In this document: one piece after another, positions 1 to 64,000 of the stretch
Layout: each line of letters begins with the position of its first letter
How positions within the stretch are numbered: position 1 is the first letter of the stretch
Translations under genes and position numbers: made by a program
Source: Vibrio pelagius
Lineage (GTDB): Bacteria; Pseudomonadota; Gammaproteobacteria; Enterobacterales; Vibrionaceae
DNA length: 64,000 nucleotides
Assembly (NCBI RefSeq): GCF_024347575.1
Contig: NZ_AP025503.1
Coordinates: 1,302,001 to 1,366,000 of the forward strand
Direction: 5' to 3'
Notes under the pieces: generated by a model
Database searches by the model: none
The model's input: the letters and a program-made list of their open reading frames with translations, nothing else
What the model was told of the DNA's origin: nothing

Positions 1-1340
1 CAGGCACTGACGCGGCTCGTCCAGATTGGTTAGAAGACCAATATGGCATCCGTGACGGTCAGTACTTCCTAACGGAAACGCAAGCGCAAGCAATCCTAGA
101 ACTTCGTCTACACCGTCTAACCGGTCTAGAGCACGAGAAGATTCTAGACGAATACAAAGCACTTCTTGATGAGATCGCTGAGCTAATGCACATCCTTGCA
201 AGCACTGAGCGCCTAATGGAAGTGATCCGTGAAGAATTAGAAGCAGTTCGCGATATTTACGGTGACGCACGTCGCACTGAGATCACCGCAGCTAGCCACG
301 ATATCGACATGGAAGAGCTGATTGCTCAAGAAGACGTAGTAGTGACACTGTCACACGAAGGTTACGTTAAGTACCAAATCCTAAGCGACTACGAAGCACA
401 GCGTCGTGGTGGTAAAGGTAAGAGTGCGACTAAGATGAAAGATGAGGATTACATTGAGCGTCTGCTTGTTGCTAATACTCACGATAACATCCTATGTTTC
501 TCTACTCGTGGTAAGACGTACCGTCTGAAAGTTTACCAACTACCACTAGCAAGTCGTACTGCTCGTGGTAAGCCAATCGTGAACATTCTTCCTCTAGAGG
601 AAGGTGAGCGCATTACGGCAATTCTACCTGTATCTGAGTTCTCTGAAGATAAGTTCATCTTCATGGCGACTGGCGACGGTACTGTTAAGAAGACATCACT
701 CGATCAGTTCGCAAACGTACGTGCTAACGGCCTAATCGCAGTTAACCTACGTGACGATGATTCGCTAATTGGCGTAGACATCACCAACGGCGATAGCGAT
801 ATCATGCTGTTCTCGAAGTCGGGTAAAGTGGTTCGTTTCAACGAAGATAAAGTTCGCCCGATGGGTCGTACAGCGGCGGGTGTTCGCGGTATGAAGCTAC
901 CAGAAGATGACCAAGTTGTGTCGCTGATTGTTCCTTCTAACGAAGGTGACATTCTAACTGTGACTCAAAATGGTTACGGTAAGCGTACTGAGCTTGCGGA
1001 GTACCCAACTAAGGGTCGTGCAACTCAAGGTGTTGTATCTATCAAAGTCTCTGAACGTAACGGCCCAGTTGTTGGCGCAGTTCAAGTTGAAGAAGGCGAT
1101 GAGATGATGATGATCACCGACGCAGGTACATTAGTACGCACTCGCGTAGCGGAAGTAAGTCAAGTTGGCCGTAATACGCAAGGTGTGACGCTAATCCGTA
1201 CTTCTGAAGACGAGAATGTTGTTGGTCTACAGCGCATCGACGAAGTTGAAGAAGCAGAAGTCGTTGAAGGCGAAGCGCCAGAAGCGACAGCTGAACAGCC
1301 AGCTGCAGATGCATCTTCAGATGAGCAAGACGCAGAATAA
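1..1340 (+). CDS. gyrA: DNA gyrase subunit A, C-terminal part (5' end outside window)
   Basis: The reading frame is open from base 3 and gives about 445 residues, so the N-terminal catalytic half with the active-site tyrosine lies upstream of the window. GyrA with GyrB introduces negative supercoils. The visible part holds the end of the coiled-coil region ([13 protein letters not shown]), then the C-terminal beta-pinwheel that wraps DNA. The GyrA box is present as QRRGGKGKS near base 400, which fits true gyrase rather than topoisomerase IV. The protein ends in an acidic tail rich in Glu and Ala, as in other Vibrio gyrases. A strong terminator follows. Confidence is high. Confidence 0.98.
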
Positions 1341-1370
1341 AATCTATCGTTAAACATGATTTTATGAATA

Positions 1371-1398
1371 AAAACCGAGCCTTAGTGCTCGGTTTTTT
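1371..1398 (+). terminator. Rho-independent terminator of gyrA
   Basis: A perfect 10-bp stem (AAAACCGAGC with GCTCGGTTTT) encloses a 6-nt loop and runs into a T tract, 30 bases after the gyrA stop codon. Confidence 0.9.
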
Positions 1399-1500
1399 AT
1401 GTTTCAAATTCAGCACCAAAGTCAGGAAAGTTCGTAAACTCGATCAAAGTATATTGTTGAAGAAAGAGGTAAAGTAAGGCTTCTACTCTAGGAGATATGC

Positions 1501-2127
1501 ATGGAAAATTGGTTGTTGATCTCGATCCTACTCACGAGCCTCTTTATCGTCTTGATGATCTTTAGGAGTAGTCGCAGCAAAACGGCACGACGCCTTAATT
1601 TAAGTTTGGCAGTGTTCGCTGTTCTAGGGACAGGGGTTTTATGGTATCTGATGAAACAAGATCTGCCACAACCTGACCCTTATGAGTCACAACCCGTTAC
1701 CTTCGCTAACTACCAAAGTGAACTGCAGAGCAAGCTTGAACAAGATCCAAACCAAGCAGAACTGTGGTTTAAACTCGGCAGTGTCTACCTTGAGCAAGGG
1801 GAGTTTGCAGCAGCCGTAACGAGCTACGATTACGCTATCCGGCTAGAGCGCACGCCAGTAGCACGCCTGTTTGCTGCAAAAGCTACGGCGTTATACTACG
1901 TGAATAAGCAGTCGATGGGAGAGGAGGTTAATGCAGTTCTTAAACGATCGTTGGAGCTTGATCCTAACGATCGTACAGCATTAATGCTCATTGCGAGCGA
2001 TCACTTCATTAGCATGCGATATGAGCAAGCGATCGAGGTTTGGACTCAGCTGTTAGACTCGAACCAGCAAGGGCTCGATAGGGTTTCAATCATCCACTCA
2101 ATCAATCAAGCTAAGCAGATGCTGTAG
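1501..2127 (+). CDS. nrfG: NrfG-like TPR subunit of the nitrite reductase haem lyase
   Basis: The 208-residue protein has two hydrophobic N-terminal segments (about 2-21 and 33-52), then a periplasmic-type domain with TPR units around residues 80-110 and 148-185. The C-terminal half reads like E. coli NrfG (TALMLIASD, YEQAIEVW, SINQAK). NrfG helps NrfE and NrfF attach haem to the unusual CxxCK site of NrfA, probably by binding the NrfA C-terminus. Here it lies apart from nrfEF, on the far side of nrfA, in its own unit between gyrA and a rhodanese gene. The start is preceded by AGGAGAT. A CcmI-type protein is the alternative; the nrf neighbourhood and length favour NrfG. Confidence 0.8.
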   Translation: MENWLLISILLTSLFIVLMIFRSSRSKTARRLNLSLAVFAVLGTGVLWYLMKQDLPQPDPYESQPVTFANYQSELQSKLEQDPNQAELWFKLGSVYLEQGEFAAAVTSYDYAIRLERTPVARLFAAKATALYYVNKQSMGEEVNAVLKRSLELDPNDRTALMLIASDHFISMRYEQAIEVWTQLLDSNQQGLDRVSIIHSINQAKQML

Positions 2128-2219
2128 CAAAACGCCTTCTACTGATTAGCTTGTTAGGATCAACCAACGATCTTGCTTAAAGACTCTGTTTTCCTATCAA
2201 GGCAAATAAAGTCCAGAGC

Positions 2220-2564
2220 TTATTTACTTTGCTGCATCTCTACCAATCCACCAGCGTTATGCAAATTGGTGAATCCTTGCTTCTCTAACCATTGATAGGC
2301 TTGACCTGAGCGATTTCCACTACGACAGTAAAGAACGATTTGAGTGTCCTTGTCGAGTTGTGCGAAATGCTGCTCTATCTCGGAGAGCGGATAGTTAATC
2401 GCATTGTCTAAATGACCATCTGCGAATTCTTGAGGCGTTCTTACATCAACAATCAAAGCGCCTTGCTCAATCCATTCCCATCCCGTTTCTGCACGCTCAG
2501 AGGCTTGAGCGATGCCACAGGTTAAACTTACACACAATGCGGTGATGACTAATGTTGTTTTCAT
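2220..2564 (-). CDS. Periplasmic single-domain rhodanese (PspE-like)
   Basis: The 114-residue protein has a signal peptide (about 1-21) and one rhodanese domain. The active-site loop CRSGNRS starts at Cys80, and the CH2A-like motif DVRTPQEFADGHL lies at 40-52. Such proteins transfer sulfane sulfur to thiol acceptors in the periplasm. The ATG at 2564 is chosen because GGAGAACC precedes it and the signal peptide then starts with MKTT; a longer frame adds 17 unlikely residues. It lies downstream of nrfA on the same strand but behind a terminator, so it is probably transcribed separately. A role in nitrite reduction is not shown. Confidence 0.85.
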   Translation of the reverse strand: MKTTLVITALCVSLTCGIAQASERAETGWEWIEQGALIVDVRTPQEFADGHLDNAINYPLSEIEQHFAQLDKDTQIVLYCRSGNRSGQAYQWLEKQGFTNLHNAGGLVEMQQSK

Positions 2565-2599
2565 CGGTTCTCCATTGGCTCTCGAGTGGGTGAATAAGA

Positions 2600-2630
2600 T
2601 AAAAGAAAGCCACACGTAGAGTGTGGCTTG
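2600..2630 (-). terminator. Terminator downstream of nrfA
   Basis: A perfect 9-bp stem (AAGCCACAC with GTGTGGCTT, 5-nt loop, 2607-2629) is followed by a T-rich run on the minus strand. It separates nrfA from the rhodanese gene. Confidence 0.8.
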
Positions 2631-2735
2631 ATTTGATGGTGACGTCTATTTCAGGGCGTTAAAAAGCAGCCTTTGATCATAGTGAGTATGGATACTCACG
2701 GTTTTGGCTAAAATTACCGCCCTTGGCTGTCACGA

Positions 2736-4166
2736 TTAATAGTCGTAATCCGCTTCGCGTTTTTCAGCCGCTTCATCCCATTTTGGAACGACAGTATCTA
2801 AGAAATGCTTCTTATCAGCGTTCATCTTATCCATATCCATGCCTAGTGCTTTCTGTGCAGCCGCTTTGGTTGAGATATCTGGGATCTCGATAGGATCTGT
2901 GATTCCTTTTTTCGCTAGCAGGCGAACCAGTTTAGTACGTGCATCTGCTGCTCTATCAACCGCTGTTCCTAGCACTTCTAGTGCAACTTCAGGAGCGTGC
3001 ATATGTACACCGTGAGAGGCAATCGCATAGTCCCAACGCCATTGTGCATGACGAATATCTTGTAGGATAGGTTGCATTTCATCTTCAGTTGCACCAGCAT
3101 CCCAGGCTGCGCCCGCTTCAAAGTGTGCTGCCACAATCTGCTTCTCTGCGGTTAGTTTCATGTTAAGCACTTGCGCTTTACGGCTAGAAACGATGTTCTG
3201 CATGGTCTCTTTGCTTTGTGTATGACAGTTTGCACAAGTGTCTTCAAAGCGGTCGAATGGGTTTCCGACTTTATGGTCGGTATACACAGTTCCATCTTCC
3301 TTAGTCACTTTAGGCATGTGGCAGTCGACACAAACCACTTTGTTCTTACCATGGATGCCTTCACGCCATGTTTCATAGCCTGGATGCTGTGCTTTTAGCA
3401 TTGGCGCTTTAGAGACTTTATGTGTCCAATCTTTGAAGTTCAGAGCGTCGTAGTAACGCTCCATCTCTTCGACGGTTGTGCCTTGATCCCAAGGGAATTT
3501 AACGCTTTTGTTTGGACCGGTGAAATAGTATTCAACGTGGCACTGCGCACATACAGAAGCTTGTTGATCGAGGCGGCTCTGCTCATCAAACTTCTTGCCA
3601 ATCGCTTCGAATGCACGCTCAACATAAGGTCGAGTGATTTTCAAAGCGGGTTCGCCGTTTTTAAAGCCGTCGCTTTGCGTATCATGACAGTCTGCACAGC
3701 CAATTGGGTTGACGATCTCTTCGCCTAGGCGTGCCCATTTGCCTTCGAAGTAACCATCTTCGCCACGCTCTTCGATAACACGAGCGACATCTGGGCTCTT
3801 ACAGCTCCAACACGCCATTGGCATAGGGCCAGATCCTTCGTCCATTGGTGCGCCCGTACGAAGCGTTTGTCTGACATCGTCAAGTGCATAAAAGTGGCCT
3901 CTGGCCTTGTTATAGTCTTTTGCAAAACCATAACCCGCCCACATGATCACCATATTTGGGTCTTCATGTAACGCATCTTCTATATGTTCACTCTCCGATG
4001 TTTGTTTCCAAGAGTGGTATTGGTCAGGGTGGTTCTGCTCGAATTGCTCGTTACGAGGGTCACCAATTGTTTTTTGTTCTGACGCAGCAAAGCAAGCTGC
4101 ACTTACTAGTGAAGTGCTGACCAGCAATAAGGCTGTGACGGAATTACGTATCCAGTGCTTTTTCAC
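2736..4166 (-). CDS. nrfA: Ammonia-forming cytochrome c nitrite reductase (pentahaem c552)
   Basis: This periplasmic enzyme reduces nitrite to ammonium with six electrons. The 476-residue protein begins with a signal peptide (cleavage near residue 28). It carries five haem sites: the catalytic CWSCK at 119-123, and CxxCH at 157-161, 206-210, 279-283 and 311-315. The segment LKAQHPGYE (258-266) holds the conserved active-site region before the fourth haem, and EYYF after the third haem fits the calcium-site region. The start codon is GTG, with GGAGAT about 5-10 bases upstream. It is divergent from nrfB across a shared control region. The CxxCK site requires the NrfEFG lyase encoded on both sides. 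Confidence 0.97.
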
Positions 4167-4294
4167 AGTGATATCTCCAATATACTGATTTTTATACCAA
4201 GCGTTGTGAGTTTGCTATTTCAAATTAAGAATTGGAGAATTCCTGTTTATATTAATTCATAATCAAACACATTTTGTTACGTGTTGAGGCATTG

Positions 4295-4308
4295 TTGTTT
4301 TAGATCAA
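4295..4308. promoter_or_regulatory. FNR-like box
   Basis: TTGTT-TTAG-ATCAA differs from the FNR consensus TTGAT-N4-ATCAA at one base. It lies 129 bases upstream of nrfA and about 340 upstream of nrfB, so it is better placed for nrfA. Confidence 0.55.
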
Positions 4309-4316
4309 TTATCACT

Positions 4317-4332
4317 AGTGATGTGAATCACG
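4317..4332. promoter_or_regulatory. CRP-like site 1
   Basis: AGTGA-TGTGAA-TCACG matches the CRP consensus TGTGA-N6-TCACA in 8 of 10 conserved bases and lies next to the FNR-like box. Confidence 0.45.
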
Positions 4333-4344
4333 CTAGTTCAGTAA

Positions 4345-4360
4345 TAACCCTAAAGGGGTA
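4345..4360. promoter_or_regulatory. NarP-like 7-2-7 inverted repeat 1
   Basis: TAACCCT-AA-AGGGGTA is two NarL/NarP heptamers (TACYYMT) facing each other with a 2-bp gap, the arrangement NarP prefers. The right half is a perfect heptamer; the left half has one mismatch. Confidence 0.6.
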
Positions 4361-4444
4361 GTCTGGGGCAATGTGAGTAGGTAAGTATAAGAATTATTCT
4401 CATTAAAGAACAATAGCTTATGAATATAACCATGATTTAAATGT

Positions 4445-4460
4445 GGTGACTATGCTCACA
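4445..4460. promoter_or_regulatory. CRP-like site 2
   Basis: GGTGA-CTATGC-TCACA matches TGTGA-N6-TCACA except for the first base. It lies about 190 bases upstream of nrfB. Confidence 0.5.
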
Positions 4461-4484
4461 TAATCATCAATGCAAATTTCAATT

Positions 4485-4500
4485 TAACCCATTAGGGGTA
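4485..4500. promoter_or_regulatory. NarP-like 7-2-7 inverted repeat 2
   Basis: TAACCCA-TT-AGGGGTA repeats the layout of the site at 4345-4360. The right heptamer is perfect and the left has two mismatches. It is nearer to nrfB. Confidence 0.55.
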
Positions 4501-4647
4501 TATCCTCACTAGTAGAAAGCGTTGTGGCTTTTCCAAAATAAGAATTGATATCATTTAGACGGTAATAGTGCTGTTTAACGATACTTTTGTTTAATCGGAT
4601 TTTTATTTAGTTGAGAGTTAAATAAATCCGATATAAGGAAAGGAAAA

Positions 4648-5232
4648 ATGGGCAATATAAAATTGGCCATAGTCATAATGCTTAAATCCCTTCTAGCATT
4701 CTGCCTCTATGGTTATTCCATTCATGCTGTTGCCGAATCCGTTGAAATAACGCCAACGGAATCAAATAGGCATGCAGTCGAATTAATTCGCGATAAAGAT
4801 TATAAGTGCGTTCAATGTCATAAAGATTCCAAAGAAACATTACTGGATTCACATGGTATAGATGCACATAATATTGTTGGACGAGAAATTAACTGTACAG
4901 ATTGTCACAGTAATATAAGTCCGGATCACCGAGAAGGGGCACCAGAGGTGATCAAATATCGCTCCGCACAATCGCAAAAAGGAACAAATAAGGTATTTTT
5001 GGATCCTCAAAAGATCTTACAAGCAAATAGTGGATGCACCGATTGTCATAAACCAGAATATTTACAAGAAGATAACTGGACACATGACGTTCACGCGAAA
5101 AACCTTACTTGTTCAAATTGTCACGATGTACACGCCAATAAATCTAAGGTTCTGAGTTTAGATAAGAAACAAACGATCAAACTGTGTGTTGATTGTCACT
5201 CAGACTTTAACCAGAAGAAAGAGGAGGAGTAA
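4648..5232 (+). CDS. nrfB: Pentahaem cytochrome NrfB, electron donor to NrfA
   Basis: The 194-residue protein has a signal peptide (about 1-29) and exactly five CxxCH sites at 54-58, 83-87, 130-134, 155-159 and 180-184. In enteric bacteria NrfB carries electrons from the NrfCD quinol dehydrogenase to NrfA. It is the first gene of a tight operon; the stop lies 3 bases before nrfC. AAGGAAAGG precedes the ATG. The order nrfB-C-D without nrfA in front differs from E. coli. Confidence 0.95.
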   Translation: MGNIKLAIVIMLKSLLAFCLYGYSIHAVAESVEITPTESNRHAVELIRDKDYKCVQCHKDSKETLLDSHGIDAHNIVGREINCTDCHSNISPDHREGAPEVIKYRSAQSQKGTNKVFLDPQKILQANSGCTDCHKPEYLQEDNWTHDVHAKNLTCSNCHDVHANKSKVLSLDKKQTIKLCVDCHSDFNQKKEEE

Positions 5233-5235
5233 TCT

Positions 5236-5922
5236 ATGAGCTGCTCTAGAAGAAACTTTTTAGCTGGTGCCGGTGCAGTGATTGTGACAACCGGGATCGC
5301 TGGCACATCGGTTGTTACTAGCAGAAAAACACTGGCTAGCGTACAGACTGATGGCAATAAGCGCTATGGAATGATCCACGATGAAACCGCATGTATCGGT
5401 TGTACAGCCTGTACAGAAGCGTGTCGGGAAGTGAATAAGGTTCCTGAAGGTGTTTCAAGGTTGGAAATTGTGCGCAGCGAGCCACAAGGTGAATACCCTG
5501 ATGTCGATTATCGCTTTACACGAAACTCCTGCCAACACTGCGACAACGCACCGTGTGTCATGGTGTGTCCAACAGGTGCGGCATATAAAGATGAGAAGAC
5601 TGGCATTGTCGACGTACACAAAGAGAAGTGTGTTGGTTGTGGCTATTGTCTGCTGGCTTGCCCTTATCAAGTACGCTTTTTCAATCCACAAGACGGTTCG
5701 GCCGACAAGTGTAATTTCTGTCGCGATACGAACTTAGCACAAGGAAAACTGCCTGCTTGCGTGGAGTCTTGTCCAACAACAGCACTGATATTCGGCGATC
5801 TTAATGATCCAAACAGTAAGATCAATCAAGTGCTGAAATCCGAAGTGGTTTACAGAGATAAAGTGCACTTAGGCACGCAGCCTAAGCTTTACAAAGTACC
5901 ACATCAGAAAGGGGAGATTTGA
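5236..5922 (+). CDS. nrfC: NrfC, 4Fe-4S ferredoxin-type subunit of the nrf quinol dehydrogenase
   Basis: The 228-residue protein starts with a twin-arginine signal (SRRNFLAGAG). Four cysteine clusters follow: CIGCTACTEAC, CQHCDNAPCVMVCP, CVGCGYCLLACP and CNFC with CVESCP, enough for four 4Fe-4S centres. This layout is that of the NrfC/DmsB/PsrB family. It takes electrons from the membrane partner NrfD and passes them to NrfB. It is exported folded by Tat, as expected for an iron-sulfur protein. Confidence 0.95.
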   Translation: MSCSRRNFLAGAGAVIVTTGIAGTSVVTSRKTLASVQTDGNKRYGMIHDETACIGCTACTEACREVNKVPEGVSRLEIVRSEPQGEYPDVDYRFTRNSCQHCDNAPCVMVCPTGAAYKDEKTGIVDVHKEKCVGCGYCLLACPYQVRFFNPQDGSADKCNFCRDTNLAQGKLPACVESCPTTALIFGDLNDPNSKINQVLKSEVVYRDKVHLGTQPKLYKVPHQKGEI

Positions 5923-5924
5923 TT

Positions 5925-6899
5925 ATGAGTGCATGGGATACAGCTTTCCAATCTGGAACAGTGGTCTGGGATTGGATTATCGCTATCTACTTGTTTTTAG
6001 CAGGTATGTCAGCGGGTGCAGTGATGATCTCTATCTACCTCAAGAGGAAGGTTATCGAAGGTGATGCGTCGAAGAACGGAGTGTTGAAGGCAACGGCTTT
6101 TCTTGCGCCATTTGGCATCATTTCGGGTCTGCTTATTTTGGTGTTTCACCTTACGAAGCCACTCTCTTTCTGGAAGATCATGATCTTCTATAACCCAACA
6201 TCTGTGATGTCGATGGGTGTGATCCTATTCCAAGTCTACATGGCGATCTTGTTTGTATGGATCGGAATTATATTCAGGGATCAGATCACGCTGTTTCTGA
6301 GTGAGCAGAGCTGGCTTAAAGGACGTTTAGATTTTGTTGGGAAACTCATTGGCAAACTGGAACCTCTTGAAAACGCAACAGAAATATTTTTGGCTGTGCT
6401 AGCACTCTTGCTTGCGGCGTATACCGGTTTCCTACTATCAGCGCTAAACACATTCCCAATGTTGAACAACCCAGTATTACCAATACTGTTCTTGTTCTCG
6501 AGCTTGTCCTCAGGTGCAGCAGCCTGCATTTTGTTTGGGGTTCTGGTGTTTAAAGAGTCTCCTCAAGGCCCGAGTATCTCTTGGATCCATGGTTTCGAAC
6601 GTCCAGTGGTGATGTTTGAACTGTTCGTTCTCGTGACCTTCTTCACTGGTTTGATCTTCGCTGGTGGTCAAAGCGAGCAAGCGGCGTGGAATGCTATTGG
6701 TAGTGGGTTCTGGGCGAGTTGGTTCTGGTATGGCGTGATTGGTATCGGTATGGTTTTACCTTTGCTGCTCAATGCTTTTACCCCTAAAGCGGTTCGTCAT
6801 ACTGGAGTCTACATTTTTGCTGTGACTTGCTTAAGTTTGGCGGGCGTTTTAATGCTTCGTACCTTTGTACTTTATGCAGGTCAACTAACTCTAGCGTAA
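5925..6899 (+). CDS. nrfD: NrfD, membrane quinol-oxidising subunit
   Basis: The 324-residue, strongly hydrophobic protein belongs to the NrfD/PsrC family and has about eight membrane helices. It oxidises menaquinol or ubiquinol and hands electrons to NrfC. The ATG at 5925 is chosen because GGGGAG lies 8 bases upstream; a TTG at 5919 would overlap nrfC but has no better ribosome site. The gap to nrfC is 2 bases, so translation is probably coupled. Confidence 0.94.
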   Translation: MSAWDTAFQSGTVVWDWIIAIYLFLAGMSAGAVMISIYLKRKVIEGDASKNGVLKATAFLAPFGIISGLLILVFHLTKPLSFWKIMIFYNPTSVMSMGVILFQVYMAILFVWIGIIFRDQITLFLSEQSWLKGRLDFVGKLIGKLEPLENATEIFLAVLALLLAAYTGFLLSALNTFPMLNNPVLPILFLFSSLSSGAAACILFGVLVFKESPQGPSISWIHGFERPVVMFELFVLVTFFTGLIFAGGQSEQAAWNAIGSGFWASWFWYGVIGIGMVLPLLLNAFTPKAVRHTGVYIFAVTCLSLAGVLMLRTFVLYAGQLTLA

Positions 6900-6923
6900 G
6901 CGTGAGTGATGTTTGTTCTATCC

Positions 6924-6941
6924 GGCCCCTTCGTTGGGGCC
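6924..6941 (+). other. GC-rich hairpin between nrfD and nrfE
   Basis: GGCCCC and GGGGCC form a perfect 6-bp GC stem with a 6-nt loop, 13 bases before the nrfE ATG and 5 bases before its ribosome site. No T tract follows, so it is unlikely to terminate transcription. It may stabilise the upstream mRNA or set the ratio of NrfD to NrfE. Confidence 0.6.
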
Positions 6942-6954
6942 ATATCGAGGTGAT

Positions 6955-8886
6955 ATGCTAGGTTCTTTAGGGCTATTCAATCTCATTGGTGTCGCAGTTC
7001 TCAGCAGTTTGGTGAGTATTGTTTATTTGGCTGGCTGTTATTCTCAGTCAAAGCGCTATTCCGCCTTCATTGGCAGTGCGACTCAAGCGGCCTCTCTTCT
7101 ATCGATTTCTGCTGTGAGTATCCTCGCTTTGGCTTTCTATCAGGACGACTTTTCGATTCTCTACGTCGCTGAGCATTCAAATACCCAACTACCAAGCGCC
7201 TTTAAAATAGCAGCTGTATGGGCAGGACATGAAGGCTCGTTGCTTTTTTGGGTGCTTACCTTAAGCTGCTGGGCAGGGTTTATCGCCAGACGAGATCATT
7301 ATCGAACGGACTATTGTGATGCAGTCCTTTGGGTAATGAATCTACTTATCACGGTGTTCGCTTGGTTTACCTTGATTGCTTCCAATCCATTTGAACTTAA
7401 TTCAGTGTTTGTGACTGAAGGACGCGATCTGAACCCTATGTTGCAGGATGTTGGGCTGATTTTTCATCCGCCATTACTCTACCTTGGCTACGTCGGTTTT
7501 TCGGTTGTTTTGGCGTTTTCAGTTGCGGCCTTGATGGTCAAACCTATTGAATTTGATTGGGTAAGACATTGCCGAACATGGTGCTTAGTGGCTTGGTGCT
7601 TCTTAACCGCGGGTATTGCGCTTGGCTCTTGGTGGGCTTACTACGAGCTGGGTTGGGGCGGCTGGTGGTTCTGGGATCCGGTTGAAAATGCGAGCTTGTT
7701 GCCTTGGCTAACCGCGACGGCGTTACTGCATATTTTGGGCGTTGCCAATGGTAAGAAACAGTTATTGAAGTGGTCTTTCAGTTTAGCTTTTATCACGTTT
7801 AGTCTAAGTATCTTAGGCACTTTCATTGTTCGCTCTGGAGTGCTTACTTCAGTACATGCATTTGCGGTTGATCCAACCAAAGGAATGTCATTACTTTTGA
7901 TCCTAGTTTTGGTATTACTGAGCTCTTTCTCCCTGTTAATCATCAAAGGGGAGCAATTCGAATCGCAAGCGATTGTTAGTTTTAAAAGCAAAGGCTTTAT
8001 GGTGTTGATCGCCGCGCTGATGTTGATACTGGCGATGTCGATTGTTTTGTTTGGTACTTTCTACCCGATGGTTTTTGAATTGTTAGGCCTAGGGACTATT
8101 TCTGTTGGCGCGCCGTATTTCAATCTGTTGATTGCACCATTAGGGCTATTGGCTCTTGTAATGATGGGGATCGCACCACTAATGGTGTGTAAACCACAAT
8201 GCTCGCTTAAGTTAGCGATGTTGTTGGCAGTGGTTTCCATGATAAGTGGCGCGCTTCTATACGTACCACAAGTGTTAGTTAGTGACTTGTACTCAATCTC
8301 ATGGATGGTATTGGTTACTTGGTGCTTAGCGTGTTGGGTCGTTTTTACCCATGGTTATGGCCTGTGGCGCACCCGAAACATGCGTTATCAGCGTAAATTG
8401 TTTGGGATGTCGATAGCACATCTTGGTGTGGCTGCTCTCGCGGTAGGGGCTGGGATGAACAGCTTTCACTCTTTTGAAGCGAGCTACCGTTTGGCGCCGC
8501 ACAGCCAAGTTGAATTTATCGACTGGACGTTGACCTATCAAGAGACAGAGCTTTATGTAGGAAACAACTACACAGCAGAGAGAGGCGTTATTGAGGTCTC
8601 AAACGAAGCGCATCGTTTCGTTATCGCACCCGAACGTCGCCATTACCCTGTACGGGTGATGAATATGAGTGAACCTGCGATGAAGTGGTTCTGGCATGGT
8701 GATATTTACATCACAATGGGAGAGAAGGTCGATCGTCAAGGTTATGCATTTAGAGTGCAGTACAAAGCGTATGTGCGCTGGATTTGGTTGGGGGCATTAC
8801 TCATGATGTTAGGAGGTTTAGTGTTAGTCTTGCAAAGGTATCAGCGACGAATCAAGGAGACGGGTTATGAAATCCAATGTTCGTAA
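6955..8886 (+). CDS. nrfE: NrfE, CcmF-type haem lyase subunit
   Basis: The 643-residue polytopic membrane protein carries the tryptophan-rich haem-handling signature WGGWWFWDPVENASL of the CcmF/NrfE family, with conserved histidines in nearby periplasmic loops (for example WAGHEGS and DVGLIFHPP). It works with NrfF and NrfG to attach haem to the CxxCK site of NrfA. The ATG at 6955 follows GAGGTG closely; an upstream TTG would add 14 residues without a ribosome site. Because a general Ccm system is expected elsewhere in the genome, this copy is assigned to NrfA by its position. Confidence 0.93.
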   Translation: MLGSLGLFNLIGVAVLSSLVSIVYLAGCYSQSKRYSAFIGSATQAASLLSISAVSILALAFYQDDFSILYVAEHSNTQLPSAFKIAAVWAGHEGSLLFWVLTLSCWAGFIARRDHYRTDYCDAVLWVMNLLITVFAWFTLIASNPFELNSVFVTEGRDLNPMLQDVGLIFHPPLLYLGYVGFSVVLAFSVAALMVKPIEFDWVRHCRTWCLVAWCFLTAGIALGSWWAYYELGWGGWWFWDPVENASLLPWLTATALLHILGVANGKKQLLKWSFSLAFITFSLSILGTFIVRSGVLTSVHAFAVDPTKGMSLLLILVLVLLSSFSLLIIKGEQFESQAIVSFKSKGFMVLIAALMLILAMSIVLFGTFYPMVFELLGLGTISVGAPYFNLLIAPLGLLALVMMGIAPLMVCKPQCSLKLAMLLAVVSMISGALLYVPQVLVSDLYSISWMVLVTWCLACWVVFTHGYGLWRTRNMRYQRKLFGMSIAHLGVAALAVGAGMNSFHSFEASYRLAPHSQVEFIDWTLTYQETELYVGNNYTAERGVIEVSNEAHRFVIAPERRHYPVRVMNMSEPAMKWFWHGDIYITMGEKVDRQGYAFRVQYKAYVRWIWLGALLMMLGGLVLVLQRYQRRIKETGYEIQCS

Positions 8887-9436
8887 TAAAATGGTGATAC
8901 TGTTTGCCATTACTTTTGTGGTAATGGTCGTCTTTGGTTTGGCTTTAGGTAAAAAACAACAAGTCAGTGTCACCGATCAACATACAAGAGACTTCCCTAA
9001 GTTTTCGCTTGCGAGTCTATCCATGCCCGAAGAAAGTGCAGTAGGTGGAAATGCTCCTGTTACTTTGACGAGAGAAGATGTGACTGCACACCCATACCAA
9101 TTAGTGAATGTATGGGCTTCGTGGTGCGGAATATGTAAGCAAGAGCATCCAGTCTTATTAAAGCTTGCAGATAGTGATGTTCCTATCATTGGCTTGAACT
9201 ATCGTGACACGGCTGCAGCGGCGATTAAGGCGCTTCAAACTTCCGGTAATCCGTACCATCAAGTGATAAGCGACCCTAATGGTAAATTGGCGTTGGATCT
9301 AGGCGTTATTGGTACACCTGAGACATACCTAGTTGACCAACAGGGGAGAGTGATTAAAAAGCTAGTGGGAGCAATGACACAACAAGTGTGGCAAGAGGAG
9401 TTTGCTGACTATTTTACGAATAAGGCAACGTTATGA
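8867..9436 (+). CDS. DsbE/CcmG-like thioredoxin of the nrf operon
   Basis: The 189-residue protein has an N-terminal membrane anchor (about 8-27) and a periplasmic thioredoxin domain with active site WCGIC (Cys87, Cys90). The segment GVIGTPETYLVD carries the cis-proline loop typical of CcmG/DsbE. Such proteins keep apocytochrome cysteines reduced before haem attachment. Its start overlaps the end of nrfE by 20 bases, and its stop overlaps nrfF. E. coli nrf has no such gene, but DsbE-like genes occur in nrf operons of Pasteurellaceae. It probably reduces the apo-NrfA or NrfB cysteines. Confidence 0.9.
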   Translation: MKSNVRNKMVILFAITFVVMVVFGLALGKKQQVSVTDQHTRDFPKFSLASLSMPEESAVGGNAPVTLTREDVTAHPYQLVNVWASWCGICKQEHPVLLKLADSDVPIIGLNYRDTAAAAIKALQTSGNPYHQVISDPNGKLALDLGVIGTPETYLVDQQGRVIKKLVGAMTQQVWQEEFADYFTNKATL

Positions 9437-9867
9437 AGTGCTTAGTATTGGCATTGTTGTTCTTGAGTGTGTTAGGTGTCAGCCCACTAATAAAAGCGAA
9501 TGAGCTGTTTGTTTCTAATAACAAACAGGTTGCGATAGAAGTTGAGTTGTTTGAATTTGATAATTTAGCTCAGCAGCAACAAGCAATATCATTAGCGAAA
9601 ACATTACGTTGCCCTCAGTGTCAAAATCAAAATTTGATTGAATCAAATTCTCCAATAGCGAAAGATTTACGACTTCATGTATTTAACATGGTTAAGTCTG
9701 GAAAAACCGATACACAAATCATTGAGTATATGACTGAGCGATATGGGGAATTTGTTTTATATAAACCCGCATTCAAAATGACAAATGGGTTACTTTGGCT
9801 CTTCCCGCTTCTCTTATTATTGCTATTTGTATATTTGCTAATTAAAAGTGTTAAGGCGAGTCCATAA
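9433..9867 (+). CDS. nrfF: NrfF, CcmH-type apocytochrome-binding subunit
   Basis: The 144-residue protein has a signal peptide (about 1-22), a CcmH-family domain with the redox motif LRCPQCQNQN (Cys60, Cys63) and a C-terminal membrane helix (about 115-137). It forms the haem lyase with NrfE and NrfG. It overlaps the upstream thioredoxin gene by 4 bases (ATGA) and ends the nrf operon. NrfG, the third lyase subunit, is encoded at 1501-2127. Confidence 0.93.
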   Translation: MKCLVLALLFLSVLGVSPLIKANELFVSNNKQVAIEVELFEFDNLAQQQQAISLAKTLRCPQCQNQNLIESNSPIAKDLRLHVFNMVKSGKTDTQIIEYMTERYGEFVLYKPAFKMTNGLLWLFPLLLLLLFVYLLIKSVKASP

Positions 9868-9957
9868 AAAATTAAATTAATTGTTTACCTCAAGTTCTGT
9901 ATTTTGTAACATATATCACTCGTATATGACTTGGCACTTCAATATAAGGACGTATTG

Positions 9958-10134
9958 GTGGAAAACGTAATCTCAAATCTAAAAAAAGAGTTTTATAGCC
10001 ATGTCCAGTCTGAACAGTGGGCAGATAAGTACAGTGCTAAGTCAACCGTCTCTATGTTGACGCAAGAAGAGCTGGCTGAGTTGGAAAACGCTTGGATTCA
10101 ACTCGTGATCTGGAAGCAGAAACAGGTCGGTTAA
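9958..10134 (+). CDS. Small conserved-type protein of unknown function (58 aa)
   Basis: I do not recognise this gene. The frame gives a mildly acidic, helix-prone 58-residue protein ending in WIQLVIWKQKQVG, with no signal peptide or metal motif. AAGGA at 9946-9950 favours the GTG at 9958 (7-base spacing); a TTG at 9955 is possible. A terminator lies just behind the stop. It lies between nrfF and ribA and has its own upstream gap of 90 bases, so it need not belong to either. Confidence 0.6.
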   Translation: MENVISNLKKEFYSHVQSEQWADKYSAKSTVSMLTQEELAELENAWIQLVIWKQKQVG

Positions 10135-10157
10135 GTCAATCTAACAGCCTAATTTAT

Positions 10158-10192
10158 AACCCCATGTCAACCTAGTTGGTGTGGGGTTTTTT
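10158..10192 (+). terminator. Terminator after the 58-aa gene
   Basis: AACCCCA pairs with TGGGGTT, with an inner CAAC/GTTG pairing, and six Ts follow. Confidence 0.85.
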
Positions 10193-10210
10193 AATACTGC
10201 TAACAAATAG

Positions 10211-10225
10211 TGTTATATTATAACA
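10211..10225. promoter_or_regulatory. Palindrome upstream of ribA
   Basis: TGTTATA-T-TATAACA is a perfect 7-1-7 inverted repeat lying 137 bases before the ribA start. It could be an operator for an unknown dimeric regulator. AT-rich palindromes also arise by chance. Confidence 0.35.
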
Positions 10226-10361
10226 TTTTCTTGGTTCGGAGCCTTGAAAAAAGTGATCAACAGCGCCATAGTGTCTATCATTAGATTGTTCGCTACAAAA
10301 TTATTACTGAAATGAATAACGTAGCGCTGTTAAATACAACGAATTGCAAGTGAGTGTAGAT

Positions 10362-10961
10362 ATGGCGGAAGTTCGTGCCAGAGTAGATTTTAAAGTTGGA
10401 GCAAGCAGCAACATTGATGCAGAGCTTCTTTCATTCCACGGCTTAAAAACAGACAAAGAACACGTTGCTGTGATTTTCAGAGCAGCAGACAAAACGCAAC
10501 AAATCCCTCTCGTTCGCATGCACTCAGAGTGTTTGACTGGGGATGTGTTCCACTCGTCACGTTGTGATTGTGGTGAACAGTTAGACGAGACGATTCGTCG
10601 CATGGGTGAGTCTGGCGGTATTATTCTTTACCTTCGTCAGGAGGGTCGAGGTATTGGCCTTTACAACAAAATTGACGCCTACCGTTTGCAAAGCGAAGGT
10701 ATGAATACGTACGAGGCGAATAATCACCTAGGTTTTGGTGATGACTTACGTGATTTCACTGAAGCTGCAGAGATGTTGCGTGCATTAGAGGTGACTAAAA
10801 TCCGTCTAATTACTAACAACCCTAAAAAAATCAACGAGCTGAAGTCTTACGGTATTGAGATCGAAGAGGTCGTAAACACCGCGGCTCATATCAAGTCTGG
10901 TAATGAAAATTACCTCAAAGCAAAAGTGTCTCACGGTAAGCACAACTTAAACATCGACTGA
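10362..10961 (+). CDS. ribA: GTP cyclohydrolase II
   Basis: RibA opens GTP to 2,5-diamino-6-ribosylamino-4(3H)-pyrimidinone phosphate, the first step of riboflavin synthesis. The 199-residue length matches stand-alone RibA. Zinc ligands are Cys57, Cys68 and Cys70 ([17 protein letters not shown]), and the catalytic segment [10 protein letters not shown] starts at residue 91. The ATG at 10362 fits family N-termini; an upstream TTG is less likely. No FMN riboswitch is recognisable upstream. It stands alone, so it may be an extra RibA apart from the main rib operon. Confidence 0.93.
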
Positions 10962-10992
10962 TGTAACATGTTGCTGATAGCATAAAATGAAG

Positions 10993-11021
10993 AAAAAACC
11001 TCACATTTGTGAGGTTTTTTT
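10993..11021 (+). terminator. Terminator of ribA
   Basis: ACCTCACA pairs with TGTGAGGT around a very short loop, flanked by A and T tracts. Confidence 0.9.
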
Positions 11022-11069
11022 GTATTTGCCTTGCAAATAAATTGTAAATTTGTATTATCGCAATAAGTA

Positions 11070-11092
11070 GTGCAAATGATAATGGTTTGCAC
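11070..11092. promoter_or_regulatory. Fur-like box upstream of the imelysin cluster
   Basis: GTGCAAA and TTTGCAC form a perfect inverted repeat around TGATAATGG. The TGATAAT half site is that of the Fur 7-1-7 motif. It lies 42 bases before the imelysin start, where it would overlap the promoter. Confidence 0.65.
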
Positions 11093-11133
11093 TACCGATA
11101 TTTATAATAATTCAAGCTCAACAAGGATGCTTC

Positions 11134-12393
11134 ATGACCATTAAATCTTTAGTGACTAAAGCGGTTACTTCGTCACTCATTTTTGCTTCTGCTTCATCTT
11201 TTGCAGCAGTGACCCAAGATCAAGTTGTCGAGCACTACGCTGACATCGCGCACGCGGTATTTGCTGACTCTGTGATTACAGCGAAAGCTCTTAACTCTTC
11301 TATCGACACATTTTTAGCTTCGCCGTCTGCGAGTAACTTTGAACAGGTAAAGCAAGCTTGGTTGGAGTCTCGCGTTCCTTACCAACAGTCTGAAGTGTTC
11401 CGTTTTGGTAACGCTGTGGTTGATGATTGGGAAGGTCAACTAAACGCATGGCCACTAGATGAAGGTCTAATCGACTACGTTTCAACTGACTACCAATACG
11501 AGCTAGGTAACGAAGGCGCGAGTGCAAACATCGTTGCAAACGAAACCTTCCAAATTGGTCAAACTAAAGTTGACGCATCAAACATCACACCAGAGCTTAT
11601 CGCTGATCTAAACGAGATCGGTGGTTCTGAAGCGAACGTTGCATCGGGTTACCACGCAATTGAATTCCTACTTTGGGGTCAAGACCTAAACGGTACTAAC
11701 GCTGGTGCTGGTGCGCGTGCATACACAGATTTTGTGGTTGGTGCGGAATGTACAAATGGCAACTGTGAGCGTCGTGGCGCTTACCTTAAAGCGGCGGCAG
11801 AACTTCTAGTTCAAGATCTTGAGTGGATGGAAAAGCAGTGGTCTGCGGATGAGAAGGGTAACTACCGTCAAGAGTTACTAGCAGAATCTAGTGACAATGG
11901 CCTACGTAAGATGCTATTCGGCATGGGTTCACTGTCTCTTGGTGAGCTTGCTGGTGAGCGTATGAAGGTAGCATTAGAAGCTAACTCTACTGAAGATGAG
12001 CACGATTGTTTCTCTGACAATACGCACAACTCTCACTACTACAACGAGCAAGGTATCTACAACGTTTACACTGGTCTGTACAAGCGTGAAAACGGTACAT
12101 TGCTTTCGGGTCCAAGCATCTACGATCTCGTTGAGCAAAAAGATAAGCAAGCGGCAAAAGAGATCCAGAAGCAGTTTGACCTAGCACGCGCACAAGTTGG
12201 CGAGCTTGTTTCTTCGGCAGAGAAGAACAACGAGTATTTCGATCAACTGATCGCAGCAGACAACGCGGCGGGTAATGCACTTGTGAATAAAACTATTGTT
12301 GCGCTGGTATCTCAAACGGCTGCAATCGAGCGTGCAGCGGGCATCATCGGTATCGATAGCTTAAACCCAGACACAGCTGACCACGAATTTTAA
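11134..12393 (+). CDS. Imelysin-family iron-regulated periplasmic protein (IrpA-like)
   Basis: The 419-residue protein has a signal peptide (cleaved near ASSFA-A, residue 24) and an imelysin domain with the signature GYHAIE (GxHxxE, His174) followed by FLLWGQDL. This family (COG3487, as I recall the number) was named from an iron-regulated cyanobacterial protein; no peptidase activity is well supported, and metal binding is likelier. A Fur-like box precedes it. Three further genes of the same conserved set follow, with a partial hairpin between this gene and the next. Confidence 0.88.
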   Translation: MTIKSLVTKAVTSSLIFASASSFAAVTQDQVVEHYADIAHAVFADSVITAKALNSSIDTFLASPSASNFEQVKQAWLESRVPYQQSEVFRFGNAVVDDWEGQLNAWPLDEGLIDYVSTDYQYELGNEGASANIVANETFQIGQTKVDASNITPELIADLNEIGGSEANVASGYHAIEFLLWGQDLNGTNAGAGARAYTDFVVGAECTNGNCERRGAYLKAAAELLVQDLEWMEKQWSADEKGNYRQELLAESSDNGLRKMLFGMGSLSLGELAGERMKVALEANSTEDEHDCFSDNTHNSHYYNEQGIYNVYTGLYKRENGTLLSGPSIYDLVEQKDKQAAKEIQKQFDLARAQVGELVSSAEKNNEYFDQLIAADNAAGNALVNKTIVALVSQTAAIERAAGIIGIDSLNPDTADHEF

Positions 12394-12416
12394 TCTCTCG
12401 TGATGTCTCGATATTG

Positions 12417-12440
12417 ATAAGGGCTCGTTTGAGCCCTTAT
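12417..12440 (+). terminator. Hairpin between imelysin and di-haem oxidoreductase genes
   Basis: ATAAGGGCTC pairs perfectly with GAGCCCTTAT around a 4-nt loop. The T tract after it is weak, so it may act as a partial terminator that makes the first gene more abundant. Confidence 0.65.
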
Positions 12441-12546
12441 TTGTTGAGCCTTAATCATCAAAGCTAACCCAATCTAATAAATCTAAGTATTAGCCAATAA
12501 AAAGTACAACGAAGCTAACTACTCACTAACTTAGCAAAGGCAATGT

Positions 12547-13935
12547 ATGAAGTCGTATCTTTCCGCCTCGTTTTTAACCGCTCTGTTTTTCGTTTCTCCA
12601 CTACACGCCCACGATGTTTACTCTGGCGGTAAGACTACCGTCAAAAAAGAGGGAGCGAACGCATTCTCTCTTCCTGCAGCAAACCTGCCTATGACCAAGC
12701 GTCTGGACTTCAGTGTCGGTAATAGCTTCTTCAGAAACCCTTGGGTTCCGGCGCCTTCATCGACAGATGCTCGTGATGGCTTAGGTCCACTATTTAATAC
12801 TAACGGTTGTCAAAACTGTCACATCAAAGATGGACGTGGACACGCGCCTGAAAAAGGCGATGAGAATGCCGTTTCGATGTTGGTTCGCCTCAGCATCCCT
12901 GCAGAAACGGCAGAGCAGAAAACCGCTTTTATTCGTGATGGTGTGATTCCTGAGCCAACGTACGGTGGTCAACTTCAAGACTTTGCAATTCAAGGTGTTC
13001 AACCTGAAGGCAAGATCAATATCTCCTATACTGATGTGCCTGTGACGTTTGCCGATGGCAGTGTTGTAACACTTCGCAAGCCAACATTAACCATCACCGA
13101 TTTAGCCTTTGGCGAGATGCACCCTAAAGCACAATTCTCAGCGCGTGTCGCACCACCGATGATTGGTCTTGGCCTATTAGAAAGCATCCCAGAAGAGACC
13201 ATTCTAGGTTTTGCTAAGCAGCAACAGCTAGAGAACAGGGGAGTGTCAGGTAAAGCGAACCAAGTGCTTGATGTACGCACCAACGAAATGACTCTCGGTC
13301 GCTTCGGTTGGAAAGCAGGACAGCCAAATCTAATGCAACAAAATGCTGCGGCGTTTAATGGTGACTTAGGTCTAACAAGTAACCTATTCCCAAATGAAAA
13401 CTGCACTTCGGCCCAATCAACGTGCACTGATTTCCCTGATGGCGGTAAGCTGGAAGTGAGTGACAACATTCTCGACTTTGTCGAGTTCTATTCTCAACAC
13501 TTAGCAGTACCAATTCGCAGAAATGTAGAGGATCCACAAGTCGTTAAGGGGCAGGCACTGTTTGCGCAATCTGGTTGTCAAAGCTGTCACCAAACCGATA
13601 TCCGTACTATGGAGCGAGAAGGGCTACCGGCACTGTCTAAACAACTTATTAGTCCGTATACCGATATGCTTTTACATGATATGGGCGAAGGCCTGGCAGA
13701 TAACCGTCCTGAATACTTGGCGAATGGCCGTGAGTGGAGAACGACACCACTTTGGGGCTTGGGCTACACGCAAGAAGTTAACGGCCATACGTTCCTATTG
13801 CACGATGGACGAGCTCGTAACGTGATGGAAGCTGTGCTTTGGCACGGTGGTGAAGCTGAGCAAGCTAAGCAGAACGTGCTCAAGTTGAATAAGTCTGAAC
13901 GTGACGCACTTATTGCGTTCTTAAACTCGTTATAA
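12547..13935 (+). CDS. Di-haem oxidoreductase, DHOR/DUF1111 family
   Basis: The 462-residue protein has a signal peptide (about 1-21) and two c-type haem sites, CQNCH at 88-92 and CQSCH at 344-348. The wide spacing and the C-terminal segment HTFLLHDGRARNVMEAVLWH fit the family called predicted thiol oxidoreductase (COG3488), which is distantly related to MauG and bacterial cytochrome c peroxidases. Its substrate is unknown. It lies between two imelysin-like genes, a conserved neighbourhood that suggests periplasmic redox handling of iron or another metal. Confidence 0.88.
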   Translation: MKSYLSASFLTALFFVSPLHAHDVYSGGKTTVKKEGANAFSLPAANLPMTKRLDFSVGNSFFRNPWVPAPSSTDARDGLGPLFNTNGCQNCHIKDGRGHAPEKGDENAVSMLVRLSIPAETAEQKTAFIRDGVIPEPTYGGQLQDFAIQGVQPEGKINISYTDVPVTFADGSVVTLRKPTLTITDLAFGEMHPKAQFSARVAPPMIGLGLLESIPEETILGFAKQQQLENRGVSGKANQVLDVRTNEMTLGRFGWKAGQPNLMQQNAAAFNGDLGLTSNLFPNENCTSAQSTCTDFPDGGKLEVSDNILDFVEFYSQHLAVPIRRNVEDPQVVKGQALFAQSGCQSCHQTDIRTMEREGLPALSKQLISPYTDMLLHDMGEGLADNRPEYLANGREWRTTPLWGLGYTQEVNGHTFLLHDGRARNVMEAVLWHGGEAEQAKQNVLKLNKSERDALIAFLNSL

Positions 13936-13963
13936 TCGACGTTCAGGCTCTATATCTTTATCA

Positions 13964-14014
13964 GAAATTCACAATGTTTATTAAGGTCAATAGACCTTAG
14001 TCTTGTGAATTTTC
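13964..14014 (+). terminator. Long two-part hairpin after the di-haem gene
   Basis: GAAATTCACAA pairs with TTGTGAATTTTC, and an inner TAAGGTC pairs with GACCTTA around AATA. A T-rich run follows. It could be a terminator or an mRNA-stabilising structure within the cluster. Confidence 0.6.
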
Positions 14015-14077
14015 TTTGCTATGCGTGACGTAAACCAATAATCAAACGCGCAACAATGCTCAACATTAGGTAATAAC

Positions 14078-15154
14078 ATGAAAAATAAGCAATTCATGAA
14101 AAACAAATTGTGGGCTCTTCCGCTTTCAGCTCTGGTTGTGGCGGGGTGTCAGTCTTCGGGAGAATCCAACGTTTCACGAGAGACAAATCTTGGTTACTCT
14201 GCCGATACGACTCAACACTTGAGCACAAATGTTTATCTGACTGAATTCAATTCAGCGGTAAATTTTGCGAAACAAGCGTCTGAGCTAGAAGCAGCGGTTG
14301 AATCTTATTGCCAAAGCGATGCAGTAACATTGGATCAGCTAAAGTCGGAGTGGCAACAAACTATGACGGCTTGGATGGCGTTGCAAGGGCAGGAGCGTGG
14401 CCCTGCAAAAGCGCTTGAAGAGAGCTGGAATGTACAGTTCTGGCCAGATAAAAAGAACACCACTGGGCTGAAAATGAGTCAGCTTAACCAGCAGGATAAA
14501 CGTTGGACGCAGCAAGATATCGCGCTTCAAAGTGTGACGGTTCAAGGCCTAGGCGCACTTGAATGGTCTTTTTACGACAAAGCTTCCCCATTACTGACTG
14601 ACAAAGAGTCTGGTTGCAAAAGCGTTGCAGCCATTGCACAAAATTTAGCTGTGAAGTCGTCCACCATTGCATCGGCTTGGCAGGTTAACCCGTGGACCTC
14701 TCTTGATGAGAAGCAATGGGAATCTGAGTACATTGCGCTTATGACGAATCAACTCGACTACAGCATGAAGAAGTTGAGCCGTCCATTGGCGAAAATCGGT
14801 AAGCCACGACCATACTTTTCTGAATCATGGCGCGCGCAAACCTCATTGGTTCAACTAAAAGCGAATGTTGTTGCACTAGAGGCGCTGTATTTGGCAGATG
14901 GTAAAGGTTTAGATGCAATTCTACGAGAGCAGGGACATCAGGACCTTGCTGACCGTGTTTTCACTCAGTTTGAGCAAACCATTGAAACTTGGCCAGAGCA
15001 AGAGAGCTTGTTTGAATTATTGCAAAGCAAAGAAGGCTACCGTTTAGTTTTGTCCCAATACAACAAACTAGAACAGCTGAAATATTTGATTCACGAAGAA
15101 GTGGCGATCGAACTAGGTGTGGTAATAGGGTTTAATGCAACCGATGGTGACTGA
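14078..15154 (+). CDS. Imelysin-like periplasmic lipoprotein (COG3489 type)
   Basis: The 358-residue protein has a lipoprotein signal with lipobox VVAGC (Cys24). The rest is a helical imelysin-like domain. At the place of the GxHxxE motif the sequence reads GLGALEW, so the histidine is missing while the glutamate is kept. Two ATGs are possible (14078 and 14096); AGG at 14068 suits the first. The next gene overlaps by 20 bases, so the two are co-translated. Its role is unknown. Confidence 0.85.
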   Translation: MKNKQFMKNKLWALPLSALVVAGCQSSGESNVSRETNLGYSADTTQHLSTNVYLTEFNSAVNFAKQASELEAAVESYCQSDAVTLDQLKSEWQQTMTAWMALQGQERGPAKALEESWNVQFWPDKKNTTGLKMSQLNQQDKRWTQQDIALQSVTVQGLGALEWSFYDKASPLLTDKESGCKSVAAIAQNLAVKSSTIASAWQVNPWTSLDEKQWESEYIALMTNQLDYSMKKLSRPLAKIGKPRPYFSESWRAQTSLVQLKANVVALEALYLADGKGLDAILREQGHQDLADRVFTQFEQTIETWPEQESLFELLQSKEGYRLVLSQYNKLEQLKYLIHEEVAIELGVVIGFNATDGD

Positions 15155-16232
15155 TTCTACACGTAGAAACCTGTTGAAGGCGGCGCTCGGTTGTGCCGCT
15201 GTTCCAGTGCTGCCGTTTGGTTGTGCTTCCAATCAATCGAATCACGTAACAGATGGTTCGCCTAAACTGATTGGTTGTGCATTGAACGGTAGAGATCGCT
15301 TCTCTGCGGTGGTTGCTGATCAATTTGGTCAACCAATGAGCCAATTGCCGATCCCAGAACGTGGGCACGGTGTTGCCATCAGTCCCAAGCAAAACCATGC
15401 TGTGGTATTTGCTCGTCGTCCGGGTAACTTCTTTATCGTGTTTGACTACATGACTGGGCAACAGTTGAAAATGACGGTTAAAGGCGATAATCGCCACTTC
15501 TACGGACATGGCGTTTACTCGCTAGATGGTCGTTATCTGTATGCGACCGAAGGTAAGAGTGACACCAGTGAAGGGGTGATTGGCGTTTACGACGTGGAGC
15601 AACACTACGCCAAAGTTGAAGAGTTTAGTGGTTTTGGTATTGGTCCTCATGAAGTGATCATCATGCCAAGTGGTGATTTAGCGATTGGTGTTGGCGGGGT
15701 TCATACTGATGGCCGCACGCCGAAAAACCTCGATACCATGAAGCCAAGTCTCACTTACCTCTCTCCTAAGGGGCAAATTCTCGACCAAGTGGGATTGCCT
15801 GATAACAAATTGAGTATTCGACATCTAGCGCATGATGGCGCAGAGACTGTGTTATGCGGACAGCAATATCGCGGTGAACCAGACGAGTACCCATCTCTAC
15901 TCGCGATGCACACTAAAGGGGGAGAGTTTGTCAGTTTGAACGCTGAGCCAGAACAGTGGGCGAGGTTTAATCACTATATTGCGAGTATTGCCGCATCTGA
16001 AGAGTGGATACTAGCGACATCTCCGCGCGGTAATTGCTACGGAATTTGGTCGAAACAGACGCGTGAGTTGGTCGAGCTTTCATACCTAGCTGATGCTTCT
16101 GGTGTGGTCCTATTTGATGATGAATTTCGGCTGAGTTCAGGCGCTGGTGGTGTGATCAGTCAGTCTAAACCAAACGATAAATCGATACTTCAATCGGGTA
16201 TTCAATGGGATAACCATTGGGGTGCAATTTGA
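15135..16232 (+). CDS. DUF1513 periplasmic beta-propeller-like protein
   Basis: The 365-residue protein begins with a twin-arginine-like signal (TRRNLLKAALG) and a cysteine at about 30 that might be lipidated. The body has repeated strand-rich segments such as HGVAISPKQNHAVVFARR and HGVYSLDGRYLYATE, as in WD40-like propellers. This is the fourth member of the imelysin/DHOR set (COG3490, as I recall). TAGGG lies 4 bases before the ATG at 15135; a second ATG at 15144 is possible. The function is unknown; a Tat signal suggests a folded or cofactor-bound protein. Confidence 0.82.
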   Translation: MQPMVTDSTRRNLLKAALGCAAVPVLPFGCASNQSNHVTDGSPKLIGCALNGRDRFSAVVADQFGQPMSQLPIPERGHGVAISPKQNHAVVFARRPGNFFIVFDYMTGQQLKMTVKGDNRHFYGHGVYSLDGRYLYATEGKSDTSEGVIGVYDVEQHYAKVEEFSGFGIGPHEVIIMPSGDLAIGVGGVHTDGRTPKNLDTMKPSLTYLSPKGQILDQVGLPDNKLSIRHLAHDGAETVLCGQQYRGEPDEYPSLLAMHTKGGEFVSLNAEPEQWARFNHYIASIAASEEWILATSPRGNCYGIWSKQTRELVELSYLADASGVVLFDDEFRLSSGAGGVISQSKPNDKSILQSGIQWDNHWGAI

Positions 16233-16314
16233 TGCATAAAAATCTTTAAAAAATAACATGCTTGCTCCATTTCTTTGCCATACTTAAGAAATGATTTGGC
16301 ATCAGGAGCATCGT

Positions 16315-17859
16315 ATGTTAGTGAAGTATATTTTCGCCATATTACTGGTGGTCTCCACGCATTCGTGGGGCTCCGCCGGTCATCATATGGGACAGGATAT
16401 CAAGCCCGGCTCTGATCTGTCATTTTCTCTCCTGTATCCAGAGCTGACTCAGCGTATCTATCAAGAGACCTCTTATCCCGTGGTTTGGGCGTCATTAGCA
16501 GCATCTAATGCTTTTGAATTTCAGCTGTCGCTCATCGACAAAGCGCAATTTGCCCCTCTTTTTAGTAAGCAATTTAAGCAAATAGCAGAGCACAAAGCAT
16601 CAGGCGAATGGGACAAAGTGGATATCCTCACCACAGATGCGCTTCTATATTATTTAAGCTATGTAGAGAACGCTCCGCTGGTTGGTAAAGAGTGGTACTT
16701 CTCGGAGAAATTGCAAGATAGGCTACCTGAGCCTGCCCCAGAGACCATCGCACGCTTATTGGACAGTATTAATAACGGCTACCTGCTGGAATTGGTGCTT
16801 TCTTATGCGCCGCCTGTGGGTAATTTCGATCAGCTTAAAGAGTCTTACGCTGTCCTATCTCAAGCGATGAGTGAGACTGTCCCTATGTACGACCAAATCG
16901 GACTCAAAAGGCTTGACGATGAGATTACCCAAAAGCCCATTTTATTGGAGCGAATGGCTTTGGTGGGCGTCGATACCTCGCACGTTGACCCAAATATTGC
17001 GATGTTCGATCTCGAGTTAGAGATTGCAGTCAAATCCTTCCAAAAAATTCACGGAATAAAACCTGATGGGATCATAGGCCCCAATACATTGAAGTGGATC
17101 AATATGCCGTTTGATGATCGTTTACGAGCGATTGCGTTGAATGCGGAGCGTGCACGTTTGTGGCCGAAAGATAGAGACTCACTGATTGTGGTTAACGTGC
17201 CTAGCTTTGATATGAAGTATTGGGAGGGAGGCAAAGAGGTCTTTGAATCTAAGGTTGTTGTGGGCAGAAAATCACGCAAGACCCCGTTGTTAGAGATTAA
17301 TCTCGACTCCGTGATTCTCAATCCGACTTGGAACGTACCGTGGAAGATCATGGTAAAAGATATTTTGCCGAAAGTACGTGCCGACGAGAGCTACCTAACT
17401 AGCAACAATTTTCGAGTTATTGATGGCTGGAGAACGATGGAAACCATAGATCCCGAGCTCATTGATTGGCAGAGCATCAACTTCAACTCCTTCCCATATC
17501 GTATGAGGCAAGAAGCGGGTTCGCGAAACGCATTAGGTTTGTATAAGTTCAATACACCAAATAAGCGGGCGATTTATTTACACGATACGCCGAGTAAGGG
17601 GCTATTCAATGATGATTTCCGTGCTTACAGCTCTGGTTGTATCCGTGTAGAACATGCCGAAGAGCTCGCAGAGTTGTTGTTTGCAACTAAAGTTAGAAAG
17701 GCACCACAACAAGATGGTTTGCTTGGTCCGAACACCAAAGTGAGGCTAAAAAAACGAATCCCGGTGCATATTATTTATCAAACCGTTCTGTTTGAAGAAG
17801 AAGGAATTCAGTATCGCGGTGACGTTTACCAATACGATAAGGAAGGTGGTGAAGGGTGA
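16315..17859 (+). CDS. ldtD: L,D-transpeptidase, YcbB/LdtD type
   Basis: LdtD-type enzymes make 3-3 cross-links in peptidoglycan from the periplasm. The 514-residue protein has a signal peptide, a helical region, a peptidoglycan-binding domain (AVKSFQKIHGIKPDGIIGP, near residue 250) and a YkuD catalytic domain. The catalytic Cys442 lies in SSGCIRVEHAEEL, preceded by the conserved histidine segment IYLHDTPSK. The ATG at 16315 follows AGGAG by 6 bases; an upstream ATG at 16291 has no such site. The next genes are mepK and ycbL, the same order as ycbB-ycbK-ycbL in E. coli. Confidence 0.92.
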   Translation: MLVKYIFAILLVVSTHSWGSAGHHMGQDIKPGSDLSFSLLYPELTQRIYQETSYPVVWASLAASNAFEFQLSLIDKAQFAPLFSKQFKQIAEHKASGEWDKVDILTTDALLYYLSYVENAPLVGKEWYFSEKLQDRLPEPAPETIARLLDSINNGYLLELVLSYAPPVGNFDQLKESYAVLSQAMSETVPMYDQIGLKRLDDEITQKPILLERMALVGVDTSHVDPNIAMFDLELEIAVKSFQKIHGIKPDGIIGPNTLKWINMPFDDRLRAIALNAERARLWPKDRDSLIVVNVPSFDMKYWEGGKEVFESKVVVGRKSRKTPLLEINLDSVILNPTWNVPWKIMVKDILPKVRADESYLTSNNFRVIDGWRTMETIDPELIDWQSINFNSFPYRMRQEAGSRNALGLYKFNTPNKRAIYLHDTPSKGLFNDDFRAYSSGCIRVEHAEELAELLFATKVRKAPQQDGLLGPNTKVRLKKRIPVHIIYQTVLFEEEGIQYRGDVYQYDKEGGEG

Positions 17860-18033
17860 TCTTAACCAAAAGTTTACAAACAAAATTTTATAGATGATTT
17901 TGTAAAGCCTATCAATAACTAAGAGTTTTAAGGCATCGAAAATAGCGTCTTTGAGCAAGTTTTGCGCATTGACGTCGCTATACCCATTATGTATCGTGCG
18001 TTTTTTGTTCGATTTAATGGGATTTTTTGCTGT

Positions 18034-18582
18034 ATGTCTCAAAATGTATTCTCTCGCCGTCAGTTTCTCACTATTGCTGGTGGCTCTGTGGTCGCAGCTT
18101 CGCTCACTCCTTCTCTCGCGTTTGCTTCTTACCCAGACCAACCTAGAGTCATTAGCATGAATAACCTTCATACCGGTGAACGATTGGAAAGTTGCTACTT
18201 CGATGGTAAGAATTACGTGGGTGATGAAATGGCGCGCTTGAGTAAGTTGTGTCGCGATTTCCGTCGTAATGAAATTCATCCAATGGACAAAAAGCTGTTT
18301 GATCAAATCACCCAAATTCAAAATATTCTTGGTATTCAAAAAGAAGTACAGATCATATCGGGTTACCGTTCTCCAGCGACCAATGAAGCGCTTCGCTCAA
18401 ACTCAAGTGGTGTGGCGAAAAAGAGCTACCACATGTTGGGTAAAGCGATCGATTTTCGTATCGATGGTGTAAACCTGAAAGAGCTACGTGATGCCGCGAA
18501 AAGTTTGCAAGCGGGAGGTGTAGGTTATTATGCGCGTAGTAATTTCATTCACATTGATACTGGCCCTGTGCGTAGCTGGTAA
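18034..18582 (+). CDS. mepK: Peptidoglycan endopeptidase MepK/YcbK-like (DUF882, M15-like)
   Basis: The 182-residue protein starts with a twin-arginine signal (SRRQFLTIAGG). The catalytic domain shows the M15-like zinc site: SYHMLGKAIDF provides His and Asp, and FIHIDTG provides the second His. In E. coli this enzyme cleaves 3-3 cross-links and monomer peptides. Its position right after an LdtD-type transpeptidase fits a make-and-break pair. The frame extends 24 codons upstream, but the Tat signal makes the ATG at 18034 the likely start. Confidence 0.9.
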   Translation: MSQNVFSRRQFLTIAGGSVVAASLTPSLAFASYPDQPRVISMNNLHTGERLESCYFDGKNYVGDEMARLSKLCRDFRRNEIHPMDKKLFDQITQIQNILGIQKEVQIISGYRSPATNEALRSNSSGVAKKSYHMLGKAIDFRIDGVNLKELRDAAKSLQAGGVGYYARSNFIHIDTGPVRSW

Positions 18583-18720
18583 CCAACTCCTCGGTTACTG
18601 GATTCGGTTGTACCAAGCTCAAAACTTGTCAAAATAGACATCCAATGTCATAGTTTGCGCCAGATTATGTAATGGAACGCTAAATTAGCCATTATTAAGT
18701 TTGCTTTCTAAGGTTTGTAT

Positions 18721-19374
18721 ATGTCTCTCAAGTATCAAGTTGTACCGGTTACCTCTTTCTCTCAAAACTGTTCGATTGTGTGGTGTGATGAAACCATGGA
18801 AGGCATTGTTGTTGATCCAGGCGGTGACGTTTCACAGTTAGCAGCAATCATCGAAGAGTTGGGTGTAAAGGTGGTGAATTTGGTGCTTACTCATGGTCAC
18901 TTAGATCACGTAGGCGGCACGGTTCCACTGGCAGAAATCTTAAATGTTGAGATTGTTGGACCGCATAAGGCAGATAACTTCTGGCTTCAAGGTCTAGAGA
19001 ACCAAAGTCAAATGTTTGGTTTCCCTCTGTGTAAGGCATTTGAACCTAATGCATGGCTAGATGAAGGGGATAAGGTGACATTTGGTAATCAAGTGATCGA
19101 TGTTATCCACACTCCAGGTCATACCCCAGGTCACGTTGTCCTATTCAGTGAAGAAGCGCGCATGGCGTTTGTTGGTGACGTACTGTTCAACGGTGCGATT
19201 GGTCGTACAGACTTCCCTCAAGGTGATTTCAATACGCTAATCTCGTCGATTAAAACTAAACTCTGGCCACTGGGTAACGATGTGACGTTTGTTCCGGGTC
19301 ATGGCCCTGAATCGACATTCGGTCGTGAGCGTGCATCTAACCCATTCGTTGCTGACGAAATGCCTCTTTACTAA
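18721..19374 (+). CDS. ycbL: Metallo-beta-lactamase fold hydrolase YcbL (glyoxalase II-like)
   Basis: The 217-residue cytoplasmic protein has the dinuclear metal motif THGHLDH (HxHxDH), the later ligands in HTPGHTPGH and FVGDVLF, and the final histidine in PGHGPES. It is the compact type I glyoxalase II-like form named YcbL, which can hydrolyse S-lactoylglutathione. The start follows TAAGG by 7 bases. It ends the ycbB-K-L order and a convergent terminator follows. Confidence 0.9.
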   Translation: MSLKYQVVPVTSFSQNCSIVWCDETMEGIVVDPGGDVSQLAAIIEELGVKVVNLVLTHGHLDHVGGTVPLAEILNVEIVGPHKADNFWLQGLENQSQMFGFPLCKAFEPNAWLDEGDKVTFGNQVIDVIHTPGHTPGHVVLFSEEARMAFVGDVLFNGAIGRTDFPQGDFNTLISSIKTKLWPLGNDVTFVPGHGPESTFGRERASNPFVADEMPLY

Positions 19375-19400
19375 ACGAGCGGTATAACTGACTTCTAAAT

Positions 19401-19424
19401 AAACAGCTCGCTCAAGAGCTGTTT
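19401..19424. terminator. Bidirectional terminator between ycbL and DUF2982 gene
   Basis: AAACAGCTC pairs perfectly with GAGCTGTTT around a 6-nt loop, with T- or A-rich flanks on both sides. It serves two convergent genes. Confidence 0.8.
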
Positions 19425-19431
19425 ATTGCTT

Positions 19432-20190
19432 TTATTGCTCACGTTCTGCCGCTGCAAGGTAACGTCTAGCAATCCCCACAAACTCTTCTCCACTCATTTT
19501 CAAGTCATTGGTTGATATAAAGATATCGTAGCCATGATACTCTCGTTGATAACGCATCCGGTTGGCCAGCATTGCTTGTAAACCTGAATATTGCCAACGC
19601 TTGTCTCTCTCTTTTGTTAGAGTCTGTACCTTTGAAGCATTGAGCGCGTCTTGGTCGATAAAAACATTATGGTCATCTTCGCTGAAGTGGATCTTTCTGT
19701 TGAATTGCGATGAGTCCAAAACAATGTCTTCAAACTTAGATTCATGCCCCGCTTGCTTAGCACCAAGGTAGAGCAGTGCTCGTTGGTTCAGTAGCAGTTC
19801 AGTTGTGATCTTAGGGCAGATGGAATCAAGGTAAGGGGCGTAGTCTCGAATTTTGATGCCAATCCAAGGAAGAGGTTGATGCCATCCATCTTGTTGATAG
19901 GTGCATAGGCCAATCTTTTCTATATTTGACCATTTCAGCACCCAACCACCTTTGTAAAAGTGTTGTTGGAAATGAGTTGGTGTTAACGTAAACAGCACTC
20001 TGCTACGCAGCATTAAATAATAGCCTGCGACAAGTAAAACGATGACTAAAAAGGCGCCAACAAAAAGCAAGCGTGGAGCGTCATAATAGAGAGCAACTAA
20101 TAAGCAAACGAAGCCCAAGATGACAGCAACATAACGATAGGCACTTTTGAATTTAGGCAGTGAAAAATTTGCAATATGACGTGTTTCCAT
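19432..20190 (-). CDS. DUF2982-type membrane protein, function unknown
   Basis: The 252-residue protein has two adjacent membrane helices near the N-terminus (about 20-39 and 43-63), then a PH-domain-like stretch (LTPTHFQQHFYKGGWVLKW) and a hydrophilic C-terminal domain. I place it in DUF2982, a gammaproteobacterial family without known role. The ATG at 20190 is preferred; GTG and TTG codons just upstream are possible. The C-terminal domain would face the cytoplasm if the N-terminus does. Confidence 0.7.
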   Translation of the reverse strand: METRHIANFSLPKFKSAYRYVAVILGFVCLLVALYYDAPRLLFVGAFLVIVLLVAGYYLMLRSRVLFTLTPTHFQQHFYKGGWVLKWSNIEKIGLCTYQQDGWHQPLPWIGIKIRDYAPYLDSICPKITTELLLNQRALLYLGAKQAGHESKFEDIVLDSSQFNRKIHFSEDDHNVFIDQDALNASKVQTLTKERDKRWQYSGLQAMLANRMRYQREYHGYDIFISTNDLKMSGEEFVGIARRYLAAAEREQ

Positions 20191-20411
20191 AGGGTTCACC
20201 AAGTTTCATATTTTGGGTCTGGATGGATAACCAGTAGATATGACCTCGAATTAATAATGCCCTGTCTAAATAATAGACGTTGATAGACAATATCGTTATT
20301 TTTCGTCGACTTTCGACGCTCCACTCTACAAATAGCTCCCGTTTTTTGGTATAAATCGCGCTTCAAATTTTCACCACTGCGAGTTAGAGCAGTGAACTGG
20401 AGAAATATTCA

Positions 20412-20804
20412 ATGAGACTTGCTCATAAGCGTAAGGTGCAGGCGAAGCTGCAAAAGCGCATTAAAGCGGCTGTAGCAAAAGTAGAAGCAACGCCAAAAAC
20501 AGCAAAGCCTGTCGCAGAGAAAGTTGTAGCAGAAAAAACTGTAGCAGCAAAACCAGCGGTAGAGAAAACAGTAGCAGCACCAAAAGCGGCGTCTGTATCA
20601 CTGACTCCTAAACAGCAACAAGTTCTAGACATCGTTGCTAGCAATGCCGACGGCATCAACCCTAAAGGTATCGGCCTAGCGGCTGGTCAAGAAGATGCGA
20701 AAGCTGGTTCATGGGCAACAGGCGCATTGAAAAAACTTCTTGAAGAAAACCTAGTAGCGAAAGAACAGCTTGCAGGTAACAAGGTTGTCTACAAAGCAAT
20801 CTAA
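20412..20804 (+). CDS. Ala/Lys-rich tail fused to a winged-helix-like domain
   Basis: The 130-residue protein is very basic at the N-terminus. Residues 1-62 are low-complexity Ala, Lys, Val and Pro with repeats of the type VAEKTVAAKPAVEKTVA, like histone H1 tails. Residues 63-130 (LTPKQQQVLDIVASNADGI, then GALKKLLEENLV) read as a small winged helix. It may bind DNA or RNA in bulk rather than act as a specific regulator. A clean promoter-like TATAAA lies about 60 bases upstream and a terminator follows, so it is a single-gene unit. Confidence 0.75.
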   Translation: MRLAHKRKVQAKLQKRIKAAVAKVEATPKTAKPVAEKVVAEKTVAAKPAVEKTVAAPKAASVSLTPKQQQVLDIVASNADGINPKGIGLAAGQEDAKAGSWATGALKKLLEENLVAKEQLAGNKVVYKAI

Positions 20805-20836
20805 TTCCTTTGGAATTAATTCGCTTTCTAAGTTTT

Positions 20837-20863
20837 AAGCCTCGATTTTATCGAGGCTTTTTT
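20837..20863 (+). terminator. Terminator of the Ala/Lys-rich gene
   Basis: AAGCCTCGA pairs with TCGAGGCTT around a 5-nt loop and a T tract follows. Confidence 0.9.
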
Positions 20864-21257
20864 GATCTGGTGCCGATCAGACTATCTTCTGCCTCTGAAC
20901 ATAGCAAACCTACAAGGGCTTTCTCAGTTTTGAATAAGAGCTTGGGCTCATATGTGCATTGCACTCTATACGATGTCTGTCACGTTCTCGTAAAATGTTA
21001 TTAACTTTAGCCCTAGATTACTACGTACGAAGTTTTCTTGGCGATCTCTTGCTCATCTCTTCTCTGTCGCTCTAACTGGCGTCGTCTTGGTAGAAGTCCT
21101 ACGTACTACTACGTAGTTCTTTGGTCTAATACTGAATTTATTCGCGGAATAACCTGCGTGCTCATTCCCATTTCTTATCAACGGATGTCGATGCATTCTT
21201 TTGTTGAATCATAAAGTGCTCATAGAAAGAGTATTGAACCCAACAAAGGACGTGAAC
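20864..21257 (+). other. Leader region of the TRAP operon
   Basis: No gene is supported in these 394 bases. Three copies of CTACGTA occur (21021, 21099, 21109), the last two one helical turn apart. They are candidate binding sites for the response regulator encoded downstream. Confidence 0.5.
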
Positions 21258-22352
21258 ATGAGTCTTATTTCTAACTCCCTCACTCGAGTGTTTAAAAACG
21301 TGGCGGTTACCGCAACAGCTTGTTTAGCAATGGTTGCGACTGGCGCAACAGCTGCTGAGAAGGTCTATCGTTTGAAACTGGCGGAAACTTGGGGACCAAA
21401 CTTCCCAATTTTCGGTGACACCACTAAGAATATGGCCAAGATGGCTGAAGAGATGTCGAACGGTCGTCTACAAATTCGTATCGACTCTGCGAATAAACAC
21501 AAAGCGCCATTAGGTGTATTCGATATGGTGAAATCTGGTCAGTACGATATGGGTCACTCCGCATCGTATTACTGGAAGGGTAAGGTGCCAAACACACTTT
21601 ACTTTACTTCTATGCCTTTCGGTATGCTACCAACAGAGCAGTATGCTTGGTTCTACTACGGTGGCGGTATGGAACTGATGGAGAAAGTTTACTCTCCACA
21701 TAACCTACTTTCATTCCCAGGTGGTAACACAGATACTCAGATGGGTGGTTGGTTCCAGAAAGAGATCAACTCAGTAGAAGATCTACAAGGTCTTAAAATG
21801 CGTATCCCAGGCTTCGCTGGTGAAATCTTAGCTGAGCTAGGCGCTAAGCCTACAAACATCGCACCGGGTGAGCTGTACACGTCTCTAGAGCGTCGTACGA
21901 TTGATGCACTGGAGTGGGTAGGTCCATCTCTAGATTTACGTATGGGTTTCCACAAAATCGCACCTTACTACTACACAGGTTGGCATGAGCCAGGTACAGA
22001 GCTTCAGTTCCTAATCAACAAACGTACTTGGAACAAGCTACCAGATGACTTGAAAGCGATTCTGCAAGTAGCGATGAAGACGGCGGCTTACGATATGTAC
22101 ACACAATCTAAGCACGAAAGTGGTAAGAACTGGGCTTCAATCCAGTCTGAGTACCCAAATGTACAGGTAAAGGACTTCCCAGTTGAAGTAATGAGTGCAC
22201 TTCGTGAAGCGAATGACCGCCTATTGAAAGAGCATGCTGACAAAGACGCAACAGCTAAAGAGATCCAAGCTTCGCAAGCAGCTTACATCGAGCAAGTTCG
22301 TCCATGGTCAAACATCTCACACCGTGCTTACCTAAACAGCCAAGCGCAATAA
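21258..22352 (+). CDS. dctP: TRAP transporter substrate-binding protein, DctP family
   Basis: The 364-residue protein has a signal peptide (cleavage near ATGATAA, residue 33) and a DctP solute-binding domain. The family signature region MRIPGFAGEILAELGAKPTNIAPGE is present in part, with the conserved arginine that usually binds the substrate carboxylate. It delivers an organic acid, or perhaps a similar anion, to the DctQM permease. AAAGGA lies 7 bases before the ATG at 21258. The ligand cannot be read from sequence. Confidence 0.92.
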   Translation: MSLISNSLTRVFKNVAVTATACLAMVATGATAAEKVYRLKLAETWGPNFPIFGDTTKNMAKMAEEMSNGRLQIRIDSANKHKAPLGVFDMVKSGQYDMGHSASYYWKGKVPNTLYFTSMPFGMLPTEQYAWFYYGGGMELMEKVYSPHNLLSFPGGNTDTQMGGWFQKEINSVEDLQGLKMRIPGFAGEILAELGAKPTNIAPGELYTSLERRTIDALEWVGPSLDLRMGFHKIAPYYYTGWHEPGTELQFLINKRTWNKLPDDLKAILQVAMKTAAYDMYTQSKHESGKNWASIQSEYPNVQVKDFPVEVMSALREANDRLLKEHADKDATAKEIQASQAAYIEQVRPWSNISHRAYLNSQAQ

Positions 22353-22385
22353 TTGGTTTGCGTAGTAAGACGTAATCCAAAAAAT

Positions 22386-22508
22386 CGGTAGCTTGGGCAA
22401 GTCTTGAGCTACCGAGAAGCCCAAGAAAACCTCTTTGTAGTTTCACCTTAAATAATAACGAAACGCTAAGAGCCCCTAATACAGCTCCGCTGTTGCATTG
22501 AGCGGAGC
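22386..22508 (+). other. Two hairpins between dctP and dctQ
   Basis: CGGTAGCT pairs with AGCTACCG (22386-22414), and GCTCCGCT pairs with AGCGGAGC (22484-22508). No T tract follows either. Such structures behind a binding-protein gene often protect its mRNA so that it is made in excess of the permease. Confidence 0.6.
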
Positions 22509-22533
22509 CATTTCAAATTCCATGGAGTAGGGA

Positions 22534-23067
22534 ATGAGAAGTCTAATTTATATCGAACGAGCCTTTAATCGTTTTGGTGATTTCCTTGGCTGGTTATCCA
22601 GCATCCTGTTCATCATGTTGCTAGCCAATGTGGTGTATGACGTTGTGATGCGTTATGTATTTAACGACGTGTCGATTGCGTTTCAAGAGATGGAATGGCA
22701 CCTATTCTCGGCTGTATTCCTACTTGGTGTTCCTTATGCTATCAAAGCGGGCGGCCACGTACGTGTTGACCTGTTCTACGAGCGCCTTTCTAATCGCGCT
22801 CAAGCCATCATCGATCTACTAGGAACAATATTCTTCCTGTTCCCGTTCTGCCTGTTGGTAGCTTGGTACGGTATTGATTTTGCCAAAGAGAGTTACTCAC
22901 TAGGTGAAACATCGGGAGATCCGGGCGGCTTGCCTTATCGCTGGATTATTAAAGCGATGATCCCATTGTCATTCCTATTTATGGCAATCAGTGGTGTTGG
23001 CCTGATGCTGCACTCGCTGAACAAAATATTTAACCCACACCTGATTCAGTCACACGAGCAAAAGTAA
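22534..23067 (+). CDS. dctQ: TRAP transporter small permease, DctQ family
   Basis: The 177-residue protein has four membrane helices (about 18-36, 51-69, 90-110 and 137-157), as usual for DctQ. The segment AIKAGGHVRVDLFYERL is typical of the family. It joins DctM to form the sodium-driven permease. GGAGTAGGG precedes the start. dctM follows after 10 bases. Confidence 0.92.
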   Translation: MRSLIYIERAFNRFGDFLGWLSSILFIMLLANVVYDVVMRYVFNDVSIAFQEMEWHLFSAVFLLGVPYAIKAGGHVRVDLFYERLSNRAQAIIDLLGTIFFLFPFCLLVAWYGIDFAKESYSLGETSGDPGGLPYRWIIKAMIPLSFLFMAISGVGLMLHSLNKIFNPHLIQSHEQK

Positions 23068-23077
23068 GGAGACAAAA

Positions 23078-24361
23078 ATGATCGGTATTGTAATGTTTTT
23101 TGTAGCCTTGTTTGCGTTGCTACTTGGCTTCCCGGTTGCGTTCACCTTTGGTGGTATCGCGTTGATTTTTGGTGTGTGGGCCGAAGGCATGGATATGTTT
23201 GCCTTCATGCCTTATCGAATCCAATCCATCATGGAAAATACGGTATTGATGGCGGTGCCACTGTTCGTGTTCATGGGTTTGGTATTACAGAAAACTCGTC
23301 TTGCTGAGCAGTTACTTGAATCCATGGGTAAACTGTTTGGTGGTGTACGAGGCGGTATCGCTATCTCGACGGTTTTAGTTGGTGCGTTGCTAGCAGCCTC
23401 GACAGGTGTAGTAGGGGCTTCAGTGGTAGCTATGGGCCTTATTTCGCTCCCTGTTATGCTTAAGTACAACTACGATAAAGGATTAGCGTGTGGCACCATC
23501 TGTGCTTCAGGTACTCTGGGGCAGATCATTCCACCTTCTATCGTACTTATTCTATTAGGTGATGTGCTTGGTGTACCGGTTGGTGACCTTTTCCAAGCGG
23601 CAGTATGGCCTGGTTTGGTATTGGTTGGCGCTTATGTGCTGTATATCCTCATCTACGCAAAAATGAACCCTGAAGCGGCGCAAGCTATTCCAAGTGACGA
23701 TAACATCAGTCGTAAGCAAGAAGTTATCACCGCGCTAAAAGCTGTAATTCCGCCACTAGCTCTCATTGTTGTGGTACTAGGTTCAATCTTTGCGGGTGTT
23801 GCGACGCCAACGGAATCAGCCGCGCTTGGTGGTGCTGGTGCTATCGTATTAGCGCTACTTTACCGTCAGTTTAGTTGGACAATGGTATACGAAGCATCAA
23901 AAGAGACAGTGAAAGTAACAGCAATGGTATTTGCCATTCTGTTGGGTGCAACCGCTTTTTCTATGGCGTTTACTTACACCGGTGGTGATTATCTAGTTGA
24001 AGAGTGGATGCTACAAATTCCGGGTGAGAAATGGGGCTTCCTTATCATCACGATGTTGGTTATTTTGATTCTTGGTTTCTTCATCGACTTTGTTGAAATC
24101 TGTTTCATCATCGTTCCAATCATTGCACCGGTTGCAGAGATCTTGGGCATCAACATGACGTGGTTTGCAATCTTGATCGCAATGAACCTACAAACCTCTT
24201 TCTTAACACCACCATTCGGATTTAGTTTGTTCTACCTGAAAGGGGTAGCGCCAAAAGGTGTGACGACTCGTGATATTTACCGTGGTGTAATGCCGTTTAT
24301 CGGGATTCAGATACTGGTGCTTGCATCGCTACTGGTATTCCCTGAATTCTACGGAATGTGA
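23078..24361 (+). CDS. dctM: TRAP transporter large permease, DctM family
   Basis: The 427-residue protein is a polytopic permease with about 12 helices. Family segments include GTICASGTLGQIIPPSI and VATPTESAALG. It carries the ion-coupled transport step. AAGGAG precedes the start. The next gene, a sensor kinase, follows after 150 bases with its own ribosome site, so sensing and transport are linked. Confidence 0.93.
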   Translation: MIGIVMFFVALFALLLGFPVAFTFGGIALIFGVWAEGMDMFAFMPYRIQSIMENTVLMAVPLFVFMGLVLQKTRLAEQLLESMGKLFGGVRGGIAISTVLVGALLAASTGVVGASVVAMGLISLPVMLKYNYDKGLACGTICASGTLGQIIPPSIVLILLGDVLGVPVGDLFQAAVWPGLVLVGAYVLYILIYAKMNPEAAQAIPSDDNISRKQEVITALKAVIPPLALIVVVLGSIFAGVATPTESAALGGAGAIVLALLYRQFSWTMVYEASKETVKVTAMVFAILLGATAFSMAFTYTGGDYLVEEWMLQIPGEKWGFLIITMLVILILGFFIDFVEICFIIVPIIAPVAEILGINMTWFAILIAMNLQTSFLTPPFGFSLFYLKGVAPKGVTTRDIYRGVMPFIGIQILVLASLLVFPEFYGM

Positions 24362-24511
24362 TCGCCTGATTACATAAAATTAACAAGTCTTGATAAAGTA
24401 AAGCTGCTCTTAGGGGCAGCTTTGTGTTTTTCCAAGGCAAAGAAACGGGCTGTTTTTATCAAAGAGCGAAGTAATGAAAGCATATAGAGCTGACGTATCC
24501 AAGGAGTGGAA

Positions 24512-25867
24512 ATGCCTCTAAAAGCGAAACTGATTCTTTTGAGTCTATTACCCTTGTTGTTGGTAATGGCTCTCACCAGTTGGATCTCTGTTTTCCAAGC
24601 TAAGACTTTGGGTGAAAAAGAGGTGGAGCTATTCCATGCAAGCCTGATTAAATCCAAAGAGTCTGCGTTGAAAGATCTGGTTGATCTGGCGTTTGATGCT
24701 ATCTCTCACATCTACAACGATCCCGATATGAACCAAGACGAAGCTCAGCAAACCGTTAAGGCGATCATCAGCAAATTGAGTTATGGTTCAGATGGTTACT
24801 TCTTTGTTTATGACGAGTTTGGCACCAATCTGGTTCATCCTGTAATGCCTGAATTACAGGGAGAAAACCTTCTTCATCTTCAAGACGAAAACGGCAATTA
24901 TCTGATTGAGTCGTTGCTGGCTCAGGCGAGAAGTGGCGGTGGCTTTCACCATTATCTGTGGCAGAAGCCGTCGACTAATGAGATTGTTCCTAAACTGAGC
25001 TACGCGTCATGGCTAAGTAAATGGAATTGGATGATAGGAACCGGGCTATATATTGAAGATGTCTCTCAAGAAGTGACCAATATGCAGTCTGCGGTCAATA
25101 ACAATATCGAAACCACTTTCTTCACCATGGTGGTTATTGTAACCGTGACGGTGGCCGTGATTGTGGTGCTGACACTTGCGGTTAACCTGCATGAACATCG
25201 TATTGCAGACAAGAGCCTGAAAGAGCTTGCCCATAAGACAGTGATGTTCCAAGAAGACGAGAAAAAGCATTTGGCTCGTGAGCTGCATGACGGGATCAAT
25301 CAATTACTTGTATCGAGTAAATGTCACCTAGAGCTGTTAGGGACTAAACTGGATGATGACACCCAGAAACGACATTTGGAGAAGTGCCAGAACTCATTAA
25401 TGACGGCAATTAATGAAGTTAGGCATATTTCTCACAATCTGCGCCCAAGTGCTTTGGATGATTTAGGGCTTGAAGCGGCGCTGAATTCACTGTTGATTGA
25501 TTTCAAATCACACTCTGAGATAGAGACAGAAGCGGTAATCAGTTTAAACGGTTTAAAGTTGAAATCAGAAGTGACAACAACACTTTATCGTGTTGCTCAG
25601 GAGTCACTAACGAATATAGAGAAACACGCAAGTGCTAATAGTGTGAGTGTTGCACTTCAGCCTTTGGGAAGCATGTTGCAGCTGATTATACGCGATGACG
25701 GTGTCGGTTTTGATGTCAGTGCAACACTACGCAAGTCGGGCATTGGACTGCGCAATATGCGTGAACGTGTTGAGTTTATCGGCGGTGAATTTGAATTGGA
25801 AAGTGAGCCGGGTTTCGGCACTGAAATCACCGTATTATTAAAATTAGATGGATTAGTTTATGGATAA
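24512..25867 (+). CDS. Cache-domain sensor histidine kinase, NarL/HisKA_3 type
   Basis: The 451-residue protein has a membrane helix at about 7-27, a periplasmic single Cache domain (DGYFFVYDEFGTNLVHP, then WMIGTGLYIEDV), a second helix near 205-230, and a HisKA_3 domain with phosphoacceptor His259 in ELHDGINQ. The C-terminal ATPase has RDDGVGFD and GIGLRNMRERV. The ATG at 24512 has AAGGAG 5 bases upstream. The Cache fold suggests direct sensing of a small organic acid, probably the TRAP substrate. Confidence 0.92.
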   Translation: MPLKAKLILLSLLPLLLVMALTSWISVFQAKTLGEKEVELFHASLIKSKESALKDLVDLAFDAISHIYNDPDMNQDEAQQTVKAIISKLSYGSDGYFFVYDEFGTNLVHPVMPELQGENLLHLQDENGNYLIESLLAQARSGGGFHHYLWQKPSTNEIVPKLSYASWLSKWNWMIGTGLYIEDVSQEVTNMQSAVNNNIETTFFTMVVIVTVTVAVIVVLTLAVNLHEHRIADKSLKELAHKTVMFQEDEKKHLARELHDGINQLLVSSKCHLELLGTKLDDDTQKRHLEKCQNSLMTAINEVRHISHNLRPSALDDLGLEAALNSLLIDFKSHSEIETEAVISLNGLKLKSEVTTTLYRVAQESLTNIEKHASANSVSVALQPLGSMLQLIIRDDGVGFDVSATLRKSGIGLRNMRERVEFIGGEFELESEPGFGTEITVLLKLDGLVYG

Positions 25868-26498
25868 ACCAATTAAAGTGGTGATCGTCGATGATCATCA
25901 AGTGGTATTAGATGGATTTATCGCGCGCTTGCACTTGGAGCCTAAGATCGAAGTCATTGGGTCAGCTAGCAATGGTTTGGAAGCGGTTGAAGTGGTGAAA
26001 GACCTACAACCTGATGTGGTGCTTATGGACGTCAGCATGCCGATCATGAATGGAATTGATGCCACTCGCTTGATCAAAGAAGAGACGCCGGATATCAAAG
26101 TGCTGATGCTAACCATGCACGACAACCGCGAATACATCATGAAGGTGATGCAGTCTGGGGCGGTGGGCTACATGCTCAAAGAGATCTCAGCAGAGAAAAT
26201 GGTGCAAGCGATTAAGACGGTTAATCAAGGCTCGACCTACTTCTGTGAGAAGGTCACTCAGACGCTGTTTACACAGCCGATAACGCCCACTCAAACGGCA
26301 AAGAATCCGTTGAGTCGGCGGGAAGAGGCGGTACTGAAACTCGTTGCGAAAGGGGAGAGCAGTAAAGCCATCGCCAAGACATTGGATATTAGCTACCGAA
26401 CGGTAGAAACGCACAGGCAAAATATAAAGCACAAGTTGGATATTCACTCGACTGCTGAGCTGGCGAAATTCGCGGTCAATTCAGGCCTTGTTGAATGA
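25860..26498 (+). CDS. NarL/FixJ-family response regulator
   Basis: The 212-residue protein has a receiver domain (acidic pocket Asp11 and Asp12, phosphoacceptor Asp57 in VVLMDVSMP) and a LuxR-type helix-turn-helix near residues 150-205 (LSRREEAVLKLVAKGESSKAIAKTL). It overlaps the kinase gene by 8 bases, a strong sign that they form one pair. It probably controls the dctPQM genes just upstream. Confidence 0.93.
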   Translation: MDKPIKVVIVDDHQVVLDGFIARLHLEPKIEVIGSASNGLEAVEVVKDLQPDVVLMDVSMPIMNGIDATRLIKEETPDIKVLMLTMHDNREYIMKVMQSGAVGYMLKEISAEKMVQAIKTVNQGSTYFCEKVTQTLFTQPITPTQTAKNPLSRREEAVLKLVAKGESSKAIAKTLDISYRTVETHRQNIKHKLDIHSTAELAKFAVNSGLVE

Positions 26499-26817
26499 AC
26501 CTTCTCTTGTTTTTGCGCGTAAAAACTGCGTTTGAAAATATAAATGCTTCGACCTAAAAGTATTTTGGTTAAATTAGAAGGATGCAATTGGCTTATTTTT
26601 ATTCATTTGATGGGATGGTTTATTATTATTTGAATAAAAAATCATCGAACCGCCTCCGGTTTACTGAAAACAATATTTTAACCTGCTAAACTTCAGACAT
26701 CCAAGTATTTGAATTGCTGTGACAACGAACTTGCTCTACTTGGATTGAATGTTCTGGTTTGTTTTATTTAGTCACAATATGGTTAGGGATATTAGTAGTA
26801 TTCCGTAGAGAGGGATA
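26499..26817. other. Intergenic region before the BCCT gene
   Basis: These 319 AT-rich bases hold no gene. TTTTTATTCA (26596) and TGAATAAAAA (26631) can pair around a 25-base loop, but no T tract follows. No regulator site is clear. Confidence 0.5.
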
Positions 26818-28389
26818 ATGACTAAAGGTATAGATAAATATAGTATCGATAGTACCGACTACACGGTAGGTCAAGATAATGTACAAAAATGGGGTTTTGA
26901 TGTTCACAACCCTGTTTTTGGTATTAGTGCGGGTCTTATTGCGCTGTTTTTAATTGCGATCTTGGTTACAGATACCGCGTCGGCTAAGGCGGCACTGGAT
27001 GGTGTCAAATGGCAAATCATCAACTCGTTTGATTGGCTATTCATCTGGTCTGGTAACATTTTCGTGGTGTTCTGCCTAGCTTTGATCGTCTCACCTTTTG
27101 GTAAGATTCGTTTGGGTGGTAATGACGCAACGGCTGATTACTCGTTCATGTCGTGGTTGGCAATGTTGTTCGCCGCAGGCATGGGTATTGGCCTAATGTT
27201 TTGGAGTGTGGCAGAGCCAGCAGCTTATTTCACCGGCTGGTATGAGACACCTCTTGGCGTTGAACCTAACACTCCAGAAGCGGCGCGTTTGGCAATGGGT
27301 GCAACCATGTACCACTGGGGTCTACACCCTTGGGCTATCTACGGTGTGGTTGCATTGTCTTTGGCGTTCTTTACTTACAACAAAGGTCTTCCGCTATCAA
27401 TTCGCTCTATTTTCTATCCGATTTTAGGCGACCGCGCGTGGGGCTGGGCAGGTCACCTAGTTGATATCTTAGCGGTACTGGCAACGCTGTTTGGTCTTGC
27501 GACATCTCTTGGTTTAGGTGCACAGCAAGCCGCTTCAGGTATCCAGCATGTATTTGGTATTGAAGCAGGGTTGTCACTGCAAGTCATCGTTATCAGCGTT
27601 GTAACTTTGCTTGCTGTGGTATCAGTACTGCGTGGTATTGATGGTGGTGTAAAAGTCATCAGTAACATCAACATGTTGGTGGCATTCTTACTACTGATCT
27701 TGGTTGGTTTGATTGGCTACGCTGTTACTTTGGGATCTATTCCAACTACCTTGATGGCGTATATTGAGAACATTATTCCATTGAGTAATCCGCATGGTCG
27801 TGAAGATGAAGCTTGGCTGCACGGTTGGACGGTATTCTATTGGGCTTGGTGGATCTCTTGGTCACCATTTGTAGGTATGTTCATTGCGCGCGTTTCTAAG
27901 GGACGTACTGTTCGTGAATTTATCACAGCCGTACTGATTGTTCCGACGACAGTAACCATCATTTGGATGTCAGTGTTCGGTGGTTTGGCGATTGACCAAA
28001 TTATGAATGGCGTTGGCGAACTGGGTACTGAAGGGCTCACTGATATCTCTTTAGCGATGTTCCAAATGTTTGATGTGCTGCCGTTTGGTACGCTGCTGTC
28101 AATTGTCGCAGTGATTCTCGTACTGGTGTTTTTCATTACTTCGTCAGATTCAGGCTCATTAGTGATCGATAGCATCACCGCGGGTGGTAAAGTTGATACT
28201 CCAGTACCGCAGCGTGTATTCTGGGCTTTCCTTGAAGGCGCAATTGCGGTAGCACTGCTTTGGGTTGGTGGTACAGAAGCGGTACAAGCACTGCAAGCTG
28301 GTGCGATTTCGACGGCTCTACCGTTTACACTTATTTTGTTATTGATGTGTTTCAGCCTGCTAATGGGTATGCGTACAGAGAAACGTTAA
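26818..28389 (+). CDS. BCCT-family betaine/carnitine/choline-type transporter
   Basis: The 523-residue protein has about 12 helices. The glycine stretch GMGIGLMFW is the form linked to sodium coupling, as in BetP and OpuD, whereas proton-coupled BetT has a different residue there. The Trp-rich segment WTVFYWAWWISWSPFVG, which forms part of the aromatic substrate box, is present. Substrates in this family are glycine betaine, choline, DMSP and ectoine. The C-terminus is short, unlike the long osmosensing tails of BetP and BetT. Confidence 0.9.
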   Translation: MTKGIDKYSIDSTDYTVGQDNVQKWGFDVHNPVFGISAGLIALFLIAILVTDTASAKAALDGVKWQIINSFDWLFIWSGNIFVVFCLALIVSPFGKIRLGGNDATADYSFMSWLAMLFAAGMGIGLMFWSVAEPAAYFTGWYETPLGVEPNTPEAARLAMGATMYHWGLHPWAIYGVVALSLAFFTYNKGLPLSIRSIFYPILGDRAWGWAGHLVDILAVLATLFGLATSLGLGAQQAASGIQHVFGIEAGLSLQVIVISVVTLLAVVSVLRGIDGGVKVISNINMLVAFLLLILVGLIGYAVTLGSIPTTLMAYIENIIPLSNPHGREDEAWLHGWTVFYWAWWISWSPFVGMFIARVSKGRTVREFITAVLIVPTTVTIIWMSVFGGLAIDQIMNGVGELGTEGLTDISLAMFQMFDVLPFGTLLSIVAVILVLVFFITSSDSGSLVIDSITAGGKVDTPVPQRVFWAFLEGAIAVALLWVGGTEAVQALQAGAISTALPFTLILLLMCFSLLMGMRTEKR

Positions 28390-28439
28390 TAAGATTGTTA
28401 AGTCTTCAGGTAAAATAGACTTGAAGTAATCTAAATATG

Positions 28440-28470
28440 AGGCGAAAGAGTGATGCTCTTTCGCCTTTTT
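28440..28470 (+). terminator. Terminator of the BCCT gene
   Basis: AGGCGAAAGAG pairs perfectly with CTCTTTCGCCT around TGATG, followed by a T tract. Confidence 0.92.
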
Positions 28471-28538
28471 AATACACAAAATTTACAGGGTTTATAAGCG
28501 AAAAAGAGAGCAATTTGAGTGTTGTAAAATTGGCGAAG

Positions 28539-28554
28539 TGACAAGCTTTTGTCA
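28539..28554. promoter_or_regulatory. Inverted repeat upstream of the chemoreceptor gene
   Basis: TGACAA-GCTT-TTGTCA is a perfect 6-4-6 inverted repeat 120 bases before the start. It could be an operator; the regulator is unknown. Confidence 0.35.
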
Positions 28555-28673
28555 TTTTATAAAATTTTGAATTTAGTGACCGTTAGGTTGCATATTTATT
28601 TGTTAATAATGCTCGAATTTGGTTATTAATTTGGTTAGTATGCGCGGGTTTTCCAACCACTTGTGTACTAAGT

Positions 28674-30557
28674 ATGAAACTAACATTAAAGCAAAAGTTG
28701 ATAGGCGCAAGCTTATCAGCAGTGGTAGTTATGGCAACTGTGTTGACATGGCTCTCTGCAAACCAACTATTTGAACAAACTCGTAGCGGTATTTACACGC
28801 GAGCAGAAAGTGTCTCGGAAGCAGCTTCTGAAGGTATTAAAAATTGGATTGATATTCGTAGAGACATTGCATCTGCATTTAATGATTTTTCGCAAGAGAG
28901 CGATGTTGTTCCCTATCTAAAACAAGCTCGCATTGCGGGTGGCTTTGACGATATTTTCCTTGGTACACCAGAAGGTGGTATGTACCGCTCTCATCCAGAG
29001 CGTAACCGCGCAGGCTATGACCCACGCCAACGTCCTTGGTATCAAGAAGCAAACGCTGCAGGTAAGCAGATCATCACAACGGCGTACACGGATGCGATCA
29101 CTAAAGCGCTTCTAGTAACAATCGCTGAACCTGTACGTAAGAATGGTCAATTCGTTGGTGTTGTTGGAGCCGACGTATTGATTGATCAACTGGTTAGCGA
29201 TGTAATCAGCCTTGATGTAGGCGACAACGCATACGCAATGTTGATCGATGCAACAGACGGTACATTCTTAGCACACCCAAATTCAGCATTGAGCTTAAAG
29301 TCAGTGAGCGAACTGTCTAACGATATCTCGATGTCGACTATTGAGAACGCAGTTCGTACCGGTAGTATCGAGGTCATTAACGAAGGTGGTAAAGAGAAGC
29401 TGCTTTACTTCACTAAAGTGCCAGACACGAACTGGATCTTTGCGGTTCAAATGGATCGCGCAACAGAAGAAGCGAGCCACTCAACACTTCTTACTCAGTT
29501 AATCACGACTGCTGTCATCATCACTTTAGTGGTTATCGCACTAGTGTCTTGGCTAGTAGGCTTCTTGTTCCGTGACCTTAACCGCGTATCTCTTGCTCTT
29601 GAAGAAATTGCATCAGGTGAAGGCGATTTAACTCAACGTCTTGAACCTAAGAGCGATGATGAGATTGGTCAACTGGCTGAAAACTTTAACCGCTTTGTGG
29701 GCAATATGCATACTATGGTACTCAAGCTGAGTGAAGTATCGGCTTCTCTGGCGAACCAAGCTCGTCAAACCGCTTCTCAAGCGGAAGAACGTAGTGCTCG
29801 TATCCAGATGCAACAAGATGAGATCAACATGGTTGCGACTGCCGTAAATGAAATGGCTGCAGCTACTCAAGAGATCGCAGGCAACGCAGATCACACCGCA
29901 CAGAACTCATCAGAAGCGGTAGGGGCATGTGAGCACGGTACGGGTCAAGTGACTCAAACTCAAAACTCGATTCAGAACCTTGCGCAAGAAGTTCAAGTAG
30001 CAACCAATGTTATTATTGAGCTAGAAGAACACGGTAACAGCATCAACGCGATTCTTTCGAACATTCAAGGTATTGCAGAGCAGACTAACCTTCTGGCATT
30101 GAACGCGGCGATTGAAGCGGCACGTGCTGGTGAACAAGGTCGTGGCTTTGCTGTCGTAGCTGATGAAGTGCGTGTTCTAAGCCAACGCACACACGGCTCT
30201 ACGCAAGAAATCCAACAAACCATTGAACTGCTTCAAGGCACAACCGGTAAAGCGGTTAGTATCATGAACGATAGCCGTTCGCTCGCTGAAACCAGTGTAG
30301 ATGATGCAAACTCTGCTGCCGCGAGCCTAACGCAGATTCACGCTGCGGTTGAACGTATCAGTGACATGGCGACACAAATTGCTTCTGCGGCAGAAGAGCA
30401 AGCATCGGTAACGTCTGAGATTACTCGCAATACTGAAGGTATTCGTGACGTGTCAAATGAACTGGCTGATGAAGCGCACCAAGCTGCAGAGCAAGCGGCT
30501 CAACTGTCTGAACTTTCTCATGAACTAGAGAACGAAATCAGCCGCTTCAAGCTGTAA
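28674..30557 (+). CDS. Methyl-accepting chemotaxis protein with double Cache sensor
   Basis: The 627-residue receptor has a membrane helix at about 9-29, a periplasmic dCache domain, a second helix near 275-300, a HAMP domain and a cytoplasmic signalling domain with hairpin tip [20 protein letters not shown]. In the sensor, [12 protein letters not shown] followed by AYTD and GVVGAD resembles the pattern of amino-acid-binding dCache domains. It steers swimming toward a ligand, perhaps amino acids. No chemotaxis gene lies beside it. The ATG follows closely after promoter-like AT-rich sequence. Confidence 0.93.
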
Positions 30558-30573
30558 ACGAACCCAATAGAAC

Positions 30574-30609
30574 AAAGCCCCAACCTAGATTTAGGTTGGG
30601 GCTTTTTAA
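30574..30609. terminator. Terminator between chemoreceptor and azurin genes
   Basis: AAAGCCCCAACCTA pairs perfectly with TAGGTTGGGGCTTT around a 4-nt loop. It lies between convergent genes and can serve the chemoreceptor gene. Confidence 0.9.
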
Positions 30610-30640
30610 TATCTACTTTTGGAATCAATTTCTAAGTTGA

Positions 30641-31093
30641 TTATTTAAACTCAAACTTACCTTTCATGATCGCCCAGTGGCCTGGGAAAGAACAGATAAA
30701 CGAGTAGTCACCACCAGCTTGCATTTTCTCAGTGCTGAACGTAACAGAAGCTGATTCGCCCCCACCAATAATGCGCGTAAAGGCGTACACACGATCATCG
30801 CCCGGTTTTACGTAGTTGTTATCTAGACCAGCAGACATGCCATCAATACCGACGGCTTGAACCGATGCCGTATCAGTGATGACAACGTTGTGACCCATTG
30901 ATTGTGCAGGTAAAGAACCAGTGTGGTTCAGTGTTAGCGTCACTTCTTTGCAGCTAGCAGGCACGCTTAGGGTATCTGTTGAAAACTTCATTTGATCACT
31001 GGCATCAATTGATATTTCACAATCAGAAGCCGCTTGAGCAGTAAAACTCGCACCGAGAAGAGCGACGGTGGTTGCGATTAATCGTAAAGACAT
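30641..31093 (-). CDS. azu: Azurin, periplasmic blue copper protein
   Basis: The 150-residue protein has a signal peptide (cleavage near AQAA-S, residue 22) and the azurin fold. The copper ligands are visible as His68 (SMGHN), Cys134 (FICSF), His139 (GHW) and Met143. Azurins shuttle electrons between cytochromes and periplasmic enzymes such as reductases and peroxidases. It stands alone. Its partner cannot be told; NrfA, peroxidases or the di-haem protein are only possibilities. Confidence 0.95.
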   Translation of the reverse strand: MSLRLIATTVALLGASFTAQAASDCEISIDASDQMKFSTDTLSVPASCKEVTLTLNHTGSLPAQSMGHNVVITDTASVQAVGIDGMSAGLDNNYVKPGDDRVYAFTRIIGGGESASVTFSTEKMQAGGDYSFICSFPGHWAIMKGKFEFK

Positions 31094-31336
31094 ACTTTGT
31101 TCTCCATTATTGTTTTTGGGGGAGGTCTTTCCTTAAGAACGATCGATACGTATTATCTTCGAAAGTTGATCATAGAAATGTGCTGCACCCAGAATTATAA
31201 GCAACTCGTTGCGTTTTGTTTGCTAGTAAATCATATTCGTAGAAAGTGAGGGGGTAGTGTTGAGCTGCCTTACGTAGTGGGCGAATTGTCGTTGCTAACT
31301 TTTTCATGTGTATGGCGGCTTCACAGTGTGAGAATA
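31094..31336. other. Azurin upstream region
   Basis: These bases hold no gene. They must carry the azurin promoter on the minus strand, but no clear FNR or other site is seen. The repeat element begins at the far end. Confidence 0.4.
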
Positions 31337-31512
31337 ATACCAATCACAGTAAATAGGTGATCAAAAATAGCGCAGGAAAAAGGCTTGAGAACAAGGCAGC
31401 TTTTCTGCAACAGAGAGTTTCGATAAGTAGTTATTCTACAATCAAAAATTCTAACGTAGTTATCGAGCATTTTAACAAGCTAGGGTGAGCAATTATTTAC
31501 TACGATTGGTAT
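31337..31512. repeat. 176-bp MITE-like element with 19-bp terminal inverted repeats
   Basis: The left end reads ATACCAATCACAGTAAATA and the right end, reversed, ATACCAATCGTAGTAAATA; they match at 17 of 19 bases. The interior has no open frame and contains partial inverted segments around GATAA and GTTATC. Similar sequences are, from memory, repeated in many Vibrio genomes. It is probably a non-autonomous mobile repeat. No clear target duplication is visible. Confidence 0.7.
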
Positions 31513-31545
31513 AACACTACAGAGTAGTTGAAGGTGAGACACTAA

Positions 31546-31574
31546 AAAGCCCGAGTACAATGTGCTCGGGCTTT
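31546..31574. terminator. Terminator of the cydDC operon
   Basis: AAAGCCCGAG pairs perfectly with CTCGGGCTTT. On the minus strand a T tract follows, matching the end of cydC. Confidence 0.88.
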
Positions 31575-31606
31575 GTCGTTGTATCTCGATAGTAGAGACT
31601 CTGTTT

Positions 31607-33328
31607 TTAGATGGCTTGTCGAAGTTGGAAGTAACGACCTTCAGCCGACAGTAGCTCACTATGAGAGCCTTGCTCGACAATCTCACCCTGCTCAATCAAG
31701 ACGATAGAATCCATCTCCTCTAGTCCAATCAAACGGTGAGTAATGAAGATAACCGTCTTGCCTTCGAAGTGCTGCTCAAACAGCGCCATGATGCTTTTCT
31801 CTGTCTGCTTATCTAAGCCTTCGGTAGGCTCATCCAACAGTAGGATAGGGGCATCGTGAAGAATGGCACGTGCAATGCCGATACGACGCTTCTCGCCACC
31901 AGAAAGCTGACGACCTCCGTCTCCTAGCCATGCATCGAGTGCATTGTCTTCAAGCAGTTTCTCAAGACCAACGCTCGACAGAATGCTTTTCAGCTCTTCG
32001 TCGCTAGCTTGCGGCTTGGCAATAAGTAGGTTGTCACGCAGGCTACCATTGAGGATATCAACACGCTGGCTTACCACACTGATGGATTCACGTAGCTGGC
32101 TCTCATTCCATTGGGTGAGGTCGATACCCGCAATCGAAATCACGCCACGTTTTGGATCCCAATAGCGAGTCAGCAACTGAATCAAAGTCGACTTGCCTGA
32201 ACCTGTTTGGCCGACAATCGCCACTTTGTTGTTCGCTGGAATCGATAGGTCGACCGAGTTCAATACCGTGCGCTCAGAGTCTGGATATTGGAATGACACC
32301 GCGTTGAATTGAATATCCAACGGTTGGTCAATATCAAGCTTGCTATCGTTGAATTGAACTTCTGGCTCAGACAAAATTACTTCATTCAAGCGACGCGCCG
32401 AAGTTAACGTTTGACCCAAGTGTTGGAACGCGCCTGCGATAGGCATTAGCAGTTCAAAGCTTGCCATTGTTGCGAACGCCATCAACGCGATCAGTGGGTC
32501 TGGTGCGTTGCCACCAACACCGTCTGCAGCAAGCCACAACATCAGCACTAAAGTTAAGCCGTTGAACAGCATCAATGCCGCTGACGCCATACCCGTTAGG
32601 TTGGCATTGACGAACTGATTCGCCATTAGCTTTTGTTGCGTGTTCAGAATCGCATTGCGATAGCGTTCTTCAGCGCCAAACAGGGTTAGTTCGCTATAGC
32701 CTTCAATCCAATCCAATGTGGTAACACGTAGCTCGGCTTTGTTCTGAGTTAGCTCGCCACCGTTGCGTTGACCCAGCTTGTAGAACAATACCGGCCAGAT
32801 GATCAACATGATCAATAGGATAGAGCCTAAGATTAAGCCCAGAGAGCTATCAAACCACATCAAAAATGCGGTTAGGAAGAAGATGCCTAACACACCGACT
32901 GTCACCGGGCTGACCAGTCGTAGGTAAACATGGTCCATTGCATCGACATCAGCAACTAAGCGGTTAAGTAGGTCAGCATCACGCAGATTTGAAATACGAC
33001 CTGGGATAAGCGGTGCCAGCTTTTTGAAGAAGAAGATACGTAGATCAGTTAACAGCTTGAAGGTCGCATTGTGGCTCACTACACGCTCACCCCAACGGCC
33101 AGCGGTACGGCTCATTGCAAGACCACGCACGCCGCCACCTGGCAACATGTAGTTAAAGGTTTCACGAGCGATCGTCAGGCCAGCAACCGCAGAAGCGGAA
33201 ATGAACCAACCAGACAGGGTCAACAAACCGATAGACGCGGCTAAAGTTAAGAACGCTAGGAGCATGCCCAAAGACAGCCCAAACCAATGTTTCTTATATA
33301 GTTTCAGGTAAGGCAGTAAATCACGCAT
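31607..33328 (-). CDS. cydC: CydC, subunit of the cysteine/glutathione ABC exporter
   Basis: CydDC exports cysteine and glutathione to the periplasm and is needed for assembly of cytochrome bd and periplasmic c-type cytochromes. The 573-residue protein has six membrane helices, then an ATPase domain with Walker A GQTGSGKST, signature LSGGEKRRIGIARA and Walker B PILLLDEPTEGLD. It overlaps cydD by 8 bases. Its presence fits the cytochrome-rich nrf locus, though the two loci are 25 kb apart. Confidence 0.95.
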   Translation of the reverse strand: MRDLLPYLKLYKKHWFGLSLGMLLAFLTLAASIGLLTLSGWFISASAVAGLTIARETFNYMLPGGGVRGLAMSRTAGRWGERVVSHNATFKLLTDLRIFFFKKLAPLIPGRISNLRDADLLNRLVADVDAMDHVYLRLVSPVTVGVLGIFFLTAFLMWFDSSLGLILGSILLIMLIIWPVLFYKLGQRNGGELTQNKAELRVTTLDWIEGYSELTLFGAEERYRNAILNTQQKLMANQFVNANLTGMASAALMLFNGLTLVLMLWLAADGVGGNAPDPLIALMAFATMASFELLMPIAGAFQHLGQTLTSARRLNEVILSEPEVQFNDSKLDIDQPLDIQFNAVSFQYPDSERTVLNSVDLSIPANNKVAIVGQTGSGKSTLIQLLTRYWDPKRGVISIAGIDLTQWNESQLRESISVVSQRVDILNGSLRDNLLIAKPQASDEELKSILSSVGLEKLLEDNALDAWLGDGGRQLSGGEKRRIGIARAILHDAPILLLDEPTEGLDKQTEKSIMALFEQHFEGKTVIFITHRLIGLEEMDSIVLIEQGEIVEQGSHSELLSAEGRYFQLRQAI

Positions 33329-35105
33329 CTAAATTACCCTTATTATCTTGTTGAGCCAAATTCGCGCTTAGCATCTCTTGAAAAAGACCGCCAGACTGAG
33401 ACAGCTCATTGAAACTGCCTTGCTCGACGAGCGTACCGTCGCGTAAAACTAAGATGTTATCTACCGATTGAAGTGGCGCCAGTTGGTGCGTCACGAGTAG
33501 GGCTGTGTTGTTTTGGATGCGGTTGTTGATGCCTTGCATGACCAGTTTTTCACTGCGCGTATCTAGGCTGGCAGTTGGTTCATCCAGCAACCAGAATTGA
33601 CCATTTTGAATCATCGCACGAGCAAGCGCTAAACGCTGAGATTGACCGACAGACAAGCCTCCAGAGCGATCTGAGATCATGTAATCCAGTCCATGTTCTT
33701 GAACAAACTCATCCGCGAAAGATTGCTCTAGCGCTTGTTGAACAGTTTGATCACTGATGTCCTGTTTACCTAGCGTGACATTGTCACGGATGGTACCATG
33801 CAATAGTAGCGGGTTTTGACCAACCCAGCTGATCGCTTTACGCCAAGACGCAAGATCAAGCTCCCTTAACTCAACACCATTGATTTTCAAGCTTCCTTCA
33901 TATGGCATGAAACCAAGAATGGCATTGATCAAACTCGTTTTACCCGCACCGCTTGGGCCTACAAGGGCCGTGGATTGCTGAGTATTAAGTGCAAAGCTGA
34001 TAGGGCCAACTAACTGAACACCCTCTGGGCTCAACACTTTAAGGTCTTGAGCTTCAATGGATATTCCAGCGTCGCTGTTTAGCTGCGTATCACCTGATTT
34101 TACTTTGTTGATGTCTGTTTCTAGGAACTCAACAATGCTCTCTGCAGCACCTACCGCTTGTTGCTTGGCGTGATAGAAGGTACCCAGATCGCGCAGGGGT
34201 TGGTAAAACTCAGGCGCGAGAATCAAAATAAACAGACCAGCGAATAGAGTAACCCCAGCACCGTAGTGACCGAAGTTCAGCTCACCAATGTAAGTAAAAC
34301 CGAAGTAAACCGCGGTCATTGCGATAGAAAGCGACGTGAAGAATTCTAGAACCGCAGAAGATAGGAAAGCGATCTTCAATACATCCATAGTGCGAGTGCG
34401 GAAGACTTCTGATGCACCGTGCAGCACTTCTGTTTCCGCTGATGTACGGTCAAACAGGCGAATTGTGGTCATTGATTGAAGACGGTCGTAGAAATGACCA
34501 GACAATCGCTGTAGCGCTTTAAAGTTCTTGCGGTTGGCATCGGCTGCCTTCATACCCACCAGTGCCATAAAGATAGGAACTAGCGGCGCAGTTATAAGGA
34601 AGATAAGACCCGCTGCCCAGTTCACTGGGAAAACCACCACCAAGATAACAAACGGAATCATCACCGAAAGAGACATCTGAGGCAGGTAACGCGAGAAGAA
34701 GTCTTGCATGTCTTCGACTTGCTCTAGCAATAGCGTTGCCCATGTGCCTGCAGGCTTGCCTTTGATGTAAGCAGGGCCAAGCTCTCGAAGCTTATCGAGT
34801 ATCAGTTGACGGATATAAACACGAACTTGCTCACCACAACGGTAACCGGCGATCTCTCGCCCCCAAGTACAACCAGCTCGACCAACCACCGACAGAGCCA
34901 GACCTGCAAAATGGCCGACTAGCTCAGATTTATCGACATGTTCGATAATCAGTTGATGAAGAATAGAGGCGAGAAGGGCAGCTTGCGCCACCAAGAACAC
35001 GCTTGAAAGTACGCCAAGGCCGATAGCAATCATGAGCCAGCGCTTTGCGAGGCCGCTTTGTTGCTTAAGCCATTTATTCAAGCTGCGTTGTTTTTTCTTA
35101 TCCAT
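33321..35105 (-). CDS. cydD: CydD, subunit of the cysteine/glutathione ABC exporter
   Basis: The 594-residue protein has a six-helix membrane domain and an ATPase domain with Walker A GPSGAGKTS, signature LSVGQSQRLALARA and Walker B FWLLDEPTASLD. It is the first gene of the cydDC operon. It forms a heterodimer with CydC. The gene order trxB, cydD, cydC on one strand is the usual one in gammaproteobacteria. Confidence 0.95.
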   Translation of the reverse strand: MDKKKQRSLNKWLKQQSGLAKRWLMIAIGLGVLSSVFLVAQAALLASILHQLIIEHVDKSELVGHFAGLALSVVGRAGCTWGREIAGYRCGEQVRVYIRQLILDKLRELGPAYIKGKPAGTWATLLLEQVEDMQDFFSRYLPQMSLSVMIPFVILVVVFPVNWAAGLIFLITAPLVPIFMALVGMKAADANRKNFKALQRLSGHFYDRLQSMTTIRLFDRTSAETEVLHGASEVFRTRTMDVLKIAFLSSAVLEFFTSLSIAMTAVYFGFTYIGELNFGHYGAGVTLFAGLFILILAPEFYQPLRDLGTFYHAKQQAVGAAESIVEFLETDINKVKSGDTQLNSDAGISIEAQDLKVLSPEGVQLVGPISFALNTQQSTALVGPSGAGKTSLINAILGFMPYEGSLKINGVELRELDLASWRKAISWVGQNPLLLHGTIRDNVTLGKQDISDQTVQQALEQSFADEFVQEHGLDYMISDRSGGLSVGQSQRLALARAMIQNGQFWLLDEPTASLDTRSEKLVMQGINNRIQNNTALLVTHQLAPLQSVDNILVLRDGTLVEQGSFNELSQSGGLFQEMLSANLAQQDNKGNLDA

Positions 35106-35161
35106 TATGAAGGCTTAATGATAATTATTATTCGGTTGAGGGCGGCTAGTATACAAAAGAA

Positions 35162-35186
35162 AACCCCGTGGATATACCACGGGGTT
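35162..35186. terminator. Terminator between trxB and cydD
   Basis: AACCCCGTGG pairs perfectly with CCACGGGGTT around a 5-nt loop. Reading the minus strand, a T tract follows, so trxB is terminated before cydD. Confidence 0.9.
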
Positions 35187-35259
35187 CTAGGGAATTATAA
35201 CAAAGTGTATTTAAACTCAGTATTTAGCGTGCCAATCGGCAAAATTGAAAACTGAGGTT

Positions 35260-36330
<1,071 letters not shown>

Positions 36331-36425
36331 TTAGAACTTAACCGAGACAAACGTTCGCATAACAAGAAGAATTAATGTATGAGCAGCGGTGCCACTAAAT
36401 CTAACCATACCACCTCAAACGCAAA

Positions 36426-36457
36426 ACCCAACGAATGAAAAATTCCATTCGTTGGGT
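36426..36457. terminator. Terminator of the small lipoprotein gene
   Basis: ACCCAACGAATG pairs perfectly with CATTCGTTGGGT. It lies 28 bases behind the stop of the minus-strand lipoprotein gene; a T run on the minus strand is weak, on the plus strand clearer. Confidence 0.8.
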
Positions 36458-36484
36458 CTCGTTTTTAATACTTATATAGCAAGT

Positions 36485-36655
36485 TTAACATCTGCCTTTT
36501 TTCGCTTGTCCTGGAGGGCAAAACTTCTCATTAGAATGATCGCTTTCCTTAGTGCCCACCTTCACTTCCACATCATCTATCTCTCCTTCCACACGAGTTA
36601 ATTGGCATCCACTAAGGAGAAAAACAACACATAAAATAGGAATAACGGGGTTCAT
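36485..36655 (-). CDS. Small lipoprotein of 56 residues, function unknown
   Basis: The frame encodes a lipoprotein signal with lipobox LLSGC (Cys17), then an acidic linker, and ends in EKFCPPGQAKKGRC with two cysteines that could form a disulfide. AAGGTG lies 6 bases before the ATG and a strong hairpin follows the stop, so signal peptide, ribosome site and terminator all agree. I do not recognise the family. It lies between trxB and the oxygenase gene and is transcribed toward trxB. Confidence 0.72.
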   Translation of the reverse strand: MNPVIPILCVVFLLSGCQLTRVEGEIDDVEVKVGTKESDHSNEKFCPPGQAKKGRC

Positions 36656-37213
36656 CTGTTTCACCTTTTACGTCGTACACACTATCAATAATAACAAAGC
36701 TGAGAAAATTGACTCAATGACGGTATGTTAAAGTTAAGACAAGTTTGTACTGAATAAGAGCTGGAGGCTGAATTACTCTATTAAGTTCTAAGTTCTCAAG
36801 AATGCGGAAATCAGTCCAGTTAACGCGGGAGCAGTACAATACTTAAGCTTCAACAAGTGTTGAGCTTAGTTCTGCAAATGCGTCACGATGGTTCATTATG
36901 CCAATCCTCTAGAAAAGCCTTTAATTGTTTCTTTTTGATTAGAGGATGTCGTTCCAAATTAAATGCTGTATTTTTTATATAAGATAGTGAATAAAACTAT
37001 CCAGTGAAGTGTGCTGAATTTTAAAGGTGCCCAACTTTTGAACTGGTTTTAATCACTGGTTTTTGAGCTTAAGTTGGATTTAAGTTTTAAATTTATCTAT
37101 ATGGCAGAATAAATGGTTGTTTAAAGTTGATTTAACCAGATCTTCACGTATTATTTATGTAAATAAAAAGTTAAATAATATAAGTAAAGTGGACATTCAT
37201 TAAGGAGTCGATG
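36656..37213. other. AT-rich intergenic region before the oxygenase gene
   Basis: No gene is seen in these 558 bases. A bulged hairpin lies at 36844-36868 (TAAGCTTCAAC with GTTGAGCTTA). A promoter-like pair TTGATT (37127) and TATTAT (37149) with 16-base spacing faces the oxygenase gene. Confidence 0.5.
37127..37154 (+). promoter_or_regulatory. Possible sigma-70 promoter of the oxygenase/PLP pair
   Basis: TTGATT and TATTAT are spaced by 16 bases and lie 60 bases before the start codon. They match 4 and 5 of 6 consensus bases. Confidence 0.4.
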
Positions 37214-37870
37214 ATGTTACATGCTCACGAAAACACCCTACATATTACCCACCTCAGCAACCATGCCGTTGAAGAGTTGTCACCTTCGTTTGAAAAGCTA
37301 CCAAGCACTGAACATGCAGATGGCAAGTTTCGTCTAAGAAGATACTCGGTAATTCGTTTTTGCGGTGGTAAGGTTGTGGAACAGGACAAGCACAACTTTG
37401 TTCAATCAGAAGATATTAATCACTTTCAAGGCGACGTAGTACGCGAATTTGAACCTGTTGAAGCCAACATTCTACAGAGTGAAGGCATGCAAGAGATGTG
37501 TGAGCTCTTCATCGAGACTAATGGTTTGAAAGACGGTCAAGAGATCGAAATTCATCAAATCCGCATCTCAGCAATTTACGAAGAGACGCAAGTAGCCCCT
37601 GAAGGCGTGCACCAAGATGGTTTTGACCACATCGCACTGATCGGTATGAACCGCCACAACATTGTTGGTGGTGAAATCATGCTTTACCAAGACTCCCACG
37701 AAGCGCCATTCTTTAGAAAAGTACTTGAAGATGGTGAAGTGGCGATGCTCGCAGACAGCAAGCTTTGGCACAATGCTCAACCGATTCGAACGATTGACCA
37801 TGATGAAGTGGGTCATATGGATGTATTCGTACTAACAGCAAAGGATGAGCGTAATGTCCTTCACTCTTAA
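37214..37870 (+). CDS. 2OG-Fe(II) dioxygenase, amino-acid hydroxylase-like (PF10014 type)
   Basis: The 218-residue protein resembles the family of free amino-acid hydroxylases such as Bacillus L-isoleucine 4-hydroxylase. Iron ligands are visible as His133 and Asp135 (GVHQDGFDH) and His186 (LWHNAQPI), with arginine at 192 as a candidate 2-oxoglutarate contact. AAGGAG lies 6 bases before the ATG at 37214; an ATG at 37211 is too close. Its end overlaps the PLP-enzyme gene by 17 bases, so they are co-translated. The substrate is unknown. Confidence 0.82.
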   Translation: MLHAHENTLHITHLSNHAVEELSPSFEKLPSTEHADGKFRLRRYSVIRFCGGKVVEQDKHNFVQSEDINHFQGDVVREFEPVEANILQSEGMQEMCELFIETNGLKDGQEIEIHQIRISAIYEETQVAPEGVHQDGFDHIALIGMNRHNIVGGEIMLYQDSHEAPFFRKVLEDGEVAMLADSKLWHNAQPIRTIDHDEVGHMDVFVLTAKDERNVLHS

Positions 37871-39089
37871 TGAAGTTCGTCAGCAATTTAGCGCGTTAAG
37901 CCAATATCATAATGGCAAGCCTGTTACTTTTTTTGATGGGCCTGGTGGTTCGCAAGTCCCTGAAAATGTCCTAGCCTCAATGACTGAGTATCTTGGCCAT
38001 TTTAATTCAAATCTAGGTGGACACTACTTTTCGAGCCAGAAAACAACAGGGTTAATGCAGCAGGCGAGAGAGTCGGTTCAAGCATTACTGAACGCAGAGT
38101 CTTCTGGCAACATCGTTTTTGGTGCCAACATGACTTCGCTGACGTTCCAATTGAGCCGAGCAATCAGTCGTGATTGGAACGAGGGCGATGAGATCATTGT
38201 TACCGCACTCGATCACTACTCTAACGTATCAAGCTGGCAGCAAGCGGCGGAAGATAAAGGCGTGGCAGTACATCAAGTGCGTGTAGACGAATCAGACTGT
38301 AGCCTAGACATGGCGCATTTTGAATCTTTACTGAGTGATAAGACTCGATTGGTTGCGGTGACTTTTGCTTCCAATACAACAGGCTCAATTGTTGACGTAC
38401 AGAAAGTCGTGGAACTGGCGCACAGTAAAGGTGCGCAGGTTTATGTGGATGCCGTTCACTATGCACCTCACCACTTGATCGATGTACAGAAACTTAATTG
38501 TGATTTTCTAGCGTGTTCTGCATACAAGTTTTTCGGACCTCACGTTGGTATCGCGTATGTCGCTCCTCAGTGGTTACATACATTGAAGCCTTACAAAGTG
38601 GAACCTGCCACCAATGTTGGCCCAGGTCGTTTTGAAACAGGTACTCAGAGTTTTGAAGGGCTAGCAGGTGTGATTGCCGCGGTTGACTACCTTGCACAGT
38701 GTGGTGACCCAGCAGAGAGCCTAAGAACACGTTTGGAGCAGAGTTACAAACTGTACAATCGCCATGAGAGTCAATTAAGTGAGTATTTCTTGCAAAGGTT
38801 GAATGAACTAACTGGAGTCCGCCTCTACGGTAAAACGACTTATGATTCGAACTTGCGTACACCGACGTTCGCAATCACGTTCGATGATCACTCACCAGAG
38901 TCGATAGCTAAAGCGCTGGGCGAGCACAATATCTGTGTTTGGAATGGACACTTTTACGCACTTGGTTTAGTTAAGCAGCTAGGTATTGAAGAGACAGGCG
39001 TTGTTCGAATCGGCTGTATGCACTACAACACAATCGAAGAGATCGATTTACTGTTCAATGTGCTGGAAGGCATTCTTCGTAAAGACTAA
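37854..39089 (+). CDS. Cysteine-desulfurase-like PLP enzyme, VC1184 subfamily
   Basis: The 411-residue protein is a class V aminotransferase-fold enzyme with PLP lysine Lys225 in CSAYKFFGPH and the cofactor-contacting segment VYVDAVHYAPH. Where SufS has its catalytic cysteine (RTGHHCA) this protein has WNGHFYA, with Tyr368 at that place. It is therefore unlikely to be a persulfide-forming desulfurase and may be a lyase or epimerase. AAGGA lies 8 bases before the ATG at 37854; another ATG lies at 37845. Its partner is the overlapping oxygenase gene. Confidence 0.87.
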   Translation: MSFTLNEVRQQFSALSQYHNGKPVTFFDGPGGSQVPENVLASMTEYLGHFNSNLGGHYFSSQKTTGLMQQARESVQALLNAESSGNIVFGANMTSLTFQLSRAISRDWNEGDEIIVTALDHYSNVSSWQQAAEDKGVAVHQVRVDESDCSLDMAHFESLLSDKTRLVAVTFASNTTGSIVDVQKVVELAHSKGAQVYVDAVHYAPHHLIDVQKLNCDFLACSAYKFFGPHVGIAYVAPQWLHTLKPYKVEPATNVGPGRFETGTQSFEGLAGVIAAVDYLAQCGDPAESLRTRLEQSYKLYNRHESQLSEYFLQRLNELTGVRLYGKTTYDSNLRTPTFAITFDDHSPESIAKALGEHNICVWNGHFYALGLVKQLGIEETGVVRIGCMHYNTIEEIDLLFNVLEGILRKD

Positions 39090-39110
39090 TCTGGATTCAC
39101 AATCCAATGA

Positions 39111-39149
39111 AAAGAGCGCACTCGAAAATAGTGCGCTCTTTGTTTTTTT
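39111..39149. terminator. Terminator of the oxygenase/PLP pair
   Basis: AAAGAGCGCACT pairs perfectly with AGTGCGCTCTTT around a 7-nt loop, followed by seven Ts. It touches the end of the convergent marR-type gene. Confidence 0.92.
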
Positions 39150-39579
39150 ATCCTTTCGAATTGAGATTTTGAGCCATCGCTTTAGCCACTCGCTCAAAGG
39201 TTGCGAGCTCATCACTATTAATGCCTATCTTCATCTTCTCAAACATCTCGCTATCAACCTCAGTTAGCTGATCAACAATGGCTTTACCGTGCGCGGTGAT
39301 AGCCAAATATTGACTGCGCTTGTCTTCAGGGTTGGGCTCTTTAACGATCAATTCTTGTTTAATTAAGGCACTGAGAAGGCGAGTCACTTGCGCCTTATCT
39401 CGGTCCAAAAAGTTCGCGATATCAACAGCAGTACACTGCGGCTTCTTGGTGATGATCTTTAATACACGCACGTGCATGGGTGCGATATCGAGGTCCAACG
39501 CCTCTATCTTTTCATGCACATTTCTTTTGACGGCATGCACCAATTTAAACAGGCTATCCAGTGACTTACCTTGCGACAT
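39148..39579 (-). CDS. MarR-family transcriptional regulator
   Basis: The 143-residue protein has the MarR winged helix: recognition segment DRDKAQVTRLLSALIKQ and wing segment EPNPEDKRSQYLAITAHG. N- and C-terminal helices would form the dimer. It is convergent with the PLP-enzyme gene. A perfect palindrome lies 43 bases upstream of its start, typical of autoregulation. Its ligand and other targets are unknown; the oxygenase/PLP pair next door is one candidate target. Confidence 0.9.
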   Translation of the reverse strand: MSQGKSLDSLFKLVHAVKRNVHEKIEALDLDIAPMHVRVLKIITKKPQCTAVDIANFLDRDKAQVTRLLSALIKQELIVKEPNPEDKRSQYLAITAHGKAIVDQLTEVDSEMFEKMKIGINSDELATFERVAKAMAQNLNSKG

Positions 39580-39621
39580 AAAAACGCCTCAATCAACGAG
39601 TTGCTATTGAAAATGAATTAT

Positions 39622-39638
39622 AGTTGATATTATCAACT
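39622..39638. promoter_or_regulatory. Operator-like palindrome of the marR-type gene
   Basis: AGTTGATA-T-TATCAACT is a perfect 8-1-8 inverted repeat, the size and type bound by MarR dimers, 43-59 bases upstream of the start codon. Confidence 0.7.
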
Positions 39639-39725
39639 TAATGTGGACCTAATTCAAGACTGAGGGCGAGAATAAAGGGTCAAACTGCGATCAATCAGCA
39701 GTCGCTGCAAAAACACCGAGTAAAC

Positions 39726-39761
39726 AAAAACGCCCAGTGAAAGCTTTCACTGGGCGTTTTT
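39726..39761. terminator. Strong bidirectional terminator after the DUF2797 gene
   Basis: An 18-bp arm beginning AAAAACGCCC is mirrored perfectly, giving a 36-bp palindrome with T tracts in both directions. It lies just behind the stop of the minus-strand DUF2797 gene. Confidence 0.92.
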
Positions 39762-39774
39762 ATGTGGAATGTTA

Positions 39775-40599
39775 CTAAGCTGAGACTTCTACTTCGTAAG
39801 AGCCGAATTTACGAATGTTGATCACGCCCGTATCAAGAATCAGATATTGGCCTTTAATACCTTGCAGTACGCCACTTACTTCTGGGTTTTTGTCGAAGTT
39901 GTGTGATGTGATCTTCACCGGGTGTTGTTCAACAGGGTAGCTCAGGGGTGTGATACTTTCATTCAGAACCTCAATGGCATCATCACCAAATGTAGCTTTG
40001 ATTTCCTGAATTTTGTCTTCCACAAGAGGCAGCAACTCTTTCGCGCGTTCAACCAATTCGATGTTGTCGCCATCACCTTTCAAAAGTGTGCGCCAGTTGG
40101 TTTTATCTGCGATATGTTTTGCCAATTCAACTTCAATCAGTCCAGAAATCTGACGAGTCTTCACTTTCAAGATGGGTAGGCCTTGAGTAGCACCTTGGTC
40201 AATCCAACGTGTTGGGATCTGAGTATGACGAGTAATCCCTACCTTTAGACTTGAGGTATTTGATAGATACACGAAGTGATCAACCATACAGTTCTCTTCA
40301 CCCCACTGCGGCTCGCGGCAGGTTCCTTGGTCGTAGTGACAAGTCTCTGGCTTCATGATGCACATGTCGCAGCTGGCTAGCTTCTTCATGCAAACAAAGC
40401 AGTGGCCTTGAGAGTAACTTTTCTTGGTTTTCTTACCGCAAGAGCAGCAGAAAATATTGCCTGTGTGGGTGAGGTTAATGGTTTTGCCGATCAGAGGGTT
40501 TAATTCTACAAACTCTTCGCCGACCGGTAGACGATACGTAACTGTACCATCAAGAGAAGCACTCATTTTTTTGAGTGTTCCTTTCGCTAATAAAGACAT
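39775..40599 (-). CDS. DUF2797 protein: zinc-binding head with GIY-YIG-like core
   Basis: The 274-residue protein has a cysteine-rich N-terminal part (CCSCGKK, HCFVCMKKLASCDMC, later CHYDQGTC) that probably binds zinc. The centre (VYLSNTSSLKVGITR, then TRWIDQGA and LIEVELAKHIA) looks like the GIY-YIG nuclease fold with its Arg and Glu positions. I place it in DUF2797, whose function is unknown. The start at 40599 keeps the GTLKKM segment that I take to be conserved in the family. It is a single-gene unit. Confidence 0.78.
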   Translation of the reverse strand: MSLLAKGTLKKMSASLDGTVTYRLPVGEEFVELNPLIGKTINLTHTGNIFCCSCGKKTKKSYSQGHCFVCMKKLASCDMCIMKPETCHYDQGTCREPQWGEENCMVDHFVYLSNTSSLKVGITRHTQIPTRWIDQGATQGLPILKVKTRQISGLIEVELAKHIADKTNWRTLLKGDGDNIELVERAKELLPLVEDKIQEIKATFGDDAIEVLNESITPLSYPVEQHPVKITSHNFDKNPEVSGVLQGIKGQYLILDTGVINIRKFGSYEVEVSA

Positions 40600-40773
40600 G
40601 ACATTACTCGTGCGTTTTTGATTTTATTTCGCGATCTAGCCGTAGCCTTTGCCGCATTGATTATCCAGTCAGTATACCAAATAGAGATGCTCTAGGTACG
40701 TAATATTGATACGAGACAAGGTGTTTGAGCTTTTATTGAGCACCTTCTAAATTAGAGTATGCTCTAAATTTCT

Positions 40774-40974
40774 ATTGCAGAAGCTCAAGCCAAAGCCGAG
40801 AAAATTCGAACTATTGTGGGGCAACACTTATGGATTCACGGAGATCCTTTGACCTGCAGTATTGGTGTTGCCCAAATGAAACAGGAGCGGATGACAGAAA
40901 CTATTGCTAGGGCAGATGAGGCACTTTATCAAGCCAAGCATTCAGGCAGAAACCAAGTGGTGGTGAGTCAGTAA
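40774..40974 (+). pseudogene. C-terminal remnant of a GGDEF diguanylate cyclase
   Basis: The open frame encodes 66 residues ending at a stop and matches the last third of a GGDEF domain: AEKIRTIV, then LTCSIGVAQ, and finally RADEALYQAKHSGRNQVVV. The GGDEF catalytic loop and everything upstream are missing, a stop codon lies just before the frame (40765), and there is no ribosome site. It is a decayed gene that could once have made cyclic di-GMP. The break lies at a short palindrome. Confidence 0.8.
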
Positions 40975-41103
40975 CACTAGAGTTTTGACTGGCTATTTAG
41001 CGGGGGATGTAACGAAGGGAATCGAAAAAGAGGTGGCGCGTGAGGCCACCAAAGGGAAAGCATGCCTGCCTTATTTTCAGTCTGTGGCAGGCTATGATTA
41101 TGG

Positions 41104-41134
41104 AACGGGTTGCTAGGGGGAATCACAACCCGTT
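41104..41134. terminator. Hairpin behind the DASS transporter gene
   Basis: AACGGGTTG pairs perfectly with CAACCCGTT, 22 bases after the minus-strand stop. No T tract follows, so termination is uncertain. Confidence 0.5.
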
Positions 41135-41155
41135 AGTGTGGAGCAGGAGTGTGAA

Positions 41156-42526
41156 TTACCAGAAGATCCAAGCGAACAGTGTTAGTGCCATAATACATAC
41201 AATGTTAAGCACCATACCGATACGCATCATCTCTTTCTGTTTGATGTGACCAGAGCCGAACACGATTGCGTTTGGTGGTGTCGCAACAGGCAGCATGAAG
41301 GCACATGATGCGGCTACTGCGATTAGTGCAGACAAGATAACTGGTGACATACCTAGTGCTTCAGCAATCGTTGCGAATACTGGAACCAGTAGTGCTGCAC
41401 TTGCTGTGTTACTTGCAAACTCCGTTAGGAATACCACAAAAGCCACAACCGCTAAGATAGTCAGAAGCACGCCAGCCTGCTCTAGGAAACCACTTAGAGA
41501 GTGAGCTAGGAAAACACTTGTGCCTGTCGCTTTAAGGATGTTACTCAGACAGATACCGCCGCCAAACAGGATCAATACGCCCCAGTCTGTTGTTTTCTCA
41601 ATATCTTTCCATTCGACAGCGCGAGAGGCGCCAAGCAGCACGATAGCGCCAATAGCAACTAAGCTATCAAATTTCGAAAAGCCACCGATCATTGCGTTGA
41701 TTGGTTTACCGAAAATCCACAGAGTGACAGTAAGCAAGAAGATGGATAGTGTGATTTTCTTGCTGTTGGTCCACTCCACTGGCTTATGGTCTAGCTCGAA
41801 AGTGTGGTTTAGTTTCGGCTTAGTCATCACATATAGGATCACCATTGCAGTTGGTAGAAGAATGAGAGAGATAGGAAGACCTAACGCCATCCACTCCGTA
41901 AAGCTTAATCCAACTTCTGCCGCTGCGATTGCGTTCGGTGGGCTACCTACTAGTGTTGCGATACCACCAATTGAAGCACAGTAAGCGATACCAAGTAGAA
42001 CGAATACATAAGTATTGCGGTCTTCACTTTGGTCGACTTTGTTCATCACACCCAAAACTAGAGGTAACATCATTGCTGTGGTGGCGGTGTTTGAAATCCA
42101 CATTGATAGGCCCGCACTTACACCGAACAGCATGAAAACTGCCACTGACATTTTACCTCTAGCAATCAGAAGTACTTTGTCCGCGATCGCTTTGTCGAGC
42201 TCTTGCTTATTCAATGCTGCAGCTAACGCAAACCCACCTAGAAAAAGAAAGATAATTGGGTTGGAGAAGTTTGCCAGTGCCGCAGGGGTATTAAAGACAC
42301 CAAATAAAACCGCGAGCAATGGAACAAGCAGTGCTGTGACGCTGACGTGAATCGCCTCTGTAAGCCAAAGTATGGCAACAAAGATCAAGATACTCAGACC
42401 AGTGTTGACCTGCGATTCGAATGGCAGGGTATTAATCAAGGTCGCAAACAACAAGAAATTCCCGATTAGGATCATGCTGTTGCGGGTGAACAACCAGTGT
42501 TTCAGTGTAGTAACAAGTGCCGTCAT
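41156..42526 (-). CDS. DASS/SLC13-family sodium:carboxylate symporter (VcINDY-like)
   Basis: The 456-residue membrane protein has the paired Ser-Asn-Thr motifs of VcINDY: SNTATT in the first half and SNTASA in the second, each followed by a substrate-side SPPNAIA or TPPNAIV stretch. VcINDY imports succinate and other C4 dicarboxylates with sodium. The start at 42526 has AAGGAG 6 bases upstream; an upstream GTG adds seven residues. Malic enzyme is encoded nearby and would use the same C4 acids. Confidence 0.92.
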
Positions 42527-42723
42527 AGGGCGCTCCTTTTGTTTCACCTCTGTTATTAGGCGCGCCTATTTTTTATGTGGCGCTTATTGTGTTCGAGGTG
42601 TTTGACTTGATGTAGGGTCAGACTTTGTTGACAGAATGTTACTCAAGTTAATAAAGGAGTGTTGATGTGTTTTGTTCTTGGTGTAGCAAAGTGTGAGGCG
42701 ACAAATCGAAAATGTGTAGATTT

Positions 42724-43452
42724 CTACACATCGGTTTGTGGATTACTGTTTTCAGGGGTTGCGCTGGGTTGAATCGGCTCTTTAGGGCCTAAAAATTTCG
42801 GTGCGGTCCCTATGATGTAGAGGTCTAAAAATGCTTTGGTTCGTGCAAAAACTTCACGCAGTCGAATAGAGAAACCAGAGTGTTTAGTTGGCCCAGAAAC
42901 AGCCAAGCACTGTGCATGAATATCGTAAGAGCTCGCGATGAATAGCGCGCGTTCACAGTGAAATTTTTGAGTGATGATCAGAAAGTTATCGGTATCAAAA
43001 ATCTTTTTGGCACGGACAATCGAGTCAAGGGTACGAAAACCTGCGTAGTCGAGATTGATGCGATCTTCAGGTACTCCAGCTTTAAGCAGATCGCGCTTCA
43101 TGGTCCAAGGCTCATTGTAAGAGCGGTGTGCATTGTCACCACTCAGAAGAAATTGATTGATGGTACCTTGGTTATACAGATCGATAGCGGCGTCGATTCG
43201 GTGCTTATAGTATTCGTTGAGAGTACGACCTAGGTACTTACTTGTCCCTAAAACAACCGCAACCTCTCGTTGAGGAACGTCTTCAATCTGAGTAATGATA
43301 CGCCCTTTAGCTTGCCAAGAAACCCAGTAATCAATGGCAATTACTGTCGCTGCCCCAATCAACACAATGATAAACACGGAAAGTAGGGTGGTTTGGATCT
43401 TTTTGCTCGCCTTGTTTAAAAGTGCAATCAAATTTGAAGAACTGAATTTCAC
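42724..43452 (-). CDS. sanA: SanA-like inner-membrane protein, DUF218 family
   Basis: The 242-residue protein has one membrane helix (about 24-44) and a DUF218 domain facing the periplasm (VVLGTSKYLGR, LLSGDNAHRSYNEP, RTLDSIVRAKKIF). SanA affects envelope permeability and vancomycin resistance in E. coli; the biochemical activity is unclear. The start codon is GTG. A Pro-rich tail ends the protein. It is a single-gene unit. Confidence 0.85.
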   Translation of the reverse strand: MKFSSSNLIALLNKASKKIQTTLLSVFIIVLIGAATVIAIDYWVSWQAKGRIITQIEDVPQREVAVVLGTSKYLGRTLNEYYKHRIDAAIDLYNQGTINQFLLSGDNAHRSYNEPWTMKRDLLKAGVPEDRINLDYAGFRTLDSIVRAKKIFDTDNFLIITQKFHCERALFIASSYDIHAQCLAVSGPTKHSGFSIRLREVFARTKAFLDLYIIGTAPKFLGPKEPIQPSATPENSNPQTDV

Positions 43453-43552
43453 TCGAGGTAGGGTCCTTGCGCCTGAGCATCGTTAACGAATAGTCGATAG
43501 TACCAAAAATACCTTATAAAAATGAACGATTAAGTGATCTCTAGATAAAGAA

Positions 43553-43577
43553 AAAGCCCCTGCTGGGCAGAGGCTTT
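43553..43577. terminator. Terminator of maeA
   Basis: AAAGCCCCTGC pairs with GCAGAGGCTTT with small mismatches. On the minus strand a T-rich run follows. Confidence 0.75.
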
Positions 43578-43598
43578 AGAGATGATCTTCAATCTGAC

Positions 43599-45287
43599 TT
43601 AGAAAGCAGTACGCTTATAGCGACGGTACACTGGCTGCCAGAAGTGTTGGTCGATAGCTTGCTGTAGCGCTTCTTCTGTGATCTCTAGTGCAACACCTTG
43701 CTCGATCGCTTTCTTACCAACGGCAAAAGCAATCTTTTTCGATACCGTGTGGATCTCTTCCAATGGCGGTAGAAGAGCACCAGAACCATTGATTGCTAGT
43801 GGAGAGCAAGTCGCTAGCGCACGGCTTGATTCCATCAGCATTTCGTCTGTGATGCGAGAAGCATTAACCGCTAGAACACCAAGGCCGATACCTGGGAAGA
43901 TGTAGCTGTTGTTACACTGTGCGATTGGGTAAACCGTGCCTTTGTGAGTCACTGGCTCAAACGGGCTACCTGTTGCAACAAGTGCTTGACCTTCTGTCCA
44001 GCGAATGATGTCGTTTGGCGTCGCTTCAACACGGCTTGTTGGGTTCGATAGAGGGAACACGATTGGGCGTTCACAGTGAAGGTTCATCTCTTGGATAACT
44101 TCTTTGCTGAACAGACCCGGTGCCCCAGATACACCTACAAGTACAGTAGGCTTCGCGTTACGGACAACATCTAATAGAGAGAAACCAGTACCTTCTGTTT
44201 CCCAACCTTCAGTGTTCTTTTTGGTTTGAACCAGACGTTGTTGGAAGTCGAGTAGGTTTGGCATGCCCTCTTGTAGAAGACCCCAACGGTCAACCATGTA
44301 AACTTGTGAGCGAGCTTGCGCATCGCTGATACCTTCAGACACCATCTGAGCGATAATCGCTTCTGCGATACCACAACCCGCTGAACCTGCACCAAGGAAT
44401 GTCACACGTTGCTCAGATAGCTTGCTACCTGCCGCTTTACAAGCCGCCAATAGTGAGCCAACTGTTACAGCAGCAGTGCCTTGAATGTCATCGTTGAAGC
44501 AGCAGATGCGGTTTTTGTAGCGCTCAAGCAGTGGCATTGCGTTCTTCTGAGCGAAGTCCTCAAACTGAACCAAAGCATCTGGCCAACGGCGTTGAACTGC
44601 TTGAATGAACTCTTCAACGAATGCGTTGTAGTCTGCGCCTGTGATACGAGGGTGGCGCCAGCCCATGTACATTGGGTCTGCTAGACGTTGAGGGTTGTTG
44701 GTACCAACATCAAGAACGATAGGTAGCATGTAAGCTGGGCTGATGCCGCCACACGCTGTGTATAGAGAAAGCTTACCAATTGGAATACCCATACCACCGA
44801 TACCTTGGTCTCCCAAACCAAGAATACGCTCACCGTCCGTTACCACGATTACTTTTACATTGTGGTTAGTCGCATTGTTCAGTAGGTCATCGATACGATC
44901 GCGGTTCGGGTAAGAGATAAACAGACCACGACCACGACGGTAAATGTTAGAGAAGTTTTCACATGCCGCACCTACAGTTGGTGTGTAGATGATTGGCATC
45001 ATTTCAGAGATATGATTTTGAACTAAACGATAGAAGAGTGTTTCGTTAGTATCTTGGATGTTGCGCAGATAAATGTGCTTATCCATGTCGCTTTCGAAGT
45101 TGCAGTACTGCTTGTACGCACGACCAACTTGCTCTTGAATCGTTTCTGTATTTTCAGGCAGAAGGCCTTCTAGGTTAAAAGAAGCACGCTCTTCAGCGGT
45201 GAATGCACTGCCTTTGTTTAAAAGAGGAGTACTTAGTAGTGCAGGACCCGAATATGGGATGTATAGAGGGCGTTTGTCGTTGTTCAT
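43599..45287 (-). CDS. maeA: NAD-dependent malic enzyme
   Basis: The enzyme converts malate to pyruvate and CO2 with NAD. The 562-residue length is that of the single-domain SfcA/MaeA form and not of the longer MaeB fused to a phosphotransacetylase domain. Visible motifs are IIYTPTVG, the metal site [11 protein letters not shown], and the nucleotide fold [15 protein letters not shown]. The ATG at 45287 is the only good start. It links C4-acid uptake to pyruvate. Confidence 0.96.
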
Positions 45288-45471
45288 TGGAAGCCTAATA
45301 TGGGAGAAAGAAAAACGGAAAAATGATAACGGTTTAGTTATTCAATTGTAAACTGTTTATCCCTGATATAACCAAACAAAATGATGATCTCACTGCTTTA
45401 CCACACTTGTCGAATATCGCGTGAAGATTTAGGTATACTTAGCTCACGTTTTTTATCTATTAACACCTTTT

Positions 45472-47862
45472 ATGTCTCTACTACCCATCGATTGTTATGA
45501 ACATGCATTTCATCAAAGCCTTCCTTTAAGTCATCTCGTTGTAGAAGCTGAAACTGGCTCTGGTAAGTCGACGCGTTTACCTGTTTGGGCGGCAAAGCAC
45601 GGTCGAGTATTGGTGATTGAACCAAGGCGTATTGCATGTACTTCACTGGCGGAGTATTTGGCGACTTCCTCCGGTAAACCATTGGGAGAAGACGTAGGAT
45701 ATGCGATCAAGTTAGACGCCAAATACAGCGAATCGACTCAGGTGACCTTTGTCACTCCCGGCGTCGCTCTGCGATGGTTAGTAGAAGATGGGCTAAAGAC
45801 GTTTGATATCGTGGTCGTCGATGAGTTTCATGAACGTCGCTGGGACATTGACTTGCTGGTTGCGATCTTAAAAGCGCGTAGCCAACATCGATTAATTGTA
45901 ACGTCTGCAACAATCGAAGGAGCCAAGCTTGCTCACTATCTTGATGCAGAGCGTATCACTTGTGAAGGTCGAAATTATCATGTCTCGATTGAACATCGCG
46001 CGCTGGACTCTCGTCACTTACCTGATAGTCGTAATATCGAACGTCGCGTTGCTGATGAAGTGAAGCAACAACTAGAAGCGTGCATGGGTGACATTCTTGT
46101 TTTTCTACCGGGCAAGAAAGAGATCCTACAAACGGCTCAAATGCTGAATGCCATCGAAGAGATTGAAGTCTGTCCGCTTTATGCGTCGGTCTCCGATAGC
46201 GAGCGCAATCGCGCATTGTCCGATATTCCGCTGGATTCACCACAGCGTAAGACCAAAGTTATTTTGGCGACCAACGTAGCTGAGACCTCGTTAACCATCC
46301 CGAATATTGCGCTGGTGGTAGACTCTGGTTTGGAGCGCCGAACGGTGCAGCGCAATGGTCGAACAACGCTGACTTTAAAAGCCATATCTCGTTCAAGCGC
46401 TAAGCAGCGAGCAGGTCGTGCAGGGCGTGTTATGGACGGCCAGTGTATACGTCTATTTGGTGAACATGCGGCTCTAGAACTTGTTACACCACCAGAGATG
46501 CAACGTGAAGAGTTGATTGAGCCGATGTTAGCGGCAGCTTGTTGTCAGGTGACGTTTGAAGATTTAGACCTATTAGATGAGTTACCAGAAAAGTCATTGT
46601 TGAAAGCGAAACAGGCTTTGCTTTTGATGGAGGCGATAGATGAAAAGGGAATGGCGACAGAGCATGGTCAACGCATGTATCCTTTGCCGATTGACGCCTT
46701 GCATGCCGACATTGTTACTCGGATAAATTCTAAAGCGCTTAAAGAGGCGATGATAGATCTTACTGCAGCGCTTTCCGTTCCCGCTCGACTTTATCAACTG
46801 CCGAACAATCCAGAACATTTGGATGCTCTGTTTAAAGAAGAGAAAGAGGGGTGCGACATTGCCTTACTAATCGGTCTCGTCCGAGGTAAACAGTTCCCTC
46901 ATGTTACGGTTGATAAGCAAGCTCTGTTGGAGGCTCAAGGTTTAGCGGAACAGATGCGCGAACTGTTTGAACTTCCTCAATTGGAGGTTGCTTCTCGATT
47001 CAACAGAGTCGATTTACTCAAAGAGATTTTGCGTCTGCACCCTGAGCTGGCTTTTGTACGGCGAACAAAGCGGCGTGAGGCGTTCGCCAATGGGCAGCTC
47101 GAAGTGATGTTAGGTCGGGAAAATCGAGTGCCAGACGGCAGTGAAGCTTTGCTTGTGCTCGATACCTATAGTTTACCGGGAAGAGGGGCAAAGCAGACAT
47201 TGACCTTAGCAACTACGGTTGCGCCGCTCCCGCTTTCGTTGCTTGTAGATCAAGAGCTGGGAGAGTGGAAGCAAGGTGACACGGTCGTTGAAGAGAAAGC
47301 AGACCGTTCTGGGCAGGTGTATACGGTTATGTCTCTGGTTTACGCGGGTCGTGTGATCGACACCAAGCAGATCGAGGCGCAAGGTCAACTCTCACTTAAG
47401 CCTGTCATCGATATGGTTGTAAGCGAGCAGTATTTGCGAGGATTCGCGAAGCAGAGAACTCAGGAGATCAAACATTGGCAGCTGTATGTGCGAATGGGGT
47501 TGAGTGAAAGTCACGAACACTCACAAGAAATTGAAAAGCTCAACTTTGTTGATTGGTTTGCTGCGCAGTTAGAAGAGTTGGGTGTAAGCCAAGTGGATGA
47601 ATTAGAGATGTTCAACGCAGAAGATATCCCGTTTGCCGGTATTCCTTATTGGGAATATGAGGAGTTTGCAGAAAAATACCCTTTCCATTTATCATTGGCC
47701 GATCTTCATATCGATGTTGAATACCTTCCTCAAAGAAAGCTTGTGTATGTTCATTACTCGAGCGGTGGACGTAAAACACCACCTAAGCGTTGGGAGCTAC
47801 CAGTTTGGTCTGGTTGGCGCATTCAATATAAGAAAGCAAGTCGTGTTGTGGATGTGAAATAA
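45472..47862 (+). CDS. hrpB: ATP-dependent helicase HrpB (DEAH/RHA type)
   Basis: The 796-residue protein has Walker A AETGSGKST (about 27-35), motif II DEFHER, motif III TSATIEG and motif VI QRAGRAGR. The C-terminal region includes the HrpB-specific domains ending in KTPPKRWELPVWSGWR. HrpB is a putative RNA or DNA helicase of unclear role. It is alone, divergent from maeA, with 184 bases between them. Confidence 0.93.
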   Translation: MSLLPIDCYEHAFHQSLPLSHLVVEAETGSGKSTRLPVWAAKHGRVLVIEPRRIACTSLAEYLATSSGKPLGEDVGYAIKLDAKYSESTQVTFVTPGVALRWLVEDGLKTFDIVVVDEFHERRWDIDLLVAILKARSQHRLIVTSATIEGAKLAHYLDAERITCEGRNYHVSIEHRALDSRHLPDSRNIERRVADEVKQQLEACMGDILVFLPGKKEILQTAQMLNAIEEIEVCPLYASVSDSERNRALSDIPLDSPQRKTKVILATNVAETSLTIPNIALVVDSGLERRTVQRNGRTTLTLKAISRSSAKQRAGRAGRVMDGQCIRLFGEHAALELVTPPEMQREELIEPMLAAACCQVTFEDLDLLDELPEKSLLKAKQALLLMEAIDEKGMATEHGQRMYPLPIDALHADIVTRINSKALKEAMIDLTAALSVPARLYQLPNNPEHLDALFKEEKEGCDIALLIGLVRGKQFPHVTVDKQALLEAQGLAEQMRELFELPQLEVASRFNRVDLLKEILRLHPELAFVRRTKRREAFANGQLEVMLGRENRVPDGSEALLVLDTYSLPGRGAKQTLTLATTVAPLPLSLLVDQELGEWKQGDTVVEEKADRSGQVYTVMSLVYAGRVIDTKQIEAQGQLSLKPVIDMVVSEQYLRGFAKQRTQEIKHWQLYVRMGLSESHEHSQEIEKLNFVDWFAAQLEELGVSQVDELEMFNAEDIPFAGIPYWEYEEFAEKYPFHLSLADLHIDVEYLPQRKLVYVHYSSGGRKTPPKRWELPVWSGWRIQYKKASRVVDVK

Positions 47863-48068
47863 GAGGAATTACTTCAATTTGTAAAATATTAATCAAATAG
47901 GCGCATATATGAGTTTTCAGTTCGTCTTTTGTTACAAAATTGATTTTTATATGCCATTTTAACCAATCAAAAGGTCATAAAAGACCATTCTTCTATATCC
48001 TATTGCTATATAGAAAGAGTTGGTGGATATTAAAAGTATATTGTGTTGCCAATGTGTCGGGGGACATC

Positions 48069-48446
48069 ATGGATAAACAAAAAGAGACCTGTGTAGAATT
48101 TGATTACACAAACTTTCTTGGCGCGTCATGCGATAAAAAATGGACTTTTCTAGAAGCACTCACCACATTTGCCCCTGTGTTCGGTACAGTATGGAAAGAT
48201 AGTATTAAAGATCTATCGACTCCGGAAGATCGTTTATGGGAAAAGGCACTCAAATCACTCTCTACGAGGAAGAGTGACGAATCAAACATCGTAGTGTTAC
48301 TTAAATTGGCAAAGTTGGAAGGTATCAACGAACTGAAAGTTGTAATGCCATATTCGTTGGAAGATGAACAGATCGAGTACATTGAATCACGGAGCCACTT
48401 GGTGATCACCGGAAATTCGGCTGAAGAGTTCACAATCAAGTTATAG
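48069..48446 (+). CDS. Acidic protein of unknown function (125 aa)
   Basis: I do not recognise this protein. It is soluble, rich in Glu and Asp, and has no signal or membrane segment. GGGGGA lies 4 bases before the ATG at 48069; a longer frame to 47940 lacks a site. The C-terminal half (LKLAKLEGINELKVVMPYSLEDEQIEYIE) could be an alpha/beta domain. A strong hairpin follows the stop. Promoter-like AT-rich DNA lies upstream, so it is probably a real single gene. Confidence 0.65.
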   Translation: MDKQKETCVEFDYTNFLGASCDKKWTFLEALTTFAPVFGTVWKDSIKDLSTPEDRLWEKALKSLSTRKSDESNIVVLLKLAKLEGINELKVVMPYSLEDEQIEYIESRSHLVITGNSAEEFTIKL

Positions 48447-48502
48447 ATAGCAAGGCGTTATCTCAACGTGGAGTTCGATGACGAATTAAGTCTAATGCTG
48501 AT

Positions 48503-48566
48503 AAAGGGCCGCTTATCTACTTCATTAATTCATTTATTTGATTAATAAAGTGGTAAGTGGCCCTTT
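48503..48566. terminator. Long hairpin between the orphan gene and purC
   Basis: AAAGGGCCGCTTA pairs with TAAGTGGCCCTTT apart from one G-T pair, and an inner ATTAAT pairs with itself. It lies between convergent genes and may serve both. Confidence 0.7.
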
Positions 48567-48597
48567 GAGTAACAAACCTTATTGATAAAAATGAATG

Positions 48598-49701
48598 TTA
48601 GTCGATTAGGTCGTACTCAGCGCGTAGGATGTCGACGATCTCTTGTTTTGGATTCTCGCTCAGTTCAATCTTACTGCCTGTGATCTTTTCAGCAATATCA
48701 AGGTAGGTGCGAGACAGGGACATTAAGGCATCAAGCGGCAGTTCGTTATCACGTGCTAATGCTTCGCGTTCAGGCATACGCTCTTTGTTAAGTAGAATAT
48801 CGGCATCTGGGAAGTGGTTTAACAAGAACTGGCGGAAGCCTTCTTTCGAGTTCTCTACGATGTTGCCTTTGTTGTACTCTTGAGTATCCCAAATACGTGA
48901 TGAATCTGGCGTGCCAACTTCATCCATGTAAATAAGCTTTTCATTGCCCTGAGCATCATTGACGTAACCAAACTCAAACTTGGTATCAACGAAGGTCTGA
49001 TCAACCTTGCTCAATGCTTCGCTAATCACGCTAAAGCCTTCTTTGAGTAGCTTCTCGTAGTGAGCAATATCGCTCTCTTTAGTGAAGTTAAACGCAGCGA
49101 AGTTCTGCTCGATGTTCTGACGAGTGATGTTGACATCATCTGCTTCTGGTACGCCAGGAATGCCTTTCAGAATACCCTTGGTCGATGGCGTGATCAGTAG
49201 CTCAGGAAGCTTCTTATCTTTCTCTAAACCTTCTGGCATTTCGATGCCACAGAATTCACGTTCGCCATTAGCGTATGCGCGCCACATTGAACCGGTAATG
49301 TATTGGCGACAAATCGCTTCAATCATAACAGGGCGTGCTTTTTGTACGATCCAAACGAATGGGTGAGGGATATCTAGAATGTGGCTATCAGCCAGTCCGT
49401 TGTCTTTAAACAGCTTAAACCAGTGATTAGAGATAGCGTTGAGCGCGGCACCTTTACCAGGAACACCTTTCAAGCCACCTTCGCCATGCCAAATACAGTC
49501 AAATGCAGAGATACGGTCACTAATTACCATAATGGCTAACGGCGCATCAGGCGCGACATCGTAGCCTTTCTCTTTGATTAGTCTTTGACTATCTTCTTCG
49601 GTTAACCAGTAAACTGAACGAACTTTGCCACTGTGGACAGGTTTATCAGTACGGATGGGTAGATCATCATTTACGGCTAGAACTTGATCAGCGAGGCTCA
49701 T
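48598..49701 (-). CDS. purC: SAICAR synthetase
   Basis: PurC joins CAIR and aspartate in purine synthesis. The 367-residue form is longer than the 237-residue E. coli enzyme and is the type seen in Vibrio. Motifs include [19 protein letters not shown] and [13 protein letters not shown] near the nucleotide site. A PurR-like box lies about 100 bases upstream. AGGA precedes the ATG. Confidence 0.95.
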
Positions 49702-49801
49702 TTAGACATTCCTATCTTTTATCAAACGTCGTACAGAGAAGTGCATAACACACTCGATTAGGTGGGCATTATACCCAATCTAAATTCAGCTTCCAGAGAA
49801 A

Positions 49802-49817
49802 AAGCAAACGTTTGCCT
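49802..49817. promoter_or_regulatory. PurR box of purC
   Basis: AAGCAAACGTTTGCCT matches the PurR consensus ANGCAAACGTTTNCNT at every fixed base and has a perfect 12-bp core palindrome, 101-116 bases upstream of the purC start. Confidence 0.85.
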
Positions 49818-49933
49818 TTTTCTTTGAAATCTCTTTTTTATCTGCACTTTCCTAGCACTGAATTAATTGCAAAAAAACCTGCTCAATGCTGTCAGTGGTT
49901 TCAACAGTAAAGAGCAGGGCGGACAGTGTTTGA

Positions 49934-50356
49934 TTAGTGGACATGATGCGTTGTGTTGTGTTCAACAAAGAAGACTTCACATTGGTATTGGATCGCAAGC
50001 TCACGCAAATACTGTTGACCAAATGAATCGATTTGGTTGCTTGCGATAATGGCACTCGCGTTTCGAGAGCGAATCGCTTTCTCTACAGTCTCCATTTCGC
50101 TCATTTGGCGAGAAGGTTTCATGTGAATGATGCGCTCACAGCAAATGTTGAACTGAGAGAGTTCTTTTGCTGATGGGCGAGGGGTTTGAGCAGTAAACAG
50201 TAACCACTGTTCTTGATTGGACAGCAAAGCCATACGCGCTAGCAAGTTTGCTTGGTGGCGATATTGATTAGAGCTTTGCGGCAGGTGTGATGCTGAAGAA
50301 AATGCGCATTGAACTAGCGTGCTAGAGTGTTGTGCTTTTACGTGAGCTTGAATCAT
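49934..50356 (-). CDS. sulA: SulA-like SOS cell-division inhibitor
   Basis: SulA blocks FtsZ ring formation after DNA damage. The 140-residue protein matches SulA in its central block (EQWLLFTAQTPRPSAKEL, then METVEKAIRSRNASAIIAS) though its C-terminus differs. The ATG at 50356 has AAGGACAG just upstream. A perfect LexA box starts 22 bases upstream of the start codon, which strongly supports both the call and the start. Confidence 0.85.
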   Translation of the reverse strand: MIQAHVKAQHSSTLVQCAFSSASHLPQSSNQYRHQANLLARMALLSNQEQWLLFTAQTPRPSAKELSQFNICCERIIHMKPSRQMSEMETVEKAIRSRNASAIIASNQIDSFGQQYLRELAIQYQCEVFFVEHNTTHHVH

Positions 50357-50377
50357 TTTGCTGTCCTTATATACATG

Positions 50378-50393
50378 CTGTATGTGTATACAG
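50378..50393. promoter_or_regulatory. LexA box of sulA
   Basis: CTGT-ATGTGTAT-ACAG is a perfect CTGT-N8-ACAG SOS box, 22-37 bases upstream of the sulA start. Confidence 0.92.
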
Positions 50394-50730
50394 TAGTTTT
50401 TATGGTACATAAGATCAAGAAATTTTTTGAGGGAATATTGAGCAAAACCTCGAAATCTGACTCGATATTTATATTAAGTCATTGTTTTAGATTATGTTTT
50501 TAAATTCGACTGAAATATCAAAATTTCTCATGATTAAGAAGGTTTGAGATCCATAGCACCTTTTCTATACAGGTTTATACAGTGGTTTGATAAAAGTACT
50601 GTATGAACGTTGAAAGGTGTTGTTGAGAGAGAAGGTCTCTTAAGCAGGGAAAAGGGTTTAAGGACTAAAGCGAAAGGGAGGCAATGGTGTATCGAATAGG
50701 GATGATAGATGCGGTAAGTGAGCAGGATCA
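50394..50730. other. AT-rich intergenic region between sulA and the zinc-ribbon gene
   Basis: No gene is supported here. TACAGT (50578) and ACTGTA (50598) form an inverted repeat with a 14-base gap; the gap is too wide for a LexA box. Confidence 0.45.
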
Positions 50731-50756
50731 AAAAAGCGCCTTGATGGCGCTTTTTT
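50731..50756. terminator. Terminator of the zinc-ribbon gene
   Basis: AAAAAGCGCC pairs perfectly with GGCGCTTTTT around TTGAT. It lies 19 bases behind the minus-strand stop. Confidence 0.9.
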
Positions 50757-50774
50757 ACTTCCGTGTTGAGACTA

Positions 50775-50963
50775 CTATCTTCTCGTTGCCTCGGAGAGTT
50801 TTGCTCTCATTTCCATTTCGCCAATATTGAACTGGCGAACGTCCATGGTTGCAATGTCATTGCACTTTTCGCATGAACTATGAGACTTACCATCAAGGTA
50901 GTCATGTTTTTTTACTAGGCTTGGCTTTTTACACCAATCACATACGCCTTCAATTGTGAACAT
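50775..50963 (-). CDS. Small zinc-ribbon-like protein (62 aa)
   Basis: The 62-residue protein has two cysteine pairs, CDWC at 8-11 and CEKC at 31-34, a spacing that fits one zinc ribbon. The C-terminal half is helical and charged. AGGAGAGG precedes the ATG and a terminator follows, so it is a real gene. I do not know its function; such proteins often bind RNA polymerase, ribosomes or nucleic acid. Confidence 0.78.
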   Translation of the reverse strand: MFTIEGVCDWCKKPSLVKKHDYLDGKSHSSCEKCNDIATMDVRQFNIGEMEMRAKLSEATRR

Positions 50964-51128
50964 ATCCTCTCCTCACCTGTATCGTCAGGTGTATTTTCGG
51001 CGTGAATTATGACACAAGTAGTACTAATAAGTTAATTGTTTGTTACCTGTTTTTGAGAGGGAGATCGTTTGCGACACCAATAGAAATGGGTTTCCGTGCA
51101 CTAAGTCATCCCTGAAAGATTTTATTTG

Positions 51129-52142
51129 TTACGTTTTGGTAACATTTTGTAAAATTGTTTTCAGGGCTGCATTCAACCTTTTCATCTCTTCATCACTTCC
51201 TTGGCCATCAGGGTGATAAATTTTAGAGAGTTGCTTGTAGCGAAGTTTGATCTGCTTTTGTTCAGGGATCGCCGAAACATTGTATCCGAACACAGCACAG
51301 GCAAGCTGAAGGTTGTGGTGACTCTTACTACCTTGTCGTTTCTTCAGCTCTTTGTAGAGTGTGGCGATTTGGTGCTTTTGTTGTTTAAGCTGAATATCTT
51401 TGAGCTTGATTTGCTCTCGACTGATGTCTTCAGTTTTTGTACTGTCACCTTGACGCAACTTAGCGATGAGAAAGCCTGTTAAGCCAAGCAGCAAGGTAAT
51501 TACAATAGCGAAACCAATGGTCAGATTTTGAGAAGCTTGGCTTTGTTGGCTAGTCGACGACACATTTACGGGAGATGAATGAGTTGGTTGTGTCGTGGCC
51601 TGCTCACTATATTGCTCATCTAGTGCTTTAAATGATGAAACTTGTTGTGAGCGTCGCTGATTGAATTGTGCTTGGAGTACTCGTTCATAAGCTTGCTGAG
51701 CTTGAGGCAGTTGAGAGCTTGCCAGGCGATACCACAATCCGGCTTGGTCAAGTCCATCAAATGACTCGGGTTTTTGTTCATAGAGCTCGCCCAAGTTGAA
51801 TGCCGCTTGATGATTGCCTTCAATAGCCAGTTGTGTATACCAGAGCGCAGCAGCGTTAATATCCTTCTGAGTTCCATGCCCGGTGAGCAGCATATCTGCA
51901 GTTTGCAGTTGAGCTTGCTGGTGACCTTGTTCTGCAGCTTGAGAAAACCAATAGAAAGCCTCTTCTTCGTTTTTGATGCTCGGCTCATTCAAGTAGATCT
52001 GTGCCAGACGAAACTCGTCTTCTGAGTTACCTTGATTAGCCTTCTCTTGAAGCTGAGTCAGTTCTTGCTTTGTTATCTCTGCAAATGATTGGGCGCTAAG
52101 AAGACAAAAAAGTAGGGGAATTAAAATGACCTTGTGCAACAT
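51129..52142 (-). CDS. Sel1-repeat protein with membrane helix and C-terminal J domain
   Basis: The 337-residue protein has a signal sequence (about 1-21), three Sel1 repeats (EDEFRLAQIYL, EEAFYWFSQAAEQGHQQAQLQ, NAAALWYTQLAIEGNHQAAF), a Ser/Gln-rich linker, a membrane helix (about 206-228), a charged coiled-coil stretch and a J domain with HPD at 310-312. The J domain would face the cytoplasm and recruit DnaK, while the Sel1 part faces the periplasm. The combination is unusual. No chaperone gene is adjacent. Confidence 0.82.
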   Translation of the reverse strand: MLHKVILIPLLFCLLSAQSFAEITKQELTQLQEKANQGNSEDEFRLAQIYLNEPSIKNEEEAFYWFSQAAEQGHQQAQLQTADMLLTGHGTQKDINAAALWYTQLAIEGNHQAAFNLGELYEQKPESFDGLDQAGLWYRLASSQLPQAQQAYERVLQAQFNQRRSQQVSSFKALDEQYSEQATTQPTHSSPVNVSSTSQQSQASQNLTIGFAIVITLLLGLTGFLIAKLRQGDSTKTEDISREQIKLKDIQLKQQKHQIATLYKELKKRQGSKSHHNLQLACAVFGYNVSAIPEQKQIKLRYKQLSKIYHPDGQGSDEEMKRLNAALKTILQNVTKT

Positions 52143-52167
52143 AGATCCATCTTTCTTGGTGGTTCCT

Positions 52168-52196
52168 ATAAAAAAGCCCAGCGATTGGCTGGGCTT
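52168..52196. terminator. Terminator of the OmpA-like lipoprotein gene
   Basis: AAGCCCAGC pairs perfectly with GCTGGGCTT around a 5-nt loop; the minus strand continues with six Ts. Confidence 0.9.
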
Positions 52197-52204
52197 AATC
52201 GAGA

Positions 52205-52873
52205 TTATTTCAACGGTAGAATTTGTATTTCTACGCGACGGTTACATGCTCGACCTTGTGATGTGCCATTGTCACAGATTGGGTAGCGTTCACCGTTACC
52301 ACGAGCAATAGCACGGCCTGCTGCGACATCTTGAGAGATCAAGAATGCACGCACAGATTCAGCACGACGCTCAGATAGGATTTGGTTGGTAGATTCGCTA
52401 CCAGTACTATCTGTGTGACCATCGATCACTAGGCTTGTGTCAGGGTACTCAACCAGAATACGGGCCACACCGCGCAGTGTTTTGTGGATGCTTGGCTCAA
52501 GAGCGTAAGAACCCGATTCAAAACCGATGCCGTTTTCTAGGCGAAGTAGCAGTTGGTTTTCGCCAACACGCTCAACTTGAACACCAGAGTTAAGTAGCTC
52601 TTGGCGTAATGCCGCTTCTTGTTGGTCGAAGTAGTAACCAATACCCCCACCGACAGCCGCGCCACCTGCAGCACCAATGAGTGCACGTTTACGACGATCT
52701 TTAGAGTCATCCCCCGTTGCTGCGCCCGCTACGGCACCAGCGATAGCACCGATCAGAGCACCTTGTGTCGCAGAGTTTGTTTCAGATTCACCTGTCGTTG
52801 CGTTTTGACGCTGAGTCGCCTGACAGCCAGTTAGAGCGATAGTCAGCGCAAGTGCTAATGTGATTTTTTTCAA
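52205..52873 (-). CDS. OmpA-family lipoprotein with glycine-zipper segment (YiaD-like)
   Basis: The 222-residue protein has lipobox IALTGC (Cys17), a glycine-zipper region (GALIGAIAGAVAGAATG and GAAGGAAVGGGIGYYFD), and a C-terminal OmpA domain with peptidoglycan contacts DGHTDSTG and NQILSERRAESV. It would anchor the outer membrane to the wall. TTG at 52873 is taken as start because GGAGA lies 7 bases upstream and the signal peptide then has usual length; an ATG 10 codons earlier gives an unusual leader. Confidence 0.85.
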   Translation of the reverse strand: MKKITLALALTIALTGCQATQRQNATTGESETNSATQGALIGAIAGAVAGAATGDDSKDRRKRALIGAAGGAAVGGGIGYYFDQQEAALRQELLNSGVQVERVGENQLLLRLENGIGFESGSYALEPSIHKTLRGVARILVEYPDTSLVIDGHTDSTGSESTNQILSERRAESVRAFLISQDVAAGRAIARGNGERYPICDNGTSQGRACNRRVEIQILPLK

Positions 52874-52992
52874 CGTGTTGTCTCCATGTTGTACTTCAGT
52901 CATACAGTCGATGTGTATGACAAACATATTGTTCTGTATATCCGTCGAGGAAACTTCTATTAGCGGTTTAATTTTTAAGTATATAGCCAGTC

Positions 52993-53682
52993 TTAAGACT
53001 TTGTTATCCGCTTGGCCTCCTGTGCACCAGCGACAGGACGGTTTACAGATAACTTACGACCCTTCTTTAACCCTACCTCATAATCAGCAGTAAGGTTTTT
53101 CATTGCTTCTTTTAGTTGTTGCTTGAAGGTTTCGCGGTCGATGTTTTTAAATTCTTTATCAATGTAGTTATTGATTTTGTTGTTTGACTCATCATCAGGC
53201 GTGATAGTCGGCAGTTTTTCCAATGCGCCTTCAACCCAGCCAGAGACAAACGAGTTTACTCGGCGAGTCACTTCAGGTGAACTCGTGCCTGAACCCGCAA
53301 AACTATTACGGAACTGGCCTGTGTGCTCATTCATTTCACGGTAGATGATGTCAAAAGCGAAGGCTGCGAATATCGCACGGTCGGCTTCACCGATGAATTC
53401 GGCGCGCTTCAGGCCTTTGTGATTGAGAAGCACTGCTTCGACACCAAATTTGGTATTGATACCACGAATGACACGTAGAAGGGTTGAGCTAATGTTAGCG
53501 GGCAGAAGATGTGTTGATTGAGTTTTCCCCATCTTGATGAATTCAATATCGTCCTTCTCGAGGCCGTATTTGAGCATCAAGTTATGCGCCATTTTGATCG
53601 CGTTAGCGGCTTCGTTAACGTTGGCTGAGTTTCCAAGCTCTAAGCACTTGGCAATTTTTTTGAGGGCTCTTTTCTTATCCAT
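52993..53682 (-). CDS. DUF2786-domain protein
   Basis: The 229-residue protein begins with the DUF2786 pattern (MDKKRALKKIAKCLEL, then NEAANAIKMAHNLMLKYGL). The rest is helical and basic at the C-terminus. Members occur in phages and chromosomes; the function is unknown. The ATG at 53682 fits the family N-terminus, but ATG at 53697 and GTG at 53703 are possible because no start has a clear ribosome site. Confidence 0.78.
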   Translation of the reverse strand: MDKKRALKKIAKCLELGNSANVNEAANAIKMAHNLMLKYGLEKDDIEFIKMGKTQSTHLLPANISSTLLRVIRGINTKFGVEAVLLNHKGLKRAEFIGEADRAIFAAFAFDIIYREMNEHTGQFRNSFAGSGTSSPEVTRRVNSFVSGWVEGALEKLPTITPDDESNNKINNYIDKEFKNIDRETFKQQLKEAMKNLTADYEVGLKKGRKLSVNRPVAGAQEAKRITKS

Positions 53683-53805
53683 CGATCGACTAATCATTAC
53701 CACATTTTTTTAAAAGTCCGACATTTTACCCGTTTTAGTGAGCAACAGAAAGTAAAAGTCTTGTTAGCAATGTGAGTGCTTGATCTAAAAGTCATCTTAG
53801 AAATG

Positions 53806-53835
53806 AAAACACCATCAAATTATTGATGGTGTTTT
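53806..53835. terminator. Terminator behind the DUF3334 gene
   Basis: AAAACACCATCAA pairs perfectly with TTGATGGTGTTTT around a 4-nt loop, 27 bases behind the minus-strand stop. Confidence 0.9.
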
Positions 53836-53862
53836 GAGAAGGTGAAAGCGAGGTTTCGATTA

Positions 53863-54546
53863 CTAGATGCCGAGTTCGTCAAGCAAGTCTGCTGCGGCGT
53901 CGTTGTCAGACAGTTTGTTGTCTGTCTTGCCATCATTCATTTTCTTTTGAGTTGCTTCTAATATGCTGTCTGGGCATTCATCTTCAGAAATTTCAAACTC
54001 TTCAAGTTGGATAAACTCGGTTTTGTCCATTGCCAGCTCTAGGTAGAAAATGTTGTTCTTTTCAGTAGAGAAAGTCACACGGCGCGCTTGTGGGCGGTCC
54101 AAGTTTGTATCTACTGATAGGTTAACTTGCTTGTTCAGTGCTAACATTTTTGGCTGGTTCTGGGTGATGTTAGTCTGCAGCTCTTTACGTACTTTGTTGG
54201 TAAAGTCGCCAACCAATTGGTTCATCAGCTCACCCAAAACATCACCCACTTCGTCAGAGGTGTGCAGTACAGCAAGCTCATCTTCAGGCATGCCCATGTT
54301 GCGCATGTAGTTGGTGTAGATCTCTAGTGCGGCCTTTGAAGTAAAATTAATAACAACAAGGCCAGAAAATCCGCCATCGAACAGAACAAAACAACCAAAA
54401 TCTGGTTTAAGGCTGGTCTTACTGATCTTTTGAACCATCGCTGAGTATTGAACAGAGGAGGCAGTTGCAGAAGTCAGTACGCTTGATACCGATTGGCAAA
54501 GTTTTAGAAGAATGTCTTCTGTTGTGACTGTCTTATTTTTTCTCAT
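53863..54546 (-). CDS. DUF3334 protein with a CheX/CheC-like phosphatase motif
   Basis: The 227-residue protein is of the DUF3334 type. Asp102, Glu106, Asn109 and Pro132 fit the phosphatase pattern (D/S)xxxExxN-x22-P of CheC, CheX and FliY exactly. The preceding strand segment GCFVLFDGGFSGLVVINF and helix AALEIYTNYMRNMG fit the CheX fold. It would remove phosphate from a response regulator. The C-terminal part is acidic, ending LLDELGI. No chemotaxis gene is adjacent; the nearest receptor is 24 kb away. Confidence 0.78.
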   Translation of the reverse strand: MRKNKTVTTEDILLKLCQSVSSVLTSATASSVQYSAMVQKISKTSLKPDFGCFVLFDGGFSGLVVINFTSKAALEIYTNYMRNMGMPEDELAVLHTSDEVGDVLGELMNQLVGDFTNKVRKELQTNITQNQPKMLALNKQVNLSVDTNLDRPQARRVTFSTEKNNIFYLELAMDKTEFIQLEEFEISEDECPDSILEATQKKMNDGKTDNKLSDNDAAADLLDELGI

Positions 54547-54766
54547 TATATTGCGCTCATGGGTATCTTTAATAAAACACCATTCAGTATACTAGTGCTG
54601 AATGAATAGAAAAGTGACTATTATTGCATTCTTGCACTGAGATTCTTATTTGATCACCTTTTTATATGAACTTATTAGTAGTAAAGTGACGAAATTCAAA
54701 GAAAATTATTAAAATTCTAATTTAACCCATTGCTGATAGGATCAGCGAAGTAGGGGCAGGAAGCAA

Positions 54767-57700
54767 ATGTTACCAAGACTTCAACTCAATGCTGATGTCG
54801 ATCCAGTTGTTGTTCGCTTTTTAGAAGAGTTAAAAGCGGCCGGTTTTACTGGTGACATCGAATCTCATTATTCAAGCCGCTTAGCCGTCGCAACCGATAA
54901 TAGTGTTTATCAACAGTTGCCACAGGCGGTGGTACTCCCTAAGACTACTCACGATGTTTCGTTGGTCGGAAAAATCAGTGCCAAATCCACGTATGAAAGA
55001 GTGACTTTTTCGCCACGTGGTGGTGGTACTGGTACGAATGGGCAATCCTTGACGAAAGGTGTGGTGGTCGACCTCTCTCGATACATGAATCAAGTCATTG
55101 AGATCAACGAGAAAGAGGGTTGGGTGCGTGTTCAAGCGGGTATCGTCAAAGATCAATTGAACGATGCGATTCGACCTTATGGCTATTTCTTTTCCCCCGA
55201 TCTTTCGACCAGTAACCGCGCCACACTTGGCGGTATGATCAATACGGATGCTTCTGGTCAAGGCTCGCTGAAATACGGCAAAACGTCCGATCATGTGTTA
55301 TCGTTACAAGCGGTGTTTGCTGACGGTTCTATTCTGGAGTCAGACCTTTCAAATGGGTTACCTAACGTTGGTGAGTACGCCCATAAAGCGTTAGAAGTGA
55401 CGGAATCTGTTTGTCGTGAAAAACGTCAACAAATCCTAGAAAAATTCCCACCATTGAACCGCTTTCTTACGGGTTACGACCTAAAGAACGCGTTGAATGA
55501 AGAAAACGACCGTTTTGATATCACTCGCGTCTTGTGTGGTGCAGAGGGGTCATTGGCTTTTATTACTGAAGCCAAGCTAAATCTTACTCCTATTCCAAAA
55601 GCTCGAACGCTCGTCAACGTGAAGTACAACTCGTTTGACTCTGCATTGCGTAATGCGCCATTTATGGTGGAAGCGAATGCTTTGTCTGTCGAAACCGTTG
55701 ACTCACGAGTATTGAATCTCGCTAAGCAAGATATTGTTTGGCATACAGTGAGTGATTTGCTGACTGATGTGCCGAATAAAGAGATGCTCGGTATCAATAT
55801 GGTTGAGTTTGCTGGTCAGGATGAGGCTGAAGTTGAAGCTCAAGTGAGTGCACTGACTGAACGCTTGAACCAAATGCTAGAAGCGGAAGAAGCGGGTATT
55901 ATCGGTTTTCAAGTGTGCAGTGACTTAGCGAGCATTGGTCGTATTTATAACATGCGTAAAAAAGCCGTAGGCTTGTTGGGGGCAGCAAAAGGACGAGCTA
56001 AGCCTGTTGCATTTGCTGAAGATACTTGTGTGCCGCCAGAGAACCTAGCAGACTTTATTGCTGAGTTCCGTGAACTGCTTGATGCTAAGTCTCTAAACTA
56101 TGGCATGTTTGGCCACGTGGATGCGGGGGTTCTGCACGTGCGTCCAGCGCTGGATCTTTGCGATCCGAAACAAGAAGCGTTGATGCATGAAGTCTCCGAT
56201 GAGGTCGTTAAGCTGGTGGCGAAATACGGCGGCTTGATGTGGGGTGAACATGGTAAGGGTTATCGCTCTGAATATGGTCCAGACTTCTTTGGTCAAGAGC
56301 TGTTCACGGAGCTTCGTCGAGTAAAAGCGGCGTTTGACCCGCACAACAAGATGAACCCAGGTAAGATCTGTACACCGCTTGATAGTGATGCAGAGCTGGT
56401 TAAAGTCACCGACACTAAACGCGGTTACTACGATCGTCAGATTGATGTACAAGTCCGTGACAGCTTCAAGCAAGCGATGGAGTGTAACGGCAACGGCCTA
56501 TGTTTTAACTACGATACAAGCTCACCGATGTGCCCATCGATGAAGGTGACGGCTGATCGTCGTCATTCTCCAAAAGGCAGAGCGGGCTTAGTGCGTGAGT
56601 GGTTACGTCAATTGACCGAGCAGGGGGTTGATATCCTTGATTTGGAGCAACAAGCGCTAAACGACTCTACGCCTGTGAAAACCATGATCGAACGTGTTCG
56701 TAACTCGCTGAACAAGCGTCACGAATACGACTTCTCTCATGAAGTGCATGAAGCGATGAATGGCTGTCTTGCGTGTAAAGCGTGTGCGAGCCAGTGTCCG
56801 ATTAAAGTTGATGTTCCAAGCTTCCGCTCTCGTTTCTTAAATATCTACTACTCTCGTTACCAACGTCCGGCGAAAGACTATTTGGTGGCGAACATTGAAA
56901 CCATGTTGCCGCTGATGGCAAAAGCGCCAAAAGTTGTCAACGCGGCTCTGTCTCAGAAATGGGTGCAAAGCGCGACAGCAAAAACCGTAGGTTATGTTGA
57001 TGCACCTTTGATGTCTGTGCCTACGCTGGATAAGCGACTATCTGAAAAGCAGCTCAAGGCGTTTGACTTACAGTACTTAGAAGGTCTGTCGAAGGAACAA
57101 AAACAACAGCACGTTCTGATCGTTCAAGACCCATTCACCAGTTACTACGACGCAGACGTGGTTGAAGACTTTGTCTCGTTACTTATCAAGCTTGGGAAAA
57201 CTCCGGTTGTTCTACCATTCAAACCAAATGGTAAGGCTCAACATATAAAGGGTTTCTTGAGTAAATTTGCTAAGAACGCCAAATCGACCGCTGATTTCTT
57301 ATCGCTCATTGCGGATATCGGTATACCACTTGTGGGTGTTGATCCGGCTCTGGTACTTTGTTACCGCGATGAATACTTAGAAGTTCTCGGTGATAAGCGT
57401 GGTGATTTTGATGTACTCACCGTGCATGAATGGATGCTGCCACGTCTTGAAGAGTTTGCTACTCGCGAGTCTAGCGAAGAGATGTGGTACCTGTTTGCTC
57501 ACTGTACTGAAAAGACCAAAATGCCAAATGCAGAGAAAGAGTGGGGCGCAATATTCGCTCACTTTGGTGCCGGGTTAACGACGGTGCCCGTGGGTTGTTG
57601 TGGTATGGCCGGTACTTTTGGTCACGAAGTCGATAAGCTACAGATGTCGAAAGATATCTATGGATTGAGTTGGAAGCCACAAATTCAAGATCTCCCGAAA

Positions 57701-57802
57701 GATCGATGCCTTGCAACAGGGTATTCTTGCAGAAGTCAGGTTAAGCGCTTCGAGGGGGAGAAACTTGCTCACCCACTACAAGCACTTGAAAGATTGATAT
57801 AA
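54767..57802 (+). CDS. ydiJ: YdiJ-type FAD/4Fe-4S D-2-hydroxyglutarate dehydrogenase
   Basis: The 1011-residue protein has an FAD-binding domain (FSPRGGGTGTNGQSL, then STSNRATLGGMINTDASGQG), an FAD-oxidase C-terminal domain, a ferredoxin-like cluster CLACKACASQCP starting near residue 666, and a cysteine-rich end (VPVGCCGMAGTFGHE). This is the layout of E. coli YdiJ, reported as a D-2-hydroxyglutarate dehydrogenase. It works at the membrane side or cytosol and passes electrons on. A terminator follows. Confidence 0.92.
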   Translation: MLPRLQLNADVDPVVVRFLEELKAAGFTGDIESHYSSRLAVATDNSVYQQLPQAVVLPKTTHDVSLVGKISAKSTYERVTFSPRGGGTGTNGQSLTKGVVVDLSRYMNQVIEINEKEGWVRVQAGIVKDQLNDAIRPYGYFFSPDLSTSNRATLGGMINTDASGQGSLKYGKTSDHVLSLQAVFADGSILESDLSNGLPNVGEYAHKALEVTESVCREKRQQILEKFPPLNRFLTGYDLKNALNEENDRFDITRVLCGAEGSLAFITEAKLNLTPIPKARTLVNVKYNSFDSALRNAPFMVEANALSVETVDSRVLNLAKQDIVWHTVSDLLTDVPNKEMLGINMVEFAGQDEAEVEAQVSALTERLNQMLEAEEAGIIGFQVCSDLASIGRIYNMRKKAVGLLGAAKGRAKPVAFAEDTCVPPENLADFIAEFRELLDAKSLNYGMFGHVDAGVLHVRPALDLCDPKQEALMHEVSDEVVKLVAKYGGLMWGEHGKGYRSEYGPDFFGQELFTELRRVKAAFDPHNKMNPGKICTPLDSDAELVKVTDTKRGYYDRQIDVQVRDSFKQAMECNGNGLCFNYDTSSPMCPSMKVTADRRHSPKGRAGLVREWLRQLTEQGVDILDLEQQALNDSTPVKTMIERVRNSLNKRHEYDFSHEVHEAMNGCLACKACASQCPIKVDVPSFRSRFLNIYYSRYQRPAKDYLVANIETMLPLMAKAPKVVNAALSQKWVQSATAKTVGYVDAPLMSVPTLDKRLSEKQLKAFDLQYLEGLSKEQKQQHVLIVQDPFTSYYDADVVEDFVSLLIKLGKTPVVLPFKPNGKAQHIKGFLSKFAKNAKSTADFLSLIADIGIPLVGVDPALVLCYRDEYLEVLGDKRGDFDVLTVHEWMLPRLEEFATRESSEEMWYLFAHCTEKTKMPNAEKEWGAIFAHFGAGLTTVPVGCCGMAGTFGHEVDKLQMSKDIYGLSWKPQIQDLPKDRCLATGYSCRSQVKRFEGEKLAHPLQALERLI

Positions 57803-57808
57803 ATGATG

Positions 57809-57833
57809 AAGCCCAGCAATGACTGGGCTTTTT
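57809..57833 (+). terminator. Terminator of ydiJ
   Basis: AAGCCCAG pairs perfectly with CTGGGCTT around a 6-nt loop, followed by Ts. Confidence 0.88.
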
Positions 57834-57861
57834 AATATCTCAATATCGCATAGGGAAGGCT

Positions 57862-58323
57862 ATGAAGTTCTTGGAATTAAAAGTACCACCGCTCGCGCTA
57901 TTTGTTGTGTTTTTATTGTTGTCGTATTGGCTAGCCAATAGTCTGACGTCAGCCTCGTTCTCTCTTCCTTATCATCAGCTCATATTATTCGTGGGTATCT
58001 TGAGTAGCGGTGTGATTGGCCTTTCTGCTGTTTGGGAATTCAAAAAACACAAAACTACCGTCAACCCAATCAAAGTGGACAGTGCCTCATTGGTGGTTGA
58101 TTCAGGTATCTTCGGATACAGCAGAAACCCAATGTATCTTGCGCTCTTCATCCTGCTCTTTTGTTTCGGATACTATCTTCAAAATCTATTTAGTCTTGTG
58201 CTTAGCTTGTTGTTCGTTATCTATATGAACCGCTTTCAAATCCTTCCTGAAGAGCAAGCATTGGAATCGCTATTTGGGGCTGAATACGTTGATTACAAAC
58301 AGAAAGTTCGCCGCTGGATTTAA
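57862..58323 (+). CDS. Isoprenylcysteine/phospholipid methyltransferase-like membrane protein
   Basis: The 153-residue protein has about four membrane helices and the family signature FGYSRNPMYLALF near residues 92-104, with PEEQALESLFGAEYVDYKQKVRRW at the end. This is the ICMT/PEMT-type fold that uses S-adenosylmethionine in the membrane. The bacterial substrate is unknown. It lies 59 bases after ydiJ but behind a terminator. Confidence 0.85.
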   Translation: MKFLELKVPPLALFVVFLLLSYWLANSLTSASFSLPYHQLILFVGILSSGVIGLSAVWEFKKHKTTVNPIKVDSASLVVDSGIFGYSRNPMYLALFILLFCFGYYLQNLFSLVLSLLFVIYMNRFQILPEEQALESLFGAEYVDYKQKVRRWI

Positions 58324-58456
58324 AAAGGTGATCTGTAAATGAGAATAAATCTCACACCTTAATGTACGTCACAAAAATACAAAACTCATGTTTCATATGT
58401 TTTATTTATAAATTAGCCTGCGCCAACTAATAGAAGTATTTAAGGCTAGGTAAAAT

Positions 58457-60061
58457 ATGAAACAGACTAAGTTGCTGTCCGCTGTTATTGGATTGGCATG
58501 TTTGTCTTCGACATCAGCGTTCGCTGACGTTTCTTCTCGAATCATTAATGGTGAGCAAGCGGCTACGGATAGCTGGCCATTTATGACGGCACTTGTTTTT
58601 AAAGATATTGATGCGTACAACGGACAATTTTGCGGTGCAAGTTATATAGGAAAGCGTTATGTCTTGACAGCTTCACACTGTGTTGACGCTATGAGTGGTA
58701 AAGATTTCGATGTAGTTATCGGGACATCGAACCTCGCTTCAACTGAGGCGGAGAGCCATCGATATTCTGTGAAAAATATCTACATGCATGCCGATTACAA
58801 CCGCATTCGATTGAACAACGATATTGCTATATTGGAATTAACGGAAGAGCCTCAAGAGAAACAGGTTTCTTTAGTTGATCGCTTTACACGCACGAATCTA
58901 CAAAATGGTCAAACCTTAACGGTAATGGGATGGGGAGACCAAGACGCCTCAGACCGCTACGCTTCAAATAGTAACTTGTTTCAGGTGAATGTACCTCTAG
59001 TCGACCAAGCTATATGCCAAGCTGCGGGTGATAATAACTCGAACTATGGTTTTATTGGCGATGATGCGTTCTGTGCGGGCTTTCCTGCTGGTGGGAAAGA
59101 CTCTTGTCAAGGTGACAGTGGTGGCCCCATCATTTTAGAAACCAATGGGAGTTACGAACAGTTAGGTATTGTTAGTTGGGGAGATGGATGTGCCCAAGCT
59201 AATGCTTATGGTGTTTACACCAACATAAGCCATTTTGAATCATGGATCGCTGATAAAACAAAAGGCTTTAGTTATCGTGAAAATGAGTACCTTGGTATGC
59301 GTACTCCTGGAGAGCTTACTCATACCTTTGAGTTTGCAAACTACAGTGATCAGGTAATTACGGTTTCTAATGTCACTCCGTTGAAAGGTGCTGTCATCGT
59401 TAACAACGGTTGTAACAACATTGCGGTTGGTGAAACTTGTCAAATCCAAGTGACCAAAGAGATTAATTTAATCGGCAAGGACCCATTTGGTGTCCAGATA
59501 AATACCGATTTGGCAGGGTCTGAGGTGGTAACAAGTAATGTGAATGTGATAGGTGCTCGTGAGTTAAATCAAAGTGCTGCCTCTCTGATTAATATTCCAA
59601 ACAGTGAAATATTGAGCACCGAAGCGTGGAGAGTGGAAGGCAGTGAGATCGTTTCACCATCACTAAGTCATGCTCAAATAGCTCGTGTTAGTATCCAGGG
59701 TATTCCAAGAGGTACAGTATCGTTAGACTTGAATGTGTCGACTGAGCAAAACTATGATTATATGCTGATTTTTGTTAATGGACAGTTAGAGTACTCTAAG
59801 TCAGGTACTGGATCAGATACTGCTCAACTTAGATTAGTCCGTGAAACTGGCAATAGCATAATGATTGCTTATGCAAAGGACGAAAATGGTATTGGTGGCC
59901 AAGATAAAATTAAGTTCAGCAACCTTAAATACACTAATGAGGTTGTGATCTCTAAATCAAGTGGTACTCAAGTCGCTAAGTCGGGCGGCGGCGGTGGTTC
60001 ATTTGGCTGGCACTGGTTGTTAATGTTAGTGGGCGTTGGTTTACTAAGAAAACGCCACTAA
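58457..60061 (+). CDS. Secreted trypsin-like serine protease with GlyGly-CTERM tail (VesB-like)
   Basis: The 534-residue protein has a signal peptide (about 1-23), a short propeptide ending SSR before IINGE, and a trypsin domain with His74 (TASHC), Asp122 (NNDIAIL) and Ser221 (GDSGGP). Asp215 gives trypsin-like specificity for Arg or Lys. A beta-rich region follows, then a GGGGG stretch, a membrane helix and RKRH at the end. That is the GlyGly-CTERM signal cut by rhombosortase on type II secretion substrates. V. cholerae VesB is the closest model. Confidence 0.92.
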   Translation: MKQTKLLSAVIGLACLSSTSAFADVSSRIINGEQAATDSWPFMTALVFKDIDAYNGQFCGASYIGKRYVLTASHCVDAMSGKDFDVVIGTSNLASTEAESHRYSVKNIYMHADYNRIRLNNDIAILELTEEPQEKQVSLVDRFTRTNLQNGQTLTVMGWGDQDASDRYASNSNLFQVNVPLVDQAICQAAGDNNSNYGFIGDDAFCAGFPAGGKDSCQGDSGGPIILETNGSYEQLGIVSWGDGCAQANAYGVYTNISHFESWIADKTKGFSYRENEYLGMRTPGELTHTFEFANYSDQVITVSNVTPLKGAVIVNNGCNNIAVGETCQIQVTKEINLIGKDPFGVQINTDLAGSEVVTSNVNVIGARELNQSAASLINIPNSEILSTEAWRVEGSEIVSPSLSHAQIARVSIQGIPRGTVSLDLNVSTEQNYDYMLIFVNGQLEYSKSGTGSDTAQLRLVRETGNSIMIAYAKDENGIGGQDKIKFSNLKYTNEVVISKSSGTQVAKSGGGGGSFGWHWLLMLVGVGLLRKRH

Positions 60062-60150
60062 TTTCCCAGTGTTTTGATTTAAAGAGCTTCATAGTGTGAA
60101 GATCTTTTTGTTGAAACCTTACCTGTCGTCAATTAGGTTGCAGACATCAA

Positions 60151-60179
60151 AAAGCCCAGCTTATCACAAGCTGGGCTTT
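60151..60179. terminator. Bidirectional terminator between protease and DUF3581 genes
   Basis: AAAGCCCAGCTT pairs perfectly with AAGCTGGGCTTT around a 5-nt loop, between convergent genes. Confidence 0.9.
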
Positions 60180-60222
60180 ATAATTTTTGCTATTGCTTTG
60201 CGCTACAGAGAAGTTTGACTCA

Positions 60223-60963
60223 TTAAGCGGCTGCAGCGAACTGTGCTAGAAACATATCTTTGCGCTCGTTGAAGCGGTTTACTAGGTCGTCAACTGACGC
60301 TTGGTCGTATGGCTTAAGGCCACTTGCTACCATGCGTTTAACGCCTTTACCAACCACTTCGCCATCTTCTTTAAAGTCGAAGTTAAGAGTTACAACACCG
60401 CGCTTGCCTTCAACGTCGAATGTTGCGCCAGAGAACGCAACTTCTGGGTGAGTTAGGTCTAAACGAGAAAACTCTACTTCCATGCTTTCATAGATAACCA
60501 GAGGACGTTGACAGTTGATCATCATCTGTTGCTCTTCCATAAGAGGAACCATGATGTGCGGGAAGTTCATACCCGAGAACTGAACGTAGTTAGTCACGAC
60601 ATGCTCGATGAAGGCTTGATCTTGGCTTGTTTCACCTTCACATGTCATGTGTAGGTACTCTTTGCCTTTCTCATCAACAACAGCACTTTCTTTATCGCAT
60701 TTGTTTTCTACATCTAATGCAATGCCATCGCTTACCATGCCTGAAAAATCAAAACGCATCTTTTGGCTGATGCCTTGCTTTTGCAGTAGAACCGCAAATA
60801 GTAGGTCGCCAGGTACACAGAAGCGTTTGTTATCTTCATCGTGAATTGGGTTGAAATCACCAGCAACCTTTTTTGCGAAGTGACTAGCTTGTTCACGAGT
60901 GAATTGAAATTTGTTTTCTTCAGTAGAAACGTATGGTGTTAGAAACATAATACCGCTATTCAT
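60223..60963 (-). CDS. DUF3581 protein with hot-dog/MaoC-like motif
   Basis: The 246-residue soluble protein is of the DUF3581 type. Near its N-terminus it carries AGDFNPIHDED, which is close to the catalytic pattern GDxNPxHxD of MaoC-like enoyl-CoA hydratases, followed by the helix region VPGDLLFAVLL. It may be a hydratase or thioester enzyme. The ATG at 60963 or that at 60948 could be the start; neither has a clear ribosome site. It is a single-gene unit. Confidence 0.75.
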   Translation of the reverse strand: MNSGIMFLTPYVSTEENKFQFTREQASHFAKKVAGDFNPIHDEDNKRFCVPGDLLFAVLLQKQGISQKMRFDFSGMVSDGIALDVENKCDKESAVVDEKGKEYLHMTCEGETSQDQAFIEHVVTNYVQFSGMNFPHIMVPLMEEQQMMINCQRPLVIYESMEVEFSRLDLTHPEVAFSGATFDVEGKRGVVTLNFDFKEDGEVVGKGVKRMVASGLKPYDQASVDDLVNRFNERKDMFLAQFAAAA

Positions 60964-61133
60964 TATCAAAACTGGGGCGATTATAACGGACTAATTCGAA
61001 TCTAATGGTCTATCCAGTTAGTGACTGTGTTCATATTCTACTGACCGACCGTGTAGGTTTTATGTGATCTTGATTGTTATATTGATGCTGCAAATGGCAG
61101 GGGTGACTAGGAAGGTAAAGGGGCAAATTATTA

Positions 61134-61173
61134 AAGCCTGCACTCGATACCCGGGGTAATGAAGTGCAGGCTT
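61134..61173. terminator. Terminator behind hutH
   Basis: AAGCCTGCACT pairs perfectly with AGTGCAGGCTT, 43 bases behind the hutH stop on the minus strand, with some Ts following. Confidence 0.75.
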
Positions 61174-61215
61174 AGTCGGTTAAGCGGCTAATTTATTAGC
61201 TTAGAAAATTGCTAC

Positions 61216-62748
61216 TTAGAAACTACATAGAATACCGTCAGGCATTAGATGGTTGTGTACTGAAAGCTTAAGCAGCAAGTTAGCTTGTTCAATGTCTGGC
61301 GCGAAATAGCGGTCTTTGTCGTAGAAGCTGACTTTCTCTCGTAGAATTTGTTTCGCTTCTTCCACTCTCGCTGAAGACTTGTTTGGCGCTCGGAAATCAA
61401 GCCCTTGCGCTGCTGACAAGTATTCAACGGCAAGGATGCCACGGGTATTTTCGGCCATGTCACGTAAGCGACGGCCTGCGAATGTTGCCATTGATACGTG
61501 ATCTTCCTGGTTTGCAGAGGTTGGCAAACTATCAACCGAAGCAGGGTGCGCGAGTGTTTTGTTTTCACTTGCTAGTGCCGCAGAAGTTACCTGAGCGATC
61601 ATAAAGCCTGAGTTCACACCACCGTTATCGACCAAGAATGGAGGTAGTTTGCTTAATGCGCTATCGATAAGCAGAGCCATGCGTCGCTCTGACAAGCTAC
61701 CGATTTCTGCAATCGCGAGGGCTAAGTTATCAGCGGCCATTGCCACAGGTTCTGCGTGGAAGTTACCACCAGAAATAATGTCGCCATCGTCTGCAAACAC
61801 TAATGGATTATCAGACACAGAGTTTGCTTCAATATTTAGGATATCCGCTGCATTTCTAATCTGTTGCAAACAAGCACCCATCACTTGAGGCTGACAACGT
61901 AGTGAATACGGATCTTGAACCTTTTCACAACAAGTATGAGACTCACCAATTTCACTGGTTTGATCGAGTAGGTGACGGTAAGCCAGTGCAGCGTCCATTT
62001 GACCACGGTGGCCACGTACGCGGTGGATACGAGGGTCGAAAGGTCGACGGCTTCCAAGCGCCGCTTCTACTGACATCGCACCACATACTGTTGCAGACGC
62101 AAATAGATCTTCTGCCGCAAACAGGCCTTCTAGTGCAAATGCTGTAGAAGCTTGAGTGCCGTTGAGTAGTGCTAGACCCTCTTTCGGTGCGAGGGTAATT
62201 GGCTCAAGCCCTGCAATTTGCATCGCTTCTAGGCCAGTAATGATCTTGCCGTTGTGACGCGCTTGACCTTCACCCAGTAGAACCGTACTCATATGAGCAA
62301 GGGGTGCCAAGTCGCCCGATGCACCTACAGAGCCTTTTTGTGGCACACAAGGATAGACTTGCGCGTTCACTAGGTCGATAAGTGCATTGATGACCTTAAG
62401 ACGAATACCTGAATAGCCACGTGACAAGCTGTTGATCTTTAGCACCATCATTAGACGAACGGTTTCGTCAGACATGAACTTGCCGATACCAGCCGCATGC
62501 GAAAGCACGATACTTTTCTGTAGTACTTCTAAATCTTCAGGTGCGATTTTCGTGTTTGCGAGTAAGCCAAAACCAGTGTTGATGCCATACACGGTACGAT
62601 CTTCGGCGATCACTTGTTCAACGACCTGAGTGCTTGCTTCGATATCCGGAATGGCTTCAGGGTCCAACGATAGGTTCACTGGGCTACGGCTGATTTTACG
62701 AAGCTCGGATAGGCCAAGTTGTCCTGGTTTCAGTAATAGGTTCAACAT
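61216..62748 (-). CDS. hutH: Histidine ammonia-lyase
   Basis: HutH converts histidine to urocanate and ammonia. The 510-residue protein has the MIO cofactor triad Ala-Ser-Gly at 143-145 in [11 protein letters not shown] and the conserved segments NGTQAS and QEDHVSM. The ATG at 62748 follows GAGAAG; a GTG four codons upstream is possible. It lies 14 bases behind hutU on the same strand, so both are in one operon whose upstream part is outside the window. Confidence 0.97.
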
Positions 62749-62762
62749 ATCTTCTCTCACTC

Positions 62763-64000
62763 TTAAAGCTTACGTAGTTCAGCGTTTAACATAGGTAGGT
62801 CTAGCTTTTGGTCTTTCGCACACTGTTTAGCAATGTCGTAGCCTGCATCAGCGTGTCGCATTACACCAGTTGCTGGGTCGTTGTGCAGCACGCGAGCAAT
62901 ACGACGAGAAGCATCATCACTACCATCACAACAGATCACCATACCTGAGTGTTGCGAGAAGCCCATACCTACACCCCCACCGTGGTGTAGAGACACCCAA
63001 GTTGCGCCGCCCGCTGTGTTCAGTAGCGCGTTGAGTAGTGGCCAATCTGATACAGCGTCAGAGCCATCCATCATGCTTTCTGTTTCACGGTTAGGACTCG
63101 CTACTGAGCCTGAATCTAGGTGGTCACGACCAATAACGACGGGTGCTTTTAGTTCGCCATTTTTAACCATTTCGTTGAACGCCTGACCTAAACGTTCACG
63201 GTCTTTCAAACCAACCCAACAGATACGAGCAGGTAGACCTTGGAACTGAATGCGTTCACGAGCCATATCTAGCCAGTTGTGAAGATGTGGGTTGTCAGGA
63301 ATCAGCTCTTTTACTTTCTGGTCAGTTTTGTAGATATCTTCTGGATCACCAGACAGTGCAGCCCAACGGAATGGACCAATACCTTCACAGAAAAGAGGAC
63401 GGATATATTGAGGAACGAAACCTGGGAAATCGAATGCGTTCTCGACGCCTTCTTCCAGTGCCATTTGACGAATGTTATTACCATAGTCCACGGTTGCTGC
63501 ACCGCGTTCTTGCAGATCTAGCATCGCTTGCACTTGGATTGCCATAGATTGCTTCGCAGCTTTGACTACTTTCGCTTCGTCGGCTAAGCGCTCTTCCGCT
63601 GCTTTCTCCATTGACCAACCTTGAGGTAGGTAGCCATTGAGTGGGTCGTGAGCAGAGGTTTGGTCTGTTACGGCATCTGGGGTGATGTTGCGTTCAACAA
63701 GTTCTGGGAATACGTCGGCTGCGTTACCAAGTAGACCAACAGAGACGGGTGTTTCAGATTCTGTAATGATCGCCATTGCTTCATCTAGGCTGGTGGCTTT
63801 TTTGTCTACATAGCCAGTGCGTAGACGGTAATCGATACGAGATTCGTCACACTCAACCGCGATCATAGAAAAACCTGCCATGGTTGCCGCTAGAGGTTGA
63901 GCGCCGCCCATGCCACCAAGACCGCCTGTTAGGATCCAGCGTCCTTTTGCATCACCATTGAAGTGTTGTTTAGCCATTGCAACGAAGGTTTCGTAAGTAC
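62763..64000 (-). CDS. hutU: Urocanate hydratase, C-terminal part (5' end outside window)
   Basis: HutU turns urocanate into imidazolone propionate using tightly bound NAD. The frame stays open to the window edge, giving about 412 residues of a protein that is normally near 560, so the start lies beyond base 64000. Motifs include [28 protein letters not shown] and the C-terminal [15 protein letters not shown]. It is upstream of hutH. Confidence 0.97.

Follow-up and report, generated by a model that had tools for sequence, protein, structure and literature searches.

A PF10014 hydroxylase paired in Vibrionaceae with a desulfurase-like PLP enzyme that has lost the desulfurase cysteine

In Vibrionaceae, a gene for a 2OG-Fe(II) dioxygenase of the PF10014 family is paired with a gene for a class-V PLP enzyme of the TIGR01976 family, and this second enzyme has lost the catalytic cysteine of the desulfurases that it resembles. 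Both the pairing and the loss of the cysteine are established here by computation, starting from one such locus in the window (the whole stretch of 64,000 nucleotides that was analysed). The two enzymes very probably work as a pair. For their chemistry we propose, giving the proposal an even chance, that a free L-amino acid would be hydroxylated at the gamma position and subsequently cleaved by a PLP-dependent retro-aldol reaction into L-alanine and a carbonyl compound. Bolder, and held only tentatively, is the view that this would be a widespread route, present in most sampled Vibrionaceae, some cyanobacteria and Pseudoalteromonas, which trims a common L-amino acid to L-alanine and a small carbonyl compound, the change from Cys to Tyr in the PLP family having turned C-S into C-C cleavage by way of the same ketimine. 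A "cysteine desulfurase-like" family of many bacteria, read as iron-sulfur related in the available text of one paper (PMC8694189), probably does something else. If our reading is true, it defines a two-enzyme unit for amino-acid C-C cleavage, provides a function for the TIGR01976 proteins of this clade and for one PF10014 clade, and shows that a desulfurase scaffold can be converted into a C-C lyase, while the reverse reaction would be a tool for making gamma-hydroxy amino acids.

The gene pair and its catalytic residues

The features of the locus, in a genome of 4.96 Mb on three contigs, are collected in Table 1. Possible starts on the plus strand are 37211 or 37214 for the hydroxylase gene and 37845 or 37854 for the PLP gene. 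AAGGAG precedes 37214 and AAAGG sits 9 nt upstream of 37854, as read from the sequence, and nine further loci show an identical 17-base overlap of the two genes; because of this ribosome-site spacing and the recurring overlap, 37214 and 37854 are the likelier starts, and they give precisely the overlap described in the first-pass annotation. The neighbours of the pair are trxB, marR, DUF2797 and a DASS transporter. Beside the window pair we found neither the AMKP-reductase nor the RhtA-type neighbours that are typical of Hil/IDO operons, and saw no adjoining aldehyde-handling gene. A comparison of 30 Vibrionaceae upstream regions yielded some conserved stretches and no nameable operator 5' of the pair.

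Table 1 Features of the paired locus, with positions in the window
Feature	Position	Strand	Size or basis
PF10014 2OG-Fe(II) dioxygenase gene, type I of the paired clade	37214..37870	+	218 aa; ORF
TIGR01976 (VC1184 subfamily) class-V PLP enzyme gene	37854..39089	+	411 aa; without Cys in the SufS catalytic column
Overlap of both reading frames	37854..37870	+	17 bases; read from ORFs
HxD iron ligands His133-Gln-Asp135 of the hydroxylase	37610..37618	+	His and Asp invariant in 46 rows
Distal iron ligand His186 of the hydroxylase	37769..37771	+	invariant in 46 rows
Arg192 of the hydroxylase, possible stand-in Arg	37787..37789	+	alignment of 60 rows
Lys225 of the PLP enzyme, PLP Schiff-base lysine by homology, after Tyr224	38526..38528	+	K 163/163, Y 163/163
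Tyr368 of the PLP enzyme, SufS Cys column	38955..38957	+	alignment, 163 rows
Perfect 12-bp hairpin with T-run, separating the pair from marR	39111..39150	.	read from sequence
MarR-family regulator gene, probably outside the system	39148..39579	-	profile match; beside the pair in the sister genome only
Palindrome AGTTGATATTATCAACT, upstream side of marR	39622..39638	.	exact palindrome

A MarR regulator with its operator had also been placed next door. The gene and the palindrome do exist nearby, but a link to the pair was not supported: marR is convergent with the pair and separated from it by the hairpin, no marR was found in 55 loci (tblastn, 1e-15), and among five close relatives fetched with context only the sister genome G243 has it beside the pair. 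Upstream of the hydroxylase gene there is no copy of the palindrome within 3 mismatches. A role of MarR as regulator of the pair was therefore considered and found to lack support.

The hydroxylase matches PF10014 (2OG-Fe_Oxy_2) in Pfam with 192.6 bits (gathering cut-off 23.1), and its HxD...H iron site, recognised from the start, was confirmed as His133/Asp135/His186, all three being invariant in the 46 aligned rows. An AlphaFold model (mean pLDDT 92.1) is best matched by the folds of HrmJ, BelL, 8w8h, 3pl0 and IDO. An Arg located 16 residues after the distal histidine, which we take to be the 2OG anchor, is conserved in unpaired PF10014 proteins and corresponds to Met202 in the window hydroxylase, where positions 37769-37822 encode this Met together with an Arg ten residues earlier. 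Arg202 is missing from 25 of 60 hydroxylase rows, and since 22 of these 25 have Arg or Lys at 192, use of 2OG by the window enzyme is likely, Arg192 being a residue that may replace the missing one. As a separate observation, Proteus mirabilis shows a 3.5-fold increase in mixed biofilms of a protein from the 2OG-Fe dioxygenase family, which is tabulated alongside proteins of arginine and ornithine metabolism in the available part of PMC10055233.

The PLP enzyme scores 537 bits against the NCBIfam profile TIGR01976 (am_tr_V_VC1184; cut-off 352), a family that NCBI describes as "cysteine desulfurase-like protein" and nothing further. Against the NCBIfam SufS model it reaches 245 bits, below the cut-off of 475, and against the VioD cyclase model only 29 bits. 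The first-pass annotation had claimed, from an alignment by eye, that Lys225 is kept and that Tyr368 replaces the SufS cysteine. Both residues proved invariant in a 55-row alignment of PLP enzymes, and HMMER alignments set SufS RAGHHCA opposite WNGHFYA of the window protein, so that Tyr368 occupies the SufS Cys column, in which the genome's own SufS-like protein has C. Among 163 TIGR01976-like rows from fetched loci (L292, L296, L320 and L325 being second copies), this column is occupied by Tyr (158 rows), His (3) or Phe (1), is a gap in one truncated piece, and holds Cys in none; a cysteine-bearing majority of relatives was therefore not found. The Lys, the stacking His and the PLP Asp are each present in 163/163 rows and the carboxylate Arg in 161/163. 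The residue before the PLP Lys is Tyr in all 163, versus His in the genome's SufS-like protein. In the SufS Gln203 column, paired PLP enzymes have His without exception (50/50), and unpaired ones vary between His (78), Gln (21), Ala (11) and Ser (2). We also looked for a hidden second catalytic cysteine and rejected it, as no Cys column is invariant, the best one (position 224 counted from 37845) reaching 84%.

The AlphaFold model of the PLP enzyme (mean pLDDT 95.5) has the SufS fold, with a TM of about 0.9 in Foldseek; the best 50 matches listed are nearly all SufS or its kin, and Fgm3 is absent from them. A literature search, which covers few subscription papers, returned no published function for a bacterial TIGR01976 protein. 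VC1184 is counted as an iron-sulfur gene among the induced iron-homeostasis genes of V. cholerae in the available text of PMC8694189, a listing of a compound-induced gene that perhaps derives from annotation alone.

Distribution and history of the pair

We searched 197 Vibrionaceae genomes (E 0.001 for the hydroxylase, E 1e-90 for TIGR01976). The hydroxylase is matched in 152 and TIGR01976 in 146, all of the latter above the family cut-off, and the hydroxylase is present in 146/146 genomes with TIGR01976 versus 6/51 without (the 146 comprise 141 in the compared rows plus G239, G291, G349, G360 and G396 in the genome table). Adjacency of the two genes is usual: at 144 of 149 TIGR01976 places in this family, a hydroxylase gene lies directly upstream. 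At 133 places it is a same-strand gene among the hydroxylase matches listed; the other 16 places were all fetched, and 11 of them turned out to have a more distant type II hydroxylase (about 29-33% identical) directly upstream, leaving five without any (L073, L074, L076, L334, L335). Conversely, 123 of the 140 better-scoring (type I) hydroxylase matches listed adjoin a PLP gene, and the 17 non-adjacent ones are confined to three genera (g199, g203, g209). Salinivibrio has the adjacent pair as well.

Seven of these 17 hydroxylase genes were fetched; six are solo (L066-L071) and one, L072 from G244, stands beside a split PLP gene, with the hydroxylase followed in 1172-2966 by a PLP gene in two frames (219 + 163 aa) that is either broken or mis-sequenced. 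The solo type I genes of L066, L067, L068 and L071 adjoin an ORF of 451-470 aa; those beside L066, L067 and L071 resemble one another, showing a signal-like start and, judged by eye, an outer-membrane barrel.

The site between trxB and DUF2797, at which a type I pair lies in seven and five other Vibrionaceae loci of two locus sets, holds a type II pair in G361, which belongs to the same genus as the window genome (L086, 3733-7874). There, the flanking trxB and DUF2797 are 95% and 86% identical to those of the window, and the hydroxylase and PLP enzyme in between are 32% and 48% identical to the window proteins. Joint exchange of both genes is the simplest account of this site. Recurrence in more than 100 genomes rules out chance as the origin of the gene pair, and adjacency, co-occurrence and the joint swap together bear out the earlier claim that the two genes act together.

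Outside Vibrionaceae, loci were ranked against the PLP protein of Gloeothece and the best 80 of at least 586 relatives were kept. In 14 of these best 80 the gene closest to the PLP gene encodes a PF10014 protein (8 cyanobacteria, 5 Pseudoalteromonas and one Methylomicrobium, the last on the opposite strand). The hydroxylase is the largest neighbour cluster, the next ones reaching 6, and no other constant neighbour of the PLP gene emerged. On a plasmid of Gloeothece verrucosa the PF10014 and TIGR01976 genes are 2 bp apart. The other 66 of the best 80 loci, cyanobacteria included, are without a PF10014 gene, and no annotated PF10014 gene stands beside the plasmid copies of the PLP gene that we inspected in Piscirickettsia, Aeromonas, Rhizobium, Shinella, Mesorhizobium and Streptomyces. 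When 47 of the 66 unpaired-PLP genomes were searched, PF10014 was found elsewhere in the genome in 10/11 cyanobacteria versus 2/36 others. As 34 of these 36 non-cyanobacterial genomes lack PF10014, the PLP enzyme can work without a PF10014 enzyme.

Some of the distant unpaired loci have neighbours that offer leads, and no more, to a substrate. On rhizobial plasmids from Mimosa and Leucaena (L180, L181), the TIGR01976 gene is part of a gene cluster with an aldehyde dehydrogenase, an M20 hydrolase, a cupin, an amidohydrolase, an aminotransferase and two amino-acid ABC transporters, which looks like plant amino-acid catabolism. In L194 (G433, 4807-8667) it is flanked by genes for an amidase and an arginase-family protein, neighbours that could suit a guanidino amino acid. 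The surroundings of such loci fit amino-acid breakdown, in rhizobia perhaps via an aldehyde.

Among 136 cyanobacterial genomes spread evenly over the phylum, PF10014 occurs in 18, TIGR01976 in 17 and both in 15 (Fisher p 3e-15, uncorrected for kinship), that is, PF10014 is found in 15/17 genomes with the PLP gene versus 3/119 without it. The genes of all 15 are unlinked, lying on separate contigs or more than 1 Mb apart, and this co-occurrence may be due in part to genome size and kinship, with all 15 genomes measuring 5.1-7.3 Mb. Twelve of the 17 cyanobacterial TIGR01976 matches belong to the paired clade (11/12 genomes have PF10014), and five sit in a deep pair-free branch (4/5 have it). The link is weak among Pseudomonadota that are not Vibrionaceae: of 386 genomes, 23 have TIGR01976 (E 1e-90), 57 have PF10014 and eight have both (p 0.011). 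The two genes are direct neighbours in G755 and G492, are separated by 3.6 kb in G592 and lie apart in the remaining five. A class sample of 232 genomes contains PF10014 in 12, TIGR01976 in 8 and both in four (the window genome, G088, G091 and G195), adjacent in the window genome only. Universal pairing of the two families was rejected on the counts of eight and four. The idea of a linked pair therefore has to be narrowed by the 66 of 80 diverse loci that have no PF10014 gene, and adjacency, the rule in Vibrionaceae, is seen in only 2 of the 23 TIGR01976-bearing Pseudomonadota outside that family.

In a hydroxylase tree of 117 rows (quick method, SH-aLRT supports only, several long branches), a long branch with support 100 divides PF10014 into sides of 40 and 77 rows. 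All 44 paired hydroxylases, the window's included, fall on the 77-row side, together with 24 unlinked cyanobacterial ones, 6 solo ones from Vibrionaceae and 3 others from G088, G592 and G244, whose genomes also have a PLP gene, broken in G244. The 40-row side comes from genomes that lack a TIGR01976 match or have TIGR01976 elsewhere. In the PLP tree (151 rows) paired members occupy two clades, one proteobacterial (34 paired, 6 solo, 1 near) and the other mainly cyanobacterial, with solo lineages intervening. At least 7 changes of pairing state are forced, so that the paired arrangement arose or was lost on several occasions. Of the pairs represented in both trees, none combines a type I with a type II protein.

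A proposed pathway and its alternatives

The gene pair, its conservation, its co-occurrence and its residues were computed directly; for the chemistry, its order and its direction we infer the following scheme. In the first step a free L-amino acid, for which Leu, Ile, Arg, Lys and Glu are possible types, would be hydroxylated at C4 by the PF10014 enzyme, which would depend on Fe(II) and O2 and probably on 2-oxoglutarate. In the second step the PLP enzyme would hold the gamma-hydroxy amino acid via Lys225 and its carboxylate via Arg385, and a ketimine would form as in a cysteine desulfurase. Where the cysteine of a desulfurase would attack a gamma sulfur, the next event here would be removal of the gamma-hydroxyl proton by a general base, with Tyr368 as the leading candidate for that base. 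The ensuing retro-aldol reaction would break the Cbeta-Cgamma bond and leave an alanine enamine, giving L-alanine and an aldehyde or ketone, or 2-aminobutyrate in place of L-alanine if the substrate were beta-methylated. A desulfurase and a lyase of the Fgm3 type can share one ketimine and both end at alanine, and replacement of the nucleophilic Cys by a Tyr that faces the gamma substituent would be a simple way from a desulfurase to a C-C lyase. Fgm3 itself has Phe, not Tyr, at the position of the proposed base. Also counting against the scheme are the narrow margin between Fgm3 and SufS, the SufS-dominated fold matches, the PLP homologues in genomes that lack PF10014, the weak link in other Pseudomonadota, the missing Arg of the window hydroxylase and the lack of an aldehyde-handling gene next to the window pair.

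That the pair hydroxylates an amino acid and then cleaves or rearranges it had been suggested at first sight. Hydroxylation followed by cleavage is still the best reading, drawn from the kinship with Fgm3 and from PF10014 enzymes that act at C4, while the cleavage itself and the substrate stay at the level of inference. With the gene link firm and the cleavage step taken from homology, the hydroxylase could also act first and the PLP enzyme carry out a gamma-elimination, a GntC-like cyclisation or a transamination of the gamma-hydroxy product. GntC indeed takes 4-hydroxyarginine, the substrate of Fgm3, to a cyclisation (PMC10367076, available text), but no PDB sequence matches better than that of Fgm3 and the VioD cyclase model scores poorly, so we regard such other chemistry as rather unlikely.

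Less probable again is a sulfur or selenium role, in which the PLP enzyme would be a Cys-independent C-S lyase, a selenocysteine lyase or a desulfinase, and the hydroxylase would be separate or regulatory. C-S lyases of the 1elq kind work without the desulfurase Cys, and 1elq is a distant match (43 bits) of the window enzyme. The SufS fold, the NCBI name and the appearance of VC1184 as an iron-sulfur gene in the available text of one V. cholerae paper (PMC8694189) agree with such a role; the sub-threshold SufS score, the absence of the cysteine from every relative and the absence of suf/isc genes among the scanned neighbours of the window pair argue against it, and sulfur chemistry offers no evident reason for the link to a single PF10014 clade.

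A class-V desulfurase ketimine suits cleavage beyond Cbeta. This favours bonds other than those required if hydroxylation took place at C3 and the PLP enzyme then acted on a beta-hydroxy amino acid by Calpha-Cbeta cleavage or beta-elimination, a route that we consider improbable: TqaL, a distant match of the hydroxylase, may begin at the C3-H of valine (PMC10764440, available text), but closer relatives of the hydroxylase act at C4. Finally, an ordinary operon-neighbour effect with no common pathway would suit the many solitary TIGR01976 genes and is very improbable in view of the joint presence of the unlinked genes in cyanobacteria and the joint swap at one site.

Comparison with known systems

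Under the preferred reading, hydroxylation followed by retro-aldol cleavage, the closest known counterpart is Fgm3, the best of 78 PDB sequences for the PLP enzyme at 193 bits (299 with a profile), a small lead over SufS at 185 (293 with a profile). Fgm3 cleaves the Cbeta-Cgamma bond of 4-hydroxy-L-arginine into L-alanine and an aldehyde after a P450 has set the 4-hydroxyl group (PMC10967133, available text); the reaction is termed a retro-aldol, and Tyr225 has been proposed as the base from a model (PMC10367076, available text). Like the window enzyme, Fgm3 is a Cys-less class-V-like PLP enzyme that acts after a hydroxylase, and it shares the Tyr before the Lys. It differs in having Phe in the SufS Cys column, where the window enzyme has Tyr368, and Tyr two residues after the Lys, where the window enzyme and 141 of 163 rows have Phe; Tyr225 of Fgm3 may be this residue, the numbering offset being unsure. 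Fgm1 and Fgm3 provide the starter unit of fusaoctaxin B in Fusarium graminearum, Fgm1 being a P450, whereas the partner in the window is a PF10014 enzyme, and Fgm3 belongs to fungal secondary metabolism, whereas the window pair is a bacterial two-gene unit. With SufS and CsdA the window PLP enzyme has the fold, the Lys, the stacking His and the carboxylate Arg in common, but it lacks their catalytic Cys and has Tyr instead of His before the Lys.

On the hydroxylase side, C4 is the position that PF10014 enzymes hydroxylate in free Leu, Ile and Thr (PMC3684760, available text) and from which BelL abstracts hydrogen (PMC10764440, available text). IDO, HilB, HrmJ and BelL, C4-oxidising enzymes of the PF10014/BsmA type, share family or fold and the iron site with the window hydroxylase but are distant in sequence (at most 58 bits), and the window type lacks the Arg 16 residues past the distal His. 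The available parts of PMC3684760 and PMC10764440 mention no PLP partner of the present type for them. UstD, a decarboxylative aldolase, is likewise a desulfurase-like homologue. It produces gamma-hydroxy amino acids by way of an aminoacrylate that acts as nucleophile, which reverses the bond change proposed here (PMC13397446, available text); it thus works in the bond-forming direction, and it is more distant from the window PLP enzyme (87 bits).
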